Source of the DNA: Thermomonas haemolytica
GTDB lineage: Bacteria; Pseudomonadota; Gammaproteobacteria; Xanthomonadales; Xanthomonadaceae
Direction of reading: 5' to 3'
Assembly (NCBI RefSeq): GCF_004346265.1
Contig: NZ_SMAP01000002.1
Location: 248,001-312,000 of the forward strand
DNA length: 64,000 nucleotides
The notes beneath the pieces were generated by a model that was given only the letters and a program-made list of their open reading frames with translations, searched no databases and was not told the DNA's origin. Position 1 is the first letter of the stretch. The number at the start of each line of letters is the position of its first letter. A program made the translations under genes and the position numbers. Of this stretch, positions 1 through 64,000 are shown piece after piece.

Positions 1-898
1 GCTGGCGCTGGACATGGGCATCGACCGCGTGGACCAGTACATGGGCAGCTACGGGTTTGGCCATCCCACCGGGATCGACCTCGCCGGCGAGATCGGCGGC
101 ATCCTGCCGTCGCCGGCGTGGAAGGCGAAGTACGCGCGCACCCTCGGCCCCTGGTATCCGGGCGACACCGTGATCACCGCGATCGGCCAGGGCTTCTGGA
201 AGGTGACCCCGCTGCAGCTGGCGCAGGGCACCGCCGGGCTGGCCACCGGCTGGCTGCGCCCGCCGCATCTGGTCAAGGACATCCGCGCCGGGTTCGACGC
301 GCCGTGGCGGCCGGTGCCGCTGAAGCCGGAGCGCCGCATCAGCGACAGCGACGCGCACCTGCAGGTGGTGCGCGAGGGCATGATCGGCACCGTGCATGGG
401 CCCGGCACCGCCACCAACATCCGCCCCGGCCTGACCTACCTGATCGCCGGCAAGACCGGCACCGCGCAGGTGGTCAGCCGGCGCGGCGACGCCGCGGTCA
501 ACCCCAAGAGCCTGCCGATGAACCTGCGCCACCGCGCGTTGTTCATCGCCTATGCGCCGGCGGACGCGCCGCGGATCGCGATCGCGGTGGCGGTCGAGGG
601 CGGCGGCTACGGCGCCGATACCGCCGCGCCGATCGCGCGCAAGGTGTTCGATGCCTGGCTGTTGGGCAAGATGCCGGCGCCGCAGCCGGTCGCGGGCGAG
701 GGCGGCGCGGCCAGCGCGCGCGCGCGCCCGGATTTCTCGAACGTGCGCGGCAGCCCGGACGCGCAGCCGCTGCCGCCGTCGGCGACCCCCGCGGCCAGCC
801 CCGCCGTCGCGCCCGCGCCGCGCCTGCCGGCGGCGACGCCTGCACCCGCGCCTGAGCCTGCGCCAGCGACGGCGCCCGCTGCCGGAGCGCCGCGATGA
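1..898 (+). CDS. mrdA: Penicillin-binding protein 2, C-terminal part (cut by window start)
   Basis: This is the end of the elongasome transpeptidase PBP2, which cross-links peptidoglycan in the periplasm during rod elongation. The reading frame is open from base 2, so the true start lies outside. The visible part holds the late transpeptidase domain, with the K-T-G triad of the active site in IAGKTGTAQVV (codon at 452). It then has a long Ala/Pro-rich tail of about 65 residues that is low complexity and probably not catalytic. The stop overlaps the rodA start in an ATGA arrangement, so the two are translationally coupled. The SEDS partner next door makes the PBP2 assignment firm rather than FtsI. 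Confidence 0.93.
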   Translation, partial: LALDMGIDRVDQYMGSYGFGHPTGIDLAGEIGGILPSPAWKAKYARTLGPWYPGDTVITAIGQGFWKVTPLQLAQGTAGLATGWLRPPHLVKDIRAGFDAPWRPVPLKPERRISDSDAHLQVVREGMIGTVHGPGTATNIRPGLTYLIAGKTGTAQVVSRRGDAAVNPKSLPMNLRHRALFIAYAPADAPRIAIAVAVEGGGYGADTAAPIARKVFDAWLLGKMPAPQPVAGEGGAASARARPDFSNVRGSPDAQPLPPSATPAASPAVAPAPRLPAATPAPAPEPAPATAPAAGAPR

Positions 899-2022
899 AG
901 GGGCTGCTGTTCCTGCTGTTCGACCTGCTGCGGCGGTTCGTGCGCACCCTCGACCCGGTGCTGATGCCGGCCCTGCTGGTGCTGATGGGCATTGGCCTGG
1001 TGACCCAGTACAGCGCCAGCAACGAGTCGGTGCGCGGGGTGGCGATGCAGGGCGCGTTCTACCTGGTCGGGCTGGGCGGGCTGTGGGTGGTGTCGCGGCT
1101 GCCGGTGCCGCTGCTCAAGCAGGCGACGCCGGCGATCTTCGTGCTGTCGATGCTGCCGATGGTGGCGGTGCTGTTCATCGGTAGCGGCAAGTACGGCAAC
1201 CACTGGATCAACCTCGGCTTCTTCAACGTGCAGCCGGCCGAGCTGTGCAAGCTCACCCTGCCGATGCTGCTGGCCTGGCATTTCGACCGCCACCGGCTGC
1301 CGCCGTCGCTGCCGGTGCTGCTGGGCGCGCTGGCGATCATCGCGGTGCCGGTGGGCCTGACCCTGCTCCAGCGCGACCTCGGCACCGCGGTGCTGATCCT
1401 GGCCACCGGCGTGTTCGTGCTGTTCCTGGCGGGCACCTCGTGGTGGTGGTGGGGCGCGGCGGCGGCGCTCGGGGGCGGCGGGTTTGCCATCGCGATGTGG
1501 GCGCCGATGGAGTGGCTATGGTTCCTGCGGCCCTACCAGCAGGAGCGCATCCTCACCTTCCGCAGCCCCGACAACGACCCGATGGGCGCCGGCTGGAACA
1601 TCCTGCAGTCGCAGATCGCGATCGGCGGCGGCGGCCTGACCGGCAAGGGCTGGGGCCAGGGCACGCAGTCGCACCTGAACTACCTGCCCGAGCACACCAC
1701 CGACTTCGCGTTCTCGGTGCTGGCGGAGGATTTCGGCTGGCTCGGGGTGGCGCTGGTGCTGGCGCTCTACCTGCTGCTGATCGCGCGCTGCCTGTGGATC
1801 GCGGCGGAGTCGCGCGACGGCTATGGGCGCCTGCTGGCGGGGGCGATCGCGCTGTCGCTGTTCGCGTTCGTGTTCGTCAACGGCGGCATGATCGCCGGCC
1901 TGCTGCCGGTGGTCGGGGTGCCGATGCCGCTGCTCAGCTACGGCGGCACCTCGGCGGTGAGCATCCTGCTCGGCTTCGGCCTGGTGATGGCGATCCGCGC
2001 GCACCGCCCGGTGCACCGCTGA
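895..2022 (+). CDS. rodA: Rod shape-determining protein RodA (SEDS glycosyltransferase)
   Basis: RodA polymerises lipid II glycan strands and works as a pair with PBP2 in the elongasome of the inner membrane. The 375-residue product matches the family length (370 in E. coli). It is almost wholly hydrophobic, with about ten membrane segments. The SEDS hallmark loop GWGQGTQSHLNYLPEHTTDF followed by AFSVLAEDFGW is present, including the conserved acidic catalytic residue in HTTDF, as is the terminal LLSYGGTS motif. Its ATG overlaps the mrdA stop. The downstream order (mltB, rlpA, dacA, ybeD, lipB) is the known cell-wall block. Confidence 0.96.
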   Translation: MKGLLFLLFDLLRRFVRTLDPVLMPALLVLMGIGLVTQYSASNESVRGVAMQGAFYLVGLGGLWVVSRLPVPLLKQATPAIFVLSMLPMVAVLFIGSGKYGNHWINLGFFNVQPAELCKLTLPMLLAWHFDRHRLPPSLPVLLGALAIIAVPVGLTLLQRDLGTAVLILATGVFVLFLAGTSWWWWGAAAALGGGGFAIAMWAPMEWLWFLRPYQQERILTFRSPDNDPMGAGWNILQSQIAIGGGGLTGKGWGQGTQSHLNYLPEHTTDFAFSVLAEDFGWLGVALVLALYLLLIARCLWIAAESRDGYGRLLAGAIALSLFAFVFVNGGMIAGLLPVVGVPMPLLSYGGTSAVSILLGFGLVMAIRAHRPVHR

Positions 2023-2095
2023 TGCGACGCCGCCGCGCGCTTGCCTGAATGGGTCGTTCCGATCGCCGCGACGGCGCATGCTACCCTCGCCGCCG

Positions 2096-3220
2096 ATGAT
2101 CCGACGCAGCCTGCCCAGCCTGGTCGCGCTTGCGCTCTGCGCCTGCGCCGCACCCTCGCCGAAACCGCTGCCGGCCGCGGCGCCGGTGGTGCCTTCCACC
2201 CCCGCCGCTCCCGCACCGGCCGCGCCGGCCGTCGCCGATGCCACGCTGCCGGCAGAGGCCGACCTCGCCGCCGCGCGCGCCGCGTTCGTGCGCGAGACCG
2301 CGCAGCGGTTCGCGATCCCCGCCGCGCAGATCGAGGCGGTGCTGGCGCGCGCGCAGATCCGCGAACCCATCCGCAAGGCGATGGCGCGCCCGGCCGAGGC
2401 CAAGCCGTGGCGCGACTATCGCCCGATCTTCATCCAGCCGGCGCGGATCGCCGGCGGCCGTGCCTTCCTGGACGCCCATCGCGCCGCCCTGCAGCGCGCC
2501 GAGGACACCTACGGTGTGCCCAAGGAAATCATCGTCGCCATCCTCGGGGTGGAGACCAGCTACGGCGCCAACCAGGGCAGCTGGCCGGTGGTGGACGCGC
2601 TGTACACCCTGGCGTTTGCCTACCCGCGCAGCGGCGATCCCGCGCGCGTGGCCTACGAGGACAAGCGCCAGGCGTTCTTCCGCGACGAGCTGGCGCAGCT
2701 GTTCGCGCTGGGCAAGGAGGAAGGCCTCGACATCGGCACGCTGAAGGGCAGCTACGCCGGGGCGATGGGCTGGGGCCAGTTCATGCCGTCCAGCTACCGC
2801 CAGTACGCGGTGGATGGCGATGGCGACGGCCGGCGCGACCTGTTCAACGACAGTGACGACGTGATCGCCTCGGTCGCCAACTACTTCGCCAGGAAGGGCC
2901 AGTGGCAGCGCGGCGGCGCGGTGATGGTGCGCGCGCAGCGCGACGCGGGCGCGGCCGACTTCGCCAACCCCGGCAACGCGGTGACCCTGGACCAGACGGT
3001 GGACGCGCTGGCGCGGCTGGGCTACCGCCCGGTGGTGCCAGGGGTGCCGGGCGATGCCGGGGCCACCCTGATCACCCTCGACGGCGTGGACGGCCCGGAG
3101 TACTGGATCGTCTACAACAACTTCCGCGCGATCACGACTTACAACATCTCCCGCCTGTACGCGACCGCGGTGTACCAGCTCGCGCAGGCGATCGCCGGCC
3201 GCGGGGACGGCGGCGCATGA
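2096..3220 (+). CDS. mltB: Membrane-bound lytic murein transglycosylase B (lipoprotein)
   Basis: MltB cleaves the glycan backbone of peptidoglycan with formation of 1,6-anhydroMurNAc. From the ATG at 2096 the product has 374 residues (361 in E. coli). It begins with a short lipoprotein signal ending in LALCAC, so it is probably outer-membrane anchored; an earlier in-frame ATG at 2078 would spoil that signal. A Pro/Ala linker follows, then the SLT domain. The catalytic glutamate is E153 in GVETSYG, and the family motif GAMGWGQFMPSSY is intact. Its stop overlaps rlpA. In E. coli mltB is elsewhere, so its place between rodA and rlpA is a lineage feature. Confidence 0.93.
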   Translation: MIRRSLPSLVALALCACAAPSPKPLPAAAPVVPSTPAAPAPAAPAVADATLPAEADLAAARAAFVRETAQRFAIPAAQIEAVLARAQIREPIRKAMARPAEAKPWRDYRPIFIQPARIAGGRAFLDAHRAALQRAEDTYGVPKEIIVAILGVETSYGANQGSWPVVDALYTLAFAYPRSGDPARVAYEDKRQAFFRDELAQLFALGKEEGLDIGTLKGSYAGAMGWGQFMPSSYRQYAVDGDGDGRRDLFNDSDDVIASVANYFARKGQWQRGGAVMVRAQRDAGAADFANPGNAVTLDQTVDALARLGYRPVVPGVPGDAGATLITLDGVDGPEYWIVYNNFRAITTYNISRLYATAVYQLAQAIAGRGDGGA

Positions 3221-4470
3221 GCCTGGCGCGGCGCGTGCGGCTGCCGGCGGCGCTGCTGCCGCTCGCGCTCGCGGCCTGCGCCACTACGGGTGGCGGCAAG
3301 CCGGGGCCGGCGCCGGTGGCGCACGTGCCGCCGCCTTCGCCCGCGCCCGCGCATCCGCCGCGCAAGGTCTCGCCGTACGCGCCGGCGCAGGAAGACCCGT
3401 CCAAGCGCGGCGACTACGTGGCCGGCGGGCTGTTCCGCCCCGGGGTGCCGGATTCGGTGCCGGACGAGATCCCCGACGTGGACGCGATCCCCGAGCCCGA
3501 GGTGCGCGACGAGCCGCGCGCGGCCACCGGCAACCGCGACTACGTGGTGCTGGGCAAGCAGTACCGGGTGATGGACGACCCCAGCGGCTACGTCGAGGAG
3601 GGCATGGCCTCCTACTACGGCAACAAGTTCCACCGTCGCCGCACCTCCAGCGGCGAGGTGTACGACATGTACGCCTTCACCGCCGCGCACAAGACCTTGC
3701 CGCTGCCCAGTTTCGCGCGTGTCACCAACCTCGAGAACGGCAGGAGCGTGATCGTGCGGGTGAACGACCGCGGCCCGTTCCATCCGGGCCGGGTGATCGA
3801 TCTCAGCTATGCCGCCGCGGTCAAGCTGGGCTACCGCGACAAGGGCAGCGCGCGGGTGCGGGTGGAAGCCCTGACCCCGGTGGACGATGCGCTGGCCCGG
3901 CGCGCGCCGGCCAGTTCCTCTCCCAGTGCGCCAGCCGCCAGCGCGATGGACGGGCTGGTGGCGCGCCTGCCGGCGGCGTCCGGCCCCGTGGCCGCTGGCG
4001 ACGACGACAACCGCTTCCGCATGCTGGACGCTGCGCGCCCGCGCACCGCCGACGAGTTCGACGCCTGGCTGCGCGCGCGCCAGATCCGGGTGGCCACCGG
4101 CAAGCCGGCCACCCCCGCGCCCACCACTGCCGGCGCGGTGACCGCTGCGCCGCCGGCAGTCGCATCGGCGCCAGTGCCGGTAGTGCCCGATCTGCCGCTC
4201 GCGTCCGCCACCCTCGCGCCGGCCCCGGCCGTCGCCGAGACCGGCAGCATCTGGCAGGTGGCCAGCTTCAGCGACCAGCGCAATGCCGAGCAGGCGCTTG
4301 CGCGCCTGCGCAATGCCGCGATCGACGGCGCCCGCCTGCAGGACGTGGACGTCAATGGCCGCAAGGTGTGGCGGCTGCGGGTCGGGCCGGTGGCCGAATC
4401 CGCCAGCGCGGAACTTGCGGCCCGCATCGCCGGTCTCGGATTCGGCCCGCCGCAGCGCGTGCGCAACTGA
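3217..4470 (+). CDS. rlpA: RlpA septal/rod lytic transglycosylase with SPOR domain
   Basis: RlpA-type outer-membrane lipoproteins cut denuded glycan strands. The start at 3217 overlaps the mltB stop (ATGA) and gives 417 residues with a clear lipobox (LALAAC). The double-psi beta-barrel domain runs from about residue 129 to 205. The three residues known to matter in the Pseudomonas enzyme are present with identical spacing, E147, H158 and D184, so an active enzyme is expected rather than the inactive E. coli type. A long Ala/Pro-rich linker leads to a C-terminal SPOR domain (about 345-417), which binds denuded peptidoglycan at division sites. Confidence 0.94.
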   Translation: MSLARRVRLPAALLPLALAACATTGGGKPGPAPVAHVPPPSPAPAHPPRKVSPYAPAQEDPSKRGDYVAGGLFRPGVPDSVPDEIPDVDAIPEPEVRDEPRAATGNRDYVVLGKQYRVMDDPSGYVEEGMASYYGNKFHRRRTSSGEVYDMYAFTAAHKTLPLPSFARVTNLENGRSVIVRVNDRGPFHPGRVIDLSYAAAVKLGYRDKGSARVRVEALTPVDDALARRAPASSSPSAPAASAMDGLVARLPAASGPVAAGDDDNRFRMLDAARPRTADEFDAWLRARQIRVATGKPATPAPTTAGAVTAAPPAVASAPVPVVPDLPLASATLAPAPAVAETGSIWQVASFSDQRNAEQALARLRNAAIDGARLQDVDVNGRKVWRLRVGPVAESASAELAARIAGLGFGPPQRVRN

Positions 4471-4546
4471 CCCCCTTCCATTCGCGGCTTAGAATGGCCG
4501 CTTGCATGTCTCGCGCCGCGCCGTTGCGGCCCCAGGAGTGTTGTTG

Positions 4547-5761
4547 ATGATGCGTTCCCTGTTCCCGGTTGCCCTGGTCTCCACCGCGCTGGTGGCCGCC
4601 TCGGGGCTGGTGCTGGCCCAGACCCCGGCCCCCGCCGCGCCCGTCCGCGCCGCCGCGCTGAGCGACGCCCTGCCGATCCCGGACGCGCCCGCGCCCAAGG
4701 TCAGCAAGGCCTGGCTGGTGATGGACTACGCCACCGGGCAGGTGCTGGCCGGCGAGAACATCGACACCCCGGTGGAACCGGCCAGCATCACCAAGGTGAT
4801 GACCAGCTACGTGATCGCCGCGGAAATGGCGGCCGGCAAGATCAAGGCCGATGATCCGGTGATGATGACCGAGCACGCCTGGCGCGAGGGCGGGGCCGCC
4901 ACCGACGGCAGCTACAGCGGGTTCGAGGTCAACAAGACCGCGCCGCTGGTGGAGATGGAAAAGGGCATGGTGGTGCAGTCGGGCAACGACGCCGCGATCG
5001 CGCTGGCCGAGCACGTCGCCGGCAGCGAGCAGGCCTTCGCCCAGCTGATGAACGCCTATGCCAAGAAGATCGGGATGAAGAACTCCCACTTCGTCAACCC
5101 GCACGGGCTGTCCGCCCCCGGCCACGTCAGCACCGCGCACGACCTGGCGCTGCTCGGGCGCGCGCTGATCCGCGACTACCCGGTGGCCTACAGCTACAAC
5201 AAGATCAAGGAATTCACGGTCGGCCCGATCACCCAGCCCAACCGCAACCTGCTGCTGTGGCGCGACCCGTCGGTGGACGGCATCAAGACCGGCCACACCT
5301 CGGCCGCCGGCTACTGCCTGATGGCCTCGGCGCAGCGCGGCGACCAGCGCCTGATCACGGTGGTGATGGGCGACTCCAGCGAGAACCAGCGCGCGGTCGA
5401 TTCGCAGGCGCTGCTGAACTGGGGCTTCCGCTTCTTCGAGACCCACCGCCTGTACGAGGCGGGCAAGGTGCTGGCCACGCCGAAGGTGTGGAAGGGCAGT
5501 ACCGACGTGGTGCAGGTGGGCGTGGCGCAGCCGCTGCTGGTGTCCACCCCGCGCGGCAAGTACGACCGCCTGAAGGCGACCATGGAGCTGCCGAAGGCGC
5601 TGGTGGCGCCGATCGCGCAGGGCCAGAAGCTGGGCACGGTGAAGGTGACCCTGGACGGCAAGCTGGTGGCGCAGGCGCCGCTGGTGGCGGTGGCGGCGGT
5701 GGAGGAAGGCGGCTTCTTCAAGCGCCTCTGGCACGAACTGCTGATGTGGTGGCAGGGCTGA
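4547..5761 (+). CDS. dacA: D-alanyl-D-alanine carboxypeptidase (PBP5/6 family)
   Basis: This low-molecular-mass PBP trims the terminal D-Ala of peptidoglycan pentapeptides. The start at 4547 follows AGGAG at 4534-4538 and gives a good Sec signal ending around VLAQ. In-frame codons back to a TTG at 4502 exist but lack a ribosome site. The 404 residues match E. coli PBP5 (403). Active-site motifs are S80-I-T-K83, S145-G-N147 and K247-T-G. A beta-rich C-terminal domain is followed by an amphipathic end (FFKRLWHELLMWWQG) that should anchor it to the inner membrane. A TAGAAT box at 4490 suggests its own promoter. Confidence 0.95.
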   Translation: MMRSLFPVALVSTALVAASGLVLAQTPAPAAPVRAAALSDALPIPDAPAPKVSKAWLVMDYATGQVLAGENIDTPVEPASITKVMTSYVIAAEMAAGKIKADDPVMMTEHAWREGGAATDGSYSGFEVNKTAPLVEMEKGMVVQSGNDAAIALAEHVAGSEQAFAQLMNAYAKKIGMKNSHFVNPHGLSAPGHVSTAHDLALLGRALIRDYPVAYSYNKIKEFTVGPITQPNRNLLLWRDPSVDGIKTGHTSAAGYCLMASAQRGDQRLITVVMGDSSENQRAVDSQALLNWGFRFFETHRLYEAGKVLATPKVWKGSTDVVQVGVAQPLLVSTPRGKYDRLKATMELPKALVAPIAQGQKLGTVKVTLDGKLVAQAPLVAVAAVEEGGFFKRLWHELLMWWQG

Positions 5762-5780
5762 CCCGCCGGCCGCGCGCGCG

Positions 5781-5798
5781 GGCGGGCTTGGGCCCGCC
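5781..5798 (+). terminator. Hairpin after dacA
   Basis: A perfect 7-bp stem (GGCGGGC / GCCCGCC) with a TTGG loop lies 20 bases after the dacA stop. There is no T-run, so it may only pause or protect the mRNA end. Confidence 0.35.
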
Positions 5799-5810
5799 GC
5801 CGCGCATCCC

Positions 5811-5816
5811 CATAAT
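5811..5816 (+). promoter_or_regulatory. -10 box of ybeD, leaderless layout
   Basis: CATAAT ends exactly 6 bases before the ybeD ATG. TTGGGC sits 17 bases upstream (5788-5793) as a plausible -35. Transcription would start at or next to the A of the start codon. Confidence 0.5.
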
Positions 5817-5822
5817 GGCGGC

Positions 5823-6104
5823 ATGAACGGCATCCATTCCGACAATCCCGAGCACGGCTTCCAGTTCCCCGGCACCTTTGAGCTGTCGGCGATGGGGGCG
5901 GCCGACCAGCACCTGGAGGCGGTGCTGCCCCAGCACCTGCTGGAGGCCGGGATCGACGTGCTGCACGAGAGCGTCAACTGGCGGCATTCGTCCAACGGCA
6001 AGTACGTCTCGGTGCGGATCTCCTTCCGCGCGCGCTCGCGCCAGGAGTACGACCGCGCGCACCAGGCGCTGCGCGACCACCCGGAAGTGAAATGGACGCT
6101 GTGA
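5823..6104 (+). CDS. ybeD: YbeD/DUF493 family protein
   Basis: A small (93-residue) protein of the DUF493/YbeD family, which has an ACT-like alpha/beta fold. It sits between dacA and lipB just as in E. coli. Its exact job is not established; a regulatory link to lipoate metabolism has been suggested from gene order. The sequence carries the family core F-P-G-T-F near the start and the VSVRISF and HPEVKWTL strands near the end. Its last 13 bases overlap lipB in another frame, so the two are translated together. Confidence 0.88.
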
Positions 6105-6793
6105 GCGCGGCCTGCGCGGCCGAGCCGGCCGCCACGGCGCGCGCCGGCATCGCTCGCGACCTCGGGCGCCGGGCCTACGAACCGGTCTGGCGCGCCATGC
6201 AGGCGTTCACCGACGCCCGCAGCGAGGACACCCCGGACGAGCTGTGGGTGGTCGAGCACGATCCGGTGTTCACCCTCGGCCAAGCCGGCAAGCCCGAGCA
6301 CGTGCTGATGCCGGGCGAGATCCCGGTGCTGCACGTCGATCGCGGCGGCCAGGTGACCTACCACGGCCCGGGGCAGCTCGTGGCCTACCCGCTGCTGGAC
6401 CTGAAGCGCCTGAAGATCGGCGTGCGCGACTACGTGTGCAAGATCGAGCAGGCGATCATCGACACCCTGGCCGACTGGAACATCCACGCGGCGCGCAAGG
6501 ACGGCGCCCCCGGGGTCTACGTCAACGGCGCCAAGATCGCCTCGCTGGGAATCCGCGTGCGCCGCGGCTGCACCTTCCACGGGCTGGCCTTCAACATCGC
6601 CGGCGAGAGCACCCCGCCGTTCGCGCGGATCAATCCCTGCGGCTATGCAGGGTTGCAGGTGGTGGCGCTGGCCGACCTGGGCGGGCCGTCCGCGCTGGAG
6701 GCGGTCAAGCCCGCCCTGCTGGCGCATCTGGGCCGCCAGCTCGGGCTTACCTGGCGCTTGGAACCGGCGCCGCCGTCCGCGCTGGCGGGCTGA
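6092..6793 (+). CDS. lipB: Octanoyl-[acyl carrier protein]:protein N-octanoyltransferase
   Basis: LipB moves octanoyl groups from ACP to lipoyl domains of 2-oxoacid dehydrogenases and the glycine cleavage H protein, the first step of lipoate synthesis. The product has 233 residues. The catalytic pair is visible as K148 (AKIASLGI) and C183 (NPCGYAG), along with the [13 protein letters not shown] motif. The ATG at 6092 overlaps ybeD by 13 bases; a GTG at 6101 overlapping the ybeD stop is an alternative start. The usual partner lipA is not next to it: the following gene is a protease. Confidence 0.95.
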
Positions 6794-6955
6794 GCGCGCC
6801 GCCCCGCCGTCAAGGCGGGTGGCGTTCACACAAGCGGCCGGCTTGCCGATACAGTGGCGGCACGGGCACCGTGAACTTCCGGCACTGGCCGGAAGTCGAA
6901 GATGCCGCCACAGTCACCGCCACCCTGCAAGCGGCCCCCACGCCGCGGGACTCCG

Positions 6956-9142
6956 ATGATCCGCAACCGCCTCCTGATCGCCCTCACCCTCGGCCTGGCG
7001 CTGGCGTCGCCGCTGGCACTGCTGGCCGGTGCCGGGGATAGCTCGCTGCCGGCCGGCCCCAGCCAGAACCAGGCCACCACCGCGCGCATGGTGTACGGGC
7101 TGCTGTCCGACAGCCGCTACGCCTACCGCCCGCGCGCGCTCGACGACGCCCTGTCGCAGGAGATCCTCACCGAATACCTGAAGGCGCTGGACCCGGCCAA
7201 GGTGTTCTTCACCGCGCAGGACGTGGCCGGTTTCCAGGCCGCCTATGCCAACCGCCTGGACGATGCCATCAAGTCGGGGCAGGTGGACCCGGCCTGGGCG
7301 ATCTTCTCGGTCTATCGCCAGCGGGTGGACGAGCGCACCGCGTACGCGCGCAAGCAGCTCAAGGGCGACTTCGATTTCAGCAAGGACGAGCGCTACGAGT
7401 ACGACCGCAAGGACGCCCCGTGGGCGGATGCGGCCGCACTGGACGCGCTGTGGCGGCAGTCGGTGAAGAACGACTGGCTGCGCCTGAAGCTGGCCGGCAA
7501 GCAGCCGGACGAGATCCGCAAGACCCTCGACAAGCGCTACGCCAACCTCGCCACCAGCGTGCAGCAGCTCAAGGGCGATGAAGTCTTCCAGACCTTCATG
7601 AACGCCTATGCGGGCAGCATCGACCCGCATACCGACTACATGACCCCGCGCAGCGCGGAAAACTTCAACGTGCAGATGTCGAACTCGCTGGAGGGTATCG
7701 GCGCGGTGCTGTTCCGCCAGGACGACGTGGTGACGGTGCGCGAGATGGTGCCGGGTGGCCCGGCCGCGCGCAGCGGCAAGCTCAAGCCGGGCGACCGCAT
7801 CGTCGGCGTCGGCCAGGGCAGCAGCGGCGAGATGAAGGATGTGATCGGCTGGCGCATCGACGACGTGGTTGCACTGATCCGCGGCGCCGCCGACACCCAG
7901 GTGCGGCTGGACGTGGTGCCGGCCGAGGCGCCGCTGGACAGCAAGCCGCAGCTGGTGACCCTGACCCGCGCCAAGGTGCGGCTGGAGGACCAGCGCGCCA
8001 AGGCCGAGACCATCGTGGTGCCGGCCAGCGCCGGCCAGCCGGCGCGCCGGATCGGGGTGGTGAAGCTGCCCGGCTTCTACCAGGACTTCGAGGCCCGCCG
8101 CCGCGGCGAGAAGAACTACGCCTCCGCCACCCGCGACGTGGCGCGCATGCTGGCCGAGTTCCGCGCGCAGAAGGTGGACGGCGTGGTGCTGGACCTGCGC
8201 GGCAACGGCGGCGGCTCGCTGAACGAGGCGATCGAGCTGACCGGGCTGTTCATCGACAAGGGCCCGGTGGTGCAGGTGCGCGAAACCGGCGGGCGGGTCA
8301 GCGTGCAGTACGACCAGGACCCGGGCGTGGCCTGGGACGGCCCGCTGGCGGTGCTGGTGAACCGCGGCTCGGCCTCGGCCTCGGAGATCGTGGCTGGCGC
8401 GATCAAGGATTACGGGCGCGGCCTGATCATCGGCGAGAACACCTTCGGCAAGGGCACCGTGCAGACCATGGTGGACCTCGACCGCTGGCCGGCCAACGAG
8501 ACCCCGCGCTTCGGCGAGGTCAAGCTCACCGTCGCCCAGTTCTTCCGTCCCGACGGCAGCAGCACCCAGAACAAGGGCGTGCAGCCCGACGTGGCCTTCC
8601 CGACCAGCGTGGATGCCGCCGAGTTCGGTGAAAGCACCTACCCCAACGCGCTGCCGTGGACCCGGATCGCCGCCGCGCCGCACGTGCGCTACGGCAACTT
8701 CGCGCCGCTGCTGCCGCAGCTGGACGCGCTGCACCAGGCGCGCGCGGCCAAGGACGTGGAGTACCAGTGGTGGGTGGAGGACGTGCGCCGCTTCCGCGAG
8801 GAGCAGGCCAAGAAGTCGATTTCGCTGAACGAGGCCGAGCGCCGCGCCGAGCGCGACAGGTTCGACGCCCAGCGCAAGCAGCGCGCCGAGGAGCGCGAGC
8901 GTCTCGGCCTGCAGCAGGATCCGCTGCTGGACGCGCGCCCCGACGATGGCCTGGCCGCCGACGAGCGCAACGTGGCCGATTCGGTGGCGCGCGAGGAGGC
9001 GGCGAAGAAGGCCACCGACCCGCTGCTGCGCGAATCCGCGGCGATCCTGTCGGATGCGATCGGCCTGCTTAGCAAGGATGCGGGGCTGGCGGCGCAGGTG
9101 CTGCCGGCCACCCGCAATGCCGCCGGCCACTGGGCCGACTGA
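6956..9142 (+). CDS. prc: Tail-specific carboxy-terminal processing protease Prc
   Basis: Prc (Tsp) is a periplasmic Ser/Lys protease that degrades proteins with non-polar C termini and trims cell-wall enzymes. From 6956 the product has 728 residues and a Sec signal. A PDZ domain lies at roughly 250-340. The S41 catalytic dyad is S474 (in GSASASEIV) and K499 (TFGKGT), exactly 25 apart as in E. coli Tsp (S430/K455). A charged C-terminal DUF3340-type region with EAERR repeats follows. The start was placed where the signal peptide begins; an upstream in-frame ATG at 6902 adds a non-hydrophobic stretch. Confidence 0.95.
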   Translation: MIRNRLLIALTLGLALASPLALLAGAGDSSLPAGPSQNQATTARMVYGLLSDSRYAYRPRALDDALSQEILTEYLKALDPAKVFFTAQDVAGFQAAYANRLDDAIKSGQVDPAWAIFSVYRQRVDERTAYARKQLKGDFDFSKDERYEYDRKDAPWADAAALDALWRQSVKNDWLRLKLAGKQPDEIRKTLDKRYANLATSVQQLKGDEVFQTFMNAYAGSIDPHTDYMTPRSAENFNVQMSNSLEGIGAVLFRQDDVVTVREMVPGGPAARSGKLKPGDRIVGVGQGSSGEMKDVIGWRIDDVVALIRGAADTQVRLDVVPAEAPLDSKPQLVTLTRAKVRLEDQRAKAETIVVPASAGQPARRIGVVKLPGFYQDFEARRRGEKNYASATRDVARMLAEFRAQKVDGVVLDLRGNGGGSLNEAIELTGLFIDKGPVVQVRETGGRVSVQYDQDPGVAWDGPLAVLVNRGSASASEIVAGAIKDYGRGLIIGENTFGKGTVQTMVDLDRWPANETPRFGEVKLTVAQFFRPDGSSTQNKGVQPDVAFPTSVDAAEFGESTYPNALPWTRIAAAPHVRYGNFAPLLPQLDALHQARAAKDVEYQWWVEDVRRFREEQAKKSISLNEAERRAERDRFDAQRKQRAEERERLGLQQDPLLDARPDDGLAADERNVADSVAREEAAKKATDPLLRESAAILSDAIGLLSKDAGLAAQVLPATRNAAGHWAD

Positions 9143-9173
9143 CTGCGCCGTTTCCGGTTTTCCATGGGGTTTC

Positions 9174-9199
9174 CGGCGGGCGTCCTCGGGCGCCCGCCG
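9174..9199 (+). terminator. GC-rich hairpin after prc
   Basis: A perfect 9-bp stem (CGGCGGGCG / CGCCCGCCG) around an 8-base loop lies between prc and the next gene. No T-run follows, so it is a weak or Rho-assisted terminator at best. Confidence 0.4.
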
Positions 9200-9230
9200 C
9201 TGTTAAGGACTGCCGTCCGGGGTATCTGCA

Positions 9231-10148
9231 ATGCCGTCTTCCACACCGCCCGCCGCGCGCGTCGCGCTGGCGCTGGCCGCCGTATACGTGATCTGGGGTT
9301 CCACCTATCTCGCCATCCGGTTCGCGCTGGAGGGCGGGTTTCCGCCGTTCCTGCTCGGCGGGATCCGCTTCGTCATCGCCGGCGCGCTGCTGTTCGCGCT
9401 GCTGCGTTGGCGCGGGCTGCCCGCGCCGACGCCCGCGCAATGGCGCAACACGGCGGTGATGGGCGCGCTGATGCTGCTGCTCGGCAACGGCATGGTGAAC
9501 CTGGCCGAGACCACGGTGTCGTCCGGGCTGGCCGCGGTGACGGTGGCCTCGGCGCCGCTGTGGATGGCGGTGTTCGCCGGCCTGCGCGGCGAGCGCCCGA
9601 CCCGCGGCGAGGCGTTGGGCCTGGCGATTGGGTTTGCCGGCGTGGTCTGGCTCAGCACCGGCGGAAGCCTGACCGGCGCGCCGCTGGGGCTGGTGGCGCT
9701 GCTGCTGGCCTCGGTCAGCTGGTCGTTCGGTTCGATCTGGAGCCGCGGCCGCGATCTGCCGTCGCCGCTGATGTCGGCCGCCGCGCAGATGCTGTGCGGC
9801 GGGGTGCTGATGCTGGCGGCTGGGCTGGCGCTGGGCGAACGCCTGCACGGCCTGCCCACGCTGCACGCCCTCGGCGCGTTCTGGTACCTGGTGGTGATGG
9901 GCTCGCTGGTCGGGTTCTCCGCCTACATCTGGCTGCTGCACCACGTGCGCCCGGCGCTGGCCGGCAGCTATGCCTACGTGAATCCGGCGATCGCGGTGCT
10001 GCTGGGTGCGTGGCTGGCCCGCGAGCGTTTCGGCGCACGCGAGCTGGTGGCGATGGCGGTGATCCTCGCCGGCGTGGCCATCATCACCTTCGCGCGCACC
10101 GCGAAGGCGAACCGGCCGGTGCCGGTCGCGCCGGAAGAGGCGCCGTGA
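9231..10148 (+). CDS. EamA-family drug/metabolite transporter
   Basis: An inner-membrane permease of the DMT superfamily, 305 residues with about ten hydrophobic segments made of two EamA repeats. The signature near the N terminus, VIWGSTYLAIRFALEGG, is typical of the YedA-like branch. Substrates of this branch are mostly unknown (metabolites, amino acids or drugs), and none can be named here. The stop overlaps the next transporter gene in a GTGA arrangement, so the two form one transcription unit. Confidence 0.85.
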   Translation: MPSSTPPAARVALALAAVYVIWGSTYLAIRFALEGGFPPFLLGGIRFVIAGALLFALLRWRGLPAPTPAQWRNTAVMGALMLLLGNGMVNLAETTVSSGLAAVTVASAPLWMAVFAGLRGERPTRGEALGLAIGFAGVVWLSTGGSLTGAPLGLVALLLASVSWSFGSIWSRGRDLPSPLMSAAAQMLCGGVLMLAAGLALGERLHGLPTLHALGAFWYLVVMGSLVGFSAYIWLLHHVRPALAGSYAYVNPAIAVLLGAWLARERFGARELVAMAVILAGVAIITFARTAKANRPVPVAPEEAP

Positions 10149-11080
10149 GCGCGCATGCGCAGGCCGTGCGCGGCACCTGGGTGGCGGTGGGCACCTTCGT
10201 GCTGTGGGGCGTGGCACCGCTGTACTGGCACCTGCTGAAGGCGGTGCCCTCGCTGCAGATCGTGCTGCACCGGGTGGTGTGGAGCGCGCTGCTGGTCGGC
10301 GCCTTCCTGACCTGGCGCGACGGCCGCCACTGGCTGCGCGACGTGCTGGCCGGGCAGCCGAAGCTGCGCTGGATGTTGCTGCTCAGCGGGGTGCTGATCG
10401 CCGGCAACTGGGGCCTGTACATCTGGGCGGTGAACGCCGGGCACGTGGTGGAGACGGCGCTGGGCTACTTCATCAACCCGTTGCTCAACGTGGTGATCGG
10501 CGTGCTGTTCCTGCGCGAGCGGCTGCGCCCGCTGCAGTGGGCCTCGGTGGCGATCGCCGCGGCCGGCGTGCTGTGGCTGACCGTGCGCTACGGCCAGTTC
10601 CCGTGGATCGCGCTCGCGCTGGCGGCCTCGTTCGGCGTGTACGGCGTGCTGCGCAAGCTGGCGCACGTGGATTCGGTGACCGGGCTGGGCGTGGAGAGCG
10701 CCTACCTGTTCCTGCCGGTGCTGGCGCTGCTGGCCTGGAGCGAGCTGCACGGCCGCGGCGGGTTCCTCGCGCTGGGCGGGCACCCGGGCTATGGCCTGGG
10801 GCTGGATGCGCTGCTGGTGCTGTCCGGGCTGGTGACCGCACTGCCGCTGGTCGGCTTCGCCTATGCGGTGCGCCGGATCTCGCTGACCAGCGTGGGTCTG
10901 CTGCAGTACATCGCGCCGACCCTGCAGTTTTTGATCGGCGTGTTCGTGTTCGATGAGCCGTTCGACCGCACCCGCCTGCTTGGCTTTGCCTGCATCTGGC
11001 TGGCGCTGCTGGTATTCGTGGCCGATGGCATCCGCCACGGCCGCCGCCAGCGCGCGCAGGCGCTGGCCGAGCTGGCCTGA
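10145..11080 (+). CDS. rarD: RarD-type EamA transporter
   Basis: A second DMT permease, of the RarD type (about 311 residues, ten membrane segments; E. coli RarD has 296). Family motifs include the N-terminal FVLWGVAPLYWHLL, HRVVWS and NWGLYIWAVN. The start is a GTG at 10145 that overlaps the previous stop; the nearby ATG is out of frame. The substrate is unknown; chloramphenicol export was reported for some RarD proteins. The gene ends 13 bases from the stop of the convergent permease gene. Confidence 0.88.
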   Translation: MSAHAQAVRGTWVAVGTFVLWGVAPLYWHLLKAVPSLQIVLHRVVWSALLVGAFLTWRDGRHWLRDVLAGQPKLRWMLLLSGVLIAGNWGLYIWAVNAGHVVETALGYFINPLLNVVIGVLFLRERLRPLQWASVAIAAAGVLWLTVRYGQFPWIALALAASFGVYGVLRKLAHVDSVTGLGVESAYLFLPVLALLAWSELHGRGGFLALGGHPGYGLGLDALLVLSGLVTALPLVGFAYAVRRISLTSVGLLQYIAPTLQFLIGVFVFDEPFDRTRLLGFACIWLALLVFVADGIRHGRRQRAQALAELA

Positions 11081-11093
11081 GCGCAGCGCCGGC

Positions 11094-12401
11094 TCAGGCC
11101 GCGCGCAGGGCCTCGGTCACCGGCAGCCGCGCCGCGCGCAGTGCCGGCAGCAGGCCGCCGACCAGGCCGATGCCGAGTGCCCACTTCAGCCCGGTCCAGG
11201 CCAGCGCCGGGCTGACCTTGAACTGGAACACCACCTGGCTGAAGTTCTGGCCCAGCGTGCTCACCGTGTAGCCGTTGAACACCACCCAGGCGACGGCCGC
11301 GCCCAGCAGCCCGCCCAGCAGCGCCAGCAGCAGGGTTTCCAGCATCACCGCGGTCACCACCGGCAGGCCGCGGAAGCCGAGCGCGCGCAGGGTGGCGATC
11401 TCGCGTGCGCGCCCGGCCACCGCCGCGTACATGCTGTTGAGCGCGCCGAACACCGCGCCGATCGCCATGATCGCGCCGATCACGGTGCTGAGGATGCGGA
11501 TCAGCTTGGTCAATCCTGCGGACTGCCGCCCGTAGTAGTCGCGGGTGGTCAGCACGTCGAGCTTCAGCCGCGGGTCGGCCGCCAGCGCCGCCTTCAACTG
11601 CTTGAATCCGGCCTTGCCGTCCAGCTTCACCGTCACCGACTGGAACGCGCTGCGCTGGTAGGCCGGCCCCAGCACGTCGGCATCGGTCCACAGTTCGGAC
11701 TCGTGCGAATCCTTCGATTCGAACACGCCGACCACGGTCCATTGCTGGTTGGCCAGCTTCAGCGGCCTGCCCACCTCGAGCCCGCGGAACTGGCGCTGCG
11801 CGCCGCGCCCGACCACGATCTCGCGCAGGCCCGGGGTGAACTTGCGGCCTTCGACGATCTTCAGCTGCGGGCGGATCGCCCAGCCGGCCGGGCCGACCCC
11901 GCGGAACTGCACGTTGGCGTCGGTGCCATCGGCGCGGCTGGGCAGGTTCACCACCTGCGACAGCTCCGGCGAGGCCAGCGCCTGGCCGTCGGCACCGCGC
12001 GCGATGCCCGGCAGCGCGGCGATCAGCGGCACCTGGTCGCGGGTGATCACCGAATTGGTCTCGGCCTGCGAGCCGGCGCGCAGGATGATCGCGGCGCTGG
12101 CGTCGCCGGTGCGGTCGAGGGTGGCCTTGAAGCCTTCCGCCATCGCCAGCATCGCCACCAGCACGCCGACCACGCCGGCGATGCCCACCACCACCACGCT
12201 GGCGGCGCCCCAGCGCTGCGGCAGCGAGGCGATGCCGAGCTTGGCCGCCTCGCGCGCCAGATGGCCGCTGCGGGTCAGTGCCAGCCACAGCGCGAGTGCC
12301 AGCACCAGCACCAGCACGCCCTGCCACGGCAGCGCGATCCAGAGGGCCAGCAGCAGCGCCAGCAGCAGGACAGTGGCAAGGCCGGAAACGAAACGCTTCA
12401 T
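11094..12401 (-). CDS. ABC transporter permease, FtsX/MacB type (second)
   Basis: Inner-membrane subunit of a MacB/LolCDE-like ABC system, 435 residues. After two N-terminal hydrophobic segments it has a large extracytoplasmic domain (about residues 110-300). The conserved FtsX module with three membrane segments forms the C terminus, containing EIATLRALGFRG. It is the last gene of a minus-strand operon (adaptor, ATPase, permease, permease). The two permeases are separate genes, each with its own FtsX domain, so they probably form a heterodimer. The exported substrate is unknown. Confidence 0.87.
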   Translation of the reverse strand: MKRFVSGLATVLLLALLLALWIALPWQGVLVLVLALALWLALTRSGHLAREAAKLGIASLPQRWGAASVVVVGIAGVVGVLVAMLAMAEGFKATLDRTGDASAAIILRAGSQAETNSVITRDQVPLIAALPGIARGADGQALASPELSQVVNLPSRADGTDANVQFRGVGPAGWAIRPQLKIVEGRKFTPGLREIVVGRGAQRQFRGLEVGRPLKLANQQWTVVGVFESKDSHESELWTDADVLGPAYQRSAFQSVTVKLDGKAGFKQLKAALAADPRLKLDVLTTRDYYGRQSAGLTKLIRILSTVIGAIMAIGAVFGALNSMYAAVAGRAREIATLRALGFRGLPVVTAVMLETLLLALLGGLLGAAVAWVVFNGYTVSTLGQNFSQVVFQFKVSPALAWTGLKWALGIGLVGGLLPALRAARLPVTEALRAA

Positions 12402-12413
12402 GGGAAGTCCTCG

Positions 12414-13571
12414 TCAGCGCCCGGCGAGGGCATCGACGATGTTCAGGCGCATGCCGCGCAGCGCGGGCAGCAGGCCGACCACCAGCCCGATCGCCACCAT
12501 CAGCGCGATCCCGCTGGCCCAGGTCTGCGCCAGCAGACCCGGCAGCTGCACCATGCCGCCGCTGGCCGCGGACACCATCGGCACGATCGCCGCCGCCAGC
12601 AGCATCCCGAGCAGGCCGCCCAGCACCACCAGCAGCACCGATTCGGCCAGCACCAGCCACAGCACGCTGCGGTTGGAGAAGCCGATGGTCTTGAGCACCG
12701 CAAGTTCGGGAATCCGCTCGCGCACCGCCTGCGCCATGGTGTTGCCGGTCAGCAGCAGCAGGGTGAAGAACACCGCGCCCATGATGGCGGTGACAATCAG
12801 CCCGATGTCCGCGAACTGCTTGGCGAAGGCCTGGTTGAACGCGGCCTCGCTCTGGGTCTTGGTCTCGTGGTCGGAATTGGCCGACAGCGCATCGATGGCC
12901 TTGGCCACGCGGTCGGCCACGGCCGGGCTGGACGGTTCGATCACCCACCAGCCGACGCGCCCCTTCACGTAGTCGTTGGCTTCGTCGAAGTACTTCCAGT
13001 GGAAGAACAGCACGCGCTCCTGCGCCTTCTGCTTGGGGTCTGCGACCTTGTAGATGCCGCGCAGGGTGAACTGCCAGTCGTTGCTGCCGCGGGTGGGGAA
13101 GATGGTGGCCTGCAGCGGGATGGTGTCGCCCACCTTCCAGCCGAACTGCTTGGCCAGCGCCTCACCCACGATCGCGCCGCGCTGGTCGGCCAGCCAGGCC
13201 TCCTTCTGCGCTTTCGGCAATTTGAACTCGGGATACAGGTCGAGGTAGTCCGGGCTGACGCTGAAGTTGGCGAAGAAATTCTTCGGGTCGCGGTAGATGC
13301 CGCCGAACCAGGCCGCATAGGCCGCCTTCTTCACCCCCGGTACCGCGCGGATCTGCGCATCCAGGCGGTAGGGCAGCATCTGGGTGATCGACAGCCGCGA
13401 CAGGGTGATCATGCGGTTGGCGCCGGCCACGCTGCCGCCGGCGTTGAATGCCACCCGCACCGAGTCGAGCAGGCCGAACAGCAGAAACGCGGCCAGCACC
13501 GACAGCAGGGTGAGCAGGGTGCGGGTCTTGCTGCGCATCAGCGCGGCCCAGACCAGGTGCAGGTACTTCAT
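12414..13571 (-). CDS. ABC transporter permease, FtsX/MacB type (first)
   Basis: Partner permease of the same system, 385 residues. One membrane segment near residue 20 is followed by a MacB-type periplasmic domain, and an FtsX domain with three segments forms the last 120 residues ([15 protein letters not shown] is the coupling region). It lies 12 bases upstream of the second permease. It is separated from the ATPase gene by a 133-base gap filled by a repeat with two hairpins, which may change how much of the operon message continues into the permeases. Confidence 0.87.
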
Positions 13572-13590
13572 GGGAAGCCTCCAGCTGTGC

Positions 13591-13703
13591 CTTCTCCCTC
13601 CGGGAGAAGCTGGCGCGGAGCGCCGGATGTGGGTTCGGTGCGGGAGTGAAGGTTCGCGTGCCTCCGGACCCTCACCCCAACCCCTCTCCCGAGGGGAGAG
13701 GGG
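13591..13703. repeat. REP-like intergenic element with two perfect hairpins
   Basis: The gap between the ATPase and first permease holds two hairpins. One has an 8-bp stem (CTTCTCCC / GGGAGAAG, 13591-13609, loop TCC). The other has a 10-bp stem (CCCCTCTCCC / GGGAGAGGGG, 13681-13703, loop GAG). The wording (CCCTCACCCCAACCCC next to the second stem) is that of mobile intergenic repeats common in Xanthomonadaceae and other proteobacteria. No other copy was seen in this window. Being inside an operon, it may act as an attenuator or as an mRNA processing and stabilising point. Confidence 0.65.
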
Positions 13704-13704
13704 C

Positions 13705-14388
<684 letters not shown>

Positions 14389-14443
14389 GTATGGATCTCC
14401 GGCGGATGGGGCGCGCCGGTCGCGGCGCGCGGGGAAGCAGTCG

Positions 14444-15703
14444 TCATTCGTCGTTCGCGTCGGCCGGCGCATCCTCGCGCGCCGCCGCCACCCGTGCGCC
14501 GTCGGCCAGGGTCTCGGGCGGGTCGAGCACCACCTGCTCGCCGCCGGCCAGCCCCGAGAGCACCTCGCGGTCATCGCCCAGGGTGCGGCCGAGGGTGAGC
14601 GCGCGCTGCACGGCCTTGCCGTCCTGCACCACGAACGCCACGTCCTTGCCGCCGCGCGCGGTGATCGCGCGGGCGGGCACCAGCACGCCCGGCGTGCGCT
14701 GCGCCGGCGCGGGCGTCTCGTCCAGGAAGCTGACCCGTGCGCCCATGTCGGGCACGATCCGCGGGTCGCCCTTGGCATCCAGACTCACCCGGACCTTCAC
14801 GGTCGCCTTGCCGCGGTCGGCGGCGGGGATGATGGCGATCACATGGCCCGGGATCTTCCAGTCCTGGTAGGCGTTGAGCACGGTCTGGGTGGGCATGCCG
14901 GGCCTCACCCGGCCGATGTAAGCCTCGCCGACCTCCACCTCGACCTCCAGCGAATCCATGTCCACCACGGTGCCGATGCCGGTGCGGGTGAAGCCGCCGC
15001 CGGCCGACAGCGGCGAGACGATCTCGCCCGGCTGCGCGGCCTTGGCGATGATCACGCCGGCGAACGGCGCGCGCACCACGGTGTTGTCCACGCCGTTGTC
15101 GGCGATGCGCAGGGAATCGGCCGCGACCTGCGCGTTGCGCTGGGCGGTGGCCAGCTGCGCGCGCAGGGCATCGCGCTGGCTGATGGCCTGCTCGGCCTGG
15201 GCGCGCGACACCAGCTGCTGCGCGGCCAGGGCGGACAGCCGCACGGCATCCGCCTCGGCCTGCTTCAGCTGCGCCTGCACGCTGCCGATCTGGCTGCGCG
15301 CGGCGGCCAGCTGCGAGGCCGCAAGCTGGCGCTGGGCATCGGCATCCACCGGGTCCAGCCGCGCCAGCACCTGCCCGGCCGCGACCTTCTGGCCTTCCTC
15401 GATCAGCACCTCGCGCACCTTGCCGGTGACCTTGGCCGAGACCGTGGCCATCCGCCGCGCCACCACGTAGCCGCTGGCGTCCAGCACCGAGGCAGCGGCT
15501 GCAGCGCCGTTGCCGATCGCCGTCGCCTCGGCCACCTGCACGCGCGCCGGCCGGCCGCCGCGCAGGGCGAACCCGGCGGCGAGGGCCAGCACCACCGCGC
15601 CGGCCACCGCCAGGGCGATCCACAGCCGGCGGCGCGAGGCCCGCGGCGGCGGTGCGCTGCGGTCGATCTTGAGGGAATTGAGCAGGTCGGCGTTCGAGGT
15701 CAT
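14444..15703 (-). CDS. HlyD/MacA-type periplasmic adaptor subunit
   Basis: Membrane-fusion protein linking the ABC exporter to an outer-membrane channel, 419 residues. One N-terminal membrane anchor (about 28-50, RRLWIALAVAGAVVLALAAG) is followed by a lipoyl/barrel-sandwich half motif and a coiled-coil hairpin of about 90 residues (RAQAEQAISQRDALRAQL region). Then come the second lipoyl half with VRAPFAGVI and a beta-barrel domain. It heads the operon. The start at 15703 puts a short cytoplasmic leader before the anchor. No TolC-like channel gene is nearby. Confidence 0.9.
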   Translation of the reverse strand: MTSNADLLNSLKIDRSAPPPRASRRRLWIALAVAGAVVLALAAGFALRGGRPARVQVAEATAIGNGAAAAASVLDASGYVVARRMATVSAKVTGKVREVLIEEGQKVAAGQVLARLDPVDADAQRQLAASQLAAARSQIGSVQAQLKQAEADAVRLSALAAQQLVSRAQAEQAISQRDALRAQLATAQRNAQVAADSLRIADNGVDNTVVRAPFAGVIIAKAAQPGEIVSPLSAGGGFTRTGIGTVVDMDSLEVEVEVGEAYIGRVRPGMPTQTVLNAYQDWKIPGHVIAIIPAADRGKATVKVRVSLDAKGDPRIVPDMGARVSFLDETPAPAQRTPGVLVPARAITARGGKDVAFVVQDGKAVQRALTLGRTLGDDREVLSGLAGGEQVVLDPPETLADGARVAAAREDAPADANDE

Positions 15704-15892
15704 GTCGGTATCCGGGGCGGTGGCGGAACGGCGGGGCCGGTCGAGGCCCGCGCTGCATCGCCATCGTGGCACAGCCTACGCAGGGGGCTCCGGGCGGTCA
15801 TGTGATGGCTGTCATCCGGATGTCCTGACGCCCGTGCCTGCGGGCGCGGACGGGCCATCGGCATGCTGGCGCCATCTTCGCGGAGGCCTACG

Positions 15893-16825
15893 ATGGACGG
15901 ACACGGGACGGATGCGCGGCCGCTGCTGGCGTGCCTGCGCGGTGCGCACAAGCGGCATGGCGCGATCCATGCGCTGCAGGGCCTGGACCTGGCGCTGCGC
16001 GGCGGCGAGCTGCTGGCGCTGCTGGGGCCGAACGGCGCCGGCAAGACCACCGCGATCGGCCTGCTGCTGGGCCTGGCACGCCCGGATGCGGGCAGCGCCG
16101 AACTATTCGGGCGCGACCCACAGGACATCGCCGCGCGCCGCCACGTCGGGGTGATGCTGCAGGAGGCGGCGTTGCCGCCGACCCTGAAGGTGCGCGAGCT
16201 GCTGCGCCTGACCGCGAGCTATTACCCCGCGCCGCGCAGCATCGCCGACGTGGTCGCGCTGGCCGGCATCGAGGACCTGCTGGCGCGGCCCTACGGCAAG
16301 CTGTCCGGCGGCCAGCAGCGGCGCGTGCAGTTCGCGCTGGCGATCTGCGGCAACCCGCGCCTGCTGTTCCTCGACGAACCCACCGTCGGCCTCGACATCC
16401 AGGCGCGGCAGGCGCTGTGGGCGGCGATCCGCGCGCTGGTGGCGGATGGCTGCGGGGTGGTGCTCACCACCCATTACCTGGAGGAAGCGGAAGCCCTGGC
16501 CGACCGCGTGTGCGTGCTCGCGCACGGCCGGCTGCTGAGCGAGGGCAGCGTGCAGGCGCTGCGCGCGCGGGTCGCGCGCAAGCGGGTGTGGTGCGCGACC
16601 ACGCTGCCGCTGGCGGAACTGGCGGCGTGGCCGGAGGTGGCGGAAGCCGCGCGCGATGGCGAGCGCCTGTGCCTGTCCAGCGACGCCCCCGAGCGGCTGC
16701 TGCGCCGGCTGCTGGCCGCCGACCCGGCGCTGTCGGGGCTGGAAGTGCGCGCGGCCGGGCTGGCCGAGGCGTTCACCGAACTCACCGGCGCGGCCAGCGC
16801 CGCGCAGGCCGCGGAGGCCGCATGA
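15893..16825 (+). CDS. ABC-2 type exporter ATP-binding protein
   Basis: ATPase of a two-gene ABC-2 exporter, 310 residues. It shows Walker A GPNGAGKTT, signature LSGGQQRR, Walker B LLFLDEPTVGLD and the switch His in TTHYLEEAE, the pattern of drug/lipid/antibiotic exporters (NatA/YadG-like). A C-terminal accessory domain of about 90 residues follows. GGAGG at 15882-15886 stands before the ATG at 15893, so this start is preferred over one at 15863. Its stop overlaps the permease start (ATGA). A sensor kinase and regulator follow, so the pump is probably controlled by that pair. Confidence 0.9.
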   Translation: MDGHGTDARPLLACLRGAHKRHGAIHALQGLDLALRGGELLALLGPNGAGKTTAIGLLLGLARPDAGSAELFGRDPQDIAARRHVGVMLQEAALPPTLKVRELLRLTASYYPAPRSIADVVALAGIEDLLARPYGKLSGGQQRRVQFALAICGNPRLLFLDEPTVGLDIQARQALWAAIRALVADGCGVVLTTHYLEEAEALADRVCVLAHGRLLSEGSVQALRARVARKRVWCATTLPLAELAAWPEVAEAARDGERLCLSSDAPERLLRRLLAADPALSGLEVRAAGLAEAFTELTGAASAAQAAEAA

Positions 16826-17640
16826 ACCGTGCATCGCTCGCGTCATCCACTTCTTCATCCCATCCCGCGGCGACCACCGTGGCCATGCTGCCGGCGCTGC
16901 CGCGCGCGCGGCTGCTGGGCGCCTACGCGCAGGAGGCGCGCAGCGAGATCGTCCGCTACCTGCGCAACCCCGGCTTCCTGCTGCCGGTCATCCTGTTCCC
17001 GAACGTGTTCTACCTGATGTTCGCGGTGGTGCTGAACCACGGCAGCGGCGAGGCCACGCGCTACATGCTGGGCAGCTACAGCACCTTCGGGGTGATGGCG
17101 CCGGGGCTGTTCGGCTTCGGGGTGTCGCTGGCGCTGGAGCGCGATGGCGGCCTGCTCACCCTCAAGCGCGCGCTGCCGATGCCGCCCGGCGCCTACCTGC
17201 TCGGCAAGATGCTGATGGCGGTGCTGGTGGCGCTGGTGGTGGGCGCGCTGCTGTTGGCGCTGGCCGTGGGCGTTGCGCGCGCGCCGCTGGCGCCGGCGCA
17301 GATGGCCACCTTGCTGCTGGTGGATGCGCTGGGCGTGTTGCCGTTCTGCGCGCTCGGCCTGTTCATCGGCACCCTGCTCAAGGGCCAGGGCGCGCCGGGG
17401 CTGCTGAACATGGTGTACCTGCCGATGGCGTTCCTGTCCGGCCTATGGTTCCCGCTGCAGATGATGCCGCCGCTGCTGCGCCAGCTGGCGCCGGTGTGGC
17501 CGAGCTACCACCTGAACGCGCTGGCGCTGTCGGCGGTGGGGTTCGACACCGGCGTGCGCTGGCCGCACGTGCTGGTGCTGGCCGCGTTCACCGCCGGGCT
17601 GCTGTGGCTGGCGGCACGCCGCCTGCGCAGGCGCGGCTGA
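16822..17640 (+). CDS. ABC-2 type transporter permease
   Basis: Membrane half of the exporter, 272 residues with six predicted hydrophobic segments typical of ABC-2 permeases. It starts within the ATPase stop codon. The central GTLLKGQGAPGLLNMVYLPM and FLSGLWFP motifs belong to the family. The N-terminal 30 residues are Ser/Ala-rich and cytoplasmic. The substrate is unknown; similar gene sets next to DesK/DesR or LiaRS-like pairs export lipids, antibiotics or peptides. Confidence 0.88.
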   Translation: MNRASLASSTSSSHPAATTVAMLPALPRARLLGAYAQEARSEIVRYLRNPGFLLPVILFPNVFYLMFAVVLNHGSGEATRYMLGSYSTFGVMAPGLFGFGVSLALERDGGLLTLKRALPMPPGAYLLGKMLMAVLVALVVGALLLALAVGVARAPLAPAQMATLLLVDALGVLPFCALGLFIGTLLKGQGAPGLLNMVYLPMAFLSGLWFPLQMMPPLLRQLAPVWPSYHLNALALSAVGFDTGVRWPHVLVLAAFTAGLLWLAARRLRRRG

Positions 17641-17686
17641 GGCGAGGCCTGCAGTAGGATCGCGCCTGGCCCGCGGGAGGGACGTG

Positions 17687-18916
17687 ATGGACGCAGACAC
17701 TGGCAGCGGCATGGCCGATCGGCTCGACCGTCGCCTGCGCGGCTGGCTGGCGCGCCACTTCGCGCCGGCGCCGGATTCGCTGGTCGCGCGCGAGGCGCGC
17801 CTGGAGCGCCCGGCCTGGACCAGCTTCATCCACCTGGTGTGGTCGATCTGGGTGTTCATCACCCCGGCCTTCTCCGGCGGCGCGTACGGCTATACCGGGC
17901 GCTGGCTGCTGCTGACCGCGGTCAGCTATCCGCTGTTCCTGTGGCTGTACGCGGTCAGCGTCTGCGCCAGCGAGCGCCGCGCGCACCTGGCCGCGCTGGG
18001 CATGCTGCTGCTGTGCTTCGCGCTGCTGCCGTGGTACCCATCCGGGCTCAGCTACTTCGTGTTCGGCTGCGTGATGCTGCAGCCGCGCGGCAACGGCGCG
18101 CTGCGCCGCTACGTGGTCTGGCTGCTGGCCTGCAACCTCGCGCTGATGGGCTATGCGCGCCTGATCGGCTATCCGTGGGTGGCGCTGGTGTGGATGCCGG
18201 CGGTGACCGCGATCATCGGCCTCATCACCTTCGTCGAGCGCTTGAACCGCCAGCGCGACGCCGCGCTCAAGCTCTCGCACGAGGAAGTGCGGCGGCTGGC
18301 GGCGCTGGCCGAGCGCGAGCGCATCGGGCGAGACCTGCACGACCTGCTCGGGCACACGCTGTCGATGGTGGCGCTGAAGTCCGACCTCGCCGGCCGCCTG
18401 CTGGCGCGCGATCCGCAGGCGGCGCAGGCGGAGATCGCCGCGGTCAGCCAGGTCGCGCGCGAGGCGCTGGCGCAGGTGCGCGGCGCGGTCAGCGGCATCC
18501 GCGCGGCCGGGATCGCCGCCGAGCTGGCTGCCGCCAAGCTGCTGCTGGAGAGCGACGGCGTCGCCTTCGACTACCACGTGGACGAGGCGTTCTCGGTGCA
18601 GCCGCTGCCGGCCGCGGCCGAAACCGCGCTGGCGATGTGCCTGCGCGAGGCCGCCACCAACGTCCAGCGGCATGCGCGCGCACGCAGCGCGCAGGCGCTG
18701 TTCACGCGCGACGCCGGCGAGCTGCTGCTGCGCATCCGCGACGACGGCCGCGGTGGCGAGCTGGTCCCCGGCAACGGCCTGTCCGGCATGCGCGAGCGCG
18801 TGCGCGCCCTCGGCGGACGCCTGCGGCTGGACAGCAGCGCGCAAGCCGGCACCTGCGTGGAAATCCGCCTCCCGCTGGCGGCCAATGCGGCCCTTCCGGC
18901 TGCGCCGACCTGCTAA
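17687..18916 (+). CDS. Sensor histidine kinase, NarL-partner (DesK-like) type
   Basis: Membrane sensor kinase of 409 residues. About five membrane segments fill residues 45-185, so the signal is probably sensed in or near the membrane. The HisKA_3 helix contains the phospho-acceptor H218 in GRDLHDLLGHTLS. The HATPase domain has the N-box LREAATNVQRHA and G-boxes DDGRGG and GNGLSGMRERV. GGGAGG at 17675-17680 favours the ATG at 17687 over the GTG just before it. The regulator gene follows after 44 bases. DesK-type kinases respond to membrane state; the ligand here is unknown. Confidence 0.9.
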   Translation: MDADTGSGMADRLDRRLRGWLARHFAPAPDSLVAREARLERPAWTSFIHLVWSIWVFITPAFSGGAYGYTGRWLLLTAVSYPLFLWLYAVSVCASERRAHLAALGMLLLCFALLPWYPSGLSYFVFGCVMLQPRGNGALRRYVVWLLACNLALMGYARLIGYPWVALVWMPAVTAIIGLITFVERLNRQRDAALKLSHEEVRRLAALAERERIGRDLHDLLGHTLSMVALKSDLAGRLLARDPQAAQAEIAAVSQVAREALAQVRGAVSGIRAAGIAAELAAAKLLLESDGVAFDYHVDEAFSVQPLPAAAETALAMCLREAATNVQRHARARSAQALFTRDAGELLLRIRDDGRGGELVPGNGLSGMRERVRALGGRLRLDSSAQAGTCVEIRLPLAANAALPAAPTC

Positions 18917-18960
18917 GGTCTGGCTCCCGTTCCCGCGTATTCCCGTTGCCTGCCCGCGCG

Positions 18961-19563
18961 ATGATCCGGATCCTGCTCGCCGAAGACCAGACCATGCTGC
19001 GCGGCGCGCTGGCGGCGCTGCTGGGGATGGAATCCGACCTCGAAGTGGTGGCCGCGGTGGGCGACGGCGAGGCGGCCTGGCGCGAACTGCAGCGGCATCG
19101 CCCCGACCTGCTGCTGACCGACATCGAGATGCCCGGCTTGACCGGCCTGGAGCTGGCGCAGCGGATCGCCCGCCACGAACTGCCGGTGAAGGTGGTGGTC
19201 ATCACCACCTTCGCCCGCGCCGGCTACCTGCGGCGCGCGCTGGAGGCCGGGGTGCGCGGCTACCTGCTGAAGGACGCCCCGGCCGAGCAGCTGGCGCAGG
19301 CCCTGCGTAACGTCCACCGCGGCGGCCGCGCGATCGACCCGCAGCTGGCGCTGGAGGCCTGGGGCGAGGCCGACCCGCTCAGCGACCGCGAGCGCCAGGC
19401 CCTGCGCCTGGCCGGCGAAGGCCTGTCCGCGGCCGAGATCGCGCAGCGCCTGAACCTCTCGCACGGCACCGTGCGCAACTACCTGTCCGAGGCGATCGGC
19501 AAGCTCGGCGTCGGCAACCGCATCGAGGCCTACCGGCTGGCGCGGCAGAAGGGGTGGCTCTGA
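18961..19563 (+). CDS. LuxR/NarL-type response regulator
   Basis: DNA-binding partner of the kinase just upstream, 200 residues. The receiver domain has acidic residues near E8/D9, the phospho-acceptor D54 in LLLTDIEMPG, the conserved T-T after VVVI and K105 in YLLKDAP. The C-terminal LuxR helix-turn-helix includes LSDRERQALRLAGEGLSAAE and LSHGTVRNYLS, as in DesR. The likely targets are the exporter genes directly upstream, by analogy with DesKR/LiaRS modules. Confidence 0.92.
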   Translation: MIRILLAEDQTMLRGALAALLGMESDLEVVAAVGDGEAAWRELQRHRPDLLLTDIEMPGLTGLELAQRIARHELPVKVVVITTFARAGYLRRALEAGVRGYLLKDAPAEQLAQALRNVHRGGRAIDPQLALEAWGEADPLSDRERQALRLAGEGLSAAEIAQRLNLSHGTVRNYLSEAIGKLGVGNRIEAYRLARQKGWL

Positions 19564-19673
19564 CAGGCGGGTGAAAACCTGCTGCAGATTGACTCCGCTG
19601 TTAGCCGTGCAGCGGCATGCGATCCGCGCGGCTTCGGCGTAGGCTGCGCTGATCCGACTGGGGAGGGGTGGCC

Positions 19674-20102
19674 ATGCAGACAGCGAAGCGTCCGATGTGG
19701 TTCGTGGTGGTGGCGGTGCTGGCCGTGCTCTGGAATGCGTTCGGCCTGTGGTCGTTCTACTACCACGTCACCGCCACGCCCGAGGTGATCGCCACCTGGC
19801 CGGCGGTGCAGCAGCAGATCGAGGCAGTCACGCCACGCTGGATCTTCGTGGCCTTCGCCATCGCCACCATCGGCGGCACGCTCGGCACGCTCGGTCTGCT
19901 GCTGGGCAGGCGCTGGGCGGTGACGGTGCTGCTGCTGTCGCTGCTCGGCATCATCGTGCAATTCGGCGCCTACTACCTGCTCACCCCGACCTGGGCGCTG
20001 ACCGGCATCGGTGGCGCGGCCTTGCCGCTGTGCATCGGCCTGATCGGCTTGGGCCTGTGGCTGTTGGCGCGCAAGGCGACCGTGCGCGGCTGGCTCAGCT
20101 AG
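19674..20102 (+). CDS. Small integral membrane protein, unknown function
   Basis: A 142-residue protein with four predicted membrane segments (about 10-30, 60-80, 88-108, 115-135). I do not recognise a named family with confidence. A strong ribosome site GGGAGG (19661-19666) sets the ATG at 19674; a GTG at 19668 lies inside that site. The last 8 bases overlap the end of the convergent aminopeptidase gene. The extracytoplasmic loop between segments 1 and 2 contains FYYHVTATPEVIATWP. Confidence 0.75.
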   Translation: MQTAKRPMWFVVVAVLAVLWNAFGLWSFYYHVTATPEVIATWPAVQQQIEAVTPRWIFVAFAIATIGGTLGTLGLLLGRRWAVTVLLLSLLGIIVQFGAYYLLTPTWALTGIGGAALPLCIGLIGLGLWLLARKATVRGWLS

Positions 20103-21486
20103 ACGCCACCGCCATGCCTGCCCGCGCCTTCAGCAGCGCGTAGGCGGCGCGCAGGCCCTGCGCCTCGCCGCCGGCCGGCTTGCCGGGGCGGTCGCCGTCG
20201 TTCCATGCGTACACGTCCACGTGGCCCCAGCGCACGCCGTCCTCGACGAAGCGCTCGAGGTACAGCGCGGCGGTGACGCTGCCGGCCATCGTGGTGTTGC
20301 TGCTGTTGGCCAGGTCGGCGATGCCACTGGTGAGGTAGCGCAGGTATGGCCGCCACAGCGGCATCCGCCACAGCGGATCGCGTTCATGCTGGCCGGCGGC
20401 CAGCCAGTCGTTAGCCAGCGCCTCGTCGTTGGCGTACAGCGCGGGCAGGTCCGGCCCCAGCGCGACGCGCGCGGCGCCGGTGAGGGTGGCGAAGTCCAGC
20501 AGCAGCTCGGGCGTGAGTTCGCAGGCGCGGGTGAGCGCGTCGCACAGCACCAGCCGGCCTTCGGCGTCGGTGTTGTCGATCTCCACGCTCACGCCCTTGC
20601 GGGTGGCGATGACTTCGCCGGGGCGGAACGCGTTCGGGCCCACCGCGTTCTCCACCGCGGCCAGCAGCAGGGTGATGCGCAGCGGCAGCTTGCGCGCCAT
20701 CACCAACCCGGCCAGCGCCAGCGCGTGCGCGGCGCCGCCCATGTCCTTCTTCATGTTGCGCATGCCGGCGGCGGCCTTGAGGTCCAGCCCGCCGGTGTCG
20801 AAGCACACGCCCTTGCCGCAGAGCGCCACGTGCGGATGCGCCGCCTCGCCCCAGGTGAGTTCGATGAGGCGCGGCGCGCGGTGCGATGCGCGGCCGACCG
20901 CGTGGATGGCGGGGTAGTTCTGCGCGAGCAATGCGTCACCGGCGACGACGGCGACCGTGGCGCCGTGCGCCTGCGCGAGTTCGCGCGCGGCGGCTTCCAG
21001 TTCGTCCGGGCCCATGTGCTCGGTGGGCGTGTTGACCAGATCGCGCACGCGCACGCAGGCGGCCAGGATGTCGAAGGTCTCGGCGTCGAAATGCTCCGCG
21101 GCCAGCTGCGCGGCAGGTGCCGGCTGCGCCTTGTAGCGGGCGAAGCGGTACCGGCCCAGGCCCCAGCCCAGCTGCAGGGCGCGTGCGGCTTCGGGAGCGA
21201 CGTGCCCGACCAGCTGCCAGTCGCCAGCCGGCAGCGCACGCGGCGCGTGCGCCCAGGCGAACGGATCGTGGGGATCGTCGATGCCCAGCACTGCGCCAGC
21301 CACCCGGCCGTCGCCGTCGGCCCAGCTGCAGGCGCTGCCGGGTGCGGCGTCGAAGCGCTGTGCCGCCAGCCAGGCCTGCACCGGCGCCGGCTGCGCCTGG
21401 CACCAGGTGGCGAACTCGGCCTTGCGCACCGCGTGCAGCGGCAGCGCGGCATCGACGGAGGATGTGAAACCGGCGGGCAGGCTCAT
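20095..21486 (-). CDS. M17 leucyl aminopeptidase family protein
   Basis: Cytosolic metallo-aminopeptidase of 463 residues. The M17 signature NTDAEGRL, the metal-binding region KGVCFDTGGLDLK and the catalytic Lys/Arg environment are present, so it should be active on N-terminal residues. The N-terminal domain is shorter and less conserved than in PepA, resembling PepB-like members found beside pepA in this group. The start overlaps the stop of the upstream HAD gene (ATGA across 21483-21486), so both come from one message. Confidence 0.9.
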   Translation of the reverse strand: MSLPAGFTSSVDAALPLHAVRKAEFATWCQAQPAPVQAWLAAQRFDAAPGSACSWADGDGRVAGAVLGIDDPHDPFAWAHAPRALPAGDWQLVGHVAPEAARALQLGWGLGRYRFARYKAQPAPAAQLAAEHFDAETFDILAACVRVRDLVNTPTEHMGPDELEAAARELAQAHGATVAVVAGDALLAQNYPAIHAVGRASHRAPRLIELTWGEAAHPHVALCGKGVCFDTGGLDLKAAAGMRNMKKDMGGAAHALALAGLVMARKLPLRITLLLAAVENAVGPNAFRPGEVIATRKGVSVEIDNTDAEGRLVLCDALTRACELTPELLLDFATLTGAARVALGPDLPALYANDEALANDWLAAGQHERDPLWRMPLWRPYLRYLTSGIADLANSSNTTMAGSVTAALYLERFVEDGVRWGHVDVYAWNDGDRPGKPAGGEAQGLRAAYALLKARAGMAVASS

Positions 21487-22196
21487 GCGGCGTCCTCGAA
21501 GCGGGCCCCCGCGTCCAGCCAGTCGGCGAGCGCGGTCAGGGTGGTGACGCGAAGGTCGGCGCGGGCCAGACCCTCCGGCCAGGCGTGGTCGCCACGGTCG
21601 ATCCAGCAGCTGCGCAGGCCGGCATGGGCGGCACCGGCCACGTCCATATGCGGATGGTCACCCACGTGCATGACCTCCTCTGGTGCAAAGCCGAGCCGGC
21701 GGCAGGCTTCCTGGAACAGGCCGGCATCGGGCTTGGGCGCGCCGTATTCGCGCGCGCCGAGCTGGAAGCGGAACAGCCCGGCGATGCCGATCACCGCGAG
21801 GTCGGCGTTGCCGTTGGTCAGGGCGGCGATCGGCAGCTGCGCGGCGATCCGGCGCAGGCCGTCCTGCGCGTCGGGATAGAACTCCACCCGGTTGCGCTCG
21901 CGGAAGAAGATCGCGTAGGCGGCGCTGGCCAGCGCGGGGTCGTCGCCGCTCTCGCGCAGCGCGCGCTCGATCGTCAGCCGCCGCAGCAGGCCGAGGTCGT
22001 GCGCGTGCTCGGGGAACTCCGCGAACACCCGCTCGCGCAGGGCGCGCATCTCGGTGATCGGGAAGCGCTCGGCAGTGCGCGGGCTGTGCTCGACGAACCA
22101 GGCGTGCAGGGCGTTCTCGATGCGCTCCCCGATCGGGGCGAACGGCCACAGGGTGTCGTCGAGGTCGAAGGTGATGGCGCGGATGGACGGGTTCAC
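21483..22196 (-). CDS. HAD-superfamily hydrolase (YigB-like)
   Basis: Small-molecule phosphatase of the haloacid dehalogenase family, 237 residues. Motif I is ITFDLDDTLWPF (nucleophile and acid Asp), motif II TNGNADL and motif IV VGDHPHMDV. The cap domain between I and II is helical. It resembles YigB, an FMN/sugar phosphatase, but the substrate cannot be read from sequence. The start is a GTG with TACAAT exactly 6 bases upstream, meaning a probable leaderless message. Confidence 0.85.
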   Translation of the reverse strand: MNPSIRAITFDLDDTLWPFAPIGERIENALHAWFVEHSPRTAERFPITEMRALRERVFAEFPEHAHDLGLLRRLTIERALRESGDDPALASAAYAIFFRERNRVEFYPDAQDGLRRIAAQLPIAALTNGNADLAVIGIAGLFRFQLGAREYGAPKPDAGLFQEACRRLGFAPEEVMHVGDHPHMDVAGAAHAGLRSCWIDRGDHAWPEGLARADLRVTTLTALADWLDAGARFEDAA

Positions 22197-22202
22197 GCGC
22201 GC

Positions 22203-22208
22203 ATTGTA
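22203..22208 (-). promoter_or_regulatory. -10 box of the HAD gene, leaderless layout
   Basis: On the minus strand TACAAT ends 6 bases before the GTG start at 22196. This is the same spacing seen at seven plus-strand genes in the window. Confidence 0.5.
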
Positions 22209-22239
22209 GGCCGCCGCGGCGGCGCCGGCAGGCGCGCGC

Positions 22240-23331
22240 TCATTCCAGCAGGCGGGCCCAGCCCTCCATGCCGTCCAGCCGGGCCAGCACGATCTTCGCG
22301 CACACCAGCATCGGCACCGCCAGCAGCAGGCCGACGATGCCCCACAGCCAGCCGAACAGCATCAGCGCCAGGATCAGCACCAGCGGCGACAGCGCCATCC
22401 GCCGGCCCAGCACGATCGGCGTCACCACCTGTCCCTCGATGCCGTGCAGCAGCAGGTACAGCCCCGCCGGCGCCAGCGCCTGCAGCGGCGCGTCGTAGCT
22501 GGAGAACCCCATCAGCAGCAGCACCACGATCCCGATCAGCGGGCCGACGTAAGGCGCGAAGTTGAGCAGCATCGCCATCGTGCCCCACAGCAGCGCATCC
22601 CCGGGCGGCAGGCCCAGCAGCAGCCACAGGCCGCCGGCCAGGGCCAGCCCGAGCGCGGCGTTGACCGCGCTGATCGCCAGCACGTAGCGGCTGATCTCGG
22701 TTTCGATCGCATGCAGGATCTCCACCGTCAGCTTCTTCTTCTGCCGGTCCGGCAGCAGCGCGATCGCGCGCCGCTGCAGGTCCTCGCCGTACACCATGAA
22801 GAACAGCGTCAGCAGCACCACCGCCAGCACCGCCGCCAGCGCGCGCGGGGTGGCGGTGAGCGAGCGGTAGGGGTCGCGGGTGTCGGCGCGCACCACCTGC
22901 GCCGGATGCGCGCCGGCATCGCCGCCGGCGGCGCGCGCGATGTTCTCGGCCGCCTGGTTGGCGTCCTGCATCGGCTTGGTCAGTTTCTGCAGCTTCGGGG
23001 CCAGGGTGCGCAGCGCGCGCGGGGCCTCGTGCACCCAGTCCGCGGCCGGCTGCACCAGCTGCGCAGCCAGCAGGATCGCCAGCGCCAGCCCGCCGCACAG
23101 CACCGACAGCGCGGCCAGGAAGCGCGGCAGGCGCAGCCGCTGCAGCAGCCGGAGCAGCGGATTGCCGACCAGCGCGAGGAACATCGCCAGCAGGATCGGC
23201 AGGATCAGATCCTGCGCGGCCCACAGGGTGTAGCCGACCGCCAGCACCGCCAGCACCAGCAGCGAGAACGGGCCGCGCGGGCGTGGCGGCAGCGGGTCCG
23301 CGCCGGGCGGGAGCTCGCCGGTCGAATTCAT
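22240..23331 (-). CDS. AI-2E family (PerM-like) transporter
   Basis: Polytopic inner-membrane protein of 363 residues in the AI-2 exporter/PerM family. It has four hydrophobic N-terminal segments, a soluble middle part, and the conserved C-terminal block with HGIEGQVVTPIVLG and LVLILALMLFGWLWG. Members act as autoinducer-2 exporters or Na/H antiporters; which applies here is unclear. It is the last gene of an operon with three small stress-type membrane proteins and its start overlaps the preceding stop. Confidence 0.88.
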   Translation of the reverse strand: MNSTGELPPGADPLPPRPRGPFSLLVLAVLAVGYTLWAAQDLILPILLAMFLALVGNPLLRLLQRLRLPRFLAALSVLCGGLALAILLAAQLVQPAADWVHEAPRALRTLAPKLQKLTKPMQDANQAAENIARAAGGDAGAHPAQVVRADTRDPYRSLTATPRALAAVLAVVLLTLFFMVYGEDLQRRAIALLPDRQKKKLTVEILHAIETEISRYVLAISAVNAALGLALAGGLWLLLGLPPGDALLWGTMAMLLNFAPYVGPLIGIVVLLLMGFSSYDAPLQALAPAGLYLLLHGIEGQVVTPIVLGRRMALSPLVLILALMLFGWLWGIVGLLLAVPMLVCAKIVLARLDGMEGWARLLE

Positions 23332-23642
23332 GCCGGGGCGTCGTCGTCGCCCGTGCCCGCGGTGGCGGCGCGCACCGCGTCGAGGGTGGCCAGCAGCGGG
23401 CCGAGTGCGCGCAGTGCGCCGAGCACGCCGCTTTCGCCGGCCAGCCGCAGCGGGCGCGCGCGGCCGCTGGCGAAGCCCAGGGCGAGGCCGACCACGAGGA
23501 TCCGGCCCGGGGTCCAGGCCGCGCGCCAGGTCGATTGCAGGCGCTGCCACTGGCGCTGCGCGCGCTGTTCGCGCACGGCGAGCGCGTGCTCGGCGTGCTG
23601 CACGCGCTGCAGCAGGGCATCGAAGCCGCGGTCGAGGCTCAT
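23328..23642 (-). CDS. Small membrane-associated protein in yqjD-yqjE-like cluster
   Basis: A 104-residue protein with a charged helical N terminus (predicted coiled coil around 10-40), a single hydrophobic stretch RILVVGLALGFASG (about 47-60) and a helical tail. It occupies the position of YqjK behind YqjD and YqjE homologues and resembles it in size and charge, but sequence identity is not obvious. It overlaps both neighbours by four bases, so the set is co-translated. Confidence 0.65.
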   Translation of the reverse strand: MSLDRGFDALLQRVQHAEHALAVREQRAQRQWQRLQSTWRAAWTPGRILVVGLALGFASGRARPLRLAGESGVLGALRALGPLLATLDAVRAATAGTGDDDAPA

Positions 23643-24205
23643 GGCGTGGGGGCTCCGTTCGGTCTGGCGTCGCCCTCACCATCGGCATTGGCCGTGGCCT
23701 CGGTGTCGGGCGGCTCCTGCGCGTCGCGGCGCAGCAGCGCCTCCAGTTCATCCAGCGCGCCCAGGCCCAGGCGCGCCAGCTGGCGGCGGGTGGCGCGCAG
23801 GCTGCTGTGCTCGAAATAGCGCATCGCCGCCCGCGCGGAGACCGCGGTGACCGCCAGGCTGAGCAGCGCGGTCACCAGCAGGGCCGCCAGCCACGACAGC
23901 CCCAGCGCCTGCAGCGCCGCGATCAGCGCCGCCATCAGCAGCAGCCAGGCCGAACCGCCGAAGATCACCGCCAGCGCGACCCCGACCAGCGCGCGGATCA
24001 GCGCCGCGCGCGCCAGCGCGATGTCGGCCGCCACCAGCAGCCGCAGCGCCCTCAGCGCATCGCGGCTGGCGCGCAGCCCGGCGCGGCCTTCGGCGCCCAG
24101 CGCGCGCAGGCTGTCGGCGACGCCTGCCGCCGTGCCCGCATGCGCATCGGCCTGCCCCGTGCCGGCGCCTTCGCCCGCGGCCTGCCGCGGTTCCCCGGTG
24201 GCCAT
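23639..24205 (-). CDS. YqjE/phage-holin-superfamily membrane protein
   Basis: A 188-residue protein with two strong hydrophobic segments (about 70-95 and 100-120, LIRALVGVALAVIFGGSAWL and the WLAALLVTALLSLAV stretch) flanked by charged helices, the layout of YqjE-like DUF1469/holin-superfamily proteins. An Asp/Glu-rich tail follows. In E. coli the yqjDEK genes are stationary-phase, RpoS-linked membrane genes, and YqjD binds ribosomes. A similar stress role is inferred from context only. Confidence 0.72.
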   Translation of the reverse strand: MATGEPRQAAGEGAGTGQADAHAGTAAGVADSLRALGAEGRAGLRASRDALRALRLLVAADIALARAALIRALVGVALAVIFGGSAWLLLMAALIAALQALGLSWLAALLVTALLSLAVTAVSARAAMRYFEHSSLRATRRQLARLGLGALDELEALLRRDAQEPPDTEATANADGEGDARPNGAPTP

Positions 24206-24212
24206 CGGCGGC

Positions 24213-24569
24213 TTACTTGTCGCTGCGGGCGAGCTTGGACAGGATGAAACCGGCGGCGAAGGCCACCCCGAACGCGGCCAGCGGACGCTCGCGGATCAGC
24301 TCGGAAGCGCTGTCCAGCAGGTCGCGGCCCTTGTCCATCAGTGCGTTCATCTGTTCGCCCGCGGCGCCGCCCAGGTGCTCGGCCGCGCCCAGCCCGGCCA
24401 CAGCGCCGTCGGCCAGTTCGGCCTTCACCTGCGCCTTGCCCAGGCGCAGCTCGTCGCCGGCCGCGCTGGCGGCGTTCTTCACCGCGCCACCGGCGGCGCT
24501 GGCGGCCTGCTTCAGGTGGGTGCCGGCCTCGCCCAGGTTGCTCTTGACCGCTTCGGTGTGCTCGCTCAT
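24213..24569 (-). CDS. DUF883 (YqjD/ElaB-like) membrane-anchored protein
   Basis: A 118-residue, Ala/Lys/Glu-rich helical protein ending in a glycine-zipper membrane anchor (RPLAAFGVAFAAGFILSKL), the hallmark of the YqjD/ElaB/YgaM family. Those proteins sit in the inner membrane and can bind 70S/100S ribosomes in stationary phase. The start at 24569 follows GAGGACG. It is the first gene of the four-gene minus-strand operon. Confidence 0.82.
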   Translation of the reverse strand: MSEHTEAVKSNLGEAGTHLKQAASAAGGAVKNAASAAGDELRLGKAQVKAELADGAVAGLGAAEHLGGAAGEQMNALMDKGRDLLDSASELIRERPLAAFGVAFAAGFILSKLARSDK

Positions 24570-24661
24570 CTGCTGCGTCCTCGGGTGGTGGAAGGGAATC
24601 GCGCCGGCAGTGTCGCACCGGCGCTGCATGGATGGCGTCAACGCCGGGATCAGCGCCGAGG

Positions 24662-26092
24662 TCAGCGCATCGGCAGCTGCCCGCTGGCGTTGCCGCGCAG
24701 CACCCGCAGCACCAGCTGCGGTACCGGCGCGGACAGGGTGGCACGGAATCCGGTGAGGTCGCTGAACGCCCCGCTGCTGGCGGCCAGCACCACGTCGCCG
24801 GGCTGCAATCCGTTCTGCGCGGCGCGGCTGCCGCGCTGCACCTGTTCCACCAGCACCCCGGCCAGGCCCTGCCGGCGCAGCGATTCGGGCAGTTCCGCGA
24901 AGCGCGCGCCGGCCAGGCGCGGATCCAGCTGGCCACCGTCCAGCGCCTTCGGGGCCTCGCGCAGGCCGCTGGTGATGCGCAGCGGCTTGCCGTCGCGGCG
25001 CACGTCCAGCACCACGGTGGCGTCCGGCGCCTGCAGGCCCTGGAAGTTGCGCAGCGCCTCGGCGTTGTCGATCGGCTGGCCGTTGGCGGCCACCACCACG
25101 TCGCCCACCTTCAGCCCGGCGGCGCCCGCGGCCGAGCCCGGGAACACCCGGGTCACCACCGCGCCGCGCGCCTCGGCCAGGCCCAGGCCCGGCGCCAGGC
25201 GCGCGTCCACGTCCTGGGTATCGATGCCGAGGGTGCCGCGGCGGACGACGCCGCGGGCCAGGAGGTCGTTCATCACCCGGTGCGCGAGGTTGGAGGGGAT
25301 CGCGAAGCCCAGCCCGATGTTGCCGGCCATCGAGCCGCGCGGGTTGAAGCTGGCGGTGTTGATCCCGACCAGCTCGCCGTTGAGGTTCACCAGCGCGCCG
25401 CCGGAGTTGCCGGGGTTGATGCTGGCATCGGTCTGGATGAAGTTCTGGTAGCCGGCGCCGGGCAGGTTGTTGCGGCCGACCGCGGACACGATGCCCGAGG
25501 TCACCGTCTGTCCCACGCCGAATGGGTTGCCGATCGCCACCACGAAGTCGCCGATCTGCAGCTTGTCGCTGTCGGCCAGCGGGATCGCGGTCAGGTTCTG
25601 CGCCGGGATCCGCATCAGCGCGATGTCGGTGTCGGGGTCATTGCCGACGAACTGGGCCTTGAGGCTGCGCCCGTCGGCCAGGGTCACCTGCACCTCGTCG
25701 GCGTCCTCGACCACGTGGTTGTTGGTCAGCACCAGCCCGCGCTGGGCGTCCACGATCACGCCCGAGCCCAGCGACTGCGCGATGCGCTCGGCCGGGATGC
25801 CGAAGATACGGCGGAAGACGGGGTCGTCGCCGAACGGGGTATTCACCCGCACCACCTGCTTGGTGTTCACGCTGACCACCCCCGGCAGCACGCGCTTGAG
25901 CATCGGCGCCAGCGACGGCACCGGGGTGCCCGCCACCGCCGCCGGCAGGGTGCCGCCGGCCACCGGCATCGCCGGGGTGGCCGCGGCGGCGCGCGCCGGC
26001 TGGTCCAGCAGCAGGTTCAGCCCGGTGGCGGCGAAGCCGCCGAACGCGGCGGCGGCGGTCAGGGCGAGCAGGGTCTTGGTGGCGGTCTTCAT
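24662..26092 (-). CDS. DegP/DegQ-type periplasmic serine protease (Do family)
   Basis: Periplasmic protease/chaperone for misfolded envelope proteins, 476 residues. A signal or signal-anchor (residues 6-28) precedes a trypsin-like domain with the triad H126 (TNNHVVED), D156 (DTDIAL) and S230 (NPGNSGGAL), and then two PDZ domains (about 265-355 and 375-470). It could be called DegP, DegQ or MucD; the length fits MucD/DegQ best. The start is set by the hydrophobic leader; upstream codons carry none. It diverges from nrdJa across a 552-base gap. Confidence 0.92.
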   Translation of the reverse strand: MKTATKTLLALTAAAAFGGFAATGLNLLLDQPARAAAATPAMPVAGGTLPAAVAGTPVPSLAPMLKRVLPGVVSVNTKQVVRVNTPFGDDPVFRRIFGIPAERIAQSLGSGVIVDAQRGLVLTNNHVVEDADEVQVTLADGRSLKAQFVGNDPDTDIALMRIPAQNLTAIPLADSDKLQIGDFVVAIGNPFGVGQTVTSGIVSAVGRNNLPGAGYQNFIQTDASINPGNSGGALVNLNGELVGINTASFNPRGSMAGNIGLGFAIPSNLAHRVMNDLLARGVVRRGTLGIDTQDVDARLAPGLGLAEARGAVVTRVFPGSAAGAAGLKVGDVVVAANGQPIDNAEALRNFQGLQAPDATVVLDVRRDGKPLRITSGLREAPKALDGGQLDPRLAGARFAELPESLRRQGLAGVLVEQVQRGSRAAQNGLQPGDVVLAASSGAFSDLTGFRATLSAPVPQLVLRVLRGNASGQLPMR

Positions 26093-26345
26093 GCGCGGCG
26101 ATCGGAACCAACGGCGGGCCAGGCCGCAAGTATTGCCGAGACCCGCCGCGGCTTGCGCAATCGTCGCTGAAGGGGCGGACGCGGCCATCGCAGGCCCCGG
26201 GCACTGCACTGCAGCATCCGGCGGACGCGGAGTTTCGCGCATTCAGTTTCACGCCGAAAACACGCCGGATCGCGTGGAACACGCATCCTTGGCGGGTGTC
26301 AGCAATGGGCGCGGGATTGCAAGCCGGGGCAGCGCAATTTTCGCG

Positions 26346-26374
26346 TTGACTTGGGCCGGAGGCGTGGCTATGGT
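26346..26374 (+). promoter_or_regulatory. nrdJa promoter (-35 TTGACT, -10 TATGGT)
   Basis: TTGACT (26346-26351) and TATGGT (26369-26374) are separated by exactly 17 bases, a good sigma-70 promoter. Transcription would start near 26381, just before the first NrdR-like box. Confidence 0.6.
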
Positions 26375-26386
26375 CTTGCCGGTTGG

Positions 26387-26402
26387 CCACAACATCTTGT
26401 GG
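26387..26402 (+). promoter_or_regulatory. NrdR box 1
   Basis: CCACAACATCTTGTGG is a perfect 6+4+6 inverted repeat of 16 bases and matches the published NrdR consensus pattern (ACACwAtATaTwGtGT) at nearly all strong positions. It overlaps the expected transcription start, where the repressor NrdR would block the polymerase when dATP is high. Confidence 0.72.
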
Positions 26403-26417
26403 TCGGTTTTGCAGGAA

Positions 26418-26433
26418 ATCCCAAGGCTAGTGG
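26418..26433 (+). promoter_or_regulatory. NrdR box 2 (degenerate)
   Basis: ATCCCAAGGCTAGTGG begins 31 bases after the start of box 1, leaving a 15-base gap, which is the usual spacing of NrdR box pairs. Only its right half (CTAGTGG) is well conserved. Confidence 0.45.
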
Positions 26434-26644
26434 CGCAGGGGTGCCGAGTCGAGGGCAACGACGTCGGCAGGGGAGCGGCGCGTGACGAAGCAAGAACCGG
26501 CGGTGACGCCACCACAGTGAGGCATTCGCAGGCTGCGCGCATCGTGCGCGGCCTGCATCGTCGCCCCCGACGGATGCCGGGGGCGGGATACGGGCAACGG
26601 ATCCGCCAGCGCGGGTCTATAAAGACACAGGAGAGTCGAAGGGC

Positions 26645-28795
26645 ATGAGCACGGCGAGGCTTGAAGCGGTGACCACGGACGCGAATCAGGACATCCCGAT
26701 GCAGCCGGCGTCGGTGGACATCTGGGACAAGAAGTACCGCCTGAAGACCAAGCAGGGGGTGCCGCTGGATGCCGACATCGACGGCACCTACAAGCGCGTC
26801 GCCAAGGCGCTGGCCGAGGCCGAGCCCACCGCCGAGCTGCAGCAGTACTGGCAGGACCGCTTCCTGTGGGCGCTGCGCCGCGGGGCCATTCCCGCCGGCC
26901 GCATCACGTCCAACGCCGGCGCGCAGGAGCACAAGCCCGCCACCTCGACGATCAACTGCACCGTCTCCGGCACGATCGAAGATTCGATGGACGGCATCCT
27001 GGAGAAGGTTCACGAAGCCGGCCTGACCCTGAAGGCCGGCTGCGGCATCGGCTACGAGTTCAGCACCCTGCGCCCGCGCGGCGCGTTCGTGGCCGGCGCC
27101 GGCGCCTACACCTCCGGCCCGATGTCCTTCATGGATATCTACGACAAGATGTGCTTCACCGTGTCCTCCGCCGGCGGCCGCCGCGGCGCGCAGATGGGCA
27201 CCTTCGACGTGTCGCACCCGGACGTGAAGGACTTCATCCGCGCCAAGCGCGAGGACGGCCGGCTGCGCCAGTTCAACCTGTCCCTGCTGATCACCGACGG
27301 CTTCATGCAGGCGGTTGAGAACGACGCCGACTGGCCGCTGGTGTTCCCGGTGAACATCAAGGAGAAGGGCGACGTCGACCTGGACGATCCGGCGCAGGTG
27401 GTCTGGCGCGAGTGGCCCACCCACCGCAACTACATCGTGCGCGACGACGGCCTGGTGGCCTGCAAGATCTACGGCCACATCCGCGCCCGCCACCTGTGGG
27501 ACATGATCATGGTCTCGACGTACGACTACGCCGAGCCGGGGTTCATCCTGATCGACAAGGTCAACGAGATGAACAACAACTGGTGGTGCGAGACCATCCG
27601 CGCCACCAACCCCTGCGGCGAGCAGCCGCTGCCGCCGTACGGGGCCTGCCTGCTGGGCTCGGTGAACCTGACCAAGTTCGTCAAGCACCCCTTCACCGAC
27701 CGCGCCGAGTTCGACTGGGAGGAATACAAGGAAGTCGTCCGCGTGTTCACCCGCATGCTGGACAACGTGGTGGAGGTCAACGGGCTTCCCTTGCAACAGC
27801 AAAGGGACGAGATCATGCGCAAGCGACGCCACGGCATGGGCTTTTTGGGCCTGGGCAGCACCATGACCATGCTGCGGATGAAGTACGGCAGCCAGGAATC
27901 GTGCGAGTTCACCGAGCGCATCGCCCGCGACATGGCGGTGGCCGGCTGGGAAACCGGCCTGGCGCTGGCGCGCGAGAAGGGCCCGGCCCCGATCATGGAC
28001 GAGGTGTTCACCGTCACCGCCGAGATGCTGCGCAAGCGCCCGGAGATGGCGCGCGACGGCTGGAAGATCGGCCAGGAGATCCAGGGCAAGACCCTGCATG
28101 CGCGCTACAGCCGCTACATGCAGAAGGTGGCCGAGGTCGCGCCCGAGCTGGTGGACGAGCTGGCCGAGGTCGGCGCGCGCTTCACCCATCACACCTCGAT
28201 CGCACCCACCGGCACGATTTCGCTGTCGCTGGCCAACAACGCCAGCAACGGCATCGAGCCCAGCTTCGCGCACCACTACAGCCGCAACGTCATCCGCGAG
28301 GGCAAGAAAACCAAGGAGAAGGTGGACGTGTTCTCCTTCGAGCTGCTGGCCTACCGCGCGCTGGTCAACCCGAAGGCCATGCCCTACGCCGAGGACCCGG
28401 CCGCCAAGCTGCCGGACTACTTCATCGCCGCCGACGACATCAGCCCGAAGGAGCACGTGGACGTGCAGGCCGCGGCGCAGAAGTGGGTGGATTCCTCCAT
28501 CTCCAAGACCGCGAACGTCCCCACGGACTACCCGTACGAGGACTTCAAGGACATCTACCGCTACGCCTACCAGCAGGGCCTGAAGGGCTGCACCACCTTC
28601 CGCTTCAACCCGGCCGCCTTCCAGGGCGTGCTGGTGAAGGAAGCCGACCTCGAGAACACCACCTACCGCTTCGAACTGGAGGACGGCAGCGTGGTCGAGG
28701 TGAAGGGCAACGAGCAGATCGAATACGACGGCGAGGTGCACACCGCCGCCAACCTGTTCGATGCCCTCAAGGAAGGCTATTACGGCAAGTTCTGA
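26645..28795 (+). CDS. nrdJa: Adenosylcobalamin-dependent ribonucleotide reductase, large part (NrdJa)
   Basis: Class II ribonucleotide reductase, which makes dNTPs with or without oxygen using coenzyme B12. The 716 residues cover the ten-stranded barrel. Active-site features are C105 (INCTVSG), the N322-P-C324-G-E326 motif with the thiyl cysteine, and TGTISLSLANNAS. The C-terminal redox cysteines of one-chain NrdJ proteins are missing; they sit in nrdJb, as in Pseudomonas NrdJa/NrdJb. AGGAGA at 26629-26634 supports the start. NrdR-like boxes control it. The cell therefore depends on B12 for this enzyme. Confidence 0.95.
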   Translation: MSTARLEAVTTDANQDIPMQPASVDIWDKKYRLKTKQGVPLDADIDGTYKRVAKALAEAEPTAELQQYWQDRFLWALRRGAIPAGRITSNAGAQEHKPATSTINCTVSGTIEDSMDGILEKVHEAGLTLKAGCGIGYEFSTLRPRGAFVAGAGAYTSGPMSFMDIYDKMCFTVSSAGGRRGAQMGTFDVSHPDVKDFIRAKREDGRLRQFNLSLLITDGFMQAVENDADWPLVFPVNIKEKGDVDLDDPAQVVWREWPTHRNYIVRDDGLVACKIYGHIRARHLWDMIMVSTYDYAEPGFILIDKVNEMNNNWWCETIRATNPCGEQPLPPYGACLLGSVNLTKFVKHPFTDRAEFDWEEYKEVVRVFTRMLDNVVEVNGLPLQQQRDEIMRKRRHGMGFLGLGSTMTMLRMKYGSQESCEFTERIARDMAVAGWETGLALAREKGPAPIMDEVFTVTAEMLRKRPEMARDGWKIGQEIQGKTLHARYSRYMQKVAEVAPELVDELAEVGARFTHHTSIAPTGTISLSLANNASNGIEPSFAHHYSRNVIREGKKTKEKVDVFSFELLAYRALVNPKAMPYAEDPAAKLPDYFIAADDISPKEHVDVQAAAQKWVDSSISKTANVPTDYPYEDFKDIYRYAYQQGLKGCTTFRFNPAAFQGVLVKEADLENTTYRFELEDGSVVEVKGNEQIEYDGEVHTAANLFDALKEGYYGKF

Positions 28796-28805
28796 GCGCG
28801 CCCGC

Positions 28806-28833
28806 GGCGGCGCGCGCGGAAGGCCGCGCCGCC
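28806..28833 (+). terminator. Hairpin between nrdJa and the H1-like gene
   Basis: A perfect 9-bp stem (GGCGGCGCG / CGCGCCGCC) with a 10-base loop starts 11 bases after the nrdJa stop. No T-run follows, so partial termination or mRNA protection is more likely than full termination. A TAGGAT box near 28860 could restart transcription. Confidence 0.4.
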
Positions 28834-28906
28834 TGCTGCACGCGCGCCGTTTCCGGGTATAGGATCGCGCTGCGGTACCCACCAACCACGCCCTTGAGGA
28901 GGGCCT

Positions 28907-29428
28907 ATGAGCAATGGAGATGGAGTGACGGCGACCCTGTCGGATGCCGTTGAAACTGCGAAAGAGAAGGTTGCGGAAGTCGGCGGCGCGATGGCCACCA
29001 CCGCCAGCGCCACCGTGGCGAAGGTGAAGAAGGCCGCGAAGTCGGCCGAGAAGAAGGTCAAGACCGAAGTGGCCAAGGCCAAGAAGGCGGTCGGCAAGAC
29101 CGTGGCCAAGGCCAAGAAGAAGCTCGAAGCCGCCAGCAAGGACGCCAAGAAGGAAGTGGCCGCGCTGAAGAAGAAGGTCGCCGCCAAGAAAGCCGCCACC
29201 AAGAAGGCGGTGAAGAAGGTCGCGGCCAAGAAGCCGGCGGCGAAGAAGGCCGCCAAGAAAGTGGTGAAGAAGGCGGCCGCCAAGAAGGCCGTGGCCAAGA
29301 AGGCGGTGAAGAAGGCCGTGAAGAAGGTCGCGGCCAAGAAAGCCGTCGCCAAGAAAGCCGTGGCCAAGAAGGCACCCGCCAGGAAGCCGGCGGCGAAGAA
29401 GGCCGCCAAGAAGGCCGCCCGCAAGTAA
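28907..29428 (+). CDS. Histone H1-like Lys/Ala-rich DNA-binding protein
   Basis: A 173-residue protein. Its first 40 residues are ordinary; the rest is built of KKA/AKK and AAKKAVKK repeats, like the C-terminal tail of eukaryotic H1 and bacterial Hc1/AlgP proteins. Such tails bind and condense DNA without sequence specificity. GAGGAGG stands just before the ATG. It lies between the two halves of the class II reductase, 111 bases after nrdJa and 78 before nrdJb, so co-expression with dNTP synthesis is likely. Repeat number is expected to vary between strains. Confidence 0.85.
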   Translation: MSNGDGVTATLSDAVETAKEKVAEVGGAMATTASATVAKVKKAAKSAEKKVKTEVAKAKKAVGKTVAKAKKKLEAASKDAKKEVAALKKKVAAKKAATKKAVKKVAAKKPAAKKAAKKVVKKAAAKKAVAKKAVKKAVKKVAAKKAVAKKAVAKKAPARKPAAKKAAKKAARK

Positions 29429-29506
29429 GCCGTTCCCTTTGCGCCCGCCCGGCCGTGCCGGGCGTGGCGCGCAACCCGCAACGCACAGACCGCCAGAGTC
29501 AGGACC

Positions 29507-30274
29507 ATGACCGTCAGGATCGAGAAGAAAATCAAGGGCTACGCCGTCGTCACCCCGGACGACAAGGCGAAGGAGAGCGCCAAGGCCGCGGAAGTCGCCG
29601 CGCCAGCCGCCCCCGAGGACAACGTGATCCAGATGCACGAGCGCATCGAGCGCCCGGAAGTCCTGATCGGCAGCACCTACAAGATCAAGTCGCCGCTGGT
29701 GGAACACGCCATGTACGTGACCATCAACGACATCGTGCTCAACGCCGGCACCGAGCACGAACACCGCCGCCCGTTCGAGATCTTCATCAACAGCAAGTCG
29801 ATGGAGCATTTCCAGTGGATCGTGGCGCTCACCCGCATCATGTCCGCCGTGTTCCGCAAGGGCGGCGACGTCACCTTCATCGTCGACGAGATGAAGGCCG
29901 TGTTCGACCCGCGCGGCGGCTACTTCAAGGCCGGCGGCGTGTACATGCCGTCGCTGGTGGCCGAACTCGGCAGCATCGTCGAGGACCACCTGAAGTCCAT
30001 CGGCCTGCTGCACGACCCGGAGATGAGCGAGCACCAGCGCGCGCTGATCGCCGAGAAGCGCAAGCAGTTCGAAGAGCGCTCAAAAAAAAACGCTGAACCC
30101 GCCGCGCCCGGCCTGAGCAGCACCGCCGGCCACCCCGAGGACATCGCCGTCACCGGCGAAGGCGCCAGCTTCCCGCCGTCCGCGACCATGTGCCACAAGT
30201 GCAACACCAAGGCCCTGGTGCTGATGGACGGATGCGCGACTTGTTTGAATTGCGGGTATAGCAAGTGCGGGTGA
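29507..30274 (+). CDS. nrdJb: Class II ribonucleotide reductase C-terminal subunit (NrdJb)
   Basis: Second chain of the split reductase, 255 residues. Residues about 45-185 form the TSCPD domain (RPEVLIGSTYKIKSPL, FEIFINSKS). A linker follows, then a Cys-rich end with C229, C232, C243, C246, C249 and C254 (CHKC, CATCLNC, YSKC). These supply a zinc knuckle and the redox pair that re-reduces NrdJa. The linker contains nine consecutive A (30082-30090, codons for S192-K-K-N) in a strongly GC-rich gene. Loss or gain of one A would end the protein before the cysteines. Confidence 0.93.
   Translation: MTVRIEKKIKGYAVVTPDDKAKESAKAAEVAAPAAPEDNVIQMHERIERPEVLIGSTYKIKSPLVEHAMYVTINDIVLNAGTEHEHRRPFEIFINSKSMEHFQWIVALTRIMSAVFRKGGDVTFIVDEMKAVFDPRGGYFKAGGVYMPSLVAELGSIVEDHLKSIGLLHDPEMSEHQRALIAEKRKQFEERSKKNAEPAAPGLSSTAGHPEDIAVTGEGASFPPSATMCHKCNTKALVLMDGCATCLNCGYSKCG
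30082..30090 (+). other. A9 homopolymer, candidate slippage site in nrdJb
   Basis: Nine A in a row encode part of TCA-AAA-AAA-AAC. Reading one base fewer gives eight further codons (from ACG) and then TGA; one base more gives CGC and then TGA. Either change removes all six C-terminal cysteines. The codons used are unlike the AAG/AGC preference of neighbours. Confidence 0.5.
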
Positions 30275-30302
30275 GGTAATGATTGATCGGGGGGAGGACG
30301 TA

Positions 30303-31964
30303 GTGGTTACGCCCGCTGAAAGTCGTCTGGTTAGTGCGACTTGGGGAGCTCTGGCCGCTTCTTCGCCCGACCCCATATCGTTGGCCAGGGAAAAAATACT
30401 GCGATGGGTTGCAAGCAGATCTGATGAGGCGCTGCCATCGAATGCATATTCCGGTGCATCTTTCTCGCTTGCATTAGGGCATTGCGACGTAATCTCAGGT
30501 AACGGGCTTTGGGCGCTTCGGTTCGATACGGCGGATGAAGAGCTTAGAGACGAGGCTGGAATTGAGCGTCGTTGGCGTACCGAGGCGGTAATTGCTGAGA
30601 TAAAAGAGAAGGCAATTTTCACGGTGCGCTTGTCTGTGGTGACGGCGATACCGGGGGTGCCATTTTTCCGATCCTCGCCAAGCTTAGTGCGCGAACTCGC
30701 TGAGGCGCCAGGGCTAATCTTCGATGGTCTGCTTAATCCGCAGGAGCTAAGTCGCAATGCGGCGCTTTTGTTCCAGTTCTTATCGAGGAAAGACAGGCTT
30801 CCTGTACTTGCTGTAGCTGACAATGAAGATGGTTCTGAATCTTTTTATGTCCAGGCGATAAGTAAATCCGTCTGCGGCTTCGCTCATGTGGTTCGAATTC
30901 CAAACCAAACAGCTTGGGATATTACTAAAGCATTTGGCCGTAAATGGTCCGTCTTTAATGGCGCGTTGCGTCTCTTTATGCCAGGTGTTTCCCTGGAGCT
31001 GGGCAATTACAGGGATCATCCTATATGGCTAAAACAATCGCTTCCGGCGGATCGCGAGGGGGTGCGTGCTTTTACAAGGCGGCTTCTTGATCGGTTGCTT
31101 ACTAGTTCTGTTTCGCGAACAGATTTGGATGAGTTGGCTCCAAGCTTTAACTCAATCAACTCACATCTACGGGCGCTTCAACTTGCGGATGCCTCGACTG
31201 TTGCAAGGAAGGCGCAGGCCGAGGTTGCAGCTGCGAAAACATCCGAAGATAGAGTTGCTGCGCAGCATCGACAAATCGACGCGATGCGGGTGGAGGCAGA
31301 TAGCTTGCGTGCTCAAGTTGCATCTATCGATGCGAAATTGCTGGAGGCAATTCAAGATAGAGATATGGCATACGAGTTTAACCGGGAGCTCGAACAAGAA
31401 ATTGATCGACTAAAAGCTCAGATTTTTGGTATCTCCGCACGAAATCGATCGCTGGAAGCGCAGCTGGCAGAATATGGTGAGGCTCGTGTAGCGGTGGAGC
31501 CATTAGTGTCGTTTGAGGATTTGGAAGATTGGTCGGAACGGCATTTCGCGGGTCGGTTGGTGATCCTGCCGAAAGCGGCGCGAGCGGCAAAGAAGGCTGT
31601 ATATGAGGATGTGGATCACATTTCTAGCTGTCTAACTCTACTCGCCTCCCACTATGTTGATATGCGCAGGGGTCGTGATTCTGCAGCTGAATCATTTAGG
31701 AATGAATGCGAGCGTTTGAGGGTAGAAGTTTCTGATGTTGGGGAAGCGCTTCAGAATCATCGCTACAGGCAGCAGTTCCTTGCGCCCTATCAACGAGGAA
31801 GCATCGAGCTAGATCTGCATTTGGCTCCTGCCCCGGGTACATCTGAAAGGGGTAGCTGGGATCCTAAGAGGACTTATCGGATTTATTTTGCTTGGGATTC
31901 TGAGCAGGAAGTTGTTGTTATTGGTAGCTTGCCTGGTCATCTGACGACGAGTTTGACTCACTAA
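30303..31964 (+). CDS. Uncharacterised coiled-coil protein of an AT-rich island
   Basis: I do not recognise a characterised protein. From the GTG at 30303, which has GGGGAGG 5 bases upstream, it has 553 residues; an ATG at 30279 in the same frame lacks good spacing. About residues 1-250 form a globular alpha/beta domain. Residues 285-390 are a long coiled coil (heptads around EADSLRAQVASIDAKLLEAI). A linker-like middle contains DLEDWSERHFAGRLVILPKAAR. A compact beta-rich end reads TYRIYFAWDSEQEVVVIGSL then PGHL, which recalls RelE/ParE-like folds in conflict-system proteins. Base composition and codons (TTA, AAA, GAT, ATA) differ sharply from neighbours, so recent transfer is likely. A defence role is only inferred. 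Confidence 0.8.
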   Translation: MVTPAESRLVSATWGALAASSPDPISLAREKILRWVASRSDEALPSNAYSGASFSLALGHCDVISGNGLWALRFDTADEELRDEAGIERRWRTEAVIAEIKEKAIFTVRLSVVTAIPGVPFFRSSPSLVRELAEAPGLIFDGLLNPQELSRNAALLFQFLSRKDRLPVLAVADNEDGSESFYVQAISKSVCGFAHVVRIPNQTAWDITKAFGRKWSVFNGALRLFMPGVSLELGNYRDHPIWLKQSLPADREGVRAFTRRLLDRLLTSSVSRTDLDELAPSFNSINSHLRALQLADASTVARKAQAEVAAAKTSEDRVAAQHRQIDAMRVEADSLRAQVASIDAKLLEAIQDRDMAYEFNRELEQEIDRLKAQIFGISARNRSLEAQLAEYGEARVAVEPLVSFEDLEDWSERHFAGRLVILPKAARAAKKAVYEDVDHISSCLTLLASHYVDMRRGRDSAAESFRNECERLRVEVSDVGEALQNHRYRQQFLAPYQRGSIELDLHLAPAPGTSERGSWDPKRTYRIYFAWDSEQEVVVIGSLPGHLTTSLTH

Positions 31965-32062
31965 CGAGCAAAACAGAGGGGAAACAAGGAACCAAAACGG
32001 TGTCAGGTTCACTTTTCCGATCCTTTTCCCCGCTTCAGGACTAAGCTGCTTTAGTCGCGGGT
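31965..32062. mobile_element. Island end with transposon-like remnant
   Basis: Between the AT-rich gene and the esterase the sequence GGTGTCAGGTTCACTTTTCC (31999-32018) appears. It resembles stretches I associate with REP-type tyrosine transposase loci in related genomes. A hairpin GACTAA-GCTGCT-TTAGTC (32039-32056) follows, after which composition returns to normal. No transposase gene is present, so this may be a remnant or an insertion scar. Confidence 0.35.
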
Positions 32063-32078
32063 AGCGGAGGTGGGCGGG

Positions 32079-33116
32079 ATGAGGCACCAAGTCGGATGGG
32101 GTCTGGGCCTTCTGCTACTTGCCCTGGCTGGCGTTGCCGCCGTGGACGCGCAGGCGCGGGTGGTGGTGGAGACGCTGCACTCCACGGCGCTGCGCGGCAA
32201 TGCGATCGGGGATTCGCCGGACCGTGCGATCACGGTCTATCTGCCGCCCAGCTACGACACGCAGGTCGCCCGGCGCTATCCGGTGGTGTACCTGCTGCAC
32301 GGGGCCACGTCCGAGCCCGGCGAGTGGTTCGACGGCAGCTACCAGGGCATGGACCTCGGCGCGGCGCTGGACCGCATGGCCGGCCCCGGCGAGTTCATCG
32401 TGGTGATGCCGGCGGCGAACAATCGCTACGGCGGTTCGTTCTACGTCAACTCCGCCCGCTTCGGCCGCTGGGAGGACTTCGTGGCGAAGGAGCTGGTGGC
32501 GTTCGTCGATGCTCGCTTCCGCACGCAGCCGGAGCGGCGCGCGCGCGGGCTGGCGGGGCAGTCGATGGGCGGATTCGGCGCCCTGTACCTGGCCGGCCGG
32601 CATCCCGACACGTTCGCCTATGTGTATGCCGTGAGCCCCTGTTGCCTGGGTTTCGTCGGCGACCTGGCGCAGGCGGGCGCGCGCTGGCGGCAGCCCCTCG
32701 GCGGCTGGCTGCGCGCGATGGCGATGGCCTTCGCTGCCCCGGGCAACACCGCCCCGGAGGCGGAGCCGCCGCTGCCGTTCACGGCCACGCCCGACGGTGG
32801 TGTTGAGCGGCACGTGGCCGTCGAGGCAACGTGGAAGCGCTACATGCCGCTATATCGGCTCGAGCGCGATCCGGCCGGCTATCGCCGCCTGTGCGGGATC
32901 GCCTTCGACGCCGGGCTGCAGGACCAGATCACCAGCGTGACGGCCGGCGCGCGCGCGTTTTCGCAGGCGCTGGATCGGCACCGCATCGCGCATGCCTTCG
33001 CCACCTACGACGGCACCCACACCGACCACACCCGCGAACGCTTCGAGACCGCGATGCTGCCCTTCTTCGCGCACGCCTTTGCTTCGGCCGCCGCGCCGAA
33101 GGCGTGTGCGCGGTAG
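32079..33116 (+). CDS. Secreted alpha/beta-hydrolase esterase (esterase D-like)
   Basis: A 345-residue putative esterase with a Sec signal (residues 5-25, cleaved near VDAQA). The nucleophile is S162 in GLAGQSMGGFG, a G-x-S-x-G elbow, with YLLHGATSEPGEWFDG providing the oxyanion loop. An Asp in AFDAGLQDQ and a His in THTDHTRER can complete the triad. The architecture is that of the esterase D/S-formylglutathione hydrolase family, but the signal places it in the periplasm or outside. GGAGG at 32066-32070 sets the ATG at 32079. Confidence 0.85.
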   Translation: MRHQVGWGLGLLLLALAGVAAVDAQARVVVETLHSTALRGNAIGDSPDRAITVYLPPSYDTQVARRYPVVYLLHGATSEPGEWFDGSYQGMDLGAALDRMAGPGEFIVVMPAANNRYGGSFYVNSARFGRWEDFVAKELVAFVDARFRTQPERRARGLAGQSMGGFGALYLAGRHPDTFAYVYAVSPCCLGFVGDLAQAGARWRQPLGGWLRAMAMAFAAPGNTAPEAEPPLPFTATPDGGVERHVAVEATWKRYMPLYRLERDPAGYRRLCGIAFDAGLQDQITSVTAGARAFSQALDRHRIAHAFATYDGTHTDHTRERFETAMLPFFAHAFASAAAPKACAR

Positions 33117-33235
33117 GCAGGCATCGCGACACCGATCATCCGATGGCAGGCGCGGCGACGCGCCCTTGCCGGCAACCTGTCGATCCGCGCCCTGCCGGAT
33201 CGTCGCAGTGGGACAACCCTTCCGGAGGACGCTCC

Positions 33236-33607
33236 ATGAAATACCTCGGCCTTGCCTACTTCACCCCCGAACGCTTCGCCGCGCTTCCGCCCGACGCCGT
33301 GAAGGCGTTGGTCAGCCAATGCCCGCCGCTGGACCAGGCGATGCGCGCCACCGGCAAGGTGCGGTTGTCCGCATCGCTGGGCGACCTGGACACCTGGGCC
33401 ACGCTGCGCCCGCGCGCCGGCAAGACGCACGTCAGCGACGGCCCCTACGCGGAGGCCAAGGAGGTGGTGGGCGGCCTGTTCATCATCGAAGCCGACAGTC
33501 GCGACGAGGCACTGCGCCTGGCCGCCATGCACCCGGCCGCGCAGATCGGCGAGGAGGGCGGCTGGGCGGTGGAGCTGATCCCGCTGGAGTTCTACCTGGA
33601 GGGGTGA
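33236..33607 (+). CDS. YCII-related (DGPF) domain protein
   Basis: A 123-residue protein of the YciI/DGPF family (alpha/beta ferredoxin-like). The family name motif appears as VSDGPYAEAKEVVGGLFIIEA, followed by the strand ending WAVELIPLEF. GGAGGA stands 7 bases before the ATG. Members are often found beside ECF sigma factors, but none is here. Its catalytic role is unknown. Confidence 0.85.
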   Translation: MKYLGLAYFTPERFAALPPDAVKALVSQCPPLDQAMRATGKVRLSASLGDLDTWATLRPRAGKTHVSDGPYAEAKEVVGGLFIIEADSRDEALRLAAMHPAAQIGEEGGWAVELIPLEFYLEG

Positions 33608-33698
33608 CGCCGGCTGGCGTGGGTGAGCCCCGCACGCATTCACCGCGCCACCACGCGCGGGGCGCGAGGATGCACGCATCCCCCGCCGGAGTTTGCCC

Positions 33699-34241
33699 AT
33701 GCTGCGTCCCCTCGCATTCGCACTCGCGCTTGCCGCCGCCACGGCCACGGCGCAGGAACCGCCGCTGCCGAACGCGCCGGTGCCGGCGCTGGACCTGCAG
33801 CGCTACGCCGGCAGCTGGCACGAGATCGCGCACCTGCCGATGTTCTTCCAGCGCCAGTGCGTGGCCGATATCAGCGCCACCTACAGCCTGCGCGCGGACG
33901 GACTGGTGGGCGTGCGCAACGCCTGCCGCACCCGCGACGGGAGCTTCGACGTGTCCGATGGCGTGGCGCGCCGGGTGCCGGGCCAGCCGGGTGCGCTGCA
34001 GGTGCGCTTCGCGCCGGATTGGTTGGCGTGGCTGCCGTTCACCTGGGCCGATTACTGGGTGGTCGAGCTCGATCCCGACTACCGCTGGGCGGTGGTCGGC
34101 AGTCCATCGCGCAAGTACCTGTGGGTGCTCTCGCGCACGCCGGCGATGCCGCGCGCGGAGTTCGAGGCGATCCGCGAGCGCGCCGCCCGCCGCGGCTATC
34201 CGGTGCAGCGGCTGGTGCTGCCGCAGGGCACGCTGGAGTGA
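33699..34241 (+). CDS. Lipocalin (Blc-like), exported
   Basis: A 180-residue lipocalin that should bind lipids or other hydrophobic molecules, perhaps for envelope repair. It has a Sec signal ending in TATAQE rather than a lipobox, so unlike E. coli Blc it is probably soluble in the periplasm. The lipocalin box is Y-A-G-S-W-H-E-I near residue 32, and the DYWVVELDPDYRWAVVG strands are typical. GGAG at 33688-33691 sets the ATG at 33699. The next small gene overlaps or follows within a few bases. Confidence 0.88.
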   Translation: MLRPLAFALALAAATATAQEPPLPNAPVPALDLQRYAGSWHEIAHLPMFFQRQCVADISATYSLRADGLVGVRNACRTRDGSFDVSDGVARRVPGQPGALQVRFAPDWLAWLPFTWADYWVVELDPDYRWAVVGSPSRKYLWVLSRTPAMPRAEFEAIRERAARRGYPVQRLVLPQGTLE

Positions 34242-34246
34242 GCGCG

Positions 34247-34435
34247 ATGCTGGACGCGCGCGACGTCGCCTGCCCGTACTGCGGCGAGACCATCACCCTG
34301 ATGCTGGATGCCAGCGCCGGCGCGCAGCACTACATCGAGGACTGCGCGGTGTGCTGCCGCCCGATCACGGTGGTGGTGGAGGTGGAGGACGACGGCGCGC
34401 TCGCGCTGGCGGTGTATTCGCAGGACGAGGCCTGA
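34247..34435 (+). CDS. CPXCG-motif Cys-rich small protein
   Basis: A 62-residue protein with two cysteine pairs, CPYCG and CAVCCRP, expected to bind zinc. It belongs to the family named after the CPXCG motif, whose role is unknown. The ATG at 34247 is 6 bases after the lipocalin stop; a GTG at 34238 overlapping that stop would add three residues. The rest is acidic and beta-prone (ITVVVEVEDDGAL). It is probably co-transcribed with the lipocalin gene. Confidence 0.8.
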   Translation: MLDARDVACPYCGETITLMLDASAGAQHYIEDCAVCCRPITVVVEVEDDGALALAVYSQDEA

Positions 34436-34483
34436 CGCGGGCGGCCACAGCCGCCCGCGGATGACGCGCGAACGATCAGGCGG

Positions 34484-35038
34484 TCACTGCGGCAGCAGCA
34501 CGCCGTCGATCACGTGCACGATGCCGTTGCGCTGGCGCAGGTCGGCCGCGACCACCTTGGCGGTGCCGCCCTTGGCATCGGTCAGGATGATGCCGCCCAT
34601 GCCGTCCGAGGTGGCGGTGAGGGTGCCGCCCTGCACGGTGGTCAACGTGGCGCGGCCGCCACCGGCGGCGATCTGCTTGGCGAGGCTGGCGGCATCCACG
34701 TTGCCGGCAACCACGTGGTAGGTCAGCACGCCGGTCAGCGCGTCCTTGGCCTGCGGCTGCAGCAGGCCGTCCACGGTGCCGGCCGGCAGCTTGGCGAAGG
34801 CGTCATTGGTGGGCGCGAACACCGTGAACGGGCCTGCGCCCTGCAGCGTGCCGACCAGGTCGGCCGCCTTCACCGCGGCCACCAGCGTGCTCAGGCTGGG
34901 GGTGGCCACGGCGGCCGCCACGATGTCCGGCTGGGCGTGGTCGGCCTTGGTGGCGGCGGGCGAAGCGGCCAGCGCGGGCTGGGCGCACAGGGCGATGGCG
35001 AGGGCGCTGGCGACGGCGTAAGGCAGGGTCGGCTTCAT
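34484..35038 (-). CDS. Secreted fasciclin (FAS1) domain protein
   Basis: A 184-residue exported protein made of a signal peptide (cleaved after PALA) and one FAS1 domain. The two conserved FAS1 blocks are seen: FTVFAPTNDAFAKLPAG (H1) and the terminal NGIVHVIDGVLLP (H2), with the YH motif in LTYHVVAG. Bacterial FAS1 proteins act in adhesion and surface binding. The gene stands alone and diverges from the next secreted protein. Confidence 0.9.
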   Translation of the reverse strand: MKPTLPYAVASALAIALCAQPALAASPAATKADHAQPDIVAAAVATPSLSTLVAAVKAADLVGTLQGAGPFTVFAPTNDAFAKLPAGTVDGLLQPQAKDALTGVLTYHVVAGNVDAASLAKQIAAGGGRATLTTVQGGTLTATSDGMGGIILTDAKGGTAKVVAADLRQRNGIVHVIDGVLLPQ

Positions 35039-35288
35039 CGGAAGTCTCCGGAAAGAGTGGGGGAAGGGCAGCGCCTCCGCGCTACCCGCGCAGTGGCCGG
35101 CATGCAAGGCGTTGCCACCATCGATACGCGCGCCTTGTGGCGATGGATGCGCAGCGTGCAGCCCGGTGCGCGCGCGGCCGCACCTGAATGCGCGCAGGCC
35201 GCGATAGCCAGCGCGCGTTCAAGCAATCCTTGCTAGCGTCGGCCTGCACCGCCCGCCGGGCGGGACGAACCCGATCGAGGACGCCGAC

Positions 35289-35738
35289 ATGCGCAAGGCC
35301 CTGGCGATGGCTGCAGTGTGGTGCGCGCCGGTGCTGCCGGCACTGGCGGGAGGATGGCCGGAAGGCCCGCAGTCGGCGCTGGACCTGTCGCTGCCACCGG
35401 CGCAAGTCTTCGATTCTGCGCCGCTGGCCGCACCGGTGGCCGCGCCCGTGACCTCGCCGATGGCGCCGGGCATCGGCAATGCCGGCAGCGGCTGGGTGGC
35501 GGCTTCCGGCTGCCCGCGGGATGCGCAGGGCAACCCGCGCCATTTCAGCGGCAGCGTGAGCGCCGGCGTCGGCTACACCGAGCACTACGGCAGCAGCAAC
35601 TTCACCGCGGCGCGCCTGCACTACTGCACCGATACCGCCACCGACGGCGGCAAGGCCGGCACCGTCAACGTGGACGTGCAGGTGGGCAATGCCAGCGGCC
35701 CCGGGCTGGTGCGCCCGTGGGGCTGGCGGCGCTGGTAG
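35289..35738 (+). CDS. Hypothetical exported protein
   Basis: A 149-residue protein with a short Sec signal (cleaved near ALAGG), a Pro/Ala-rich stretch, and a C-terminal half of short alternating strands (SGSVSAGVGYTEHYGSSNFT, then AARLHY). Two cysteines (in SGCPRD and HYCTD) could form one disulfide. I do not recognise a family. Codon use is typical of the genome. It probably resides in the periplasm or outside. Confidence 0.6.
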   Translation: MRKALAMAAVWCAPVLPALAGGWPEGPQSALDLSLPPAQVFDSAPLAAPVAAPVTSPMAPGIGNAGSGWVAASGCPRDAQGNPRHFSGSVSAGVGYTEHYGSSNFTAARLHYCTDTATDGGKAGTVNVDVQVGNASGPGLVRPWGWRRW

Positions 35739-35759
35739 CGGCCGCCGCTTGCGCGCCGC

Positions 35760-36785
35760 TCAGGCGCGCGCGAAGAACCCGGCGAAGGCGTCGGCGGTGC
35801 GCGCGATCCCGGCGTCGTCCACGTCCAGATGCGTCACCAGGCGCAGCGTCGGCAGGTAGCCGATGCTGATGCGGATGCCGGCCGCGCGCAGGTGGGCATC
35901 CAGCGCGCGCAGATGCTCGGCCGGCACGTCGATGAACACCATGTTGGTGTGCTGGCCGAGCAGGGTGATGCCGTCGATCCCAGCCAGCGCCGCGGCCAGG
36001 CGCGCGGCACGCGCATGGTCCTCGGCCAGGCGCGCCACGTGGTGGTCCAGCGCGTGCAGGCAGGCGGCCGCGAGCATCCCGGCCTGGCGCCAGCCGCCGC
36101 CGCACACCTTGCGCCAGCGCCGCGCCTTGTCGATCAAGGCCTGCGTGCCCACCAGCACCGAGCCGACCGGCGCGCCGAGCCCCTTCGAGAAGCACACCGA
36201 CACGCTGTCGAAATGCTGCGCGATCGCGCGCGCCGGCACTCCGCAGGCCACCGCGGCGTTGAACAGGCGCGCGCCGTCGAGGTGGTAGCCCAGGCCGTGT
36301 GCGCGGGCGAAGTCGCCCGCCGCGCGCAGGTAGTCCAGCGGCAGCGCGCGCCCGTGCCAGGTGTTCTCCAGCGCCAGCAGGCGGGTGCGCGCGAAGTGCG
36401 GATCGACCGGCTTGATCGCCGCGGCCACGCGCGCGAGCGGCAGCGTGCCGTCCTCGGCCTGCACGATCGGCTGCGGCTGGATCGAGCCGAGCACCGCCGC
36501 GCCGCCGCCCTCGAACTTGTAGGTATGCGCGTCCATGCCGACGAGGTATTCGTCGCCGCGCTCGCAGTGCGCCAGCAGCGCCAGCAGGTTCGACTGGGTG
36601 CCGCTGGGCACGAACAGCGCCGCCTCGAAGCCGAGTTCGTCGGCCAGCCGTGCCTGCAGCGCGTTCACCGTCGGGTCTTCGCCGTACACGTCGTCGCCGA
36701 CCTCGGCGGCCAGCATCGCCGCGCGCATCGCGCTAGTCGGCCGGGTGACGGTATCGCTGCGCAGGTCCACCCAGTCCATCGTCAT
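35760..36785 (-). CDS. ltaE: Low-specificity L-threonine aldolase
   Basis: PLP enzyme that splits threonine or allo-threonine to glycine and acetaldehyde. The 341 residues match the family (333 in E. coli). Motifs are LRSDTVTRPT at the N terminus, the HTYKFEGGG region for PLP stacking, LDGARLFNAA, and the Schiff-base Lys in CFSKGLGAPVGS. It is cytosolic, a single gene, and ends 22 bases from the convergent secreted protein gene. Confidence 0.93.
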   Translation of the reverse strand: MTMDWVDLRSDTVTRPTSAMRAAMLAAEVGDDVYGEDPTVNALQARLADELGFEAALFVPSGTQSNLLALLAHCERGDEYLVGMDAHTYKFEGGGAAVLGSIQPQPIVQAEDGTLPLARVAAAIKPVDPHFARTRLLALENTWHGRALPLDYLRAAGDFARAHGLGYHLDGARLFNAAVACGVPARAIAQHFDSVSVCFSKGLGAPVGSVLVGTQALIDKARRWRKVCGGGWRQAGMLAAACLHALDHHVARLAEDHARAARLAAALAGIDGITLLGQHTNMVFIDVPAEHLRALDAHLRAAGIRISIGYLPTLRLVTHLDVDDAGIARTADAFAGFFARA

Positions 36786-37007
36786 TGCAGTTGCACCGTG
36801 TGCGTGGGGAAGGCGCGACTTTACTGCGGATGCGCGCCGTGGTGCGCGCGCGGCCTAGCGTGGATCGCGCAGGCGGTGGTTAAGCCCGCGTCAGTGTTCA
36901 GGTTGTGGGGAACGGTGCGTTCAGAGCGCGTGGGTAAGGTGCGGGGTGTCGATGCGATCCGCATCGGCATCCATCCGTTTTGATCCCCCGCAGAACGAGG
37001 AGAACTT

Positions 37008-37340
37008 ATGCGCAAGATCCAAACCCCGCTGGTCCTGTCCGCCGCCCTGCTGGCGTCCATCGCCACCACGTCCGCCTTCGCGCAGGACGCCGCCGTCCAG
37101 GCACAGGCGCAGGCGCAACCCCAGGACAAGGCCGCGCCCCGCCAGGACGAGGGCCACAAGAACTGGTGGGCCGAACTGGACGCGGACGGCGATGGCCGCC
37201 TGAGTGCCAACGAGGCCGCCGCGATGGAGAACGTGGCGAAGATCTTCCCGGCCGCCGATGCCGACCACGACGGCCAGCTGACGGTCGAGGAGTACAAGGC
37301 CTGGCTGGCCAGCAACGGCGGCGAGGCCGGCACGCCGTAA
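37008..37340 (+). CDS. Exported EF-hand calcium-binding protein
   Basis: A 110-residue protein with a Sec signal (cleaved after AFAQ), a Gln/Ala-rich spacer, and two EF-hand loops, DADGDGRLSANE (about 59-70) and DADHDGQLTVEE (about 84-95). Both have all calcium ligands, so it should bind two Ca ions in the periplasm or outside. GAGGAG stands before the ATG. Function is unknown; similar calerythrin-like small proteins are common in this group. A strong terminator follows. Confidence 0.85.
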   Translation: MRKIQTPLVLSAALLASIATTSAFAQDAAVQAQAQAQPQDKAAPRQDEGHKNWWAELDADGDGRLSANEAAAMENVAKIFPAADADHDGQLTVEEYKAWLASNGGEAGTP

Positions 37341-37423
37341 GCCTGGTCTCGCGGCCTGCCGCAATCCCCCATCCGGAGAGCACAACAACAGGCGCAGGAC
37401 GCGCCACCGGACGCAGCGTGGCA

Positions 37424-37453
37424 CGCAGGGCGGCGCAAGCCGCCCTGCGTTTT
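37424..37453 (+). terminator. Rho-independent terminator after EF-hand gene
   Basis: A perfect 11-bp stem (CGCAGGGCGGC / GCCGCCCTGCG) with a stable GCAA tetraloop is followed by TTTT. It ends the EF-hand transcript 84 bases after the stop. Confidence 0.8.
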
Positions 37454-37518
37454 CCCGCGCCCGGGGGCATCCGCGGCGTCCGTTAGAATAGTCGCCCCCC
37501 CCTGTCACGGCATCCGCG

Positions 37519-37860
37519 ATGTCCACGCTTCCTCCCTGCCCGAGCTGCGGCTCCGAATACACCTACGAGGACGGCGCGCAGCTGGTCTGCCCGGAATGCG
37601 GCCACGAGTGGCGCGCGGGTGAACCGGCGGCCGAGGACGAGGCGGTGCGCGTGGTCAAGGACGCCGTCGGCAACGTGCTGCAGGACGGCGATACCGTCAC
37701 CGTCATCAAGGACCTGAAGGTGAAGGGGTCGTCGCTGGTGGTGAAGGTGGGCACCAAGGTGCGCAACATCCGCCTGGTCGACGGCGACCACGACATCGAC
37801 TGCAAGATCGATGGCATCGGCGCGATGGGCCTGAAGTCGGAGTTCGTCAAGAAGGCCTGA
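37519..37860 (+). CDS. yjdM: PhnA/YjdM-type zinc-ribbon protein
   Basis: A 113-residue protein of the YjdM (formerly PhnA) family. The N-terminal zinc ribbon has CPSCG and CPECG pairs, and the C-terminal PhnA domain contains the family stretch [16 protein letters not shown]. Despite the old name it is not a phosphonate hydrolase by sequence; its role is unknown. A TAGAAT box (37484-37489) lies 29 bases before the ATG. Confidence 0.9.
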
Positions 37861-37872
37861 GCGCCAGCGGCC

Positions 37873-38928
37873 TCAGGCGTGCACCCGGTTGCGGCCGGCG
37901 CGCTTGGCGGCGTACAGGGCCTCGTCCGCGCGCTGCAGCAGCGCCGCCTTGTCCTCGCCCGGCTGGCGCGCGGCTACGCCGATGCTGATGGTCACCGGCA
38001 GGCTGGTCGATGCCAGCGCCACCGCCCGGCGCAGCGCCTCGCAGTGCCGGCGGGCCGCGTCCAGGTCCATGCCCGGCAGCACCAGCGCGAACTCCTCGCC
38101 GCCGTAGCGTGCCAGCAGGCCGGCCTCGCCGTTGGCCACCCGCAGACTGGAGGCCACCCGCACCAGCACCTCGTCGCCCACCGCATGCCCGTGGGTGTCG
38201 TTGACCGCCTTGAAGTGGTCGATGTCGGCCAGCGCCACGCACAGCGCGGCGGTTCCCGCCAGCGCCTGTTCCAGCGCATCCGCCAGCGCGCGCCGGTTGG
38301 CCAGCCCGGTCAGCGGATCCATGCGCAGCTGCCGGGTCAGGTCCGCGTTCTCCAGCTTCAGGCTCTCGTTGAACGCATGCAGGGTCTGTTCGAACCAGGC
38401 GCGGTCCTCCAGCTGCAGTTTGAGCTCGCGCGCGGTGCGGCGCAGTTCCAGCAGCGCGGTGACCTGCCGCGACAGCGCCTGCAGGGCCTTGACCTGCGGC
38501 GGCGCCAGTTCGCGCGGGCGGCTGTCCATCACGCACAGCGTGCCCAGCGGATAGCCCTCCGGGGTCAGCAGCGGCGCGCCGGCGTAGAAGCGGATGCCGC
38601 CCTCGGCGGTGACCACCGGGTTGTCGTGGAAGCGGCGGTCCAGGGTTGCATCCTCGACCACGGTGACCTGGTCGGGGGTCAGGATGGCATGCGCGCAGAA
38701 CGCGGTATCGCGGTCGGTCTCCGGCGCATCGTCCATGCCCAGCTTGGCCTTGAACCACTGGCGCTCGGCATCGATCAGGGTCACCGAGCCCATCGGCACG
38801 TCGCAGATCGCGGTGGCGATCGCCACCAGGTCGTCGAAATCCGCCTCGCGCGGGGTGTCCAGCACCTGGTAGCGGCGCAGGGCCCGCAGGCGCTCGGCTT
38901 CGTTGGCGGGCTTGGCGGGGCGCTGCAT
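37873..38928 (-). CDS. GAF-GGDEF diguanylate cyclase
   Basis: A 351-residue cytosolic enzyme expected to make cyclic di-GMP. An N-terminal GAF domain (about 15-165, with TAFCAHAI, FYAGAPL and GTLCVMD) is the sensor. A helical linker leads to a GGDEF domain (about 195-345) with the active-site motif GGEEF in ARYGGEEFALVLPG. No RxxD inhibitory site precedes it, so product feedback may be weak. The GAF type is the one often seen in bacterial redox or small-ligand sensors; the ligand is unknown. Confidence 0.92.
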   Translation of the reverse strand: MQRPAKPANEAERLRALRRYQVLDTPREADFDDLVAIATAICDVPMGSVTLIDAERQWFKAKLGMDDAPETDRDTAFCAHAILTPDQVTVVEDATLDRRFHDNPVVTAEGGIRFYAGAPLLTPEGYPLGTLCVMDSRPRELAPPQVKALQALSRQVTALLELRRTARELKLQLEDRAWFEQTLHAFNESLKLENADLTRQLRMDPLTGLANRRALADALEQALAGTAALCVALADIDHFKAVNDTHGHAVGDEVLVRVASSLRVANGEAGLLARYGGEEFALVLPGMDLDAARRHCEALRRAVALASTSLPVTISIGVAARQPGEDKAALLQRADEALYAAKRAGRNRVHA

Positions 38929-39037
38929 CGGCGGAAGGCGGCGGATAGAGACCCGCCTAGCCTAGCGCGCCCGGCGTCGCCGGTGTTGGGGCCGCGCCCG
39001 GCTTATAGTGCCGGGCAGGCCCAACGGGGAACCCACC

Positions 39038-40084
39038 ATGCGCCAGCCGCTTGCCGCGCTCTTGCTGTGCCTTGCCAGCCTCCTCATCGTGCGTCCGGCC
39101 GCCGCCGCCGAACCGCCGCGCACGCCGACCCTCGCCAGCTACCACGCCGCCACCGGCGACGACGCCTGGACCGGCGGGGTGCGGATGATCCCGATCCACA
39201 CCGCGCATGGCGACTTCCGGGTGTGGACCAAGCGCGTGGGCCACAACCCGCGGATCAAGGTCCTGCTGCTGCACGGCGGGCCGGGCGGCACCCACGAGGC
39301 GTTCGAGGCGTTCGACAGCTTCCTGCCGGCGGATGGCATCGAGTACTACTACTACGACCAGCTGGGCTCGTACTACAGCGACCAGCCCAAGGACATGACG
39401 CCGTTCCTGAGCATCGACCACTACGTCGAGGAAGTGGAACAGGTGCGCCAGGCGCTGGGCCTGGACCGCGACAACTTCTTCCTGCTCGGCCACTCCTGGG
39501 GCGGCATCCTCGGCATCGAGTACGCGCTGAAGTACCCGCAGCACCTCAAGGGGCTGGTGATCTCCAACATGATGTCCAGCATCCCGGCGTACAACCGCTA
39601 CGCGCACGAGGTGCTGATGCCGCGGATGGACCCGGCCGCGCTGAAGGAGATCCTGGCGCTGGAGGCGGCGCAGAAATACGACGATCCGCGCTACGAGGAA
39701 CTGCTGGCGCCGTTCTACGAGGAGCACGTGCTGCGGCGGCCGATGGCGCAGTGGCCGGAGCCGGTGCTGCGCGGGTTCGGCCGCCATCTCAACAAGGCGG
39801 TGTACGTGCCGATGCAGGGCCCCAGCGAGATGGGCGCCAGCGGCATCCTGGTGGACTGGGACCGCACCGCCGACCTGGCGAAGATCGCCGTGCCCACCCT
39901 GGTGATCGGCGCCGAGCACGACACCATGGACCCGAAGTGGATGCGGATGATGGCCTCGCGCCTGCCGCGCGGCGAATTCCTGTACCTGCCCAACGGCGGG
40001 CACATGGCGATGTACGACGACCAGCAGGCCTATTTCGCCGGGCTGCTGGCGTGGCTGCACAAGGTGGACGCCGCCGCACGCTGA
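39038..40084 (+). CDS. Exported proline iminopeptidase-like S33 hydrolase
   Basis: A 348-residue alpha/beta hydrolase with a Sec signal (cleaved after AAAA). The S33 motifs LLLHGGPGG (oxyanion loop) and LLGHSWGG (nucleophile Ser) are clear, with Asp in GAEHDTMDPKW and His in NGGHMAMYD. This fits proline iminopeptidases that release N-terminal proline, here in the periplasm. A TATAGT box lies at 39004. The start is the ATG that begins the signal; an earlier in-frame ATG at 39008 adds a polar leader. Confidence 0.87.
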   Translation: MRQPLAALLLCLASLLIVRPAAAAEPPRTPTLASYHAATGDDAWTGGVRMIPIHTAHGDFRVWTKRVGHNPRIKVLLLHGGPGGTHEAFEAFDSFLPADGIEYYYYDQLGSYYSDQPKDMTPFLSIDHYVEEVEQVRQALGLDRDNFFLLGHSWGGILGIEYALKYPQHLKGLVISNMMSSIPAYNRYAHEVLMPRMDPAALKEILALEAAQKYDDPRYEELLAPFYEEHVLRRPMAQWPEPVLRGFGRHLNKAVYVPMQGPSEMGASGILVDWDRTADLAKIAVPTLVIGAEHDTMDPKWMRMMASRLPRGEFLYLPNGGHMAMYDDQQAYFAGLLAWLHKVDAAAR

Positions 40085-40109
40085 CGGCGCGTCCGCAGCG
40101 TCCGCCGCC

Positions 40110-40628
40110 TCACACCACCAGCGCGGCCTGCAGCGGCGCGGTGACCGGCCAGCGCGCGCGGCCGCCCAGCGCGGCGAGTTCCAGCAGCACGCCGGCGCCG
40201 GCGATCTCGGCCTGCAGCCGCTGCGCCAGGGCGCAGGCCGCGGCCAGGGTGCCGCCGGTCGCCAGCACGTCGTCCACCAGCAACACCCGCGCGCCCGGCG
40301 CCAGCGCGCCGGCCTGCACCTGCAGGGCATCCTCGCCGTATTCCAGCGCGTAGCGCTGCTCGCGCACCTCGCCGGGCAGCTTGCCGGGTTTGCGCAACGG
40401 CACCAGGCCGGCGCCGAGCGCGTGCGCCAGCGGCGCGCCGAGCAGGAAGCCGCGCGCCTCGATCGCCAGCACCGCGTCGATCCGCGCATCCCGCCACGGC
40501 GCGGCCAGCGCGGTGATCGCCGCGGCGAAGGCCTGCGGGTCGGCCAGCACCGGCATCACGTCCTTGAACAGGATCCCGGGCTTGGGGAAATCCGGGATGT
40601 CGCGCAGCAGGCGGGTCCAGTCGGTCAT
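40110..40628 (-). CDS. apt: Adenine phosphoribosyltransferase
   Basis: Purine salvage enzyme converting adenine and PRPP to AMP. From the ATG at 40628 it has 172 residues (183 in E. coli); an in-frame ATG at 40670 would add 14 residues without conservation. The PRPP-binding motif is VLLVDDVLATGGT, and the N-terminal block DIPDFPKPGILFKDV and EARGFLLGAPLA are diagnostic of Apt. It is divergent from the HAD gene. Confidence 0.94.
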   Translation of the reverse strand: MTDWTRLLRDIPDFPKPGILFKDVMPVLADPQAFAAAITALAAPWRDARIDAVLAIEARGFLLGAPLAHALGAGLVPLRKPGKLPGEVREQRYALEYGEDALQVQAGALAPGARVLLVDDVLATGGTLAAACALAQRLQAEIAGAGVLLELAALGGRARWPVTAPLQAALVV

Positions 40629-40689
40629 GGCGGTGGCGGCGGGGTGGCGGGAAGCGAGACGGCGCATCATGCCGCAGCGCCCGCCTGTT

Positions 40690-40695
40690 TAGAAT
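40690..40695 (+). promoter_or_regulatory. -10 box of HAD gene, leaderless layout
   Basis: TAGAAT ends exactly 6 bases before the ATG at 40702. No ribosome-binding site fits in between. Confidence 0.5.
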
Positions 40696-40701
40696 GCGGC
40701 G

Positions 40702-41436
40702 ATGGATTCCCCTTCGCCGCGCGGCATCGCGCTGGTCGGCTTCGATGCCGACGACACCCTCTGGCGCAGCCAGGACTACTTCGACGACGCGCAGGCGCAG
40801 TTCGAACGGATCATCTCCGCCTATGTTGACCTTCAGGACGTGGGCCGGCGCCTGTACGCATACGAGGCGCGCAACATCGCCATCTTCGGCTACGGCGTGA
40901 AGGGGATGGCGCTGTCGATGGTGGAGGCGGCGGTGGAAATCACCGAGGGCCGCATCAGCGCCGCCGACATCCACCGCATCGTGGAAATCGCCAAGGCGCT
41001 GCTGCAGCACCCGGTGGAACTGCTTCCGGGCGTGCGCGCGGCGGTGGAGGCGGTGGCCGCCGAGTTCCCGGTGGTGCTGATCACCAAGGGCGATTTGTTC
41101 CATCAGGAAGCGAAGGTGCGCCAGTCCGGGCTGTCCGACCTGTTCCGGCGGATCGAGATCGTCAGCGAGAAGGACCCGCCGACCTATGCGCGGCTGCTGG
41201 AGGAATTCGCGATCGCGCCGGCGCAGTTTTTGATGGTCGGCAATTCCCTGCGCTCGGACATCGCGCCGGTGCTGGCGCTGGGCGGCTGGGGCGTGCATGT
41301 GCCCTACCACACGACCTGGGCGCACGAGGCGCAGGCGCGGGTGGAGGCCGGCGGCGAGCGCATGCGCACGCTGCAGGCCATCGCCGCCCTGCCGCAGGCG
41401 GTGCGCGACCTGGCCGCCCTGGCCGTGGCAGGATGA
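40702..41436 (+). CDS. HAD-superfamily hydrolase
   Basis: A 244-residue phosphatase-like protein. Motif I is VGFDADDTLWRS, motif II ITKGD, motif III has K in SEKDPPTY, and motif IV is VGNSLRSDIAP. The cap is helical. It resembles the YjjG/YfnB branch, but the substrate is not known. The -10 box six bases before the ATG implies a leaderless message. Confidence 0.85.
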   Translation: MDSPSPRGIALVGFDADDTLWRSQDYFDDAQAQFERIISAYVDLQDVGRRLYAYEARNIAIFGYGVKGMALSMVEAAVEITEGRISAADIHRIVEIAKALLQHPVELLPGVRAAVEAVAAEFPVVLITKGDLFHQEAKVRQSGLSDLFRRIEIVSEKDPPTYARLLEEFAIAPAQFLMVGNSLRSDIAPVLALGGWGVHVPYHTTWAHEAQARVEAGGERMRTLQAIAALPQAVRDLAALAVAG

Positions 41437-41467
41437 GCGCCACCGACCACGCACGAGGGGGCGTTGC

Positions 41468-42343
41468 ATGATCGACCTGAGCGGCCGGGTGGCCATCGTC
41501 ACCGGCGCCGGCGGCGGGCTGGGTCGCGCGCATGCGCTGCTGCTCGCCAGCCGGGGCGCGAAGGTGGTGGTGAACGACCTCGGCGAGGACGCCGACCTGG
41601 TGGCCGCCGAGATCCGCGCCGCCGGCGGCAGCGCGCGCCCGGCGCAATGCGCGGTGGACGATCCGGTGGCGGTGCAGGCGATGGTGGACGCCGTGGCCGC
41701 CGACTGGGGCGGCATCGACATCCTGGTCAACAACGCCGGCATCCTGCGCGACAAGAGCTTCGCCAAGATGCCGCTGGAGGATTTCCGGCGCGTGCTCGAC
41801 GTGCACCTGATGGGCGCGGTGCACTGCACCAAGGCGGTCTGGGACGGCATGCGCGCGCGCAACTACGGGCGCATCGTGATGACCACCTCCTGCAGCGGCC
41901 TGTACGGCAACTTCGGCCAGGCCAACTACGCGGCCGCCAAGATGGCGCTGGTGGGGTTGATGCAGACCCTCGGGATCGAGGGCGCCAAGCACGACATCCG
42001 GGTCAACTGCCTGGCCCCGACCGGCGCGACCCGGATGATGGAAGGCATCCTGCCGCCGGAGCAGCTGGCCTGGTTCAAGCCGGAGCTGGTCAGCCCGGCG
42101 GTGCTGGCGCTGGTGGCCGAGAACGCGCCCAACCGCGCCATCCTCAGCGCCGGCGCCGGCGGCTTCGAGCTGGCCTATATCGCGTTGACCCAGGGCATCC
42201 ACCTGGGCGAGGCCGCCAGCGGCGAGCAGATCCTCGCGCGCTGGGCCGAGCTCACCGACCGCAGCAGCGACTTCGCGCCGATGCAGGGCTTCGACCAGGC
42301 CCGCCACGAACTGCGCAAGGCCGGCTTCCACGCCGATCCCTGA
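41468..42343 (+). CDS. SDR oxidoreductase, MFE-2-like 3-hydroxyacyl-CoA dehydrogenase type
   Basis: A 291-residue short-chain dehydrogenase. The NAD(P)-binding motif is TGAGGGLGRAHA, followed by the N-N-A-G motif. The catalytic Ser is in TSCSGLYG and the Y-x-x-x-K in NYAAAKMA. The GGLGR-x-H-A-L start and the long C-terminal extension resemble the (3R)-hydroxyacyl-CoA dehydrogenase part of peroxisomal multifunctional enzyme 2, so a role in fatty acyl-CoA turnover is inferred. GAGGGGG precedes the ATG. The HAD gene ends 31 bases upstream. Confidence 0.85.
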   Translation: MIDLSGRVAIVTGAGGGLGRAHALLLASRGAKVVVNDLGEDADLVAAEIRAAGGSARPAQCAVDDPVAVQAMVDAVAADWGGIDILVNNAGILRDKSFAKMPLEDFRRVLDVHLMGAVHCTKAVWDGMRARNYGRIVMTTSCSGLYGNFGQANYAAAKMALVGLMQTLGIEGAKHDIRVNCLAPTGATRMMEGILPPEQLAWFKPELVSPAVLALVAENAPNRAILSAGAGGFELAYIALTQGIHLGEAASGEQILARWAELTDRSSDFAPMQGFDQARHELRKAGFHADP

Positions 42344-42441
42344 ACACCGTCGCAGGGCCGGCCCCGTTTTTACGGGGCATTCACCCGAATCGCCGACACT
42401 GGACCCCCGCCGGACCTCCGGCACCCGCCGAGGAGCCTCGC

Positions 42442-43079
42442 ATGCAACGCAACCGCCTCCTGCCGTCCCTCGCGCTTGCCCTTGCCTTGGCCGCCGGCCA
42501 CGCGGCCGCGCAGGACATCTCCCTCCACTGGAATCCCCGCAGCGGCGACGTCTGGGTGGACACGTGGCTCGGCGACATGAACCGCTACGGCACCCGCTAC
42601 CGCGACCCGTTCATCGACGAGATGGTGCGCTACCACGGCGCGCCGCGTGACCTGGTCACCGACCTGCTGCTGAACCGTCGCTGGGCCCCGGGCGACGTGT
42701 ACTACGCCTGCGCGATCGCGCAGGTCATCGGCCGGCCCTGCCGCTACGTCGTCGACATGTGGGAGGCCAACCGCGGCCAAGGCTGGGGCGTGGTCGCGCA
42801 GCGCCTCGGCGTCAAGCCGGGATCGCCGGCCTTCCATCGGCTGAAGCAGGGCTTCGTCCCGACGTACGACCGCTGGTCGCGGCCGATCACCCTCGACGAG
42901 GAGCTGCGCCGCGCCTATCCGAACCGCGGCAAGTCGGGGCAAGCCCCCGGCCAGGCCGCGCATCCCGCCAAGGGCGCGCCTGCCGCCCATGGCAACGGGC
43001 ACGGCAACGGGAACGGCAACACCGGTCGTGGCAATGAAAGGGCGTTGGCCTTGGCAAGGGCAAGGGCCACGGGCACTGA
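42442..43079 (+). pseudogene. Exported Gly/His-tailed protein with a probable 1-base frameshift
   Basis: A signal peptide (cleaved after HAAAQ) is followed by a globular domain (SLHWNPRSGDVWVDTWLGDM and on, to about residue 165) and a low-complexity Gly/Asn/His tail. Around 43035-43040 the frame changes. As written, translation runs on to a stop at 43383, giving an Arg/Pro-rich end of about 120 residues that is antisense to prpF. In the other frame the tail continues naturally as KGVGLGKGKGHGH and stops at 43077-43079. One missing base in GGCAATGAAAGGGC explains both. It may be a sequencing error, a mutation or a phase switch. The domain itself is not recognised. Confidence 0.7.
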
Positions 43080-43105
43080 CGCAGCCCGGGCAGGCCGCAC
43101 GGCGC

Positions 43106-44287
43106 TCAGTCGTGCGGCACCCGCACCCAGCCTTCCATCAGCACCCGCGCGCTGCGGCTCATCACCGCGCGCGTCACCGTCCACTGGCCGTCGCGCTGTT
43201 CCACCGAAGCGCCCACCCGCAGCGTGCCGGAGGGATGCCCGAAGCGCACCGCGTCGCGGGTGCCGCCGCCGGCCGCCAGGTTCACCAGCGTGCCCGGCAC
43301 CGCGGCGGCGGTGGCGATCGCCACCGAGGCCGTGCCCATCATCGCGTGGTGCAGCTTGCCCATCGACAGTGCGCGCACGTTGAGGTCGATCGCGTCGGCC
43401 GCGACCTGCTTGCCGCTGGAAGCCACGTAAGCCTTCGGCGGTGCCACGAACGCCACCTTCGGCGTGTGCTGGCGGGTGGCGGCCTCTTGCGGAGACTGGA
43501 TCAGGCCCATGCGCAGCGCGCCGGCCACGCGGATCGCCTCGAGCTTCGCCAGCGCGGCCTTGTCGTCGTTGATCGCCGGCTGCAGCTCGGTGCCGTCATA
43601 GCCGATGTCGGCCGCGTTCACGAACACGGTGGGGATGCCGGCGGCGATCATCGTCGCCTTGAGCGTTCCCACGCCCGGCACGTCGAGATCGTCCACCAGG
43701 TGGCCGGTGGGGAACATCGCGCCGCCGGCCTCGCCCTCGTCGGACGGGTCGAGGAACTCCAGCACGATCTCCGCCGCCGGGAAGGTGACGCCGTCCAGTT
43801 CGAAGTCGCCGGTTTCCTGCACCTGGCCGCCGCTGACCGGTACGTGCACCAGGATGGTCTTGCCGATGTTGGCCTGCCACACGCGCACGGTCACGATGCC
43901 GTCCTGCGGGATGCGCTCGGCGGGAATGAAGCCGTTGGCGATCGCGAACGGGCCGACCGCGGTGGACAGGTTGCCGCAGTTGCCCGACCAGTCGACGAAC
44001 GCGGTGTCGATGCTGACCTGGCCGTAGAGGTAGTCCACGTCGTGGCCGGGCCGGGTGCTGGCGGAGATGATCACGCACTTGGAGGTGGAGGAGGTCGCGC
44101 CGCCCATGCCGTCGGTGTGCTTGCCGTAGGGGTCGGGCGAGCCGATCACCCGCATCAGCAGCGCGTTGCGCGCCGGCCCCGGCACCTGTGCCTCGGCCGG
44201 CAGGTCCTGCAGCCGGAAGAACACGCCCTTGCTGGTGCCGCCGCGCATGTAGGTGGCGGGAATGCGGAGCTGCGGGGCGTGCGGCAT
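43106..44287 (-). CDS. prpF: 2-methylaconitate cis-trans isomerase PrpF
   Basis: PrpF works with AcnD in the 2-methylcitrate cycle for propionate use, isomerising the AcnD product. The protein has 393 residues and the family motifs YMRGGTSKGVFF at the N terminus and DWSGNCGN with the catalytic Cys. An in-frame ATG at 44320 overlaps a GATAAT -10 box (44319-44324, minus strand), so the start at 44287 is preferred. No prpB, prpC or acnD is within the window; the gene stands alone between a convergent gene and polA. Confidence 0.92.
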   Translation of the reverse strand: MPHAPQLRIPATYMRGGTSKGVFFRLQDLPAEAQVPGPARNALLMRVIGSPDPYGKHTDGMGGATSSTSKCVIISASTRPGHDVDYLYGQVSIDTAFVDWSGNCGNLSTAVGPFAIANGFIPAERIPQDGIVTVRVWQANIGKTILVHVPVSGGQVQETGDFELDGVTFPAAEIVLEFLDPSDEGEAGGAMFPTGHLVDDLDVPGVGTLKATMIAAGIPTVFVNAADIGYDGTELQPAINDDKAALAKLEAIRVAGALRMGLIQSPQEAATRQHTPKVAFVAPPKAYVASSGKQVAADAIDLNVRALSMGKLHHAMMGTASVAIATAAAVPGTLVNLAAGGGTRDAVRFGHPSGTLRVGASVEQRDGQWTVTRAVMSRSARVLMEGWVRVPHD

Positions 44288-44318
44288 AGCGGGACTCGCG
44301 TGGCGGTGGGGGGCGTCC

Positions 44319-44324
44319 ATTATC
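44319..44324 (-). promoter_or_regulatory. -10 box of prpF
   Basis: GATAAT on the minus strand lies 31 bases before the chosen prpF start and covers an alternative ATG, which argues against that upstream start. Confidence 0.4.
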
Positions 44325-44354
44325 CCTCCGCCGGCGCTGGCCGGCGCCGCTGCG

Positions 44355-44360
44355 TAGAAT
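44355..44360 (+). promoter_or_regulatory. -10 box of polA, leaderless layout
   Basis: TAGAAT ends exactly 6 bases before the polA ATG. No ribosome site is present between them. Confidence 0.5.
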
Positions 44361-44366
44361 CGCGGG

Positions 44367-47114
44367 ATGACACGCCTGGTCCTGATCGACGGTTCCTCCT
44401 ACCTCTACCGCGCGTTCCACGCGCTGCCGCCGCTGTCGAACGCGGCCGGCGAGCCGACCGGCGCGCTGTTCGGCGTGGTCAACATGCTGCGCGGGCATCT
44501 GAAGGAGCAGCCCGAGCACATCGCCTTCGTGGTGGACGCGCCGGGGCCGACCTTCCGCGACGAGATGTACCCCGACTACAAGGCCAACCGCCCGCCGATG
44601 CCCGACGAGCTGCGCGCGCAGGTGGCGCCGATGCTGGACGTGGTGTCTGCGCTGGGCATCCCGATCCTGCGCGAGCCCGGGGTGGAGGCCGACGACGTGA
44701 TCGGCACCCTGGCCGTGCGCGCGGCGGAGCAGGGCATGCAGGTGACCATCTCCACCGGCGACAAGGATTTCGCCCAGCTGGTGCGGCCCGGTATCGCGCT
44801 GGTCAACACCATGAGCGGCAGCCGGCTGGATTCGGAGGAGGCAGTGCGCGCCAAGTTCGGCGTGCGCCCGGCGCAGATCGTCGATTACCTGGCGCTGATG
44901 GGCGACAGCATCGACAACGTGCCGGGTGTGGAGAAATGCGGCCCCAAGACCGCGGCCAAGTGGTTGGACGAATACGGCTCGCTGGACGCGGTGATGGCGC
45001 AGGCCGAAGCGATGAAGGGCAAGCTTGGCGAGAACCTGCGCGCGGCGCTGCCGCGGCTGCCGCTGAACCGGCAGCTGGTCACCATCAAGACCGATGTGCC
45101 CCTGGATGTGGCGCCAGAAGATCTTGCCTTGCGTCCGCGCGACGTGGATGCGCTGCGCGCGCTCTATACCCGCTACGGCTTCAACCAGGCGCTGAAGGAG
45201 CTGGACGCCGGGGCGTCTGCGGCGGCCGCTCCCGCGCCTGTCGCCACGGCTGCGTCTGTAGCCGCGCAGACCGACCCCGCGCTGGCCGCGCCCGGCGAAT
45301 ACGAGACGGTGCTGACGCAGGCCCAGCTCGACGCCTGGATCGCGCGCCTGCAGGCAGCGGCGGAGTTCGCCTTCGACAGCGAGACCGACAGCCTCGATCC
45401 GTTGCGCGCCAATCTGGTGGGCCTGAGCTTCAGCGTGGAACCCGGGCGTGCCTGCTACATCCCGCTGGCGCACGTCTATCCCGATGCGCCGGCGCAGCTG
45501 GACCGCGCCGCGGTACTCGAGGCGCTGCGCCCGCTACTGGAGGACCCGGCGAAGCACAAGCTCGGCCAGCACGGAAAGTACGACCTGCACGTGCTGTGCC
45601 GGCACGGTATCCAGGTGCGTGGTTACGCCGACGACACGATGCTGGAAAGTTTCGTGCTGGAGGCGGGCCTTGCGCGCCACGACATGGATTCGCTGGCACG
45701 CCGCCATCTTGGCTATACCACCATCAAGTACGAGGACGTGGCCGGCAAGGGCGCCAGGCAGATCCCGTTCTCGCAGGTCGCGATCGACGCCGCCACCCGC
45801 TATGCCGCCGAGGATGCCGACATCACCCTGCGCCTGCACCGCGTGTTGCGGCCGAAGCTGGAGGCGGAGCCGGCGCTGTTGGCGGTCTATCGCGATATCG
45901 AGATGCCGCTGGTACCGGTGCTGGCGCGGATCGAGGACAACGGCGTGATGATCGACGTGGAGGAGCTGCGCCGGCAGTCGGCCGACCTCTCGCGGCGCAT
46001 GCTCGCCCTGCAGCAGCGCGCTACCGCGCTGGCCGGGCGCAGCTTCAACCTGGATTCGCCCAAGCAGCTGGGCGCGCTGCTGTTCGACGAGCTCAAGCTG
46101 CCGGCGCGGGTGAAGACCCCGGGCGGCGCGCCTTCCACCAACGAGGAGGCGCTGGAGGCGATCGCCGACCTGCACGAGCTGCCGCGGGTGATCCTCGACT
46201 ACCGCAGCCTGGCCAAGCTGCGCAGCACCTATACCGACAAGCTGCCGGAGATGGTCAACCCCGACACCGGGCGCGTGCACACCAGCTATCACCAGGCCGG
46301 CGCCGCCACCGGGCGGCTGTCCTCGTCCGATCCCAACCTGCAGAACATCCCGGTGCGCACCGAGGAGGGTCGGCGCATCCGCGCCGCGTTCATCGCGCCG
46401 CCCGGGCGCCGGATCGTCTCGTTCGACTATTCGCAGATCGAGCTGCGGATCATGGCCCACCTGTCGCAGGACCCGGCGCTGCTGCGCGCATTCGCGCAGG
46501 GCGCCGACATCCACCGCGCCACCGCCGCCGAGGTGCTGGGCAAGCCGCTGGAGGCGGTGACCAGCGAGGAGCGGCGCGCGGCCAAGGCGATCAACTTCGG
46601 GCTGATCTACGGCATGGGCGCGTTCGGGCTGGCGCGCCAGCTGGGGATCGACCGCGGCCAGGCGCAGGACTACATCGCGCTCTATTTCAGCCGCTATCCG
46701 GGCGTGCGCGACTACATGGAGCGCACCCGCGCGCAGGCGCGCGAGCAGGGCTACGTCGAGACCGTGTTCGGGCGCCGGTTGGCGCTGGAGTACATCCACT
46801 CGCGCAATGCCGCGCAGCGCGCCGGCGCCGAGCGCGCCGCGATCAACGCGCCGATGCAGGGCACCGCCGCCGACATCATCAAGCGCGCGATGGTGGCCGT
46901 GGATGCGTGGCTGGAGGACCAGCGCACCGCCGCCGGCGCGCCGCGCGCGCTGATGATCCTGCAGGTGCACGACGAGCTGGTGTTCGAGGCCGATGCCGAT
47001 TTCGTGCCCGAGTTGCAGGCCAAGGTGCCCGCGCTGATGGCCGGCGTGGCCGACCTGCGCGTGCCGCTGCTGGTGGAAGGCGGCGTGGGCGCGAACTGGG
47101 ACGAGGCGCACTGA
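44367..47114 (+). CDS. polA: DNA polymerase I
   Basis: Repair and Okazaki-fragment polymerase, 915 residues (928 in E. coli). The 5'-3' exonuclease fills residues 1-290 (LIDGSSYLYRAFHALPPL, GDKDFAQLV, GVEKCGPKTAAKW). A Pro/Ala linker is followed by a 3'-5' exonuclease domain with the metal-binding motif DSETDSL intact, so proofreading should work. The polymerase domain has motif A DYSQIELRIMAHLS, the O-helix RRAAKAINFGLIYG and motif C QVHDELVFE. The message appears leaderless. An sX13-like RNA gene follows 170 bases downstream. Confidence 0.97.
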   Translation: MTRLVLIDGSSYLYRAFHALPPLSNAAGEPTGALFGVVNMLRGHLKEQPEHIAFVVDAPGPTFRDEMYPDYKANRPPMPDELRAQVAPMLDVVSALGIPILREPGVEADDVIGTLAVRAAEQGMQVTISTGDKDFAQLVRPGIALVNTMSGSRLDSEEAVRAKFGVRPAQIVDYLALMGDSIDNVPGVEKCGPKTAAKWLDEYGSLDAVMAQAEAMKGKLGENLRAALPRLPLNRQLVTIKTDVPLDVAPEDLALRPRDVDALRALYTRYGFNQALKELDAGASAAAAPAPVATAASVAAQTDPALAAPGEYETVLTQAQLDAWIARLQAAAEFAFDSETDSLDPLRANLVGLSFSVEPGRACYIPLAHVYPDAPAQLDRAAVLEALRPLLEDPAKHKLGQHGKYDLHVLCRHGIQVRGYADDTMLESFVLEAGLARHDMDSLARRHLGYTTIKYEDVAGKGARQIPFSQVAIDAATRYAAEDADITLRLHRVLRPKLEAEPALLAVYRDIEMPLVPVLARIEDNGVMIDVEELRRQSADLSRRMLALQQRATALAGRSFNLDSPKQLGALLFDELKLPARVKTPGGAPSTNEEALEAIADLHELPRVILDYRSLAKLRSTYTDKLPEMVNPDTGRVHTSYHQAGAATGRLSSSDPNLQNIPVRTEEGRRIRAAFIAPPGRRIVSFDYSQIELRIMAHLSQDPALLRAFAQGADIHRATAAEVLGKPLEAVTSEERRAAKAINFGLIYGMGAFGLARQLGIDRGQAQDYIALYFSRYPGVRDYMERTRAQAREQGYVETVFGRRLALEYIHSRNAAQRAGAERAAINAPMQGTAADIIKRAMVAVDAWLEDQRTAAGAPRALMILQVHDELVFEADADFVPELQAKVPALMAGVADLRVPLLVEGGVGANWDEAH

Positions 47115-47285
47115 CGCCGCCGCGCGGATGCCGCCTGCGGGCGGGGGTGGCAAGCCCGAAACCGTGACCGAATGCCGGCGCGGGCGGCAGCGGCCGGAAT
47201 GCAATGAATCATTCCTGAACCGAACGGTTTTTTAACCCGAATCTTCACGAACCATCAAGGCGCGGAGTGGTCATATAGCCCGCAA

Positions 47286-47410
47286 CAGGTGCAACGCCTG
47301 TTGTCGATCACTACCCCTCCCCTGGTGTGATCAACCGGAAGGCAACCGGTCCTCCCCAACCGGCCTTCCCCGGCCCCGCAGTCCCCCCTGGCTGCGGGGC
47401 TTTTTCTTTT
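47286..47410 (+). ncRNA. sX13: sX13-like small RNA downstream of polA
   Basis: Three stem-loops in a row each expose a C-rich loop. GATCAC/GTGATC (47306-47332) has CCCCTCCCC in the loop. GGAAGG/CCTTCC with inner CCGGT/ACCGG (47337-47369) has CCTCCCCA. The terminator stem CCCCGCAG/CTGCGGGG (47374-47399) has TCCCCCC in the loop and is followed by TTTTTCTTTT. Three C-loop hairpins, a length near 115-125 and a place behind polA are the features of Xanthomonas sX13; Spot 42 and ErsA occupy the same place elsewhere. The 5' end is a guess from a weak TATAGC at 47274. Confidence 0.75.
47374..47410 (+). terminator. Rho-independent terminator of the small RNA
   Basis: A perfect 8-bp stem CCCCGCAG/CTGCGGGG with a 10-base loop is followed by C and then TTTTTCTTTT. 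It is the strongest terminator in the window and is also the third hairpin of the RNA. Confidence 0.88.
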
Positions 47411-47559
47411 CCGCTCCCGCTTCTTCCGCGTGCGTCCGGCCATGCGCGCCTCGCCCGCCGTCCCCGCCACCCCGCCGGCCTACAATGCGCCCTCCATCGA
47501 CTGCAGGTGCCCAGCATGCAGCGGGAGTCCCCTGATCCAGCCGTGTGCGGCCGTCGCCG

Positions 47560-48216
47560 ATGCTGACCGCCGCAGCGCTTCCCCCCTGCGCGCTCTGCGC
47601 GGGCGAGACGCGGGCGTTCTGCGCGGATCGCGCGCGCCGCTATTTCGAATGCACGTGTTGCGCCCTGGTGATGGCCGATCCGGCCTCGCACCTGTCCGCG
47701 GTGGAGGAACGCGCGATCTACGACCTGCACCAGAACGATCCCGCGGATGCGCGCTACCGCGCGTTCCTGGCGCGGCTGGCGGAGCCGCTGCTGGCGAAGC
47801 TGGCGCCGGGCATGCGCGGGCTGGACTTCGGCTGCGGGCCGGGGCCGGTGCTGGCGCTGATGCTGCGCGAGGCGGGCATGGCGATGGCGGCCTACGACCC
47901 GTTCTACGCGCCGGACGCGACGCTGCTGCAGGCGCAGTACGACTTCGTCACCTGCACCGAGGTGGTGGAGCATTTCCGCGATCCGCTGGCCGGCTGGACG
48001 CAGCTGGCCGCATTGGTGCGCCCCGGTGGCTGGCTGGGGGTGATGACCCAACTGGCGCCGGCGCTGCCGGCGAACTTCCTGCGCTGGCGCTACCGCGACG
48101 ACCGCACCCACGTCAGCTTCCACCGCCTGGCCACGCTGGAGTGGCTGGCGGCCCGCTTCGGGTTCGCGCTGGAGCAGGTGGAGAGCCAGGCCTTCCTGCT
48201 GCGCAGGCAGGGCTGA
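47560..48216 (+). CDS. Class I SAM-dependent methyltransferase
   Basis: A 218-residue protein with an N-terminal zinc-ribbon-like part (CALC and CTCC pairs) followed by a Rossmann methyltransferase domain. The SAM-binding motif I is LDFGCGPGPVLA, the acidic loop YDPFYAP, and the post-motif TCTEVVEHF is typical of UbiG-like enzymes. The substrate is unknown. The ATG at 47560 is preferred; a GTG at 47545 is possible. It ends just before oleB, but a functional link to the olefin pathway is not shown. Confidence 0.85.
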   Translation: MLTAAALPPCALCAGETRAFCADRARRYFECTCCALVMADPASHLSAVEERAIYDLHQNDPADARYRAFLARLAEPLLAKLAPGMRGLDFGCGPGPVLALMLREAGMAMAAYDPFYAPDATLLQAQYDFVTCTEVVEHFRDPLAGWTQLAALVRPGGWLGVMTQLAPALPANFLRWRYRDDRTHVSFHRLATLEWLAARFGFALEQVESQAFLLRRQG

Positions 48217-48231
48217 GGCAGGCGCACCGCC

Positions 48232-48237
48232 TACAAT
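48232..48237 (+). promoter_or_regulatory. -10 box of oleB, leaderless layout
   Basis: TACAAT ends exactly 6 bases before the oleB ATG, within the 27-base gap after the methyltransferase gene. Confidence 0.5.
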
Positions 48238-48243
48238 GGGCGG

Positions 48244-49146
48244 ATGCGCTTTCCCGACTATCCGTTCACCCCGCACCGCTTCGACGTCCGCCCCGGCATC
48301 GCGATGTCCTTCCTCGATGAAGGACCGCGCGATGGCGAGGTGGTGGTGATGCTGCACGGCAATCCGTCGTGGAGCTATTACTGGCGCCACTTGGTGTTGG
48401 GCCTGCGCGACAAATACCGCTGCATCGTGCCCGACCACGTCGGCATGGGCCTGAGCGACCGTCCGGACGATGGCGTGTCCGCGCAGCCGCGCTACGACTA
48501 CACCCTGCAATCGCGCATCGATGATCTCGATGCGCTGCTGAAGCACCTCGGCATCGACGGCCCAGTGACGCTGGCGGTGCACGACTGGGGCGGGATGATC
48601 GGCTTCGGCTGGGCGCTGCGCGATCCCGCGCGGATCCAGCGCCTGGTCATCACCAACACCGCCGCGTTCCCCCTGCCGCCGGCCAAGCGCTTCCCGCGCC
48701 GGCTGGCGATGGGACGCGATTCGCGCCTGGGCGGCTGGCTGATCCGCCGCTTCAACCTGTTCGCGCGCGGCGCGGCGTGGTTCGGCACCAAGCGCTCGCT
48801 GCCGAAGGACGTGCGAGCGGCGTATGCCGGCGTGTACGACGGCTGGGACAACGCGATCTCCACCCTGCGCTTCATGCAGGACATCCCGCTGCACGACGGC
48901 GACCGCGCGCTGCCGCTGGTGCAGGCCAGCGCACGCGCGCTGCCGGGCTATGCGGACCGCCCGGCGTTCCTCGGCTGGGGTCTGCGCGATTTCGTGTTCG
49001 ACCAGCACTTCCTCGACGGCTTCCGCAAGGCGCTGCCGAACGCGGAAGTGCATGCCTACGCCGATGCCGGCCATTACGTGCTGGAAGACAAGCACGAGGT
49101 GCTGGTGCCGCTGATCCGGGCGTTCCTGGACCGCCATCCGCTTTAG
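48244..49146 (+). CDS. oleB: OleB, cis-3,4-dialkyl beta-lactone decarboxylase
   Basis: OleB removes CO2 from the beta-lactone made by OleC to give a long-chain cis-olefin. It has the haloalkane-dehalogenase fold; the 300 residues carry the nucleophile D114 in AVHDWGGMIGFG (the same number as in Xanthomonas OleB), the HGNPSWSYYWR loop and the late His in DAGHYVLED. Annotation as a haloalkane dehalogenase would be possible, but nearby oleC and oleD decide for OleB. A leaderless -10 box precedes it. An opposite-strand pair separates it from oleC. Confidence 0.9.
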   Translation: MRFPDYPFTPHRFDVRPGIAMSFLDEGPRDGEVVVMLHGNPSWSYYWRHLVLGLRDKYRCIVPDHVGMGLSDRPDDGVSAQPRYDYTLQSRIDDLDALLKHLGIDGPVTLAVHDWGGMIGFGWALRDPARIQRLVITNTAAFPLPPAKRFPRRLAMGRDSRLGGWLIRRFNLFARGAAWFGTKRSLPKDVRAAYAGVYDGWDNAISTLRFMQDIPLHDGDRALPLVQASARALPGYADRPAFLGWGLRDFVFDQHFLDGFRKALPNAEVHAYADAGHYVLEDKHEVLVPLIRAFLDRHPL

Positions 49147-49197
49147 CGCCAGCTCCAGCACGTGGCATCGACGGAACGATGGCACTGCAAGTTGCGA

Positions 49198-49279
49198 GGC
49201 CAGCCGGATGGCAGCGGCCGCGCAACCAAGCGAGTATCGGGGAGCGACTTGCGAGGCCGCTGCCGTGCGGTTGGCTGGC
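49198..49279. repeat. Large imperfect inverted repeat between convergent genes
   Basis: The arms at 49199-49219 and 49255-49279 pair over about 20 bases (GCAGCGGCC with GGCCGCTGC inside, CCAGCC with GGCTGG outside) around a 35-base loop. Both arms also share TTGCGAGGCC in direct orientation nearby. It lies between the ends of oleB and the SDR gene, so it may be a bidirectional terminator or a mobile intergenic repeat. Confidence 0.5.
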
Positions 49280-49298
49280 TCCGGCGGTAACAGCGTCG

Positions 49299-50036
49299 TC
49301 AGAGAATCCAGCCGCCGTCCACGGTCAGCTCCGCGCCGGTGATGAAGCCGGCGTCCGGACCGACCAGGAACGCCACCGCGGCGGCGATTTCCTCGGGCTT
49401 GCCGATGCGCTTCAACGGGGTGGCCTCGATGCCGGCCTGGTTGGCGTCGGGTGGGTTGTTGTCGAGCATCGGCGTGTCGATGAAGCCCGGATGCACCGAG
49501 TTCACCCGGATGTACGCCGGCGCCAGTTCCAGCGCGGCGGTCTTGGTCATCCCGCGCACCGCCCACTTGGTGCCCACGTAGGCAGCCGCATTGGGGAAGC
49601 CCAGCTGGCCGGCGATCGAGCTGATGTTGACGATGCAGCCACCGCCGGCCGCGCGCAGCGGCACCTGGCCGTGCTTCATGCCCAGGAACACGCCCAGTTG
49701 GTTGACCCGGAACTGCTGCTCGACGTCGTGCACGGCGGTGTCGGCGATCTGCCCGGGATGGAAGATGCCTGCATTGTTCACCACGATATGCAGGCCACCG
49801 AAGTGCGCCGTCGCCGCAGCCAGGGTGTCCACCCATGCGGCTTCGTCACTCACGTCGTGATGGAAGTAGGCGACGCGCTCGCCCAACTCGGCGGCCAGCG
49901 CCTGGCCAAGGTCATCGAGGATGTCGGTGATGGCGACGCGCGCGCCATCCGCGTGCAGGCGGCGGACGATGGCGGCACCGATGCCGCGCGCTCCGCCGGT
50001 GACCAGGGCGATCTTGCCTGCGAGCGTTTCGTTCAT
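49299..50036 (-). CDS. SDR-family oxidoreductase
   Basis: A 245-residue classical short-chain dehydrogenase. The cofactor motif is TGGARGIGAA with an acidic residue after strand 2 (ITDIL), suggesting NAD(H). NNAG, the catalytic Ser in NISSIAG and Y-V-G-T-K as Y-x-x-x-K are present. The end DGGWIL is typical. It resembles 3-hydroxysteroid/3-oxoacyl reductase types; the substrate is unknown. GGAGGG precedes the start. It runs against the ole genes. Confidence 0.86.
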   Translation of the reverse strand: MNETLAGKIALVTGGARGIGAAIVRRLHADGARVAITDILDDLGQALAAELGERVAYFHHDVSDEAAWVDTLAAATAHFGGLHIVVNNAGIFHPGQIADTAVHDVEQQFRVNQLGVFLGMKHGQVPLRAAGGGCIVNISSIAGQLGFPNAAAYVGTKWAVRGMTKTAALELAPAYIRVNSVHPGFIDTPMLDNNPPDANQAGIEATPLKRIGKPEEIAAAVAFLVGPDAGFITGAELTVDGGWIL

Positions 50037-50157
50037 GGCATCCCTCCGCGGCCAATGGAAGGTCAGCCTGCGCGAACGCGCGGCGGGATGCTTTGATCGG
50101 CATCAAACCGACGCCGGGGCAGGGGACGCGCGGGTGGGCGGATGAAGCGGGTGGGAT

Positions 50158-50547
50158 TCACTTCGGAGCGAGCGGCTCCGGCGTGGTGTGACCGGCTTCG
50201 GCCACGTCCACCCAATCTGCGGGCGTCAACACCGGCAGGCCATAGGCGAGGCGGGCCTTGTCGCACTGCGGGCTGGGCCGGCCGAATTCCCACGAGGCAT
50301 CGACTTCGCGGCAGACCGAGGGGCGGTTGGGGTGGATGGTGCAGCGCGAATGGCGGCCGATGTCGGCCTCCAGCGCCACGCAGCGGATCGGCGGTGCGTA
50401 GGTGCCGCGCATGCACAGGCGGTGGGCGTCCACGCGCTCGGTGAGCGCGGCCGGCACCCCGCCCGGGGTCACCTCGTCCGATTCCATCCAGTGGAAGGCG
50501 ACGCGGTACTGGGTGCAGCAGGCGCCACAGGTCAGGCAGGGATGCAT
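50158..50547 (-). CDS. YkgJ-family cysteine-cluster protein
   Basis: A 129-residue protein of the YkgJ/UPF0153 type, with the cluster C-x-x-C-x-x-C-C (CLTCGACC) at residues 4-11 and later cysteines (LCMRG, RCVALE, RCTIHPNRPSVC) that may bind Zn or an Fe-S cluster. Function is unknown. The start is the ATG at 50547. It is divergent from oleC with 111 bases between, and 121 bases from the SDR gene. Confidence 0.85.
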   Translation of the reverse strand: MHPCLTCGACCTQYRVAFHWMESDEVTPGGVPAALTERVDAHRLCMRGTYAPPIRCVALEADIGRHSRCTIHPNRPSVCREVDASWEFGRPSPQCDKARLAYGLPVLTPADWVDVAEAGHTTPEPLAPK

Positions 50548-50646
50548 GCGGGCGGGCCGGGCGGTGCGCGGCGGAAGCGGCGGGGCCGCGATTGTTGGCC
50601 GCTGCCGCGCGCCGTGCAAGGGGCGGCGCGGGTGGCGGGCGCGGGC

Positions 50647-50652
50647 GATAAT
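50647..50652 (+). promoter_or_regulatory. -10 box of oleC, leaderless layout
   Basis: GATAAT ends exactly 6 bases before the oleC ATG. Confidence 0.5.
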
Positions 50653-50658
50653 GCCGGC

Positions 50659-52314
50659 ATGAGCGAACCCTGCAACATCGCCGCGGCGCTGCCGCATCTG
50701 GCGCGCGAGCGTCCCGGCCAGGTGGCCATGCGCTGCCCCGGCGCGGGCGGCCGCTACGACCTGGCGTTGACCTATGCCGAGCTGGACGCGCGCAGCGATG
50801 CGATCGCCGCGGGCCTGGCCCGGCGCGGGATCGTGCGCGGCACCCGCACGGTGGTGATGGTGCGGCCCACGCCGGAGTTCTTCCTGTTGATGTTCGCGCT
50901 GTTCAAGGCCGGCGCGGTGCCGGTGCTGGTGGACCCCGGGATCGACAAGCGCGCGCTCAGGCAATGCCTGGACGAGGCGCAGCCGCAGGCGTTCATCGGC
51001 ATCCCGCTGGCGATGCTGGCCAAGGCGCTGCTGGGCTGGGCGCGTGCGGCGCGGGTGCGCATCACCACCGGGCGCTGGCCGCTGCTGGCGGATGCAACCC
51101 TGGCCCAGGTCGAGGCCGAGGGCACCGGCGCCGGGCCGCAGCTGGCCGCGACCGAGGGCGAAGAGGTGGCCGCGATTTTGTTCACCAGCGGCAGCACCGG
51201 CGTGCCCAAGGGCGTGGTGTACCGGCACCGGCATTTCGTGGCGCAGATCGAAATGCTGCGCGCGGCGTTCGCGATCGCCCCCGGCGGGGTGGATTTCCCC
51301 ACCTTCCCGCCGTTCGCGCTGTTCGATCCGGCCCTCGGCCTGACCAGCATCATCCCCGACATGGACCCCACGCGCCCGGCGCGCGCCGACCCGCGCAAGC
51401 TGCATGCCGCGATCGCGCGTTTCGGTGCCGACCAGCTGTTCGGCTCGCCGGCCCTGATGCGCGTGTTGGCCGATCACGGCCAGCCGCTGCCCACCCTGCG
51501 CCGGGTCACCAGCGCCGGCGCGCCGGTGCCGCCCGAGGTGGTCGAGAAAATGCTGGCGCTATTGCCGCCGCAGGCGCAGTTCTGGACGCCCTACGGCGCC
51601 ACCGAATGCCTGCCGGTGGCGGTGATCGAGGGCCGCGAGCTGTTGACCTTGCGCGCGCGCACCGAGGCCGGCGCCGGCACCTGCGTCGGACGCCCGGTGG
51701 CAGGCAATACGGTGCGCATCATCCGCATCGATGATGATGCGATCCCGGAGTGGCATGACGGCCTGCAAGTCGCGCCGGGGCAGGTGGGCGAGATCACGGT
51801 CGCCGGGCCCAGCGCCACCGATGCCTACTTCAACCGCGAGGCGCAGACCGCGCTGGCCAAGATCCGCGAAGCCCTGCCCGGCGGCGGCGAGCGCATCGTG
51901 CACCGCATGGGCGATCTCGGCTGGTTCGACGGCGAGGGCCGGCTGTGGTTCTGCGGGCGCAAGTCGCAGCGGGTCGTCGTCGATGCGGCCACGACCTTGT
52001 GCACGGAACAGGTCGAACCCGTGTTCAACACCCATCCCGAGGTGGCGCGCAGCGCGCTGGTCGGGGTGGGGGCGAAGGGCGCGCAGGTGCCGGTGCTGTG
52101 CGTGGAATTGAAGCGCGGCATCGACAAGCGCGAATGGCCGCGCATCGAAAACGAATTGCGCCAGCTTGCCGATGGCTTCGTGCATACCGCGAAGGTCGCG
52201 CGGTTCCTGTATTACCCCAAGCCATTCCCGGTGGACATCCGCCACAACGCCAAGATCGGCCGCGAGCGGCTGGCGGCCTGGGCCGCGGCGCGACTGGAGG
52301 ACGCATCCGCATGA
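50659..52314 (+). CDS. oleC: OleC, beta-lactone synthetase
   Basis: AMP-forming enzyme of the ANL superfamily that closes 3-hydroxy-2-alkyl acids (from OleA and OleD) into beta-lactones. The product has 551 residues. The ATP loop is [17 protein letters not shown], the A5 motif YGATECLP and the A7 motif [20 protein letters not shown]. It could be mistaken for a fatty-acyl-CoA ligase, but the overlapping oleD gene makes OleC the right name. The message looks leaderless; the stop overlaps oleD (ATGA). Confidence 0.93.
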
Positions 52315-53312
52315 ACATCCTCGTCACCGGCGGTGGGGGCTTCCTCGGCCAGGCGCTGTGCCGCGCGCTGCTGGCGCGCGGCCATGCGGTCACCAGCGTC
52401 AGCCGCAGCCATCATCCCGCGCTGGAGGCGCTGGGCGTGCCCCAGCGGCAGGCCGACCTGGCCGACCGCGAGGCGGTGCTGCGCGCATTCGACGGCGGCT
52501 TCGACGCAGTGCTGCACAACGCCGCCAAGGCCGGCGCCTGGGGCAGCCATGCCAGCTATTTCAGTGCGAACGTGCTGGGCACCCGCAACGTCATCGCGGC
52601 CTGCCGCGCGCACGGCATCGGCCGGCTGGTGCATACCTCCACGCCCAGCGTCGCCCATCGCGCCACGCATCCGGTCGAGGGCGCGTCCGCCGACGAGGTG
52701 CCCTATGGCGAGGGCGTGAAGGCGCATTACGCCGCGACCAAGATCATCGCCGAGCGCGAAGCGTTGGCGGCCAACGGCCCGGACCTGGCGACGGTGGCGC
52801 TGCGCCCGCGCCTGATCTGGGGCCCCGGCGATACCCAGATCCTGCCGCGGCTGGTGGAGCGCGCGCGCAGCGGCCGCTTGCGCCTGGTCGGCAGCGGCGA
52901 CAACCTGGTCGATACCACCTACATCGACAACGCCGCGCAGGCGCACGTCGATGCGCTCGACCACCTGCATCCGGGCGCGGCCTGCGCCGGCCGCGCCTAC
53001 TTCATCAGCAACGGCGAGCCATGGCCGTTGCGCGCGGTGCTCAACGGCTTGCTGCGCGCCGCCGGGGCGCCGGAAGTGCATGCGACCATCCCGTTCCGCG
53101 CGGCTTACGCGCTCGGCGCCGTCTGCGAGGGGCTGTGGACGCTGCTGCCGCTGCGCGGCGACCCGCCGATGACGCGCTTCCTCGCCGAGCAGCTGGCCAC
53201 GCCGCACTGGTATTCGATGGCGCCGGCGGCACGCGATTTCGGCTACGCCCCGCGGGTGTCGATGGCGGAGGGGATGGCGCGGCTGCGCGCGTCGCTGGCG
53301 GCGCAAACCTGA
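52311..53312 (+). CDS. oleD: OleD, 2-alkyl-3-ketoalkanoate reductase
   Basis: NADPH-dependent reductase of the extended SDR family that reduces the 2-alkyl-3-keto acid from OleA to the 3-hydroxy acid used by OleC. It has 333 residues, with the Rossmann motif TGGGGFLG at the start, Thr/Ser in HTSTPS and the catalytic Y-A-A-T-K. It is translationally coupled to oleC. oleA, the first enzyme, is not in the window, so it must lie elsewhere or be absent. Confidence 0.92.
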
Positions 53313-53401
53313 ACGCCGGCGATGCCCTTCACCTCACGACGACCGCCCGGGCGCGACCCTCGGCTCCACGCCAATCCGGCGTGCCCGCACGGAGTTGCCA
53401 G

Positions 53402-53557
53402 ATGCTGCATTACGCGCTCGTCTTCCTCGTCATTGCCCTGATCGCGGCGTTCCTGGGCTTCAGCGGCCTGGCGGGCCTGGCCGCCACGATCGCCAAGATC
53501 CTCTTCATCGTGTTCCTGATCCTTGCGGTGGCTGCATTCCTGCGCAAGAAGACCTGA
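53402..53557 (+). CDS. DUF1328 small membrane protein
   Basis: A 51-residue protein made of two hydrophobic helices (about 3-20 and 25-46) and a basic end (FLRKKT), the usual form of DUF1328/YtjA proteins. The [17 protein letters not shown] stretch is the family core. GGAG lies 7 bases before the ATG. Role unknown; it is often found as a single stress-linked gene. Confidence 0.85.
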
Positions 53558-53604
53558 AGCGGACGGCCGCGGACGGCGGCGTCCTGCACGGGCATGGCGC
53601 ACCC

Positions 53605-53610
53605 TACAAT
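53605..53610 (+). promoter_or_regulatory. -10 box of ubiJ, leaderless layout
   Basis: TACAAT ends exactly 6 bases before the ubiJ ATG. Confidence 0.5.
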
Positions 53611-53616
53611 GCGCCC

Positions 53617-54255
53617 ATGACCGAGCTCCCCTTCAACTGGAAGCAGCCTGCCGGGCGGGCGCTGGAAGCCGCGCTCAACCGCGCGCTGGCGCTGGACCCG
53701 GAGACCCGCGCCACGCTGCCGGCGCTGGATGGCCGGCGCATCGCGCTGCACCTGGCGGCGCCGCCGCTGGCGCTGGAGATCCGGGTGGACGGCGAGGCGC
53801 TGCGGGTGGGGCCGCCGGATGCGGCGCAGGCACCCGACCTCGGCGTGCGCGCCAGCCTCGGCGCGCTGCTGCGCCAGCTGCCGCCGCTGCGCGATACGTC
53901 CGCGCCGCCGGTGGGGCAGCTGCGGATCGAGGGCGATGCCGAATTGGCGCGCCGCCTGCAGAAGCTGGCGCAGCGTTTCGATCCCGACTGGCAGCTGCCG
54001 TTCGTGGCCGTGTTCGGCGAGGTGCTGGGCGTGCAGGTGGCGAAGGCGGTGGCCGTCGCGCTGCGCCAGGCGCAGGGCGCAGGGCGCCATCTCGCGCAGG
54101 CGGCGGCCGAGTACGTCACCGAGGAGAGCCGCGACGTGGTGGCGCGCGCCGAACTGGACGCCTTCCACGACGACGTGGACGCGCTGCGCGATGACGTCGA
54201 GCGGCTGGCGGCGAAGATCGCGCGGTTGCGTCGGCAGCGGGGATTGCCGGCATGA
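53617..54255 (+). CDS. ubiJ: Ubiquinone biosynthesis accessory factor UbiJ
   Basis: A 212-residue SCP2-domain protein that binds ubiquinone intermediates and, with UbiK, organises the Ubi complex in the cytosol. The SCP2 fold covers about residues 15-110 ([33 protein letters not shown]). A helical C terminus with a coiled coil ([17 protein letters not shown]) probably contacts UbiK. It overlaps ubiB by four bases. In E. coli the order is ubiE-ubiJ-ubiB; no ubiE is next to it here. Confidence 0.9.
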
Positions 54256-55904
54256 GGTCGGCGCTGCGGGCCTGGCGGATCGGCCGCGTGCTGTTGCGCT
54301 ACCGGCTGGATGCTCTGCTGGACGGCACCCCGGCCGAGCGCTGGCTGACCCTGATGCGGCCGCTGGTGCCACGCGCCCCGCGCGAGGTGGCCAGCCTGTC
54401 GCGCGGCGCGCGCCTGCGCCTGGCACTGCAGGCGCTGGGGCCGATCTTCGTCAAGTTCGGGCAGATCCTGTCCACCCGCCGCGACCTGGTGCCGCCCGAC
54501 ATCGCCGACGAATTGGCGCTGCTGCAGGACCGGGTGGCGCCGTTCCCGGGCGAGCAGGCGCGCGCGCTGGTGGAGCAGGGGCTGGGGCGCGCGATCGAGG
54601 CCGCCTACGCCAGCTTCGACACCGTGCCGCTGGCCTCGGCCAGCATCGCCCAGGTGCACGCCGCGACCCTGCACGACGGGCGCGAGGTGGTGGTGAAGGT
54701 GCTGCGCCCCGGCATCGATGCCCTGATCGCCTCCGACATCGCCCTGCTCGAGAGCATCGCTGCGATCGTCGAGCGCGCGCATCCGCGCGCCGACAAGATC
54801 CGCCCGCGCGAGGTGGTGGCCGAGATCGAGAACACCCTCGCCGCCGAGCTGGACCTGCAGCGCGAGGCCGGCAACGCCAGCCTGCTGCGCCGCAACTGGG
54901 CCGGCTCGCCCGACCTCTACGTGCCCGAGGTGATCTGGAGCCATACCGCCGAGCGGGTGCTGACGCTGGAGCGCGTGCGCGGCATCCCGTCCGACGACAT
55001 CGCCGCGCTGGATGCCGCCGGGATCGACCGCAAGGCGCTGGCGGCCAAGGGCGTGCGCGTGTTCTACCAGCAGGTGTTCCGCGACAACTTCTTCCACGCC
55101 GATGCCCACGCCGGCAACATCTGGGTGGACCCGGAGCGCAAGGCCGACCCGCGCTTCATCGCGCTGGATTTCGGGATCATGGGCCAGCTCTCGCGCGACG
55201 ACCAGTACTGGCTCGCCGAGAACTTCATGGCGATCTTCAACCGCGACTACCGCCGCATCGCGGAGCTGCACGTGCAGGCCGGGTGGATGCCGGCGCACAT
55301 CCGCCTGGACGAGCTGGAGGCGGCGGCGCGCGCGGTGTGCGAGCCGTACTTCACCCGCCCGCTGAGCGAGATCTCGCTGGCCGAGGTGCTGGTCAAGCTG
55401 TTCCGCACCGCGCAGCGCTACGAGCTGACCTTGCAGCCGCAGCTGATCCTGCTGCAAAAGACGCTGCTGAACATCGAGGGCGTGGGCCGCCAGCTGGACC
55501 CGCAGATCGACATCTGGGCGGTGGCCAGGCCGGTGCTGGAGGACATCCTGGCCGAGCGCTACAGCCCGCGCCGGCTGCTGGGCGAGCTGCGCAAGCAGGT
55601 GCCGGAACTGGTGACCCGCGCGCCGGAGATGCCGCGCCTGCTGCACGCGTGGTTGCAGCAGCAGGTGGAGGGAAGGCACGAGCTGGCGATGCGCTCGGCC
55701 GACGTGCGTGAGATCGCCCAGGTCTTGGTGCAGATGCAGCGCCGGATCGTGGCCTCGGTGCTGGGGGTGGGGCTGCTGATCGCCGCCGCACTCCTGTACG
55801 CGCTGGACGCGGGTGGCCCGCGCCTGCTGGCGCTGCCGGTCTCGGCGTGGATCGCCGGGCTCGGCGGGCTGTGGGCGGTATTCGCGGCCTGGCCGCGGCG
55901 CTGA
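54252..55904 (+). CDS. ubiB: UbiB, ABC1-family kinase-like ubiquinone factor
   Basis: Membrane-bound atypical kinase/ATPase needed for ubiquinone synthesis, 550 residues (546 in E. coli). Visible motifs are the K-x-G-Q motif in [11 protein letters not shown], the Ala-rich loop [12 protein letters not shown], the Lys in VVVKVLRPG, the catalytic [12 protein letters not shown] and the DFG in ALDFGIMG. Two C-terminal membrane segments (about 495-545) anchor it. It is translationally coupled to ubiJ. Confidence 0.95.
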
Positions 55905-55989
55905 CCGCGGCCGTTCCGTTCGCCACTGCAATTGTGTACCAGCGCGGCGGCGGCTAGGGTGCCGCGCAATTTCCGCAGGAGCACCCGCG

Positions 55990-56916
55990 ATGGGCGCAGG
56001 CCATTCCCACGACCACCACGATTCGCACGGCCACAGCCACGTGCCGAGCGAGATCCGCCACGAACGGCCGCTGTGGATCGCGTTCGCGCTGACCCTGCTG
56101 TTCATGCTGGTGGAAGTGGCGGGCGGCCTGTGGAGCAACAGCTTGGCGCTGCTGTCGGATGCGGCGCACATGTTCACCGACGTGATGGCGCTGGGCATCT
56201 CGCTGTTCGCGGTGCGCATGGCGCGACGCCCGGCGGATGCGCGCCGCACCTACGGCTACGCGCGGATGGAGGCGCTGGGCGCGCTGGCCAACAGCGGCCT
56301 GCTGTTCGTGGCCGCCGGCATCATCCTGTGGGAGGCGGTGGGCCGCCTGCGCACGCCGCAGCCGGTGGCGCTGGATGCCATGCTGGGGGTCGCGGTGCTG
56401 GGGCTGGTGGTGAACCTGGTGTCGATGCGGCTGCTGGCGGCGGGCGCCGGCGAGAGCCTGAACGTGCGCGGCGCCTATCTCGAGGTATGGAGCGACATGC
56501 TCGGCTCGCTGGGTGTGATCGCGGGCGCGCTGCTGATCCGCTATACCGGCTGGACCCTGCTGGACCCGATCATCGCGGTGCTGATCGCGCTGTGGGTGCT
56601 GCCGCGCACCTGGGCCTTGCTGCGCGCGGCCGGGCAGGTCTTGATGCAGGGCGTGCCGGCCGGGCTGGACATCGACGCCGTGCGCGATGCCATGCAGGCC
56701 GTGCCCGGCGTGGCCGCGGTGCACGACCTGCACGTGTGGGCGCTGGGCTCGCGCGAGCCGATCCTGACCGCGCACGTGCTGCTGGCGGAGGCCGCTGCCG
56801 ATGCCGACGGCGTGCGCGTGCAGGTCGCGGCGATGCTGCAGGCGCGCTTCGATATCGACCACGCCACCCTGCAGGTGGAGGCGCGGCATTGCGGGGCCGA
56901 GGGCCTGCATGACTGA
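55990..56916 (+). CDS. Cation diffusion facilitator metal exporter (CzcD/ZitB-like)
   Basis: A 308-residue inner-membrane exporter of Zn, Cd or Co. A His-rich N terminus (HSHDHHDSHGHSH) precedes six membrane segments and a cytosolic ferredoxin-like domain (from about 210). The metal site in segment 2 is H-x-x-x-D (SDAAHMFTD). In segment 5 the usual His is replaced by Glu (LEVWSDMLGS), giving E-x-x-x-D, which may shift metal preference. The stop overlaps the next gene. CGCAGGAG stands before the ATG. Confidence 0.9.
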   Translation: MGAGHSHDHHDSHGHSHVPSEIRHERPLWIAFALTLLFMLVEVAGGLWSNSLALLSDAAHMFTDVMALGISLFAVRMARRPADARRTYGYARMEALGALANSGLLFVAAGIILWEAVGRLRTPQPVALDAMLGVAVLGLVVNLVSMRLLAAGAGESLNVRGAYLEVWSDMLGSLGVIAGALLIRYTGWTLLDPIIAVLIALWVLPRTWALLRAAGQVLMQGVPAGLDIDAVRDAMQAVPGVAAVHDLHVWALGSREPILTAHVLLAEAAADADGVRVQVAAMLQARFDIDHATLQVEARHCGAEGLHD

Positions 56917-57628
56917 GCCGGCACCGCTGCCAGTGCTGTATCAGGATGTGGCGCTGGCGGTGGTGGGCAAGCCGGCCGGGCTGATGGTGCACGACAGCGC
57001 GCTGGCGCGCGGCGTCACCGAATTCGCCGCCGACCACCTGCGCGCGCAGTTCGGGCGGTCGATCCACCTGGTCCACCGCCTCGATCGCGCCACCAGCGGC
57101 TGCCTGCTGCTGGCGTTCGACCGTGACACCGCCTCCGCGCTCGGCAAGATGCTGATGTCGCGCGAGGTCGAGAAGGACTACTGGGCGATCTGCCGCGGCT
57201 GGCCGGCGGAGCGCGAATTCGTGGTTGACCACCCGCTGGACGGCGGCCCCGGCAAGCCGCAGAAGAAGGAGGCGCGCACCGCGTTCGAGGTGCTGGCCAC
57301 CTGCGAGCTGCCGCTGCCGTCCGCGGGCTTTCCGACCTCGCGCTATGCCTGGCTGCGCGCCAGCCCGCACACCGGCCGCTTCCGCCAGATCCGCCGCCAC
57401 CTCAAGCATGTCTCGCACCACCTGATCGGCGACTCCAGCCACGGCGATGGCCGCCACAATCGCCATTTCCGCATGCTCGGCATCCACCGCATGCTGCTGC
57501 ACGCGCGCCGGCTGGCGTTCGCACATCCGCAGACCGGCCAGCGCATCGAGGTGCTGGCGCCGGTGGACGCGGAGTTCGCCAGGGCGCTGGCCCTGTTCGG
57601 CCCGCAGCCGGCCGTAGGCCTCGTTTAA
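56909..57628 (+). CDS. truC: RluA-family pseudouridine synthase (TruC-like)
   Basis: A 239-residue RNA-modifying enzyme that converts uridine to pseudouridine. The catalytic Asp is in VHRLDRATSGCLLLAF. The protein lacks an S4 domain and has the short form and the HTGRFRQIRRHLKHVSHHLIGD block typical of TruC, which modifies U65 of tRNAs. It starts 8 bases inside the metal exporter gene, so both are co-translated. Confidence 0.85.
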   Translation: MTEPAPLPVLYQDVALAVVGKPAGLMVHDSALARGVTEFAADHLRAQFGRSIHLVHRLDRATSGCLLLAFDRDTASALGKMLMSREVEKDYWAICRGWPAEREFVVDHPLDGGPGKPQKKEARTAFEVLATCELPLPSAGFPTSRYAWLRASPHTGRFRQIRRHLKHVSHHLIGDSSHGDGRHNRHFRMLGIHRMLLHARRLAFAHPQTGQRIEVLAPVDAEFARALALFGPQPAVGLV

Positions 57629-57631
57629 GAT
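57626..57631 (+). promoter_or_regulatory. -10 box of arfB, leaderless layout
   Basis: TAAGAT, overlapping the stop region of the previous gene, ends exactly 6 bases before the arfB ATG. Confidence 0.45.
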
Positions 57632-57637
57632 CGACGG

Positions 57638-58051
57638 ATGCAGGTCGGCCCGCTTTCCATTCCCGAACACGAACTGGTGGAGCGCTTCGTGCGCGCCTCC
57701 GGGCCGGGCGGGCAGAACGTCAACAAGGTCGCCACCGCGGTCGAGCTGCGCTTCGACGTGGCCGCTTCGCCCGCGCTGCCGGAGATGGTGCGCGCGCGCC
57801 TGCTGGCCCGGCGCGACCGGCGTATGACCACGGACGGGGTGCTGGTGCTGTCGGCGCAGCGCTTCCGCACCCAGGAACGCAACCGCGAGGACGCGCGCGC
57901 GCGGCTGGCCGCCTTCATCGAAAGCGGGCTACGCGCGCCGACGCCGCGCATCGCCACCCGGCCCACCCGCGCCGCGAAGGAGCGCCGCCTCGGCGAGAAG
58001 CGCGTGCGCGCCGCGCGCAAGCAGGGCCGCAGTGGGCGGGGCTGGGAATGA
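57638..58051 (+). CDS. arfB: Alternative ribosome-rescue factor ArfB (YaeJ)
   Basis: A 137-residue peptidyl-tRNA hydrolase that frees stalled ribosomes on broken mRNAs. The release-factor GGQ motif appears in RASGPGGQNVNK. The basic C-terminal tail (KERRLGEKRVRAARKQGRSG) fits into the empty mRNA channel as in E. coli YaeJ (140 residues). It starts 10 bases after truC and its stop overlaps the acyltransferase start. Confidence 0.93.
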   Translation: MQVGPLSIPEHELVERFVRASGPGGQNVNKVATAVELRFDVAASPALPEMVRARLLARRDRRMTTDGVLVLSAQRFRTQERNREDARARLAAFIESGLRAPTPRIATRPTRAAKERRLGEKRVRAARKQGRSGRGWE

Positions 58052-58668
58052 ACGGCGACGCGCACAACGGGGTGGTACCGGCGCTGCCGCCGCGGGTGCC
58101 GCGGATGCCGCACGGGCGGTTCGCGCCCTGGTTGGGGCGGACGGTGCTGCGGCTGGGCGGCTGGCGGGTGGAGGGCGAACTGCCAGACATTCCCAAGGCC
58201 GTGGTGATCGCCGCGCCGCATTCGTCCAACTGGGACGGCTTCTGGGGCATCGCGGCCAAGCTGGCGCTGGGGATCCGGCTGTCGATCCTGGGCAAGCACA
58301 CCCTGTTCCGCATCCCGCTGCTGGCCCCCTTGCTGCGCTGGCAGGGGGTGATTCCGGTCAACCGCGCCGCCCCGCAGGGGGTGGTGGAGCAGGCGGTGGC
58401 GGCCATGCGTGCGCGCGAGGTGATCTGGTATGCGATGGCGCCGGAAGGCACCCGCCGCCAGGTGGCGCAGTGGAAGCCGGGGTTCTGGCGGATCGCGCAT
58501 GCGGCGCAGGTGCCGGTGGTGGTGGCCGCGTTCGACTACCCGCGGCGCCGGATCGTGCTCGGCCCGGCGTTTGCCACCAGCGGCGACATGGCGGCGGACA
58601 TCGCGGGCATCCAGCGCTGGTACGCGCCGTTCCGGGGCCGCCACCACGACGTGGTGCAGCCCGGCTGA
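58048..58668 (+). CDS. PlsC-type lysophospholipid acyltransferase family protein
   Basis: A 206-residue acyltransferase with the catalytic H-x4-D motif (APHSSNWDGFWG), the second block VIPVNR and the third APEGTRR, where the usual F-P-E-G-T is A-P-E-G-T. It resembles the short 1-acylglycerol-3-phosphate acyltransferase-like proteins; the true acceptor is unknown. It overlaps arfB by four bases. Attachment to the inner membrane is expected through a hydrophobic patch rather than a clear span. Confidence 0.87.
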   Translation: MNGDAHNGVVPALPPRVPRMPHGRFAPWLGRTVLRLGGWRVEGELPDIPKAVVIAAPHSSNWDGFWGIAAKLALGIRLSILGKHTLFRIPLLAPLLRWQGVIPVNRAAPQGVVEQAVAAMRAREVIWYAMAPEGTRRQVAQWKPGFWRIAHAAQVPVVVAAFDYPRRRIVLGPAFATSGDMAADIAGIQRWYAPFRGRHHDVVQPG

Positions 58669-58687
58669 ATGCGGTCGCCCCGCGGCC

Positions 58688-58712
58688 GGAACTGACGCAG
58701 TGCGTCAGTTCC
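58688..58712. promoter_or_regulatory. Perfect 25-base palindrome, candidate activator site
   Basis: Arms GGAACTGACGCA and TGCGTCAGTTCC flank a single central G at 58700. It has no T-run and lies about 50 bases upstream of the sigma-54 -24 element, the kind of place where an enhancer-binding protein would sit. As RNA it could also fold into a stem at the end of the acyltransferase message. Confidence 0.6.
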
Positions 58713-58761
58713 ACTTCCAGAATTTCATGAATTTCCCGTGGCAAACCCGCGACTCCGGGTT

Positions 58762-58777
58762 TGGCATGGGAATTGCG
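58762..58777 (+). promoter_or_regulatory. Sigma-54 (RpoN) promoter
   Basis: TGGCATGGGAATTGCG matches the consensus TGGCAC-N5-TTGC except C to T in the first block. GG (58763-58764) and GC (58775-58776) are separated by exactly 10 bases as required. Transcription would start near 58788, reading into the HEAT-repeat gene. Confidence 0.7.
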
Positions 58778-59031
58778 TCGCAGTTTTCGCGTGCGCCGTG
58801 TGCGCGCGCCGGGATACCGCCCCGCAAGGCCCTTCCGGGCGGCGCGCGCTGCGTGCGGCCGGGAGTAGTGCGGCTGGCGGGAAATGAGGGCAGTGCGGCG
58901 GCATCAGGTGCGTCGATGGGTACGGAAAGTTAAGGGAGCAGCAGCGGTTTGAATCGGTCATGGCCAGCGATGGAAGGTGTCGGGCGGCGCGCATGCGCGC
59001 GGCTGGCATTGGCGCGCGCGGAGGCCGGCCG

Positions 59032-60105
59032 ATGAACGTCTTCGACCTGCTCTACAGCAGCGACCCGCGGGTGGTGTTCGCGTTCTGGGTGGGCCTGAGC
59101 ATGACCGTGGCCTCGCTGGTTCTGTTCGTGGCGGTGCTGGTGCTGCGCCGGCTGGCGCAGCGGCGCGAGCGCCAGCACCAGCAGGCCGTCGCGCGCTGGC
59201 GGGCACTGCTGGAGGACGCGATGCGCGACGGCCTGCCCGCGCGGCTGCCGCTGCTGCTCGAGTACGAGATGACCGGTTTCATGGAGGCTTGGAACGCGCT
59301 GCACGAGCTGCCGCAGGGCGTGGACAACCTGGGCATGCACCAGCTGGCGTGGGAAGTCGGGCTGGCGCCGAAGCTGGAAAAGATCGCCAGCAGCGGCCGC
59401 TTCCATGACCGGGTGATGGCGATCATCGCGCTCGGCCACCTGCGCAGCGTGTCCAGCTTCAGCCGGATCGAGCCGCTGCTGGACGACCCCAGCCCGATCG
59501 TCTCGATCAGCGCCGCGCGCGCCTTGATGCGGATCGATGCCGCACGCGCGGTGGAACGGGTGGTGCCGCAGATCGAGGCGCGCCAGGACTGGGTGGACGG
59601 CGGCGTGGCGCAGATCCTGTCGGAAACCGATGCCGAGGTGGTGCAGGGCCCGCTGAGCGGCGCCGCGCTGCGCGCCAACGACGAGGTGGCGCCGCGCATG
59701 GTGCGTTTCCTGGCCGGGGTCAGCCCGCAGGCGGCGGCCCCGGTGATCCGCCGCATCCTGTCCGAGCCGCACGACGAGCACCTGGTCTCGACCTGCCTGC
59801 AGGTGATGACCGAGGCCGCCGACCTCGACAAGGTGCGGCCACTGCTGGCGCATCCGCGCTGGCACGTGCGCATGCACGCGGCGGCGGCGCTGGGCCGGCT
59901 GGGCAATGCGCGCGATGCCGAGGCGCTGCTGCCGCTGCTGGGCGACACCCAGTGGTGGGTGCGCTACCGCAGCGCGCAGGCGCTGCAGCACCTGCTGGGC
60001 GACGACGAGGCGCTGGCGCGCATCCGCGAACGCCAGCAGGACCGCTACGCGCGCGACATCCTCACCCAGGTGCTGGCCGAGCAACACCTGCAGGTGGCGG
60101 CATGA
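59032..60105 (+). CDS. Membrane-anchored HEAT-repeat protein
   Basis: A 357-residue protein with one N-terminal membrane span (about 12-36) and a charged linker. An array of helical repeats of HEAT type then runs to the end (for example DRVMAIIALGHLRSV, VSISAARALMRIDA, WHVRMHAAAALGRLGNA, WVRYRSAQALQHLLG). Such solenoids bind other proteins. GGAGG at 59020-59024 sets the start. Its stop overlaps the glycosyltransferase start, so it is likely a partner or regulator of that enzyme. It is the first gene behind the sigma-54 promoter. Confidence 0.83.
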   Translation: MNVFDLLYSSDPRVVFAFWVGLSMTVASLVLFVAVLVLRRLAQRRERQHQQAVARWRALLEDAMRDGLPARLPLLLEYEMTGFMEAWNALHELPQGVDNLGMHQLAWEVGLAPKLEKIASSGRFHDRVMAIIALGHLRSVSSFSRIEPLLDDPSPIVSISAARALMRIDAARAVERVVPQIEARQDWVDGGVAQILSETDAEVVQGPLSGAALRANDEVAPRMVRFLAGVSPQAAAPVIRRILSEPHDEHLVSTCLQVMTEAADLDKVRPLLAHPRWHVRMHAAAALGRLGNARDAEALLPLLGDTQWWVRYRSAQALQHLLGDDEALARIRERQQDRYARDILTQVLAEQHLQVAA

Positions 60106-61634
60106 GCCTCGCCGCCCAGGCCCTGGCCATGCCCGCCATCCCGGCCGCGCTGGCGACCACCCTGGAGGCCCTGCAGTGGGCCTTCCTGCTGTATTTCGTC
60201 AGCATCAACGCGGTGTACCTGGGGCTGAACTTCATCGCGATGTTCGCGATCCTGCGCTACACCCGCGAGCACGGCGCCAGCTTCCGCCTGCGCAATTTCG
60301 CCGAGTACCAGCCGCCGGTCAGCATCCTGGTGCCGGCCTGCAACGAGGAAAAGACCATCGTCGCCACCGTGCGCTCGCTGCTGCGGCTGGGCTATCCCAA
60401 CTTCGAGGTGGTGGTCGTCAACGACGGCTCGCGCGATGGCACCCTGCGCGCGGTGGTGGAGGAGTTCGGGCTGGTGGAGTTCCCGGAGGCGTACCGCGCG
60501 CGCCTGAAGACCGCGCCGGTCAAGCGCATCTTCGTCTCCCCCGGCAACGGCCGGGTGCGCCTGGTGGACAAGGAGAACGGCGGCAAGGCGGACGCGCTGA
60601 ACGCCGGCATCAACACCGCCCGCTACCCGCTGTTCTGCGTGGTCGATGCCGACTGCATCCTGCAGGAGGACAGCCTGGCGCGGGTGGTGCAGCCGTTCCT
60701 GGAGGACTCGCGGATGATCGCCGCCGGCGGCGTGATCCGCATCGTCAACGGCTGCAAGGTCAAGGACGGGCTGCTGTCGGAGATCGACCTGCCGGACCGG
60801 CTGCTGCCGCTGACGCAGACCCTGGAATACCTGCGCGCGTTCCTGTTCGGGCGCCTGGGCTGGTCGCCGCTGAACGCGCTGCTGATCATCTCCGGCGCGT
60901 TCGGCGTGTTCTACAAGGAGCGCGTGATCGCCGCCGGCGGCTACAAGAGCGACCTGGTCGGCGAGGACATGGAAATGGTGGTGCGCCTGCACAACCAGAT
61001 GCGCGAGGAGAAACGGCCCTACCGGATCGCGTTCGTGCCCGACCCGATCTGCTGGACCGAGGTGCCGTCCGACCTGCGCTCGCTGTACAACCAGCGCGTG
61101 CGCTGGCAGCAGGGCCTGGCCGAGAGCCTGTTCGGGAACTGGCGGCTGATGGCCCGGCGCAACGGCGGCATGGTCGGCTGGGTGGCGTACCCGTTCATGC
61201 TGCTGTTCGAATGCCTGGGGCCGCTGATCGAAGTGTTCGGGTATTTCTCGGTGATCGTGCTTGGGCTGGCCGGCATGCTGTCGCCGCAGGCGTTTTTCGT
61301 GTTCCTGTTCGCCTCGGTCGGGCTGGGGATCCTGCTGTCGGTGAATGCGATGATGCTAGAAGAAATCTCGTTCCACCTCTACCCGCGCCCTGGCCAGCAG
61401 CTGAAGCTGTTCCTGGTGGCGGTGCTGGAGAACTTCGGCTACCGCCAGATGATGTCGCTGTTCCGGGTGGTCGGGCTGCTGCGCTGGCTGGTGCGCATGC
61501 TCCGGCTGCGGCGGCGCTCGCACTGGGGCCACATGCGCCGCAACGGCGACTGGCACGAGGACGACCCCGGGGAGGCAGGCGCCGGCGCCGCCGCTTCCCG
61601 TCCCCTGCAATCCGCGCCGGGAGCGACCCGATGA
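60102..61634 (+). CDS. Processive family-2 glycosyltransferase
   Basis: A 510-residue inner-membrane enzyme of the cellulose/PNAG/hyaluronan synthase type. One N-terminal hydrophobic region (about 22-52) precedes the GT-A domain, which has VNDGS (D108), D-A-D (182-184), G-E-D (287-289) and the processive motif Q331-x-x-R334-W335. Several C-terminal membrane segments (about 358-415 and a re-entrant stretch to 465) follow. The polymer is unknown. No PilZ domain is visible, so direct c-di-GMP binding is unlikely. It is coupled by overlaps to both neighbours. Confidence 0.9.
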   Translation: MSLAAQALAMPAIPAALATTLEALQWAFLLYFVSINAVYLGLNFIAMFAILRYTREHGASFRLRNFAEYQPPVSILVPACNEEKTIVATVRSLLRLGYPNFEVVVVNDGSRDGTLRAVVEEFGLVEFPEAYRARLKTAPVKRIFVSPGNGRVRLVDKENGGKADALNAGINTARYPLFCVVDADCILQEDSLARVVQPFLEDSRMIAAGGVIRIVNGCKVKDGLLSEIDLPDRLLPLTQTLEYLRAFLFGRLGWSPLNALLIISGAFGVFYKERVIAAGGYKSDLVGEDMEMVVRLHNQMREEKRPYRIAFVPDPICWTEVPSDLRSLYNQRVRWQQGLAESLFGNWRLMARRNGGMVGWVAYPFMLLFECLGPLIEVFGYFSVIVLGLAGMLSPQAFFVFLFASVGLGILLSVNAMMLEEISFHLYPRPGQQLKLFLVAVLENFGYRQMMSLFRVVGLLRWLVRMLRLRRRSHWGHMRRNGDWHEDDPGEAGAGAAASRPLQSAPGATR

Positions 61635-62914
61635 TCCTGCTGTCCCCGGCCGTGCTGCAGGCGGCCGCCCTCCTCGCGGGCAGTCCCGCTGCGACCGCGC
61701 CGTTGCAGGTCGCGCCGCCCGTGGCCACCGCGCAGGAAGATGCCGAGACCTTGCGTCTGCGCCAGGCGCGCGAACTGGCCACGTCCGGCGACCCGGGCAA
61801 GCGCGCGCAGGCGCTGGCCCTGTACGCGGCGATGCTGCAGGACTCGTCCGGCAACAGCGACGTGCTGCTGGCGCGCGGCCGCACCTATGCCTGGGACGGG
61901 CGCTATGCCGAGGCCGAGGTCGACCTGCGCGCGGTGACCGCGGCCAAGCCCGGCTATGCCGATGCCTGGTCGGCGCTGGGCGATTTGTACCTGTGGAGCG
62001 ACCGTCCGCGCGAAGCGGCGGCGGCGTATGCGCGCTGGGTCGCGCTGGCGCCGACGGACGCCGCTGCGTATCTGGCCCGTGGGCGCGCCTGGCGCGCCGC
62101 CGGCGAGCGCGATGCCGCGCGTGCGGATTTCGATGCAGCCGCGGCGCACGGCGCCGATCCGGCGCAGGTGGCCGCGCTGCTTGCCAGCCTGCGTCCGGCC
62201 GCCGCGCCCGAGGCGCTGCGCAGCGACGGCTACCGCTGGCAGCTACGGGCCGGGCTCGACCGCACCGCCTTCAGCGGCGGCCGCGATGCCTGGACCGATG
62301 CCGGCGTTTCGCTGCGGCGCTATTTCCCGCGCGGCTCGCTGGCGCTGGAATGGCTGAGCGCCGACCACTTCCGCCAGCGCGACGATGCCTGGGCGCTGGA
62401 TGGCTACGCCAGCCTGTGGGCACGCGCCTACGCCAACCTGCGCTACCAGCAGGGCCCGGCGTCCGGGGTGCTGCCGCGCACGGCGTGGCGGGCGGAGCTG
62501 TTCCAGGGCGTGGGCAGCGGCTGGGAGCTGTCGGCCAGCGTGGACCACCTGCGCTTTTCCACCACCACCGCGTTCTACGGGGTGGGGGTGGGCCGCTACT
62601 GGGGCGACTGGTACGCCCGCTACAAGCTGCAGCACGTGCCCGGCGTGGGCTCCGGCAGCTGGAGCCAGCGCGTGCAGCTGCGCAACTACTACCACGGCAA
62701 TGCCGACGACTACTGGGAAGTCAGCGCCGGCCACGGCCGCAGCGTGGACCTCGACCGCGGTGGCGCGCTGGTGCGCAACAGCAATGCCGTGCTGGGGGTG
62801 TCGTGGGTGCGCTATTTCGGCAGCTGGGGCCTCAAGCTCGGCGCCGGCTATGCCGACGATGCCGACGGGTTCAACGAGCGCCAGCTCTCCTTCGCGCTGT
62901 ACCGACGCTGGTGA
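61631..62914 (+). CDS. TPR plus YaiO-type outer-membrane beta-barrel protein
   Basis: A 427-residue protein. A weak signal-like start is followed by TPR-like helices (about 45-190, with LARGRTYAWDGRYAEAEVDL and ALGDLYLWSDRPREAAAAYA). A C-terminal YaiO-type barrel of alternating aromatic strands ends in W (NERQLSFALYRRW). TPR plus a barrel is the plan of polysaccharide export proteins such as PgaA and BcsC. It probably carries the product of the adjacent synthase across the outer membrane. It overlaps the synthase gene and the next gene. Confidence 0.85.
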   Translation: MILLSPAVLQAAALLAGSPAATAPLQVAPPVATAQEDAETLRLRQARELATSGDPGKRAQALALYAAMLQDSSGNSDVLLARGRTYAWDGRYAEAEVDLRAVTAAKPGYADAWSALGDLYLWSDRPREAAAAYARWVALAPTDAAAYLARGRAWRAAGERDAARADFDAAAAHGADPAQVAALLASLRPAAAPEALRSDGYRWQLRAGLDRTAFSGGRDAWTDAGVSLRRYFPRGSLALEWLSADHFRQRDDAWALDGYASLWARAYANLRYQQGPASGVLPRTAWRAELFQGVGSGWELSASVDHLRFSTTTAFYGVGVGRYWGDWYARYKLQHVPGVGSGSWSQRVQLRNYYHGNADDYWEVSAGHGRSVDLDRGGALVRNSNAVLGVSWVRYFGSWGLKLGAGYADDADGFNERQLSFALYRRW

Positions 62915-64000
62915 GGCGGGATAACGCACCCCGGCCCGCGGACGACGGGCGCGAAGGCGCGGGCGCACGCCTGCTGGCGTGGTTGCCGGCGCTGCTGGTG
63001 GCGCAGCTGGTGCTGGCGCTGTGGGCGGGCGCGCGTGCGCTGCCGCCGGGCGCGGGCGTGGCGGCGTGGGCGCTGGCCGTGGCCGGGCAGCTGCTGTTCC
63101 TGCTGCGCGCGCTGCCGCTGCTGCTGCCGGCCAGCCTCGCGCTGGCCGCGCTCCCGGCGCGGCGCTGGGCGCTGCTGGGGGTCGGCGCCTGCTGGGCGCT
63201 GTTCCTGCTGGCGCAGGCGCTGCTGGAGCAGTACTTCCTCACCGCCGGCGTGGCGCTCGGCGCCGACCTGTTCGGCTACCGGCTGGAGGAAATCCGCACC
63301 ACCCTCGGCGGTGCCGGCGGCGAGCTCGGCCTCATCGGCGCGGTCGGCCTGCTGCTGCCGCTGCTGGTGCTGGCGGTGCTGCTCGCCTGGCGCGCACGCC
63401 GCCCTCGGCCGGCGCGGCGTGGCGTGCTGGCGGTGCTGGTGCTAGCCGGGCTGGCGGCCTGGGCGCTGCCGCTGGCGCCCGGCGTTTCCCTGCTGCGCGG
63501 CGAGGCGGTGCGCGCCGCGGCCACCAGCAAGGGGGCCTATTTCGTGGCCGACAGCCTGCGCTGGTGGCGCGCACGGGACATCCCCGCGATCGCCAGCGCC
63601 AGCGCCGCCGCGCCGACGGCGACCGTGGCGGCGGGCGGCGATCCGGCCTATCCCTTCCTGCATGCGGACGCCACCCCGGATGCGCTGGGCGCGTACTTCG
63701 GCCCCACCCGCGACGGCCGCCCGCCGAACGTGGTGGTGATCGTGGTCGAGGGCCTGGGCCGCTCGTTCTCCGGCCCGGAGGCGGCGCTCGGCAGCTTCAC
63801 CCCGTTCCTGGACGAACTGGTCGGGCGCAGCCTGTACTTCGACAACTTCCTCGCCAACCAGGGCCGCACCTTCGGCGTGCTGCCCTCGCTGCTGGCCTCG
63901 CTGCCGATGGCCGAGCAGGGCTTCACCGCGCTGGGCGCGGACATGCCCGCGCATGCCGGCCTGTTCAACGTGCTGCAGCGCCAGGGCTACCACACAGCGT
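62911..64000 (+). CDS. LTA-synthase-like sulfatase/phosphotransferase, N-terminal part (cut by window end)
   Basis: The open frame begins with a GTG overlapping the previous stop and runs off the window after 363 codons. The first 200 residues hold about five membrane segments. A periplasmic alkaline-phosphatase-superfamily domain then begins, with metal ligand E280 in VVVIVVEGLGRS and the nucleophile T320 in NQGRTFGVLPSLLASLP. Such enzymes transfer phosphoglycerol or phosphoethanolamine to glycans or lipids. In this operon it may decorate the polymer made by the upstream synthase. Confidence 0.85.
   Translation, partial: MRRDNAPRPADDGREGAGARLLAWLPALLVAQLVLALWAGARALPPGAGVAAWALAVAGQLLFLLRALPLLLPASLALAALPARRWALLGVGACWALFLLAQALLEQYFLTAGVALGADLFGYRLEEIRTTLGGAGGELGLIGAVGLLLPLLVLAVLLAWRARRPRPARRGVLAVLVLAGLAAWALPLAPGVSLLRGEAVRAAATSKGAYFVADSLRWWRARDIPAIASASAAAPTATVAAGGDPAYPFLHADATPDALGAYFGPTRDGRPPNVVVIVVEGLGRSFSGPEAALGSFTPFLDELVGRSLYFDNFLANQGRTFGVLPSLLASLPMAEQGFTALGADMPAHAGLFNVLQRQGYHTA

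Follow-up and report, generated by a model that had tools for sequence, protein, structure and literature searches.

A putative PilR box and sigma-54 promoter upstream of a probable glycan operon in Thermomonas haemolytica

The genome of Thermomonas haemolytica (2.59 Mb) contains, upstream of an operon for a probable surface or secreted glycan, a sigma-54 promoter that is very likely activated by PilR, which would make the operon a member of the PilR regulon. This reading is based on a box, TGACG-N5-CGTCA, that is found at a near-fixed distance from the sigma-54 core before the operon in two genera (g1 and g17), and on the occurrence of the same box before pilA. The window, i.e., the whole stretch of 64,000 nucleotides that was analysed, corresponds to C2:248001-312000. 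A preliminary description of this DNA had proposed that the activator is encoded outside the window and that the palindrome is its binding site. Both proposals agree with the sequence comparisons, because the palindrome recurs with up to two mismatches beside pilR and pilA, and the box is present at most scorable pilA promoters and at related operons. With good confidence, the missing activator can now be named as PilR.

The palindrome, the promoter and the operon

The palindrome has the form GGAACTGACGCA-G-TGCGTCAGTTCC, with two perfectly pairing 12-base arms that flank one unpaired base (Table 1). Inverted repeats with 12-base arms and loops of 0-5 bases are expected by chance about 0.16 times per 64 kb at the base composition of the window, and about 0.0009 times in an intergenic stretch of 350 bases. 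Looser matches to the palindrome with up to three mismatches show no excess in the window (one, chance mean 1.01). A gap of 49 bases separates the end of the palindrome from the start of the sigma-54 core TGGCATGGGAATTGC at 58762-58776, which confirms the earlier claim of a 12-base-arm palindrome located about 50 bases from an RpoN promoter with exact spacing. The core fits TGGCAY-N5-TTGC with exact GG-N10-GC spacing, and no other core without mismatches occurs in the window. When one mismatch is tolerated, five cores are counted in the window versus 10.9 expected by chance; as they are rarer than chance, only the exact match is notable. Across the whole genome, 20 exact cores are found versus two for the reversed pattern, and the genome encodes one copy of rpoN as well as AAA+ sigma-54 activators.

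Table 1. Positions of the regulatory elements and genes discussed in the text (window coordinates unless a contig is given).
Feature	Position	Strand	Remarks
Upstream neighbour, PF01553 acyltransferase	58048..58668	+	
25-base palindrome, putative PilR box	58688..58712	.	box common to pilA promoter region
Box core TGACGCAGTGCGTCA	58693-58707		within the palindrome
Imperfect inverted repeat no. 2	58733..58772	.	17-base arms, 88%, 6-base loop; overlaps the -24 element
Sigma-54 -24/-12 promoter TTGGCATGGGAATTGCG	58761..58777	+	exact core match; core also kept at 11/20 related operons analysed
Operon gene 1, HEAT-repeat protein	59032..60105	+	start codon inferred
Operon gene 2, family-2 glycosyltransferase, distantly PgaC/IcaA-like	60102..61634	+	start codon inferred
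Operon gene 3, TPR + YaiO outer-membrane beta-barrel protein	61631..62914	+	
Operon gene 4, sulfatase (PF00884) domain protein	62911..64000	+	start codon uncertain; continues beyond the window to C2:313286
Operon gene 5	C2:313283-314260		overlaps gene 4; 325 residues, no Pfam match

Two further features are seen around the promoter. The imperfect inverted repeat that overlaps the -24 element may serve as another operator; a comparable repeat adjoins the promoter, by eye, in Thermomonas sp. S9 (L161), and a weaker one does so in L163. The bases that follow the -12 GC are GTCG in the window (58775-58782) and GTTAT in most pilA promoters of the genus. In eight of the 12 core-bearing operon promoters (L162-L166, L170, L171 and L179; by eye), the -12 GC is directly followed by (G/A)TCA, and a TGC(G/A)TCA half-box is thus formed over the -12 element.

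Adjacent reading frames of the operon share four bases, with the start of the sulfatase gene being a guess, and these overlaps suggest that the genes form a single transcript. Searching with the glycosyltransferase at E<=1e-100 retrieved relatives at 33 places, distributed over 32 of the 395 family genomes; among named genomes the best match is Thermomonas sp. S9, with 96% identity. Of the 32 places outside the window, 20 were compared together with the window, giving a set of 21 operons, and the 12 omitted places are at most 54% identical. The complete set of five genes is found in the same order in 16 of the 21 operons, and the PF01553 acyltransferase precedes 12 of the 15 other full operons. 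In seven operons (L162, L165, L166 and L168-L171), the promoter and the HEAT gene are separated by an additional gene, whose product is a TPR protein carrying an HC-x5-R sequence, the cysteine-phosphatase signature. This protein has an N-terminal hydrophobic stretch and matches only TPRs in Pfam; its gene is inverted in L172 and was not found before the HEAT gene in the window, L161, L163, L164 and L167. Elsewhere in the window, at 50188-52314, an olefin beta-lactone synthetase is encoded that scores above its NCBIfam cut-off.

Distribution of the box and the core

Upstream of the operon, the core was searched on the coding strand with up to one mismatch, within 2.5 kb of the HEAT gene. It was found in 12 of the 21 operons, including the window, and not in the other nine (L167 from the same genus, L172-L178 and L180). 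A box with up to one mismatch accompanies the core in seven of these 12 operons, versus 0.15% per promoter in shuffled sequences, and in eight of the 12 when two mismatches are allowed; the added case, L164, reaches about 2% in shuffles. The preliminary description had named the absence of both elements from orthologous operons as its refutation; the observed conservation is partial, with most of the core-bearing operons having the box and nine operons having no core. The box is located 66-70 bases upstream of the first T of the promoter in six operons and 80 bases upstream in L168. L166, L170, L171 and L179 show three or four mismatches to the box at 60-85 bp, and by eye the left half TGACG is found upstream in all four. 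In Thermomonas S9, both arms of the palindrome are kept and the centre differs (L161 is the same genome as L031; L031, L032 and L033 correspond to G299, G315 and G057, respectively, and were not counted twice). Among the named genomes, 80 loci were kept, many of them distant, and of the 15 that were scanned 2.2 kb upstream, only L031 has both elements.

The same box is found at pilA. Examination of 34 pilR loci (22 from the genus, 12 from other genera) yielded 16 scorable cases, in which a pilin gene and a sigma-54 core lie within the fetched stretch and the rule; the remaining 18 were left out, among them G081, which shows boxes by eye. Allowing one mismatch in the ten box positions and at most 150 bases to the core, the box is present at 13 of the 16 pilA promoters (12 of 15 when this genome is excluded; shuffles 0.7%), and no box within one mismatch is seen at L190, L198 and L232. 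In several genera it precedes pilA shortly 3' of pilR. At the remaining 19 exact cores of the T. haemolytica genome, some of which may be intragenic rather than promoters, the box is absent.

Within the T. haemolytica genome, a search of all 2.59 Mb for the inner 17 bases of the palindrome, CTGACGCANTGCGTCAG, with up to two mismatches returned one other place, between pilR and the pilA promoter. As about one such match is expected by chance genome-wide, and only about 1e-4 in any one stretch of 300 bp, the weight of this finding rests on its position beside pilR and pilA. The pilA promoter of this genome has its own sigma-54 core with one mismatch and is preceded by a box and a second, less perfect copy of it; close relatives likewise carry the box in tandem before pilA. 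The palindrome alone is little enriched in this genome (22 matches with up to three mismatches versus 13 for the reversed pattern) and in slight excess, irrespective of a promoter, in 25 genomes of the genus (39 versus 24 reversed, up to one mismatch). Of 21 palindrome loci inspected in the genus, L204, L211 and L213 have an exact core no more than about 250 bases away.

A joint scan of the 395 family genomes for the box, a spacing of 48-78 bases and the core identified 64 places in 60 genomes, versus three for the reversed control. Three of the 64 are the glycan operon itself, in G000, G299 and G174. Classification of the other 61 by a script assigned 26 to a pilin-type start within 450 bases. 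Two, both in genus g17 (L305 and L311; one was checked), are located before a different family-2 glycosyltransferase with 28-29% identity, a hint that polysaccharide synthesis was recruited a second time. The remaining 33, which by the script's rule lie before genes of other kinds, include 13 loci from three genera that were read as encoding proteins of 55-67 residues (L269, L270, L274, L276, L278, L282-L284, L306, L307, L310, L312 and L313). These small proteins are 44% identical over 41 residues between two of the genera and similar by eye only in the third, and the three that were tested gave no Pfam match. The 33 also include one locus each before the gene for a spore-coat-U protein (L301) and for a SpaA-fold protein (L287). 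In G212 (L257, C11), at a gap shorter than the scanned range, a box that is perfect over its ten bases and an exact core are followed by the gene for a Reg_prop-GGDEF protein, a candidate for a PilR-controlled diguanylate cyclase.

The preliminary description had also predicted that reuse of the palindrome would define a regulon, and the recurrence at pilR-pilA in this genome, together with the frequent box at pilA promoters of the family, points in this direction. A wider reading of the family-wide distribution is more tentative, and we would give it slightly less than an even chance: PilS-PilR would be a pilus-state-responsive regulator to which additional targets have been attached separately, all via TGACG-N5-CGTCA. 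These targets would comprise the glycan operon, the glycosyltransferase of the other genus, the diguanylate cyclase, the spore-coat-U-type and SpaA-fold proteins and the proteins of 55-67 residues.

Candidate activators of the promoter

The genome encodes sigma-54 activator domains with four strong and three weak matches. One of the strong matches is located on C3, where the flanking kinase matches PF25323 (6TM_PilS) and pilA follows next downstream; a PilS-PilR pair is thus encoded close to pilA. Another is NtrC by the curated family cut-off, a third (C6:112025-112522) adjoins a FleQ domain (C6:112577-112924) in one reading frame, and the fourth lies on C8. A sigma-54 core at a distance of about 5 kb from the latter (L155, G000:C8:9269) carries a separate palindrome, GGTGTCCGCGCGGACACC, and precedes what by eye appears to be an efflux or ABC-transport gene cluster.

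FleQ, a flagellar sigma-54 regulator, acts on exopolysaccharide genes in other bacteria, so that the palindrome might be a FleQ site. In addition to the FleQ domain encoded beside an activator domain on C6, the distribution in genus g1 speaks for this assignment, as FleQ is present in eight of nine operon-bearing genomes and in one of 16 genomes without the operon; common descent is a possible reason for this co-occurrence. However, G237 (100% complete, one contig) and G174 (99%, four contigs) retain both core and box and have no FleQ-domain match. The 50 kb of C6 that surround fleQ contain 13 cores with up to one mismatch; a box with equally few mismatches accompanies none of them within 200 bp, and two have loose boxes with two mismatches. 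The FleQ box from work on Pseudomonas reportedly has oppositely oriented half-sites, and this, like the position of the box next to pilR and pilA, counts against FleQ, which is quite improbable as the activator. Only slightly less so is the use of the box by NtrC, the C8 regulator or an unrecognised protein, with pilA as just a second target. Seven activator matches in one genome leave room for such a regulator, but one of the four strong ones is accounted for as NtrC, the core near the C8 regulator bears GGTGTCCGC-type repeats instead of the box, and in several genera the box goes with pilA near pilR. Moreover, a PilR search of G237 at E<=1e-60 retrieved PilR and one other regulator only, although weaker ones may fall below that threshold.

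Alternatively, the palindrome could be unrelated to the promoter and act in RNA, forming a hairpin or terminating transcription of the upstream acyltransferase gene. It begins 20 bases past the stop codon of this gene, and the 92 bases at 58669-58760, which include it, fold well as RNA (z = -3.65). Nevertheless, a search of 58600-59040 for terminator-like sites with a T-tract found none, and changes in one arm are by eye unmatched in the other in L162-L165, where the left half and the distance to the promoter are kept. Considering also that the box is repeated in tandem before pilA, both here and in close relatives, a role as hairpin is extremely improbable. Consensus spacing alone led us to discard a CRP-like Clp site.

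Activation by PilR is thus the preferred reading. T. haemolytica belongs to the same family as Xylella. For the latter, NtrC and PilR are reported as the only sigma-54 activators, and this pair fits PilR as a conserved activator. For P. aeruginosa, PilS is reported to activate PilR as the inner-membrane PilA pool drops. By analogy, a falling PilA pool upon deployment of pili would cause PilS to activate PilR in T. haemolytica. A PilR dimer would bind the palindrome, subsequently oligomerise, and remodel the RNA polymerase-sigma-54 complex at the promoter, which is predicted to depend on RpoN. Transcription would start near 58788, as judged from the spacing, and proceed through the HEAT, glycosyltransferase, YaiO, sulfatase-fold and last genes, and a secreted glycan would thereby be made along with type IV pili. 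The preliminary description had expected the operon to be switched by one specific signal pathway, for which PilS-PilR is now the candidate.

An orphan sigma-54 promoter thereby gains a likely activator, and the family a testable PilR box by which its PilR regulon becomes searchable in sequence. The predicted coupling of pilus state and glycan production at the level of transcription could account for the onset of matrix production by attached cells.

Relation to known systems

The operon resembles the pga/ica operons for poly-N-acetylglucosamine in combining a PgaC/IcaA-like family-2 synthase with a TPR outer-membrane barrel. It differs in that its PgaC score of 134.1 bits is below the curated cut-off of 422.3, the barrel is of the YaiO type, and HEAT and sulfatase-fold proteins are additionally encoded. 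In the PEP-CTERM/PrsK-PrsR system, a sigma-54-dependent response regulator is linked to exopolysaccharide. Control by such a system was rejected, as the best match in this genome reaches 353.9 bits versus the PrsR cut-off (TIGR02915) of 502.6.

PilS-PilR/pilA systems of P. aeruginosa, Xylella, Xanthomonas oryzae, Azoarcus and Geobacter are alike in their sigma-54 core, upstream sites and location of pilS-pilR near pilA. The target considered here differs from theirs in being a probable glycan operon, and the site also differs, since the hallmarks reported for PilR sites of P. aeruginosa are TGT-N11-AGA and GTCT elements instead of TGACG-N5-CGTCA. PilR targets other than pilA are likewise described for the extended PilR regulons of Geobacter sulfurreducens, Dichelobacter nodosus and P. 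aeruginosa (fleSR); in Geobacter, sites are predicted in front of genes for cell-wall biogenesis. These regulons involve other targets in other genera. The available portions of PMC6058289, PMC8041468, PMC8657755, PMC2725144, PMC3224663, PMC12316311 and PMC3262810 describe neither PilR control of such a glycosyltransferase operon nor this box. The kind of regulation proposed here is therefore already known, while the putative target operon and the predicted box would be new additions to it.
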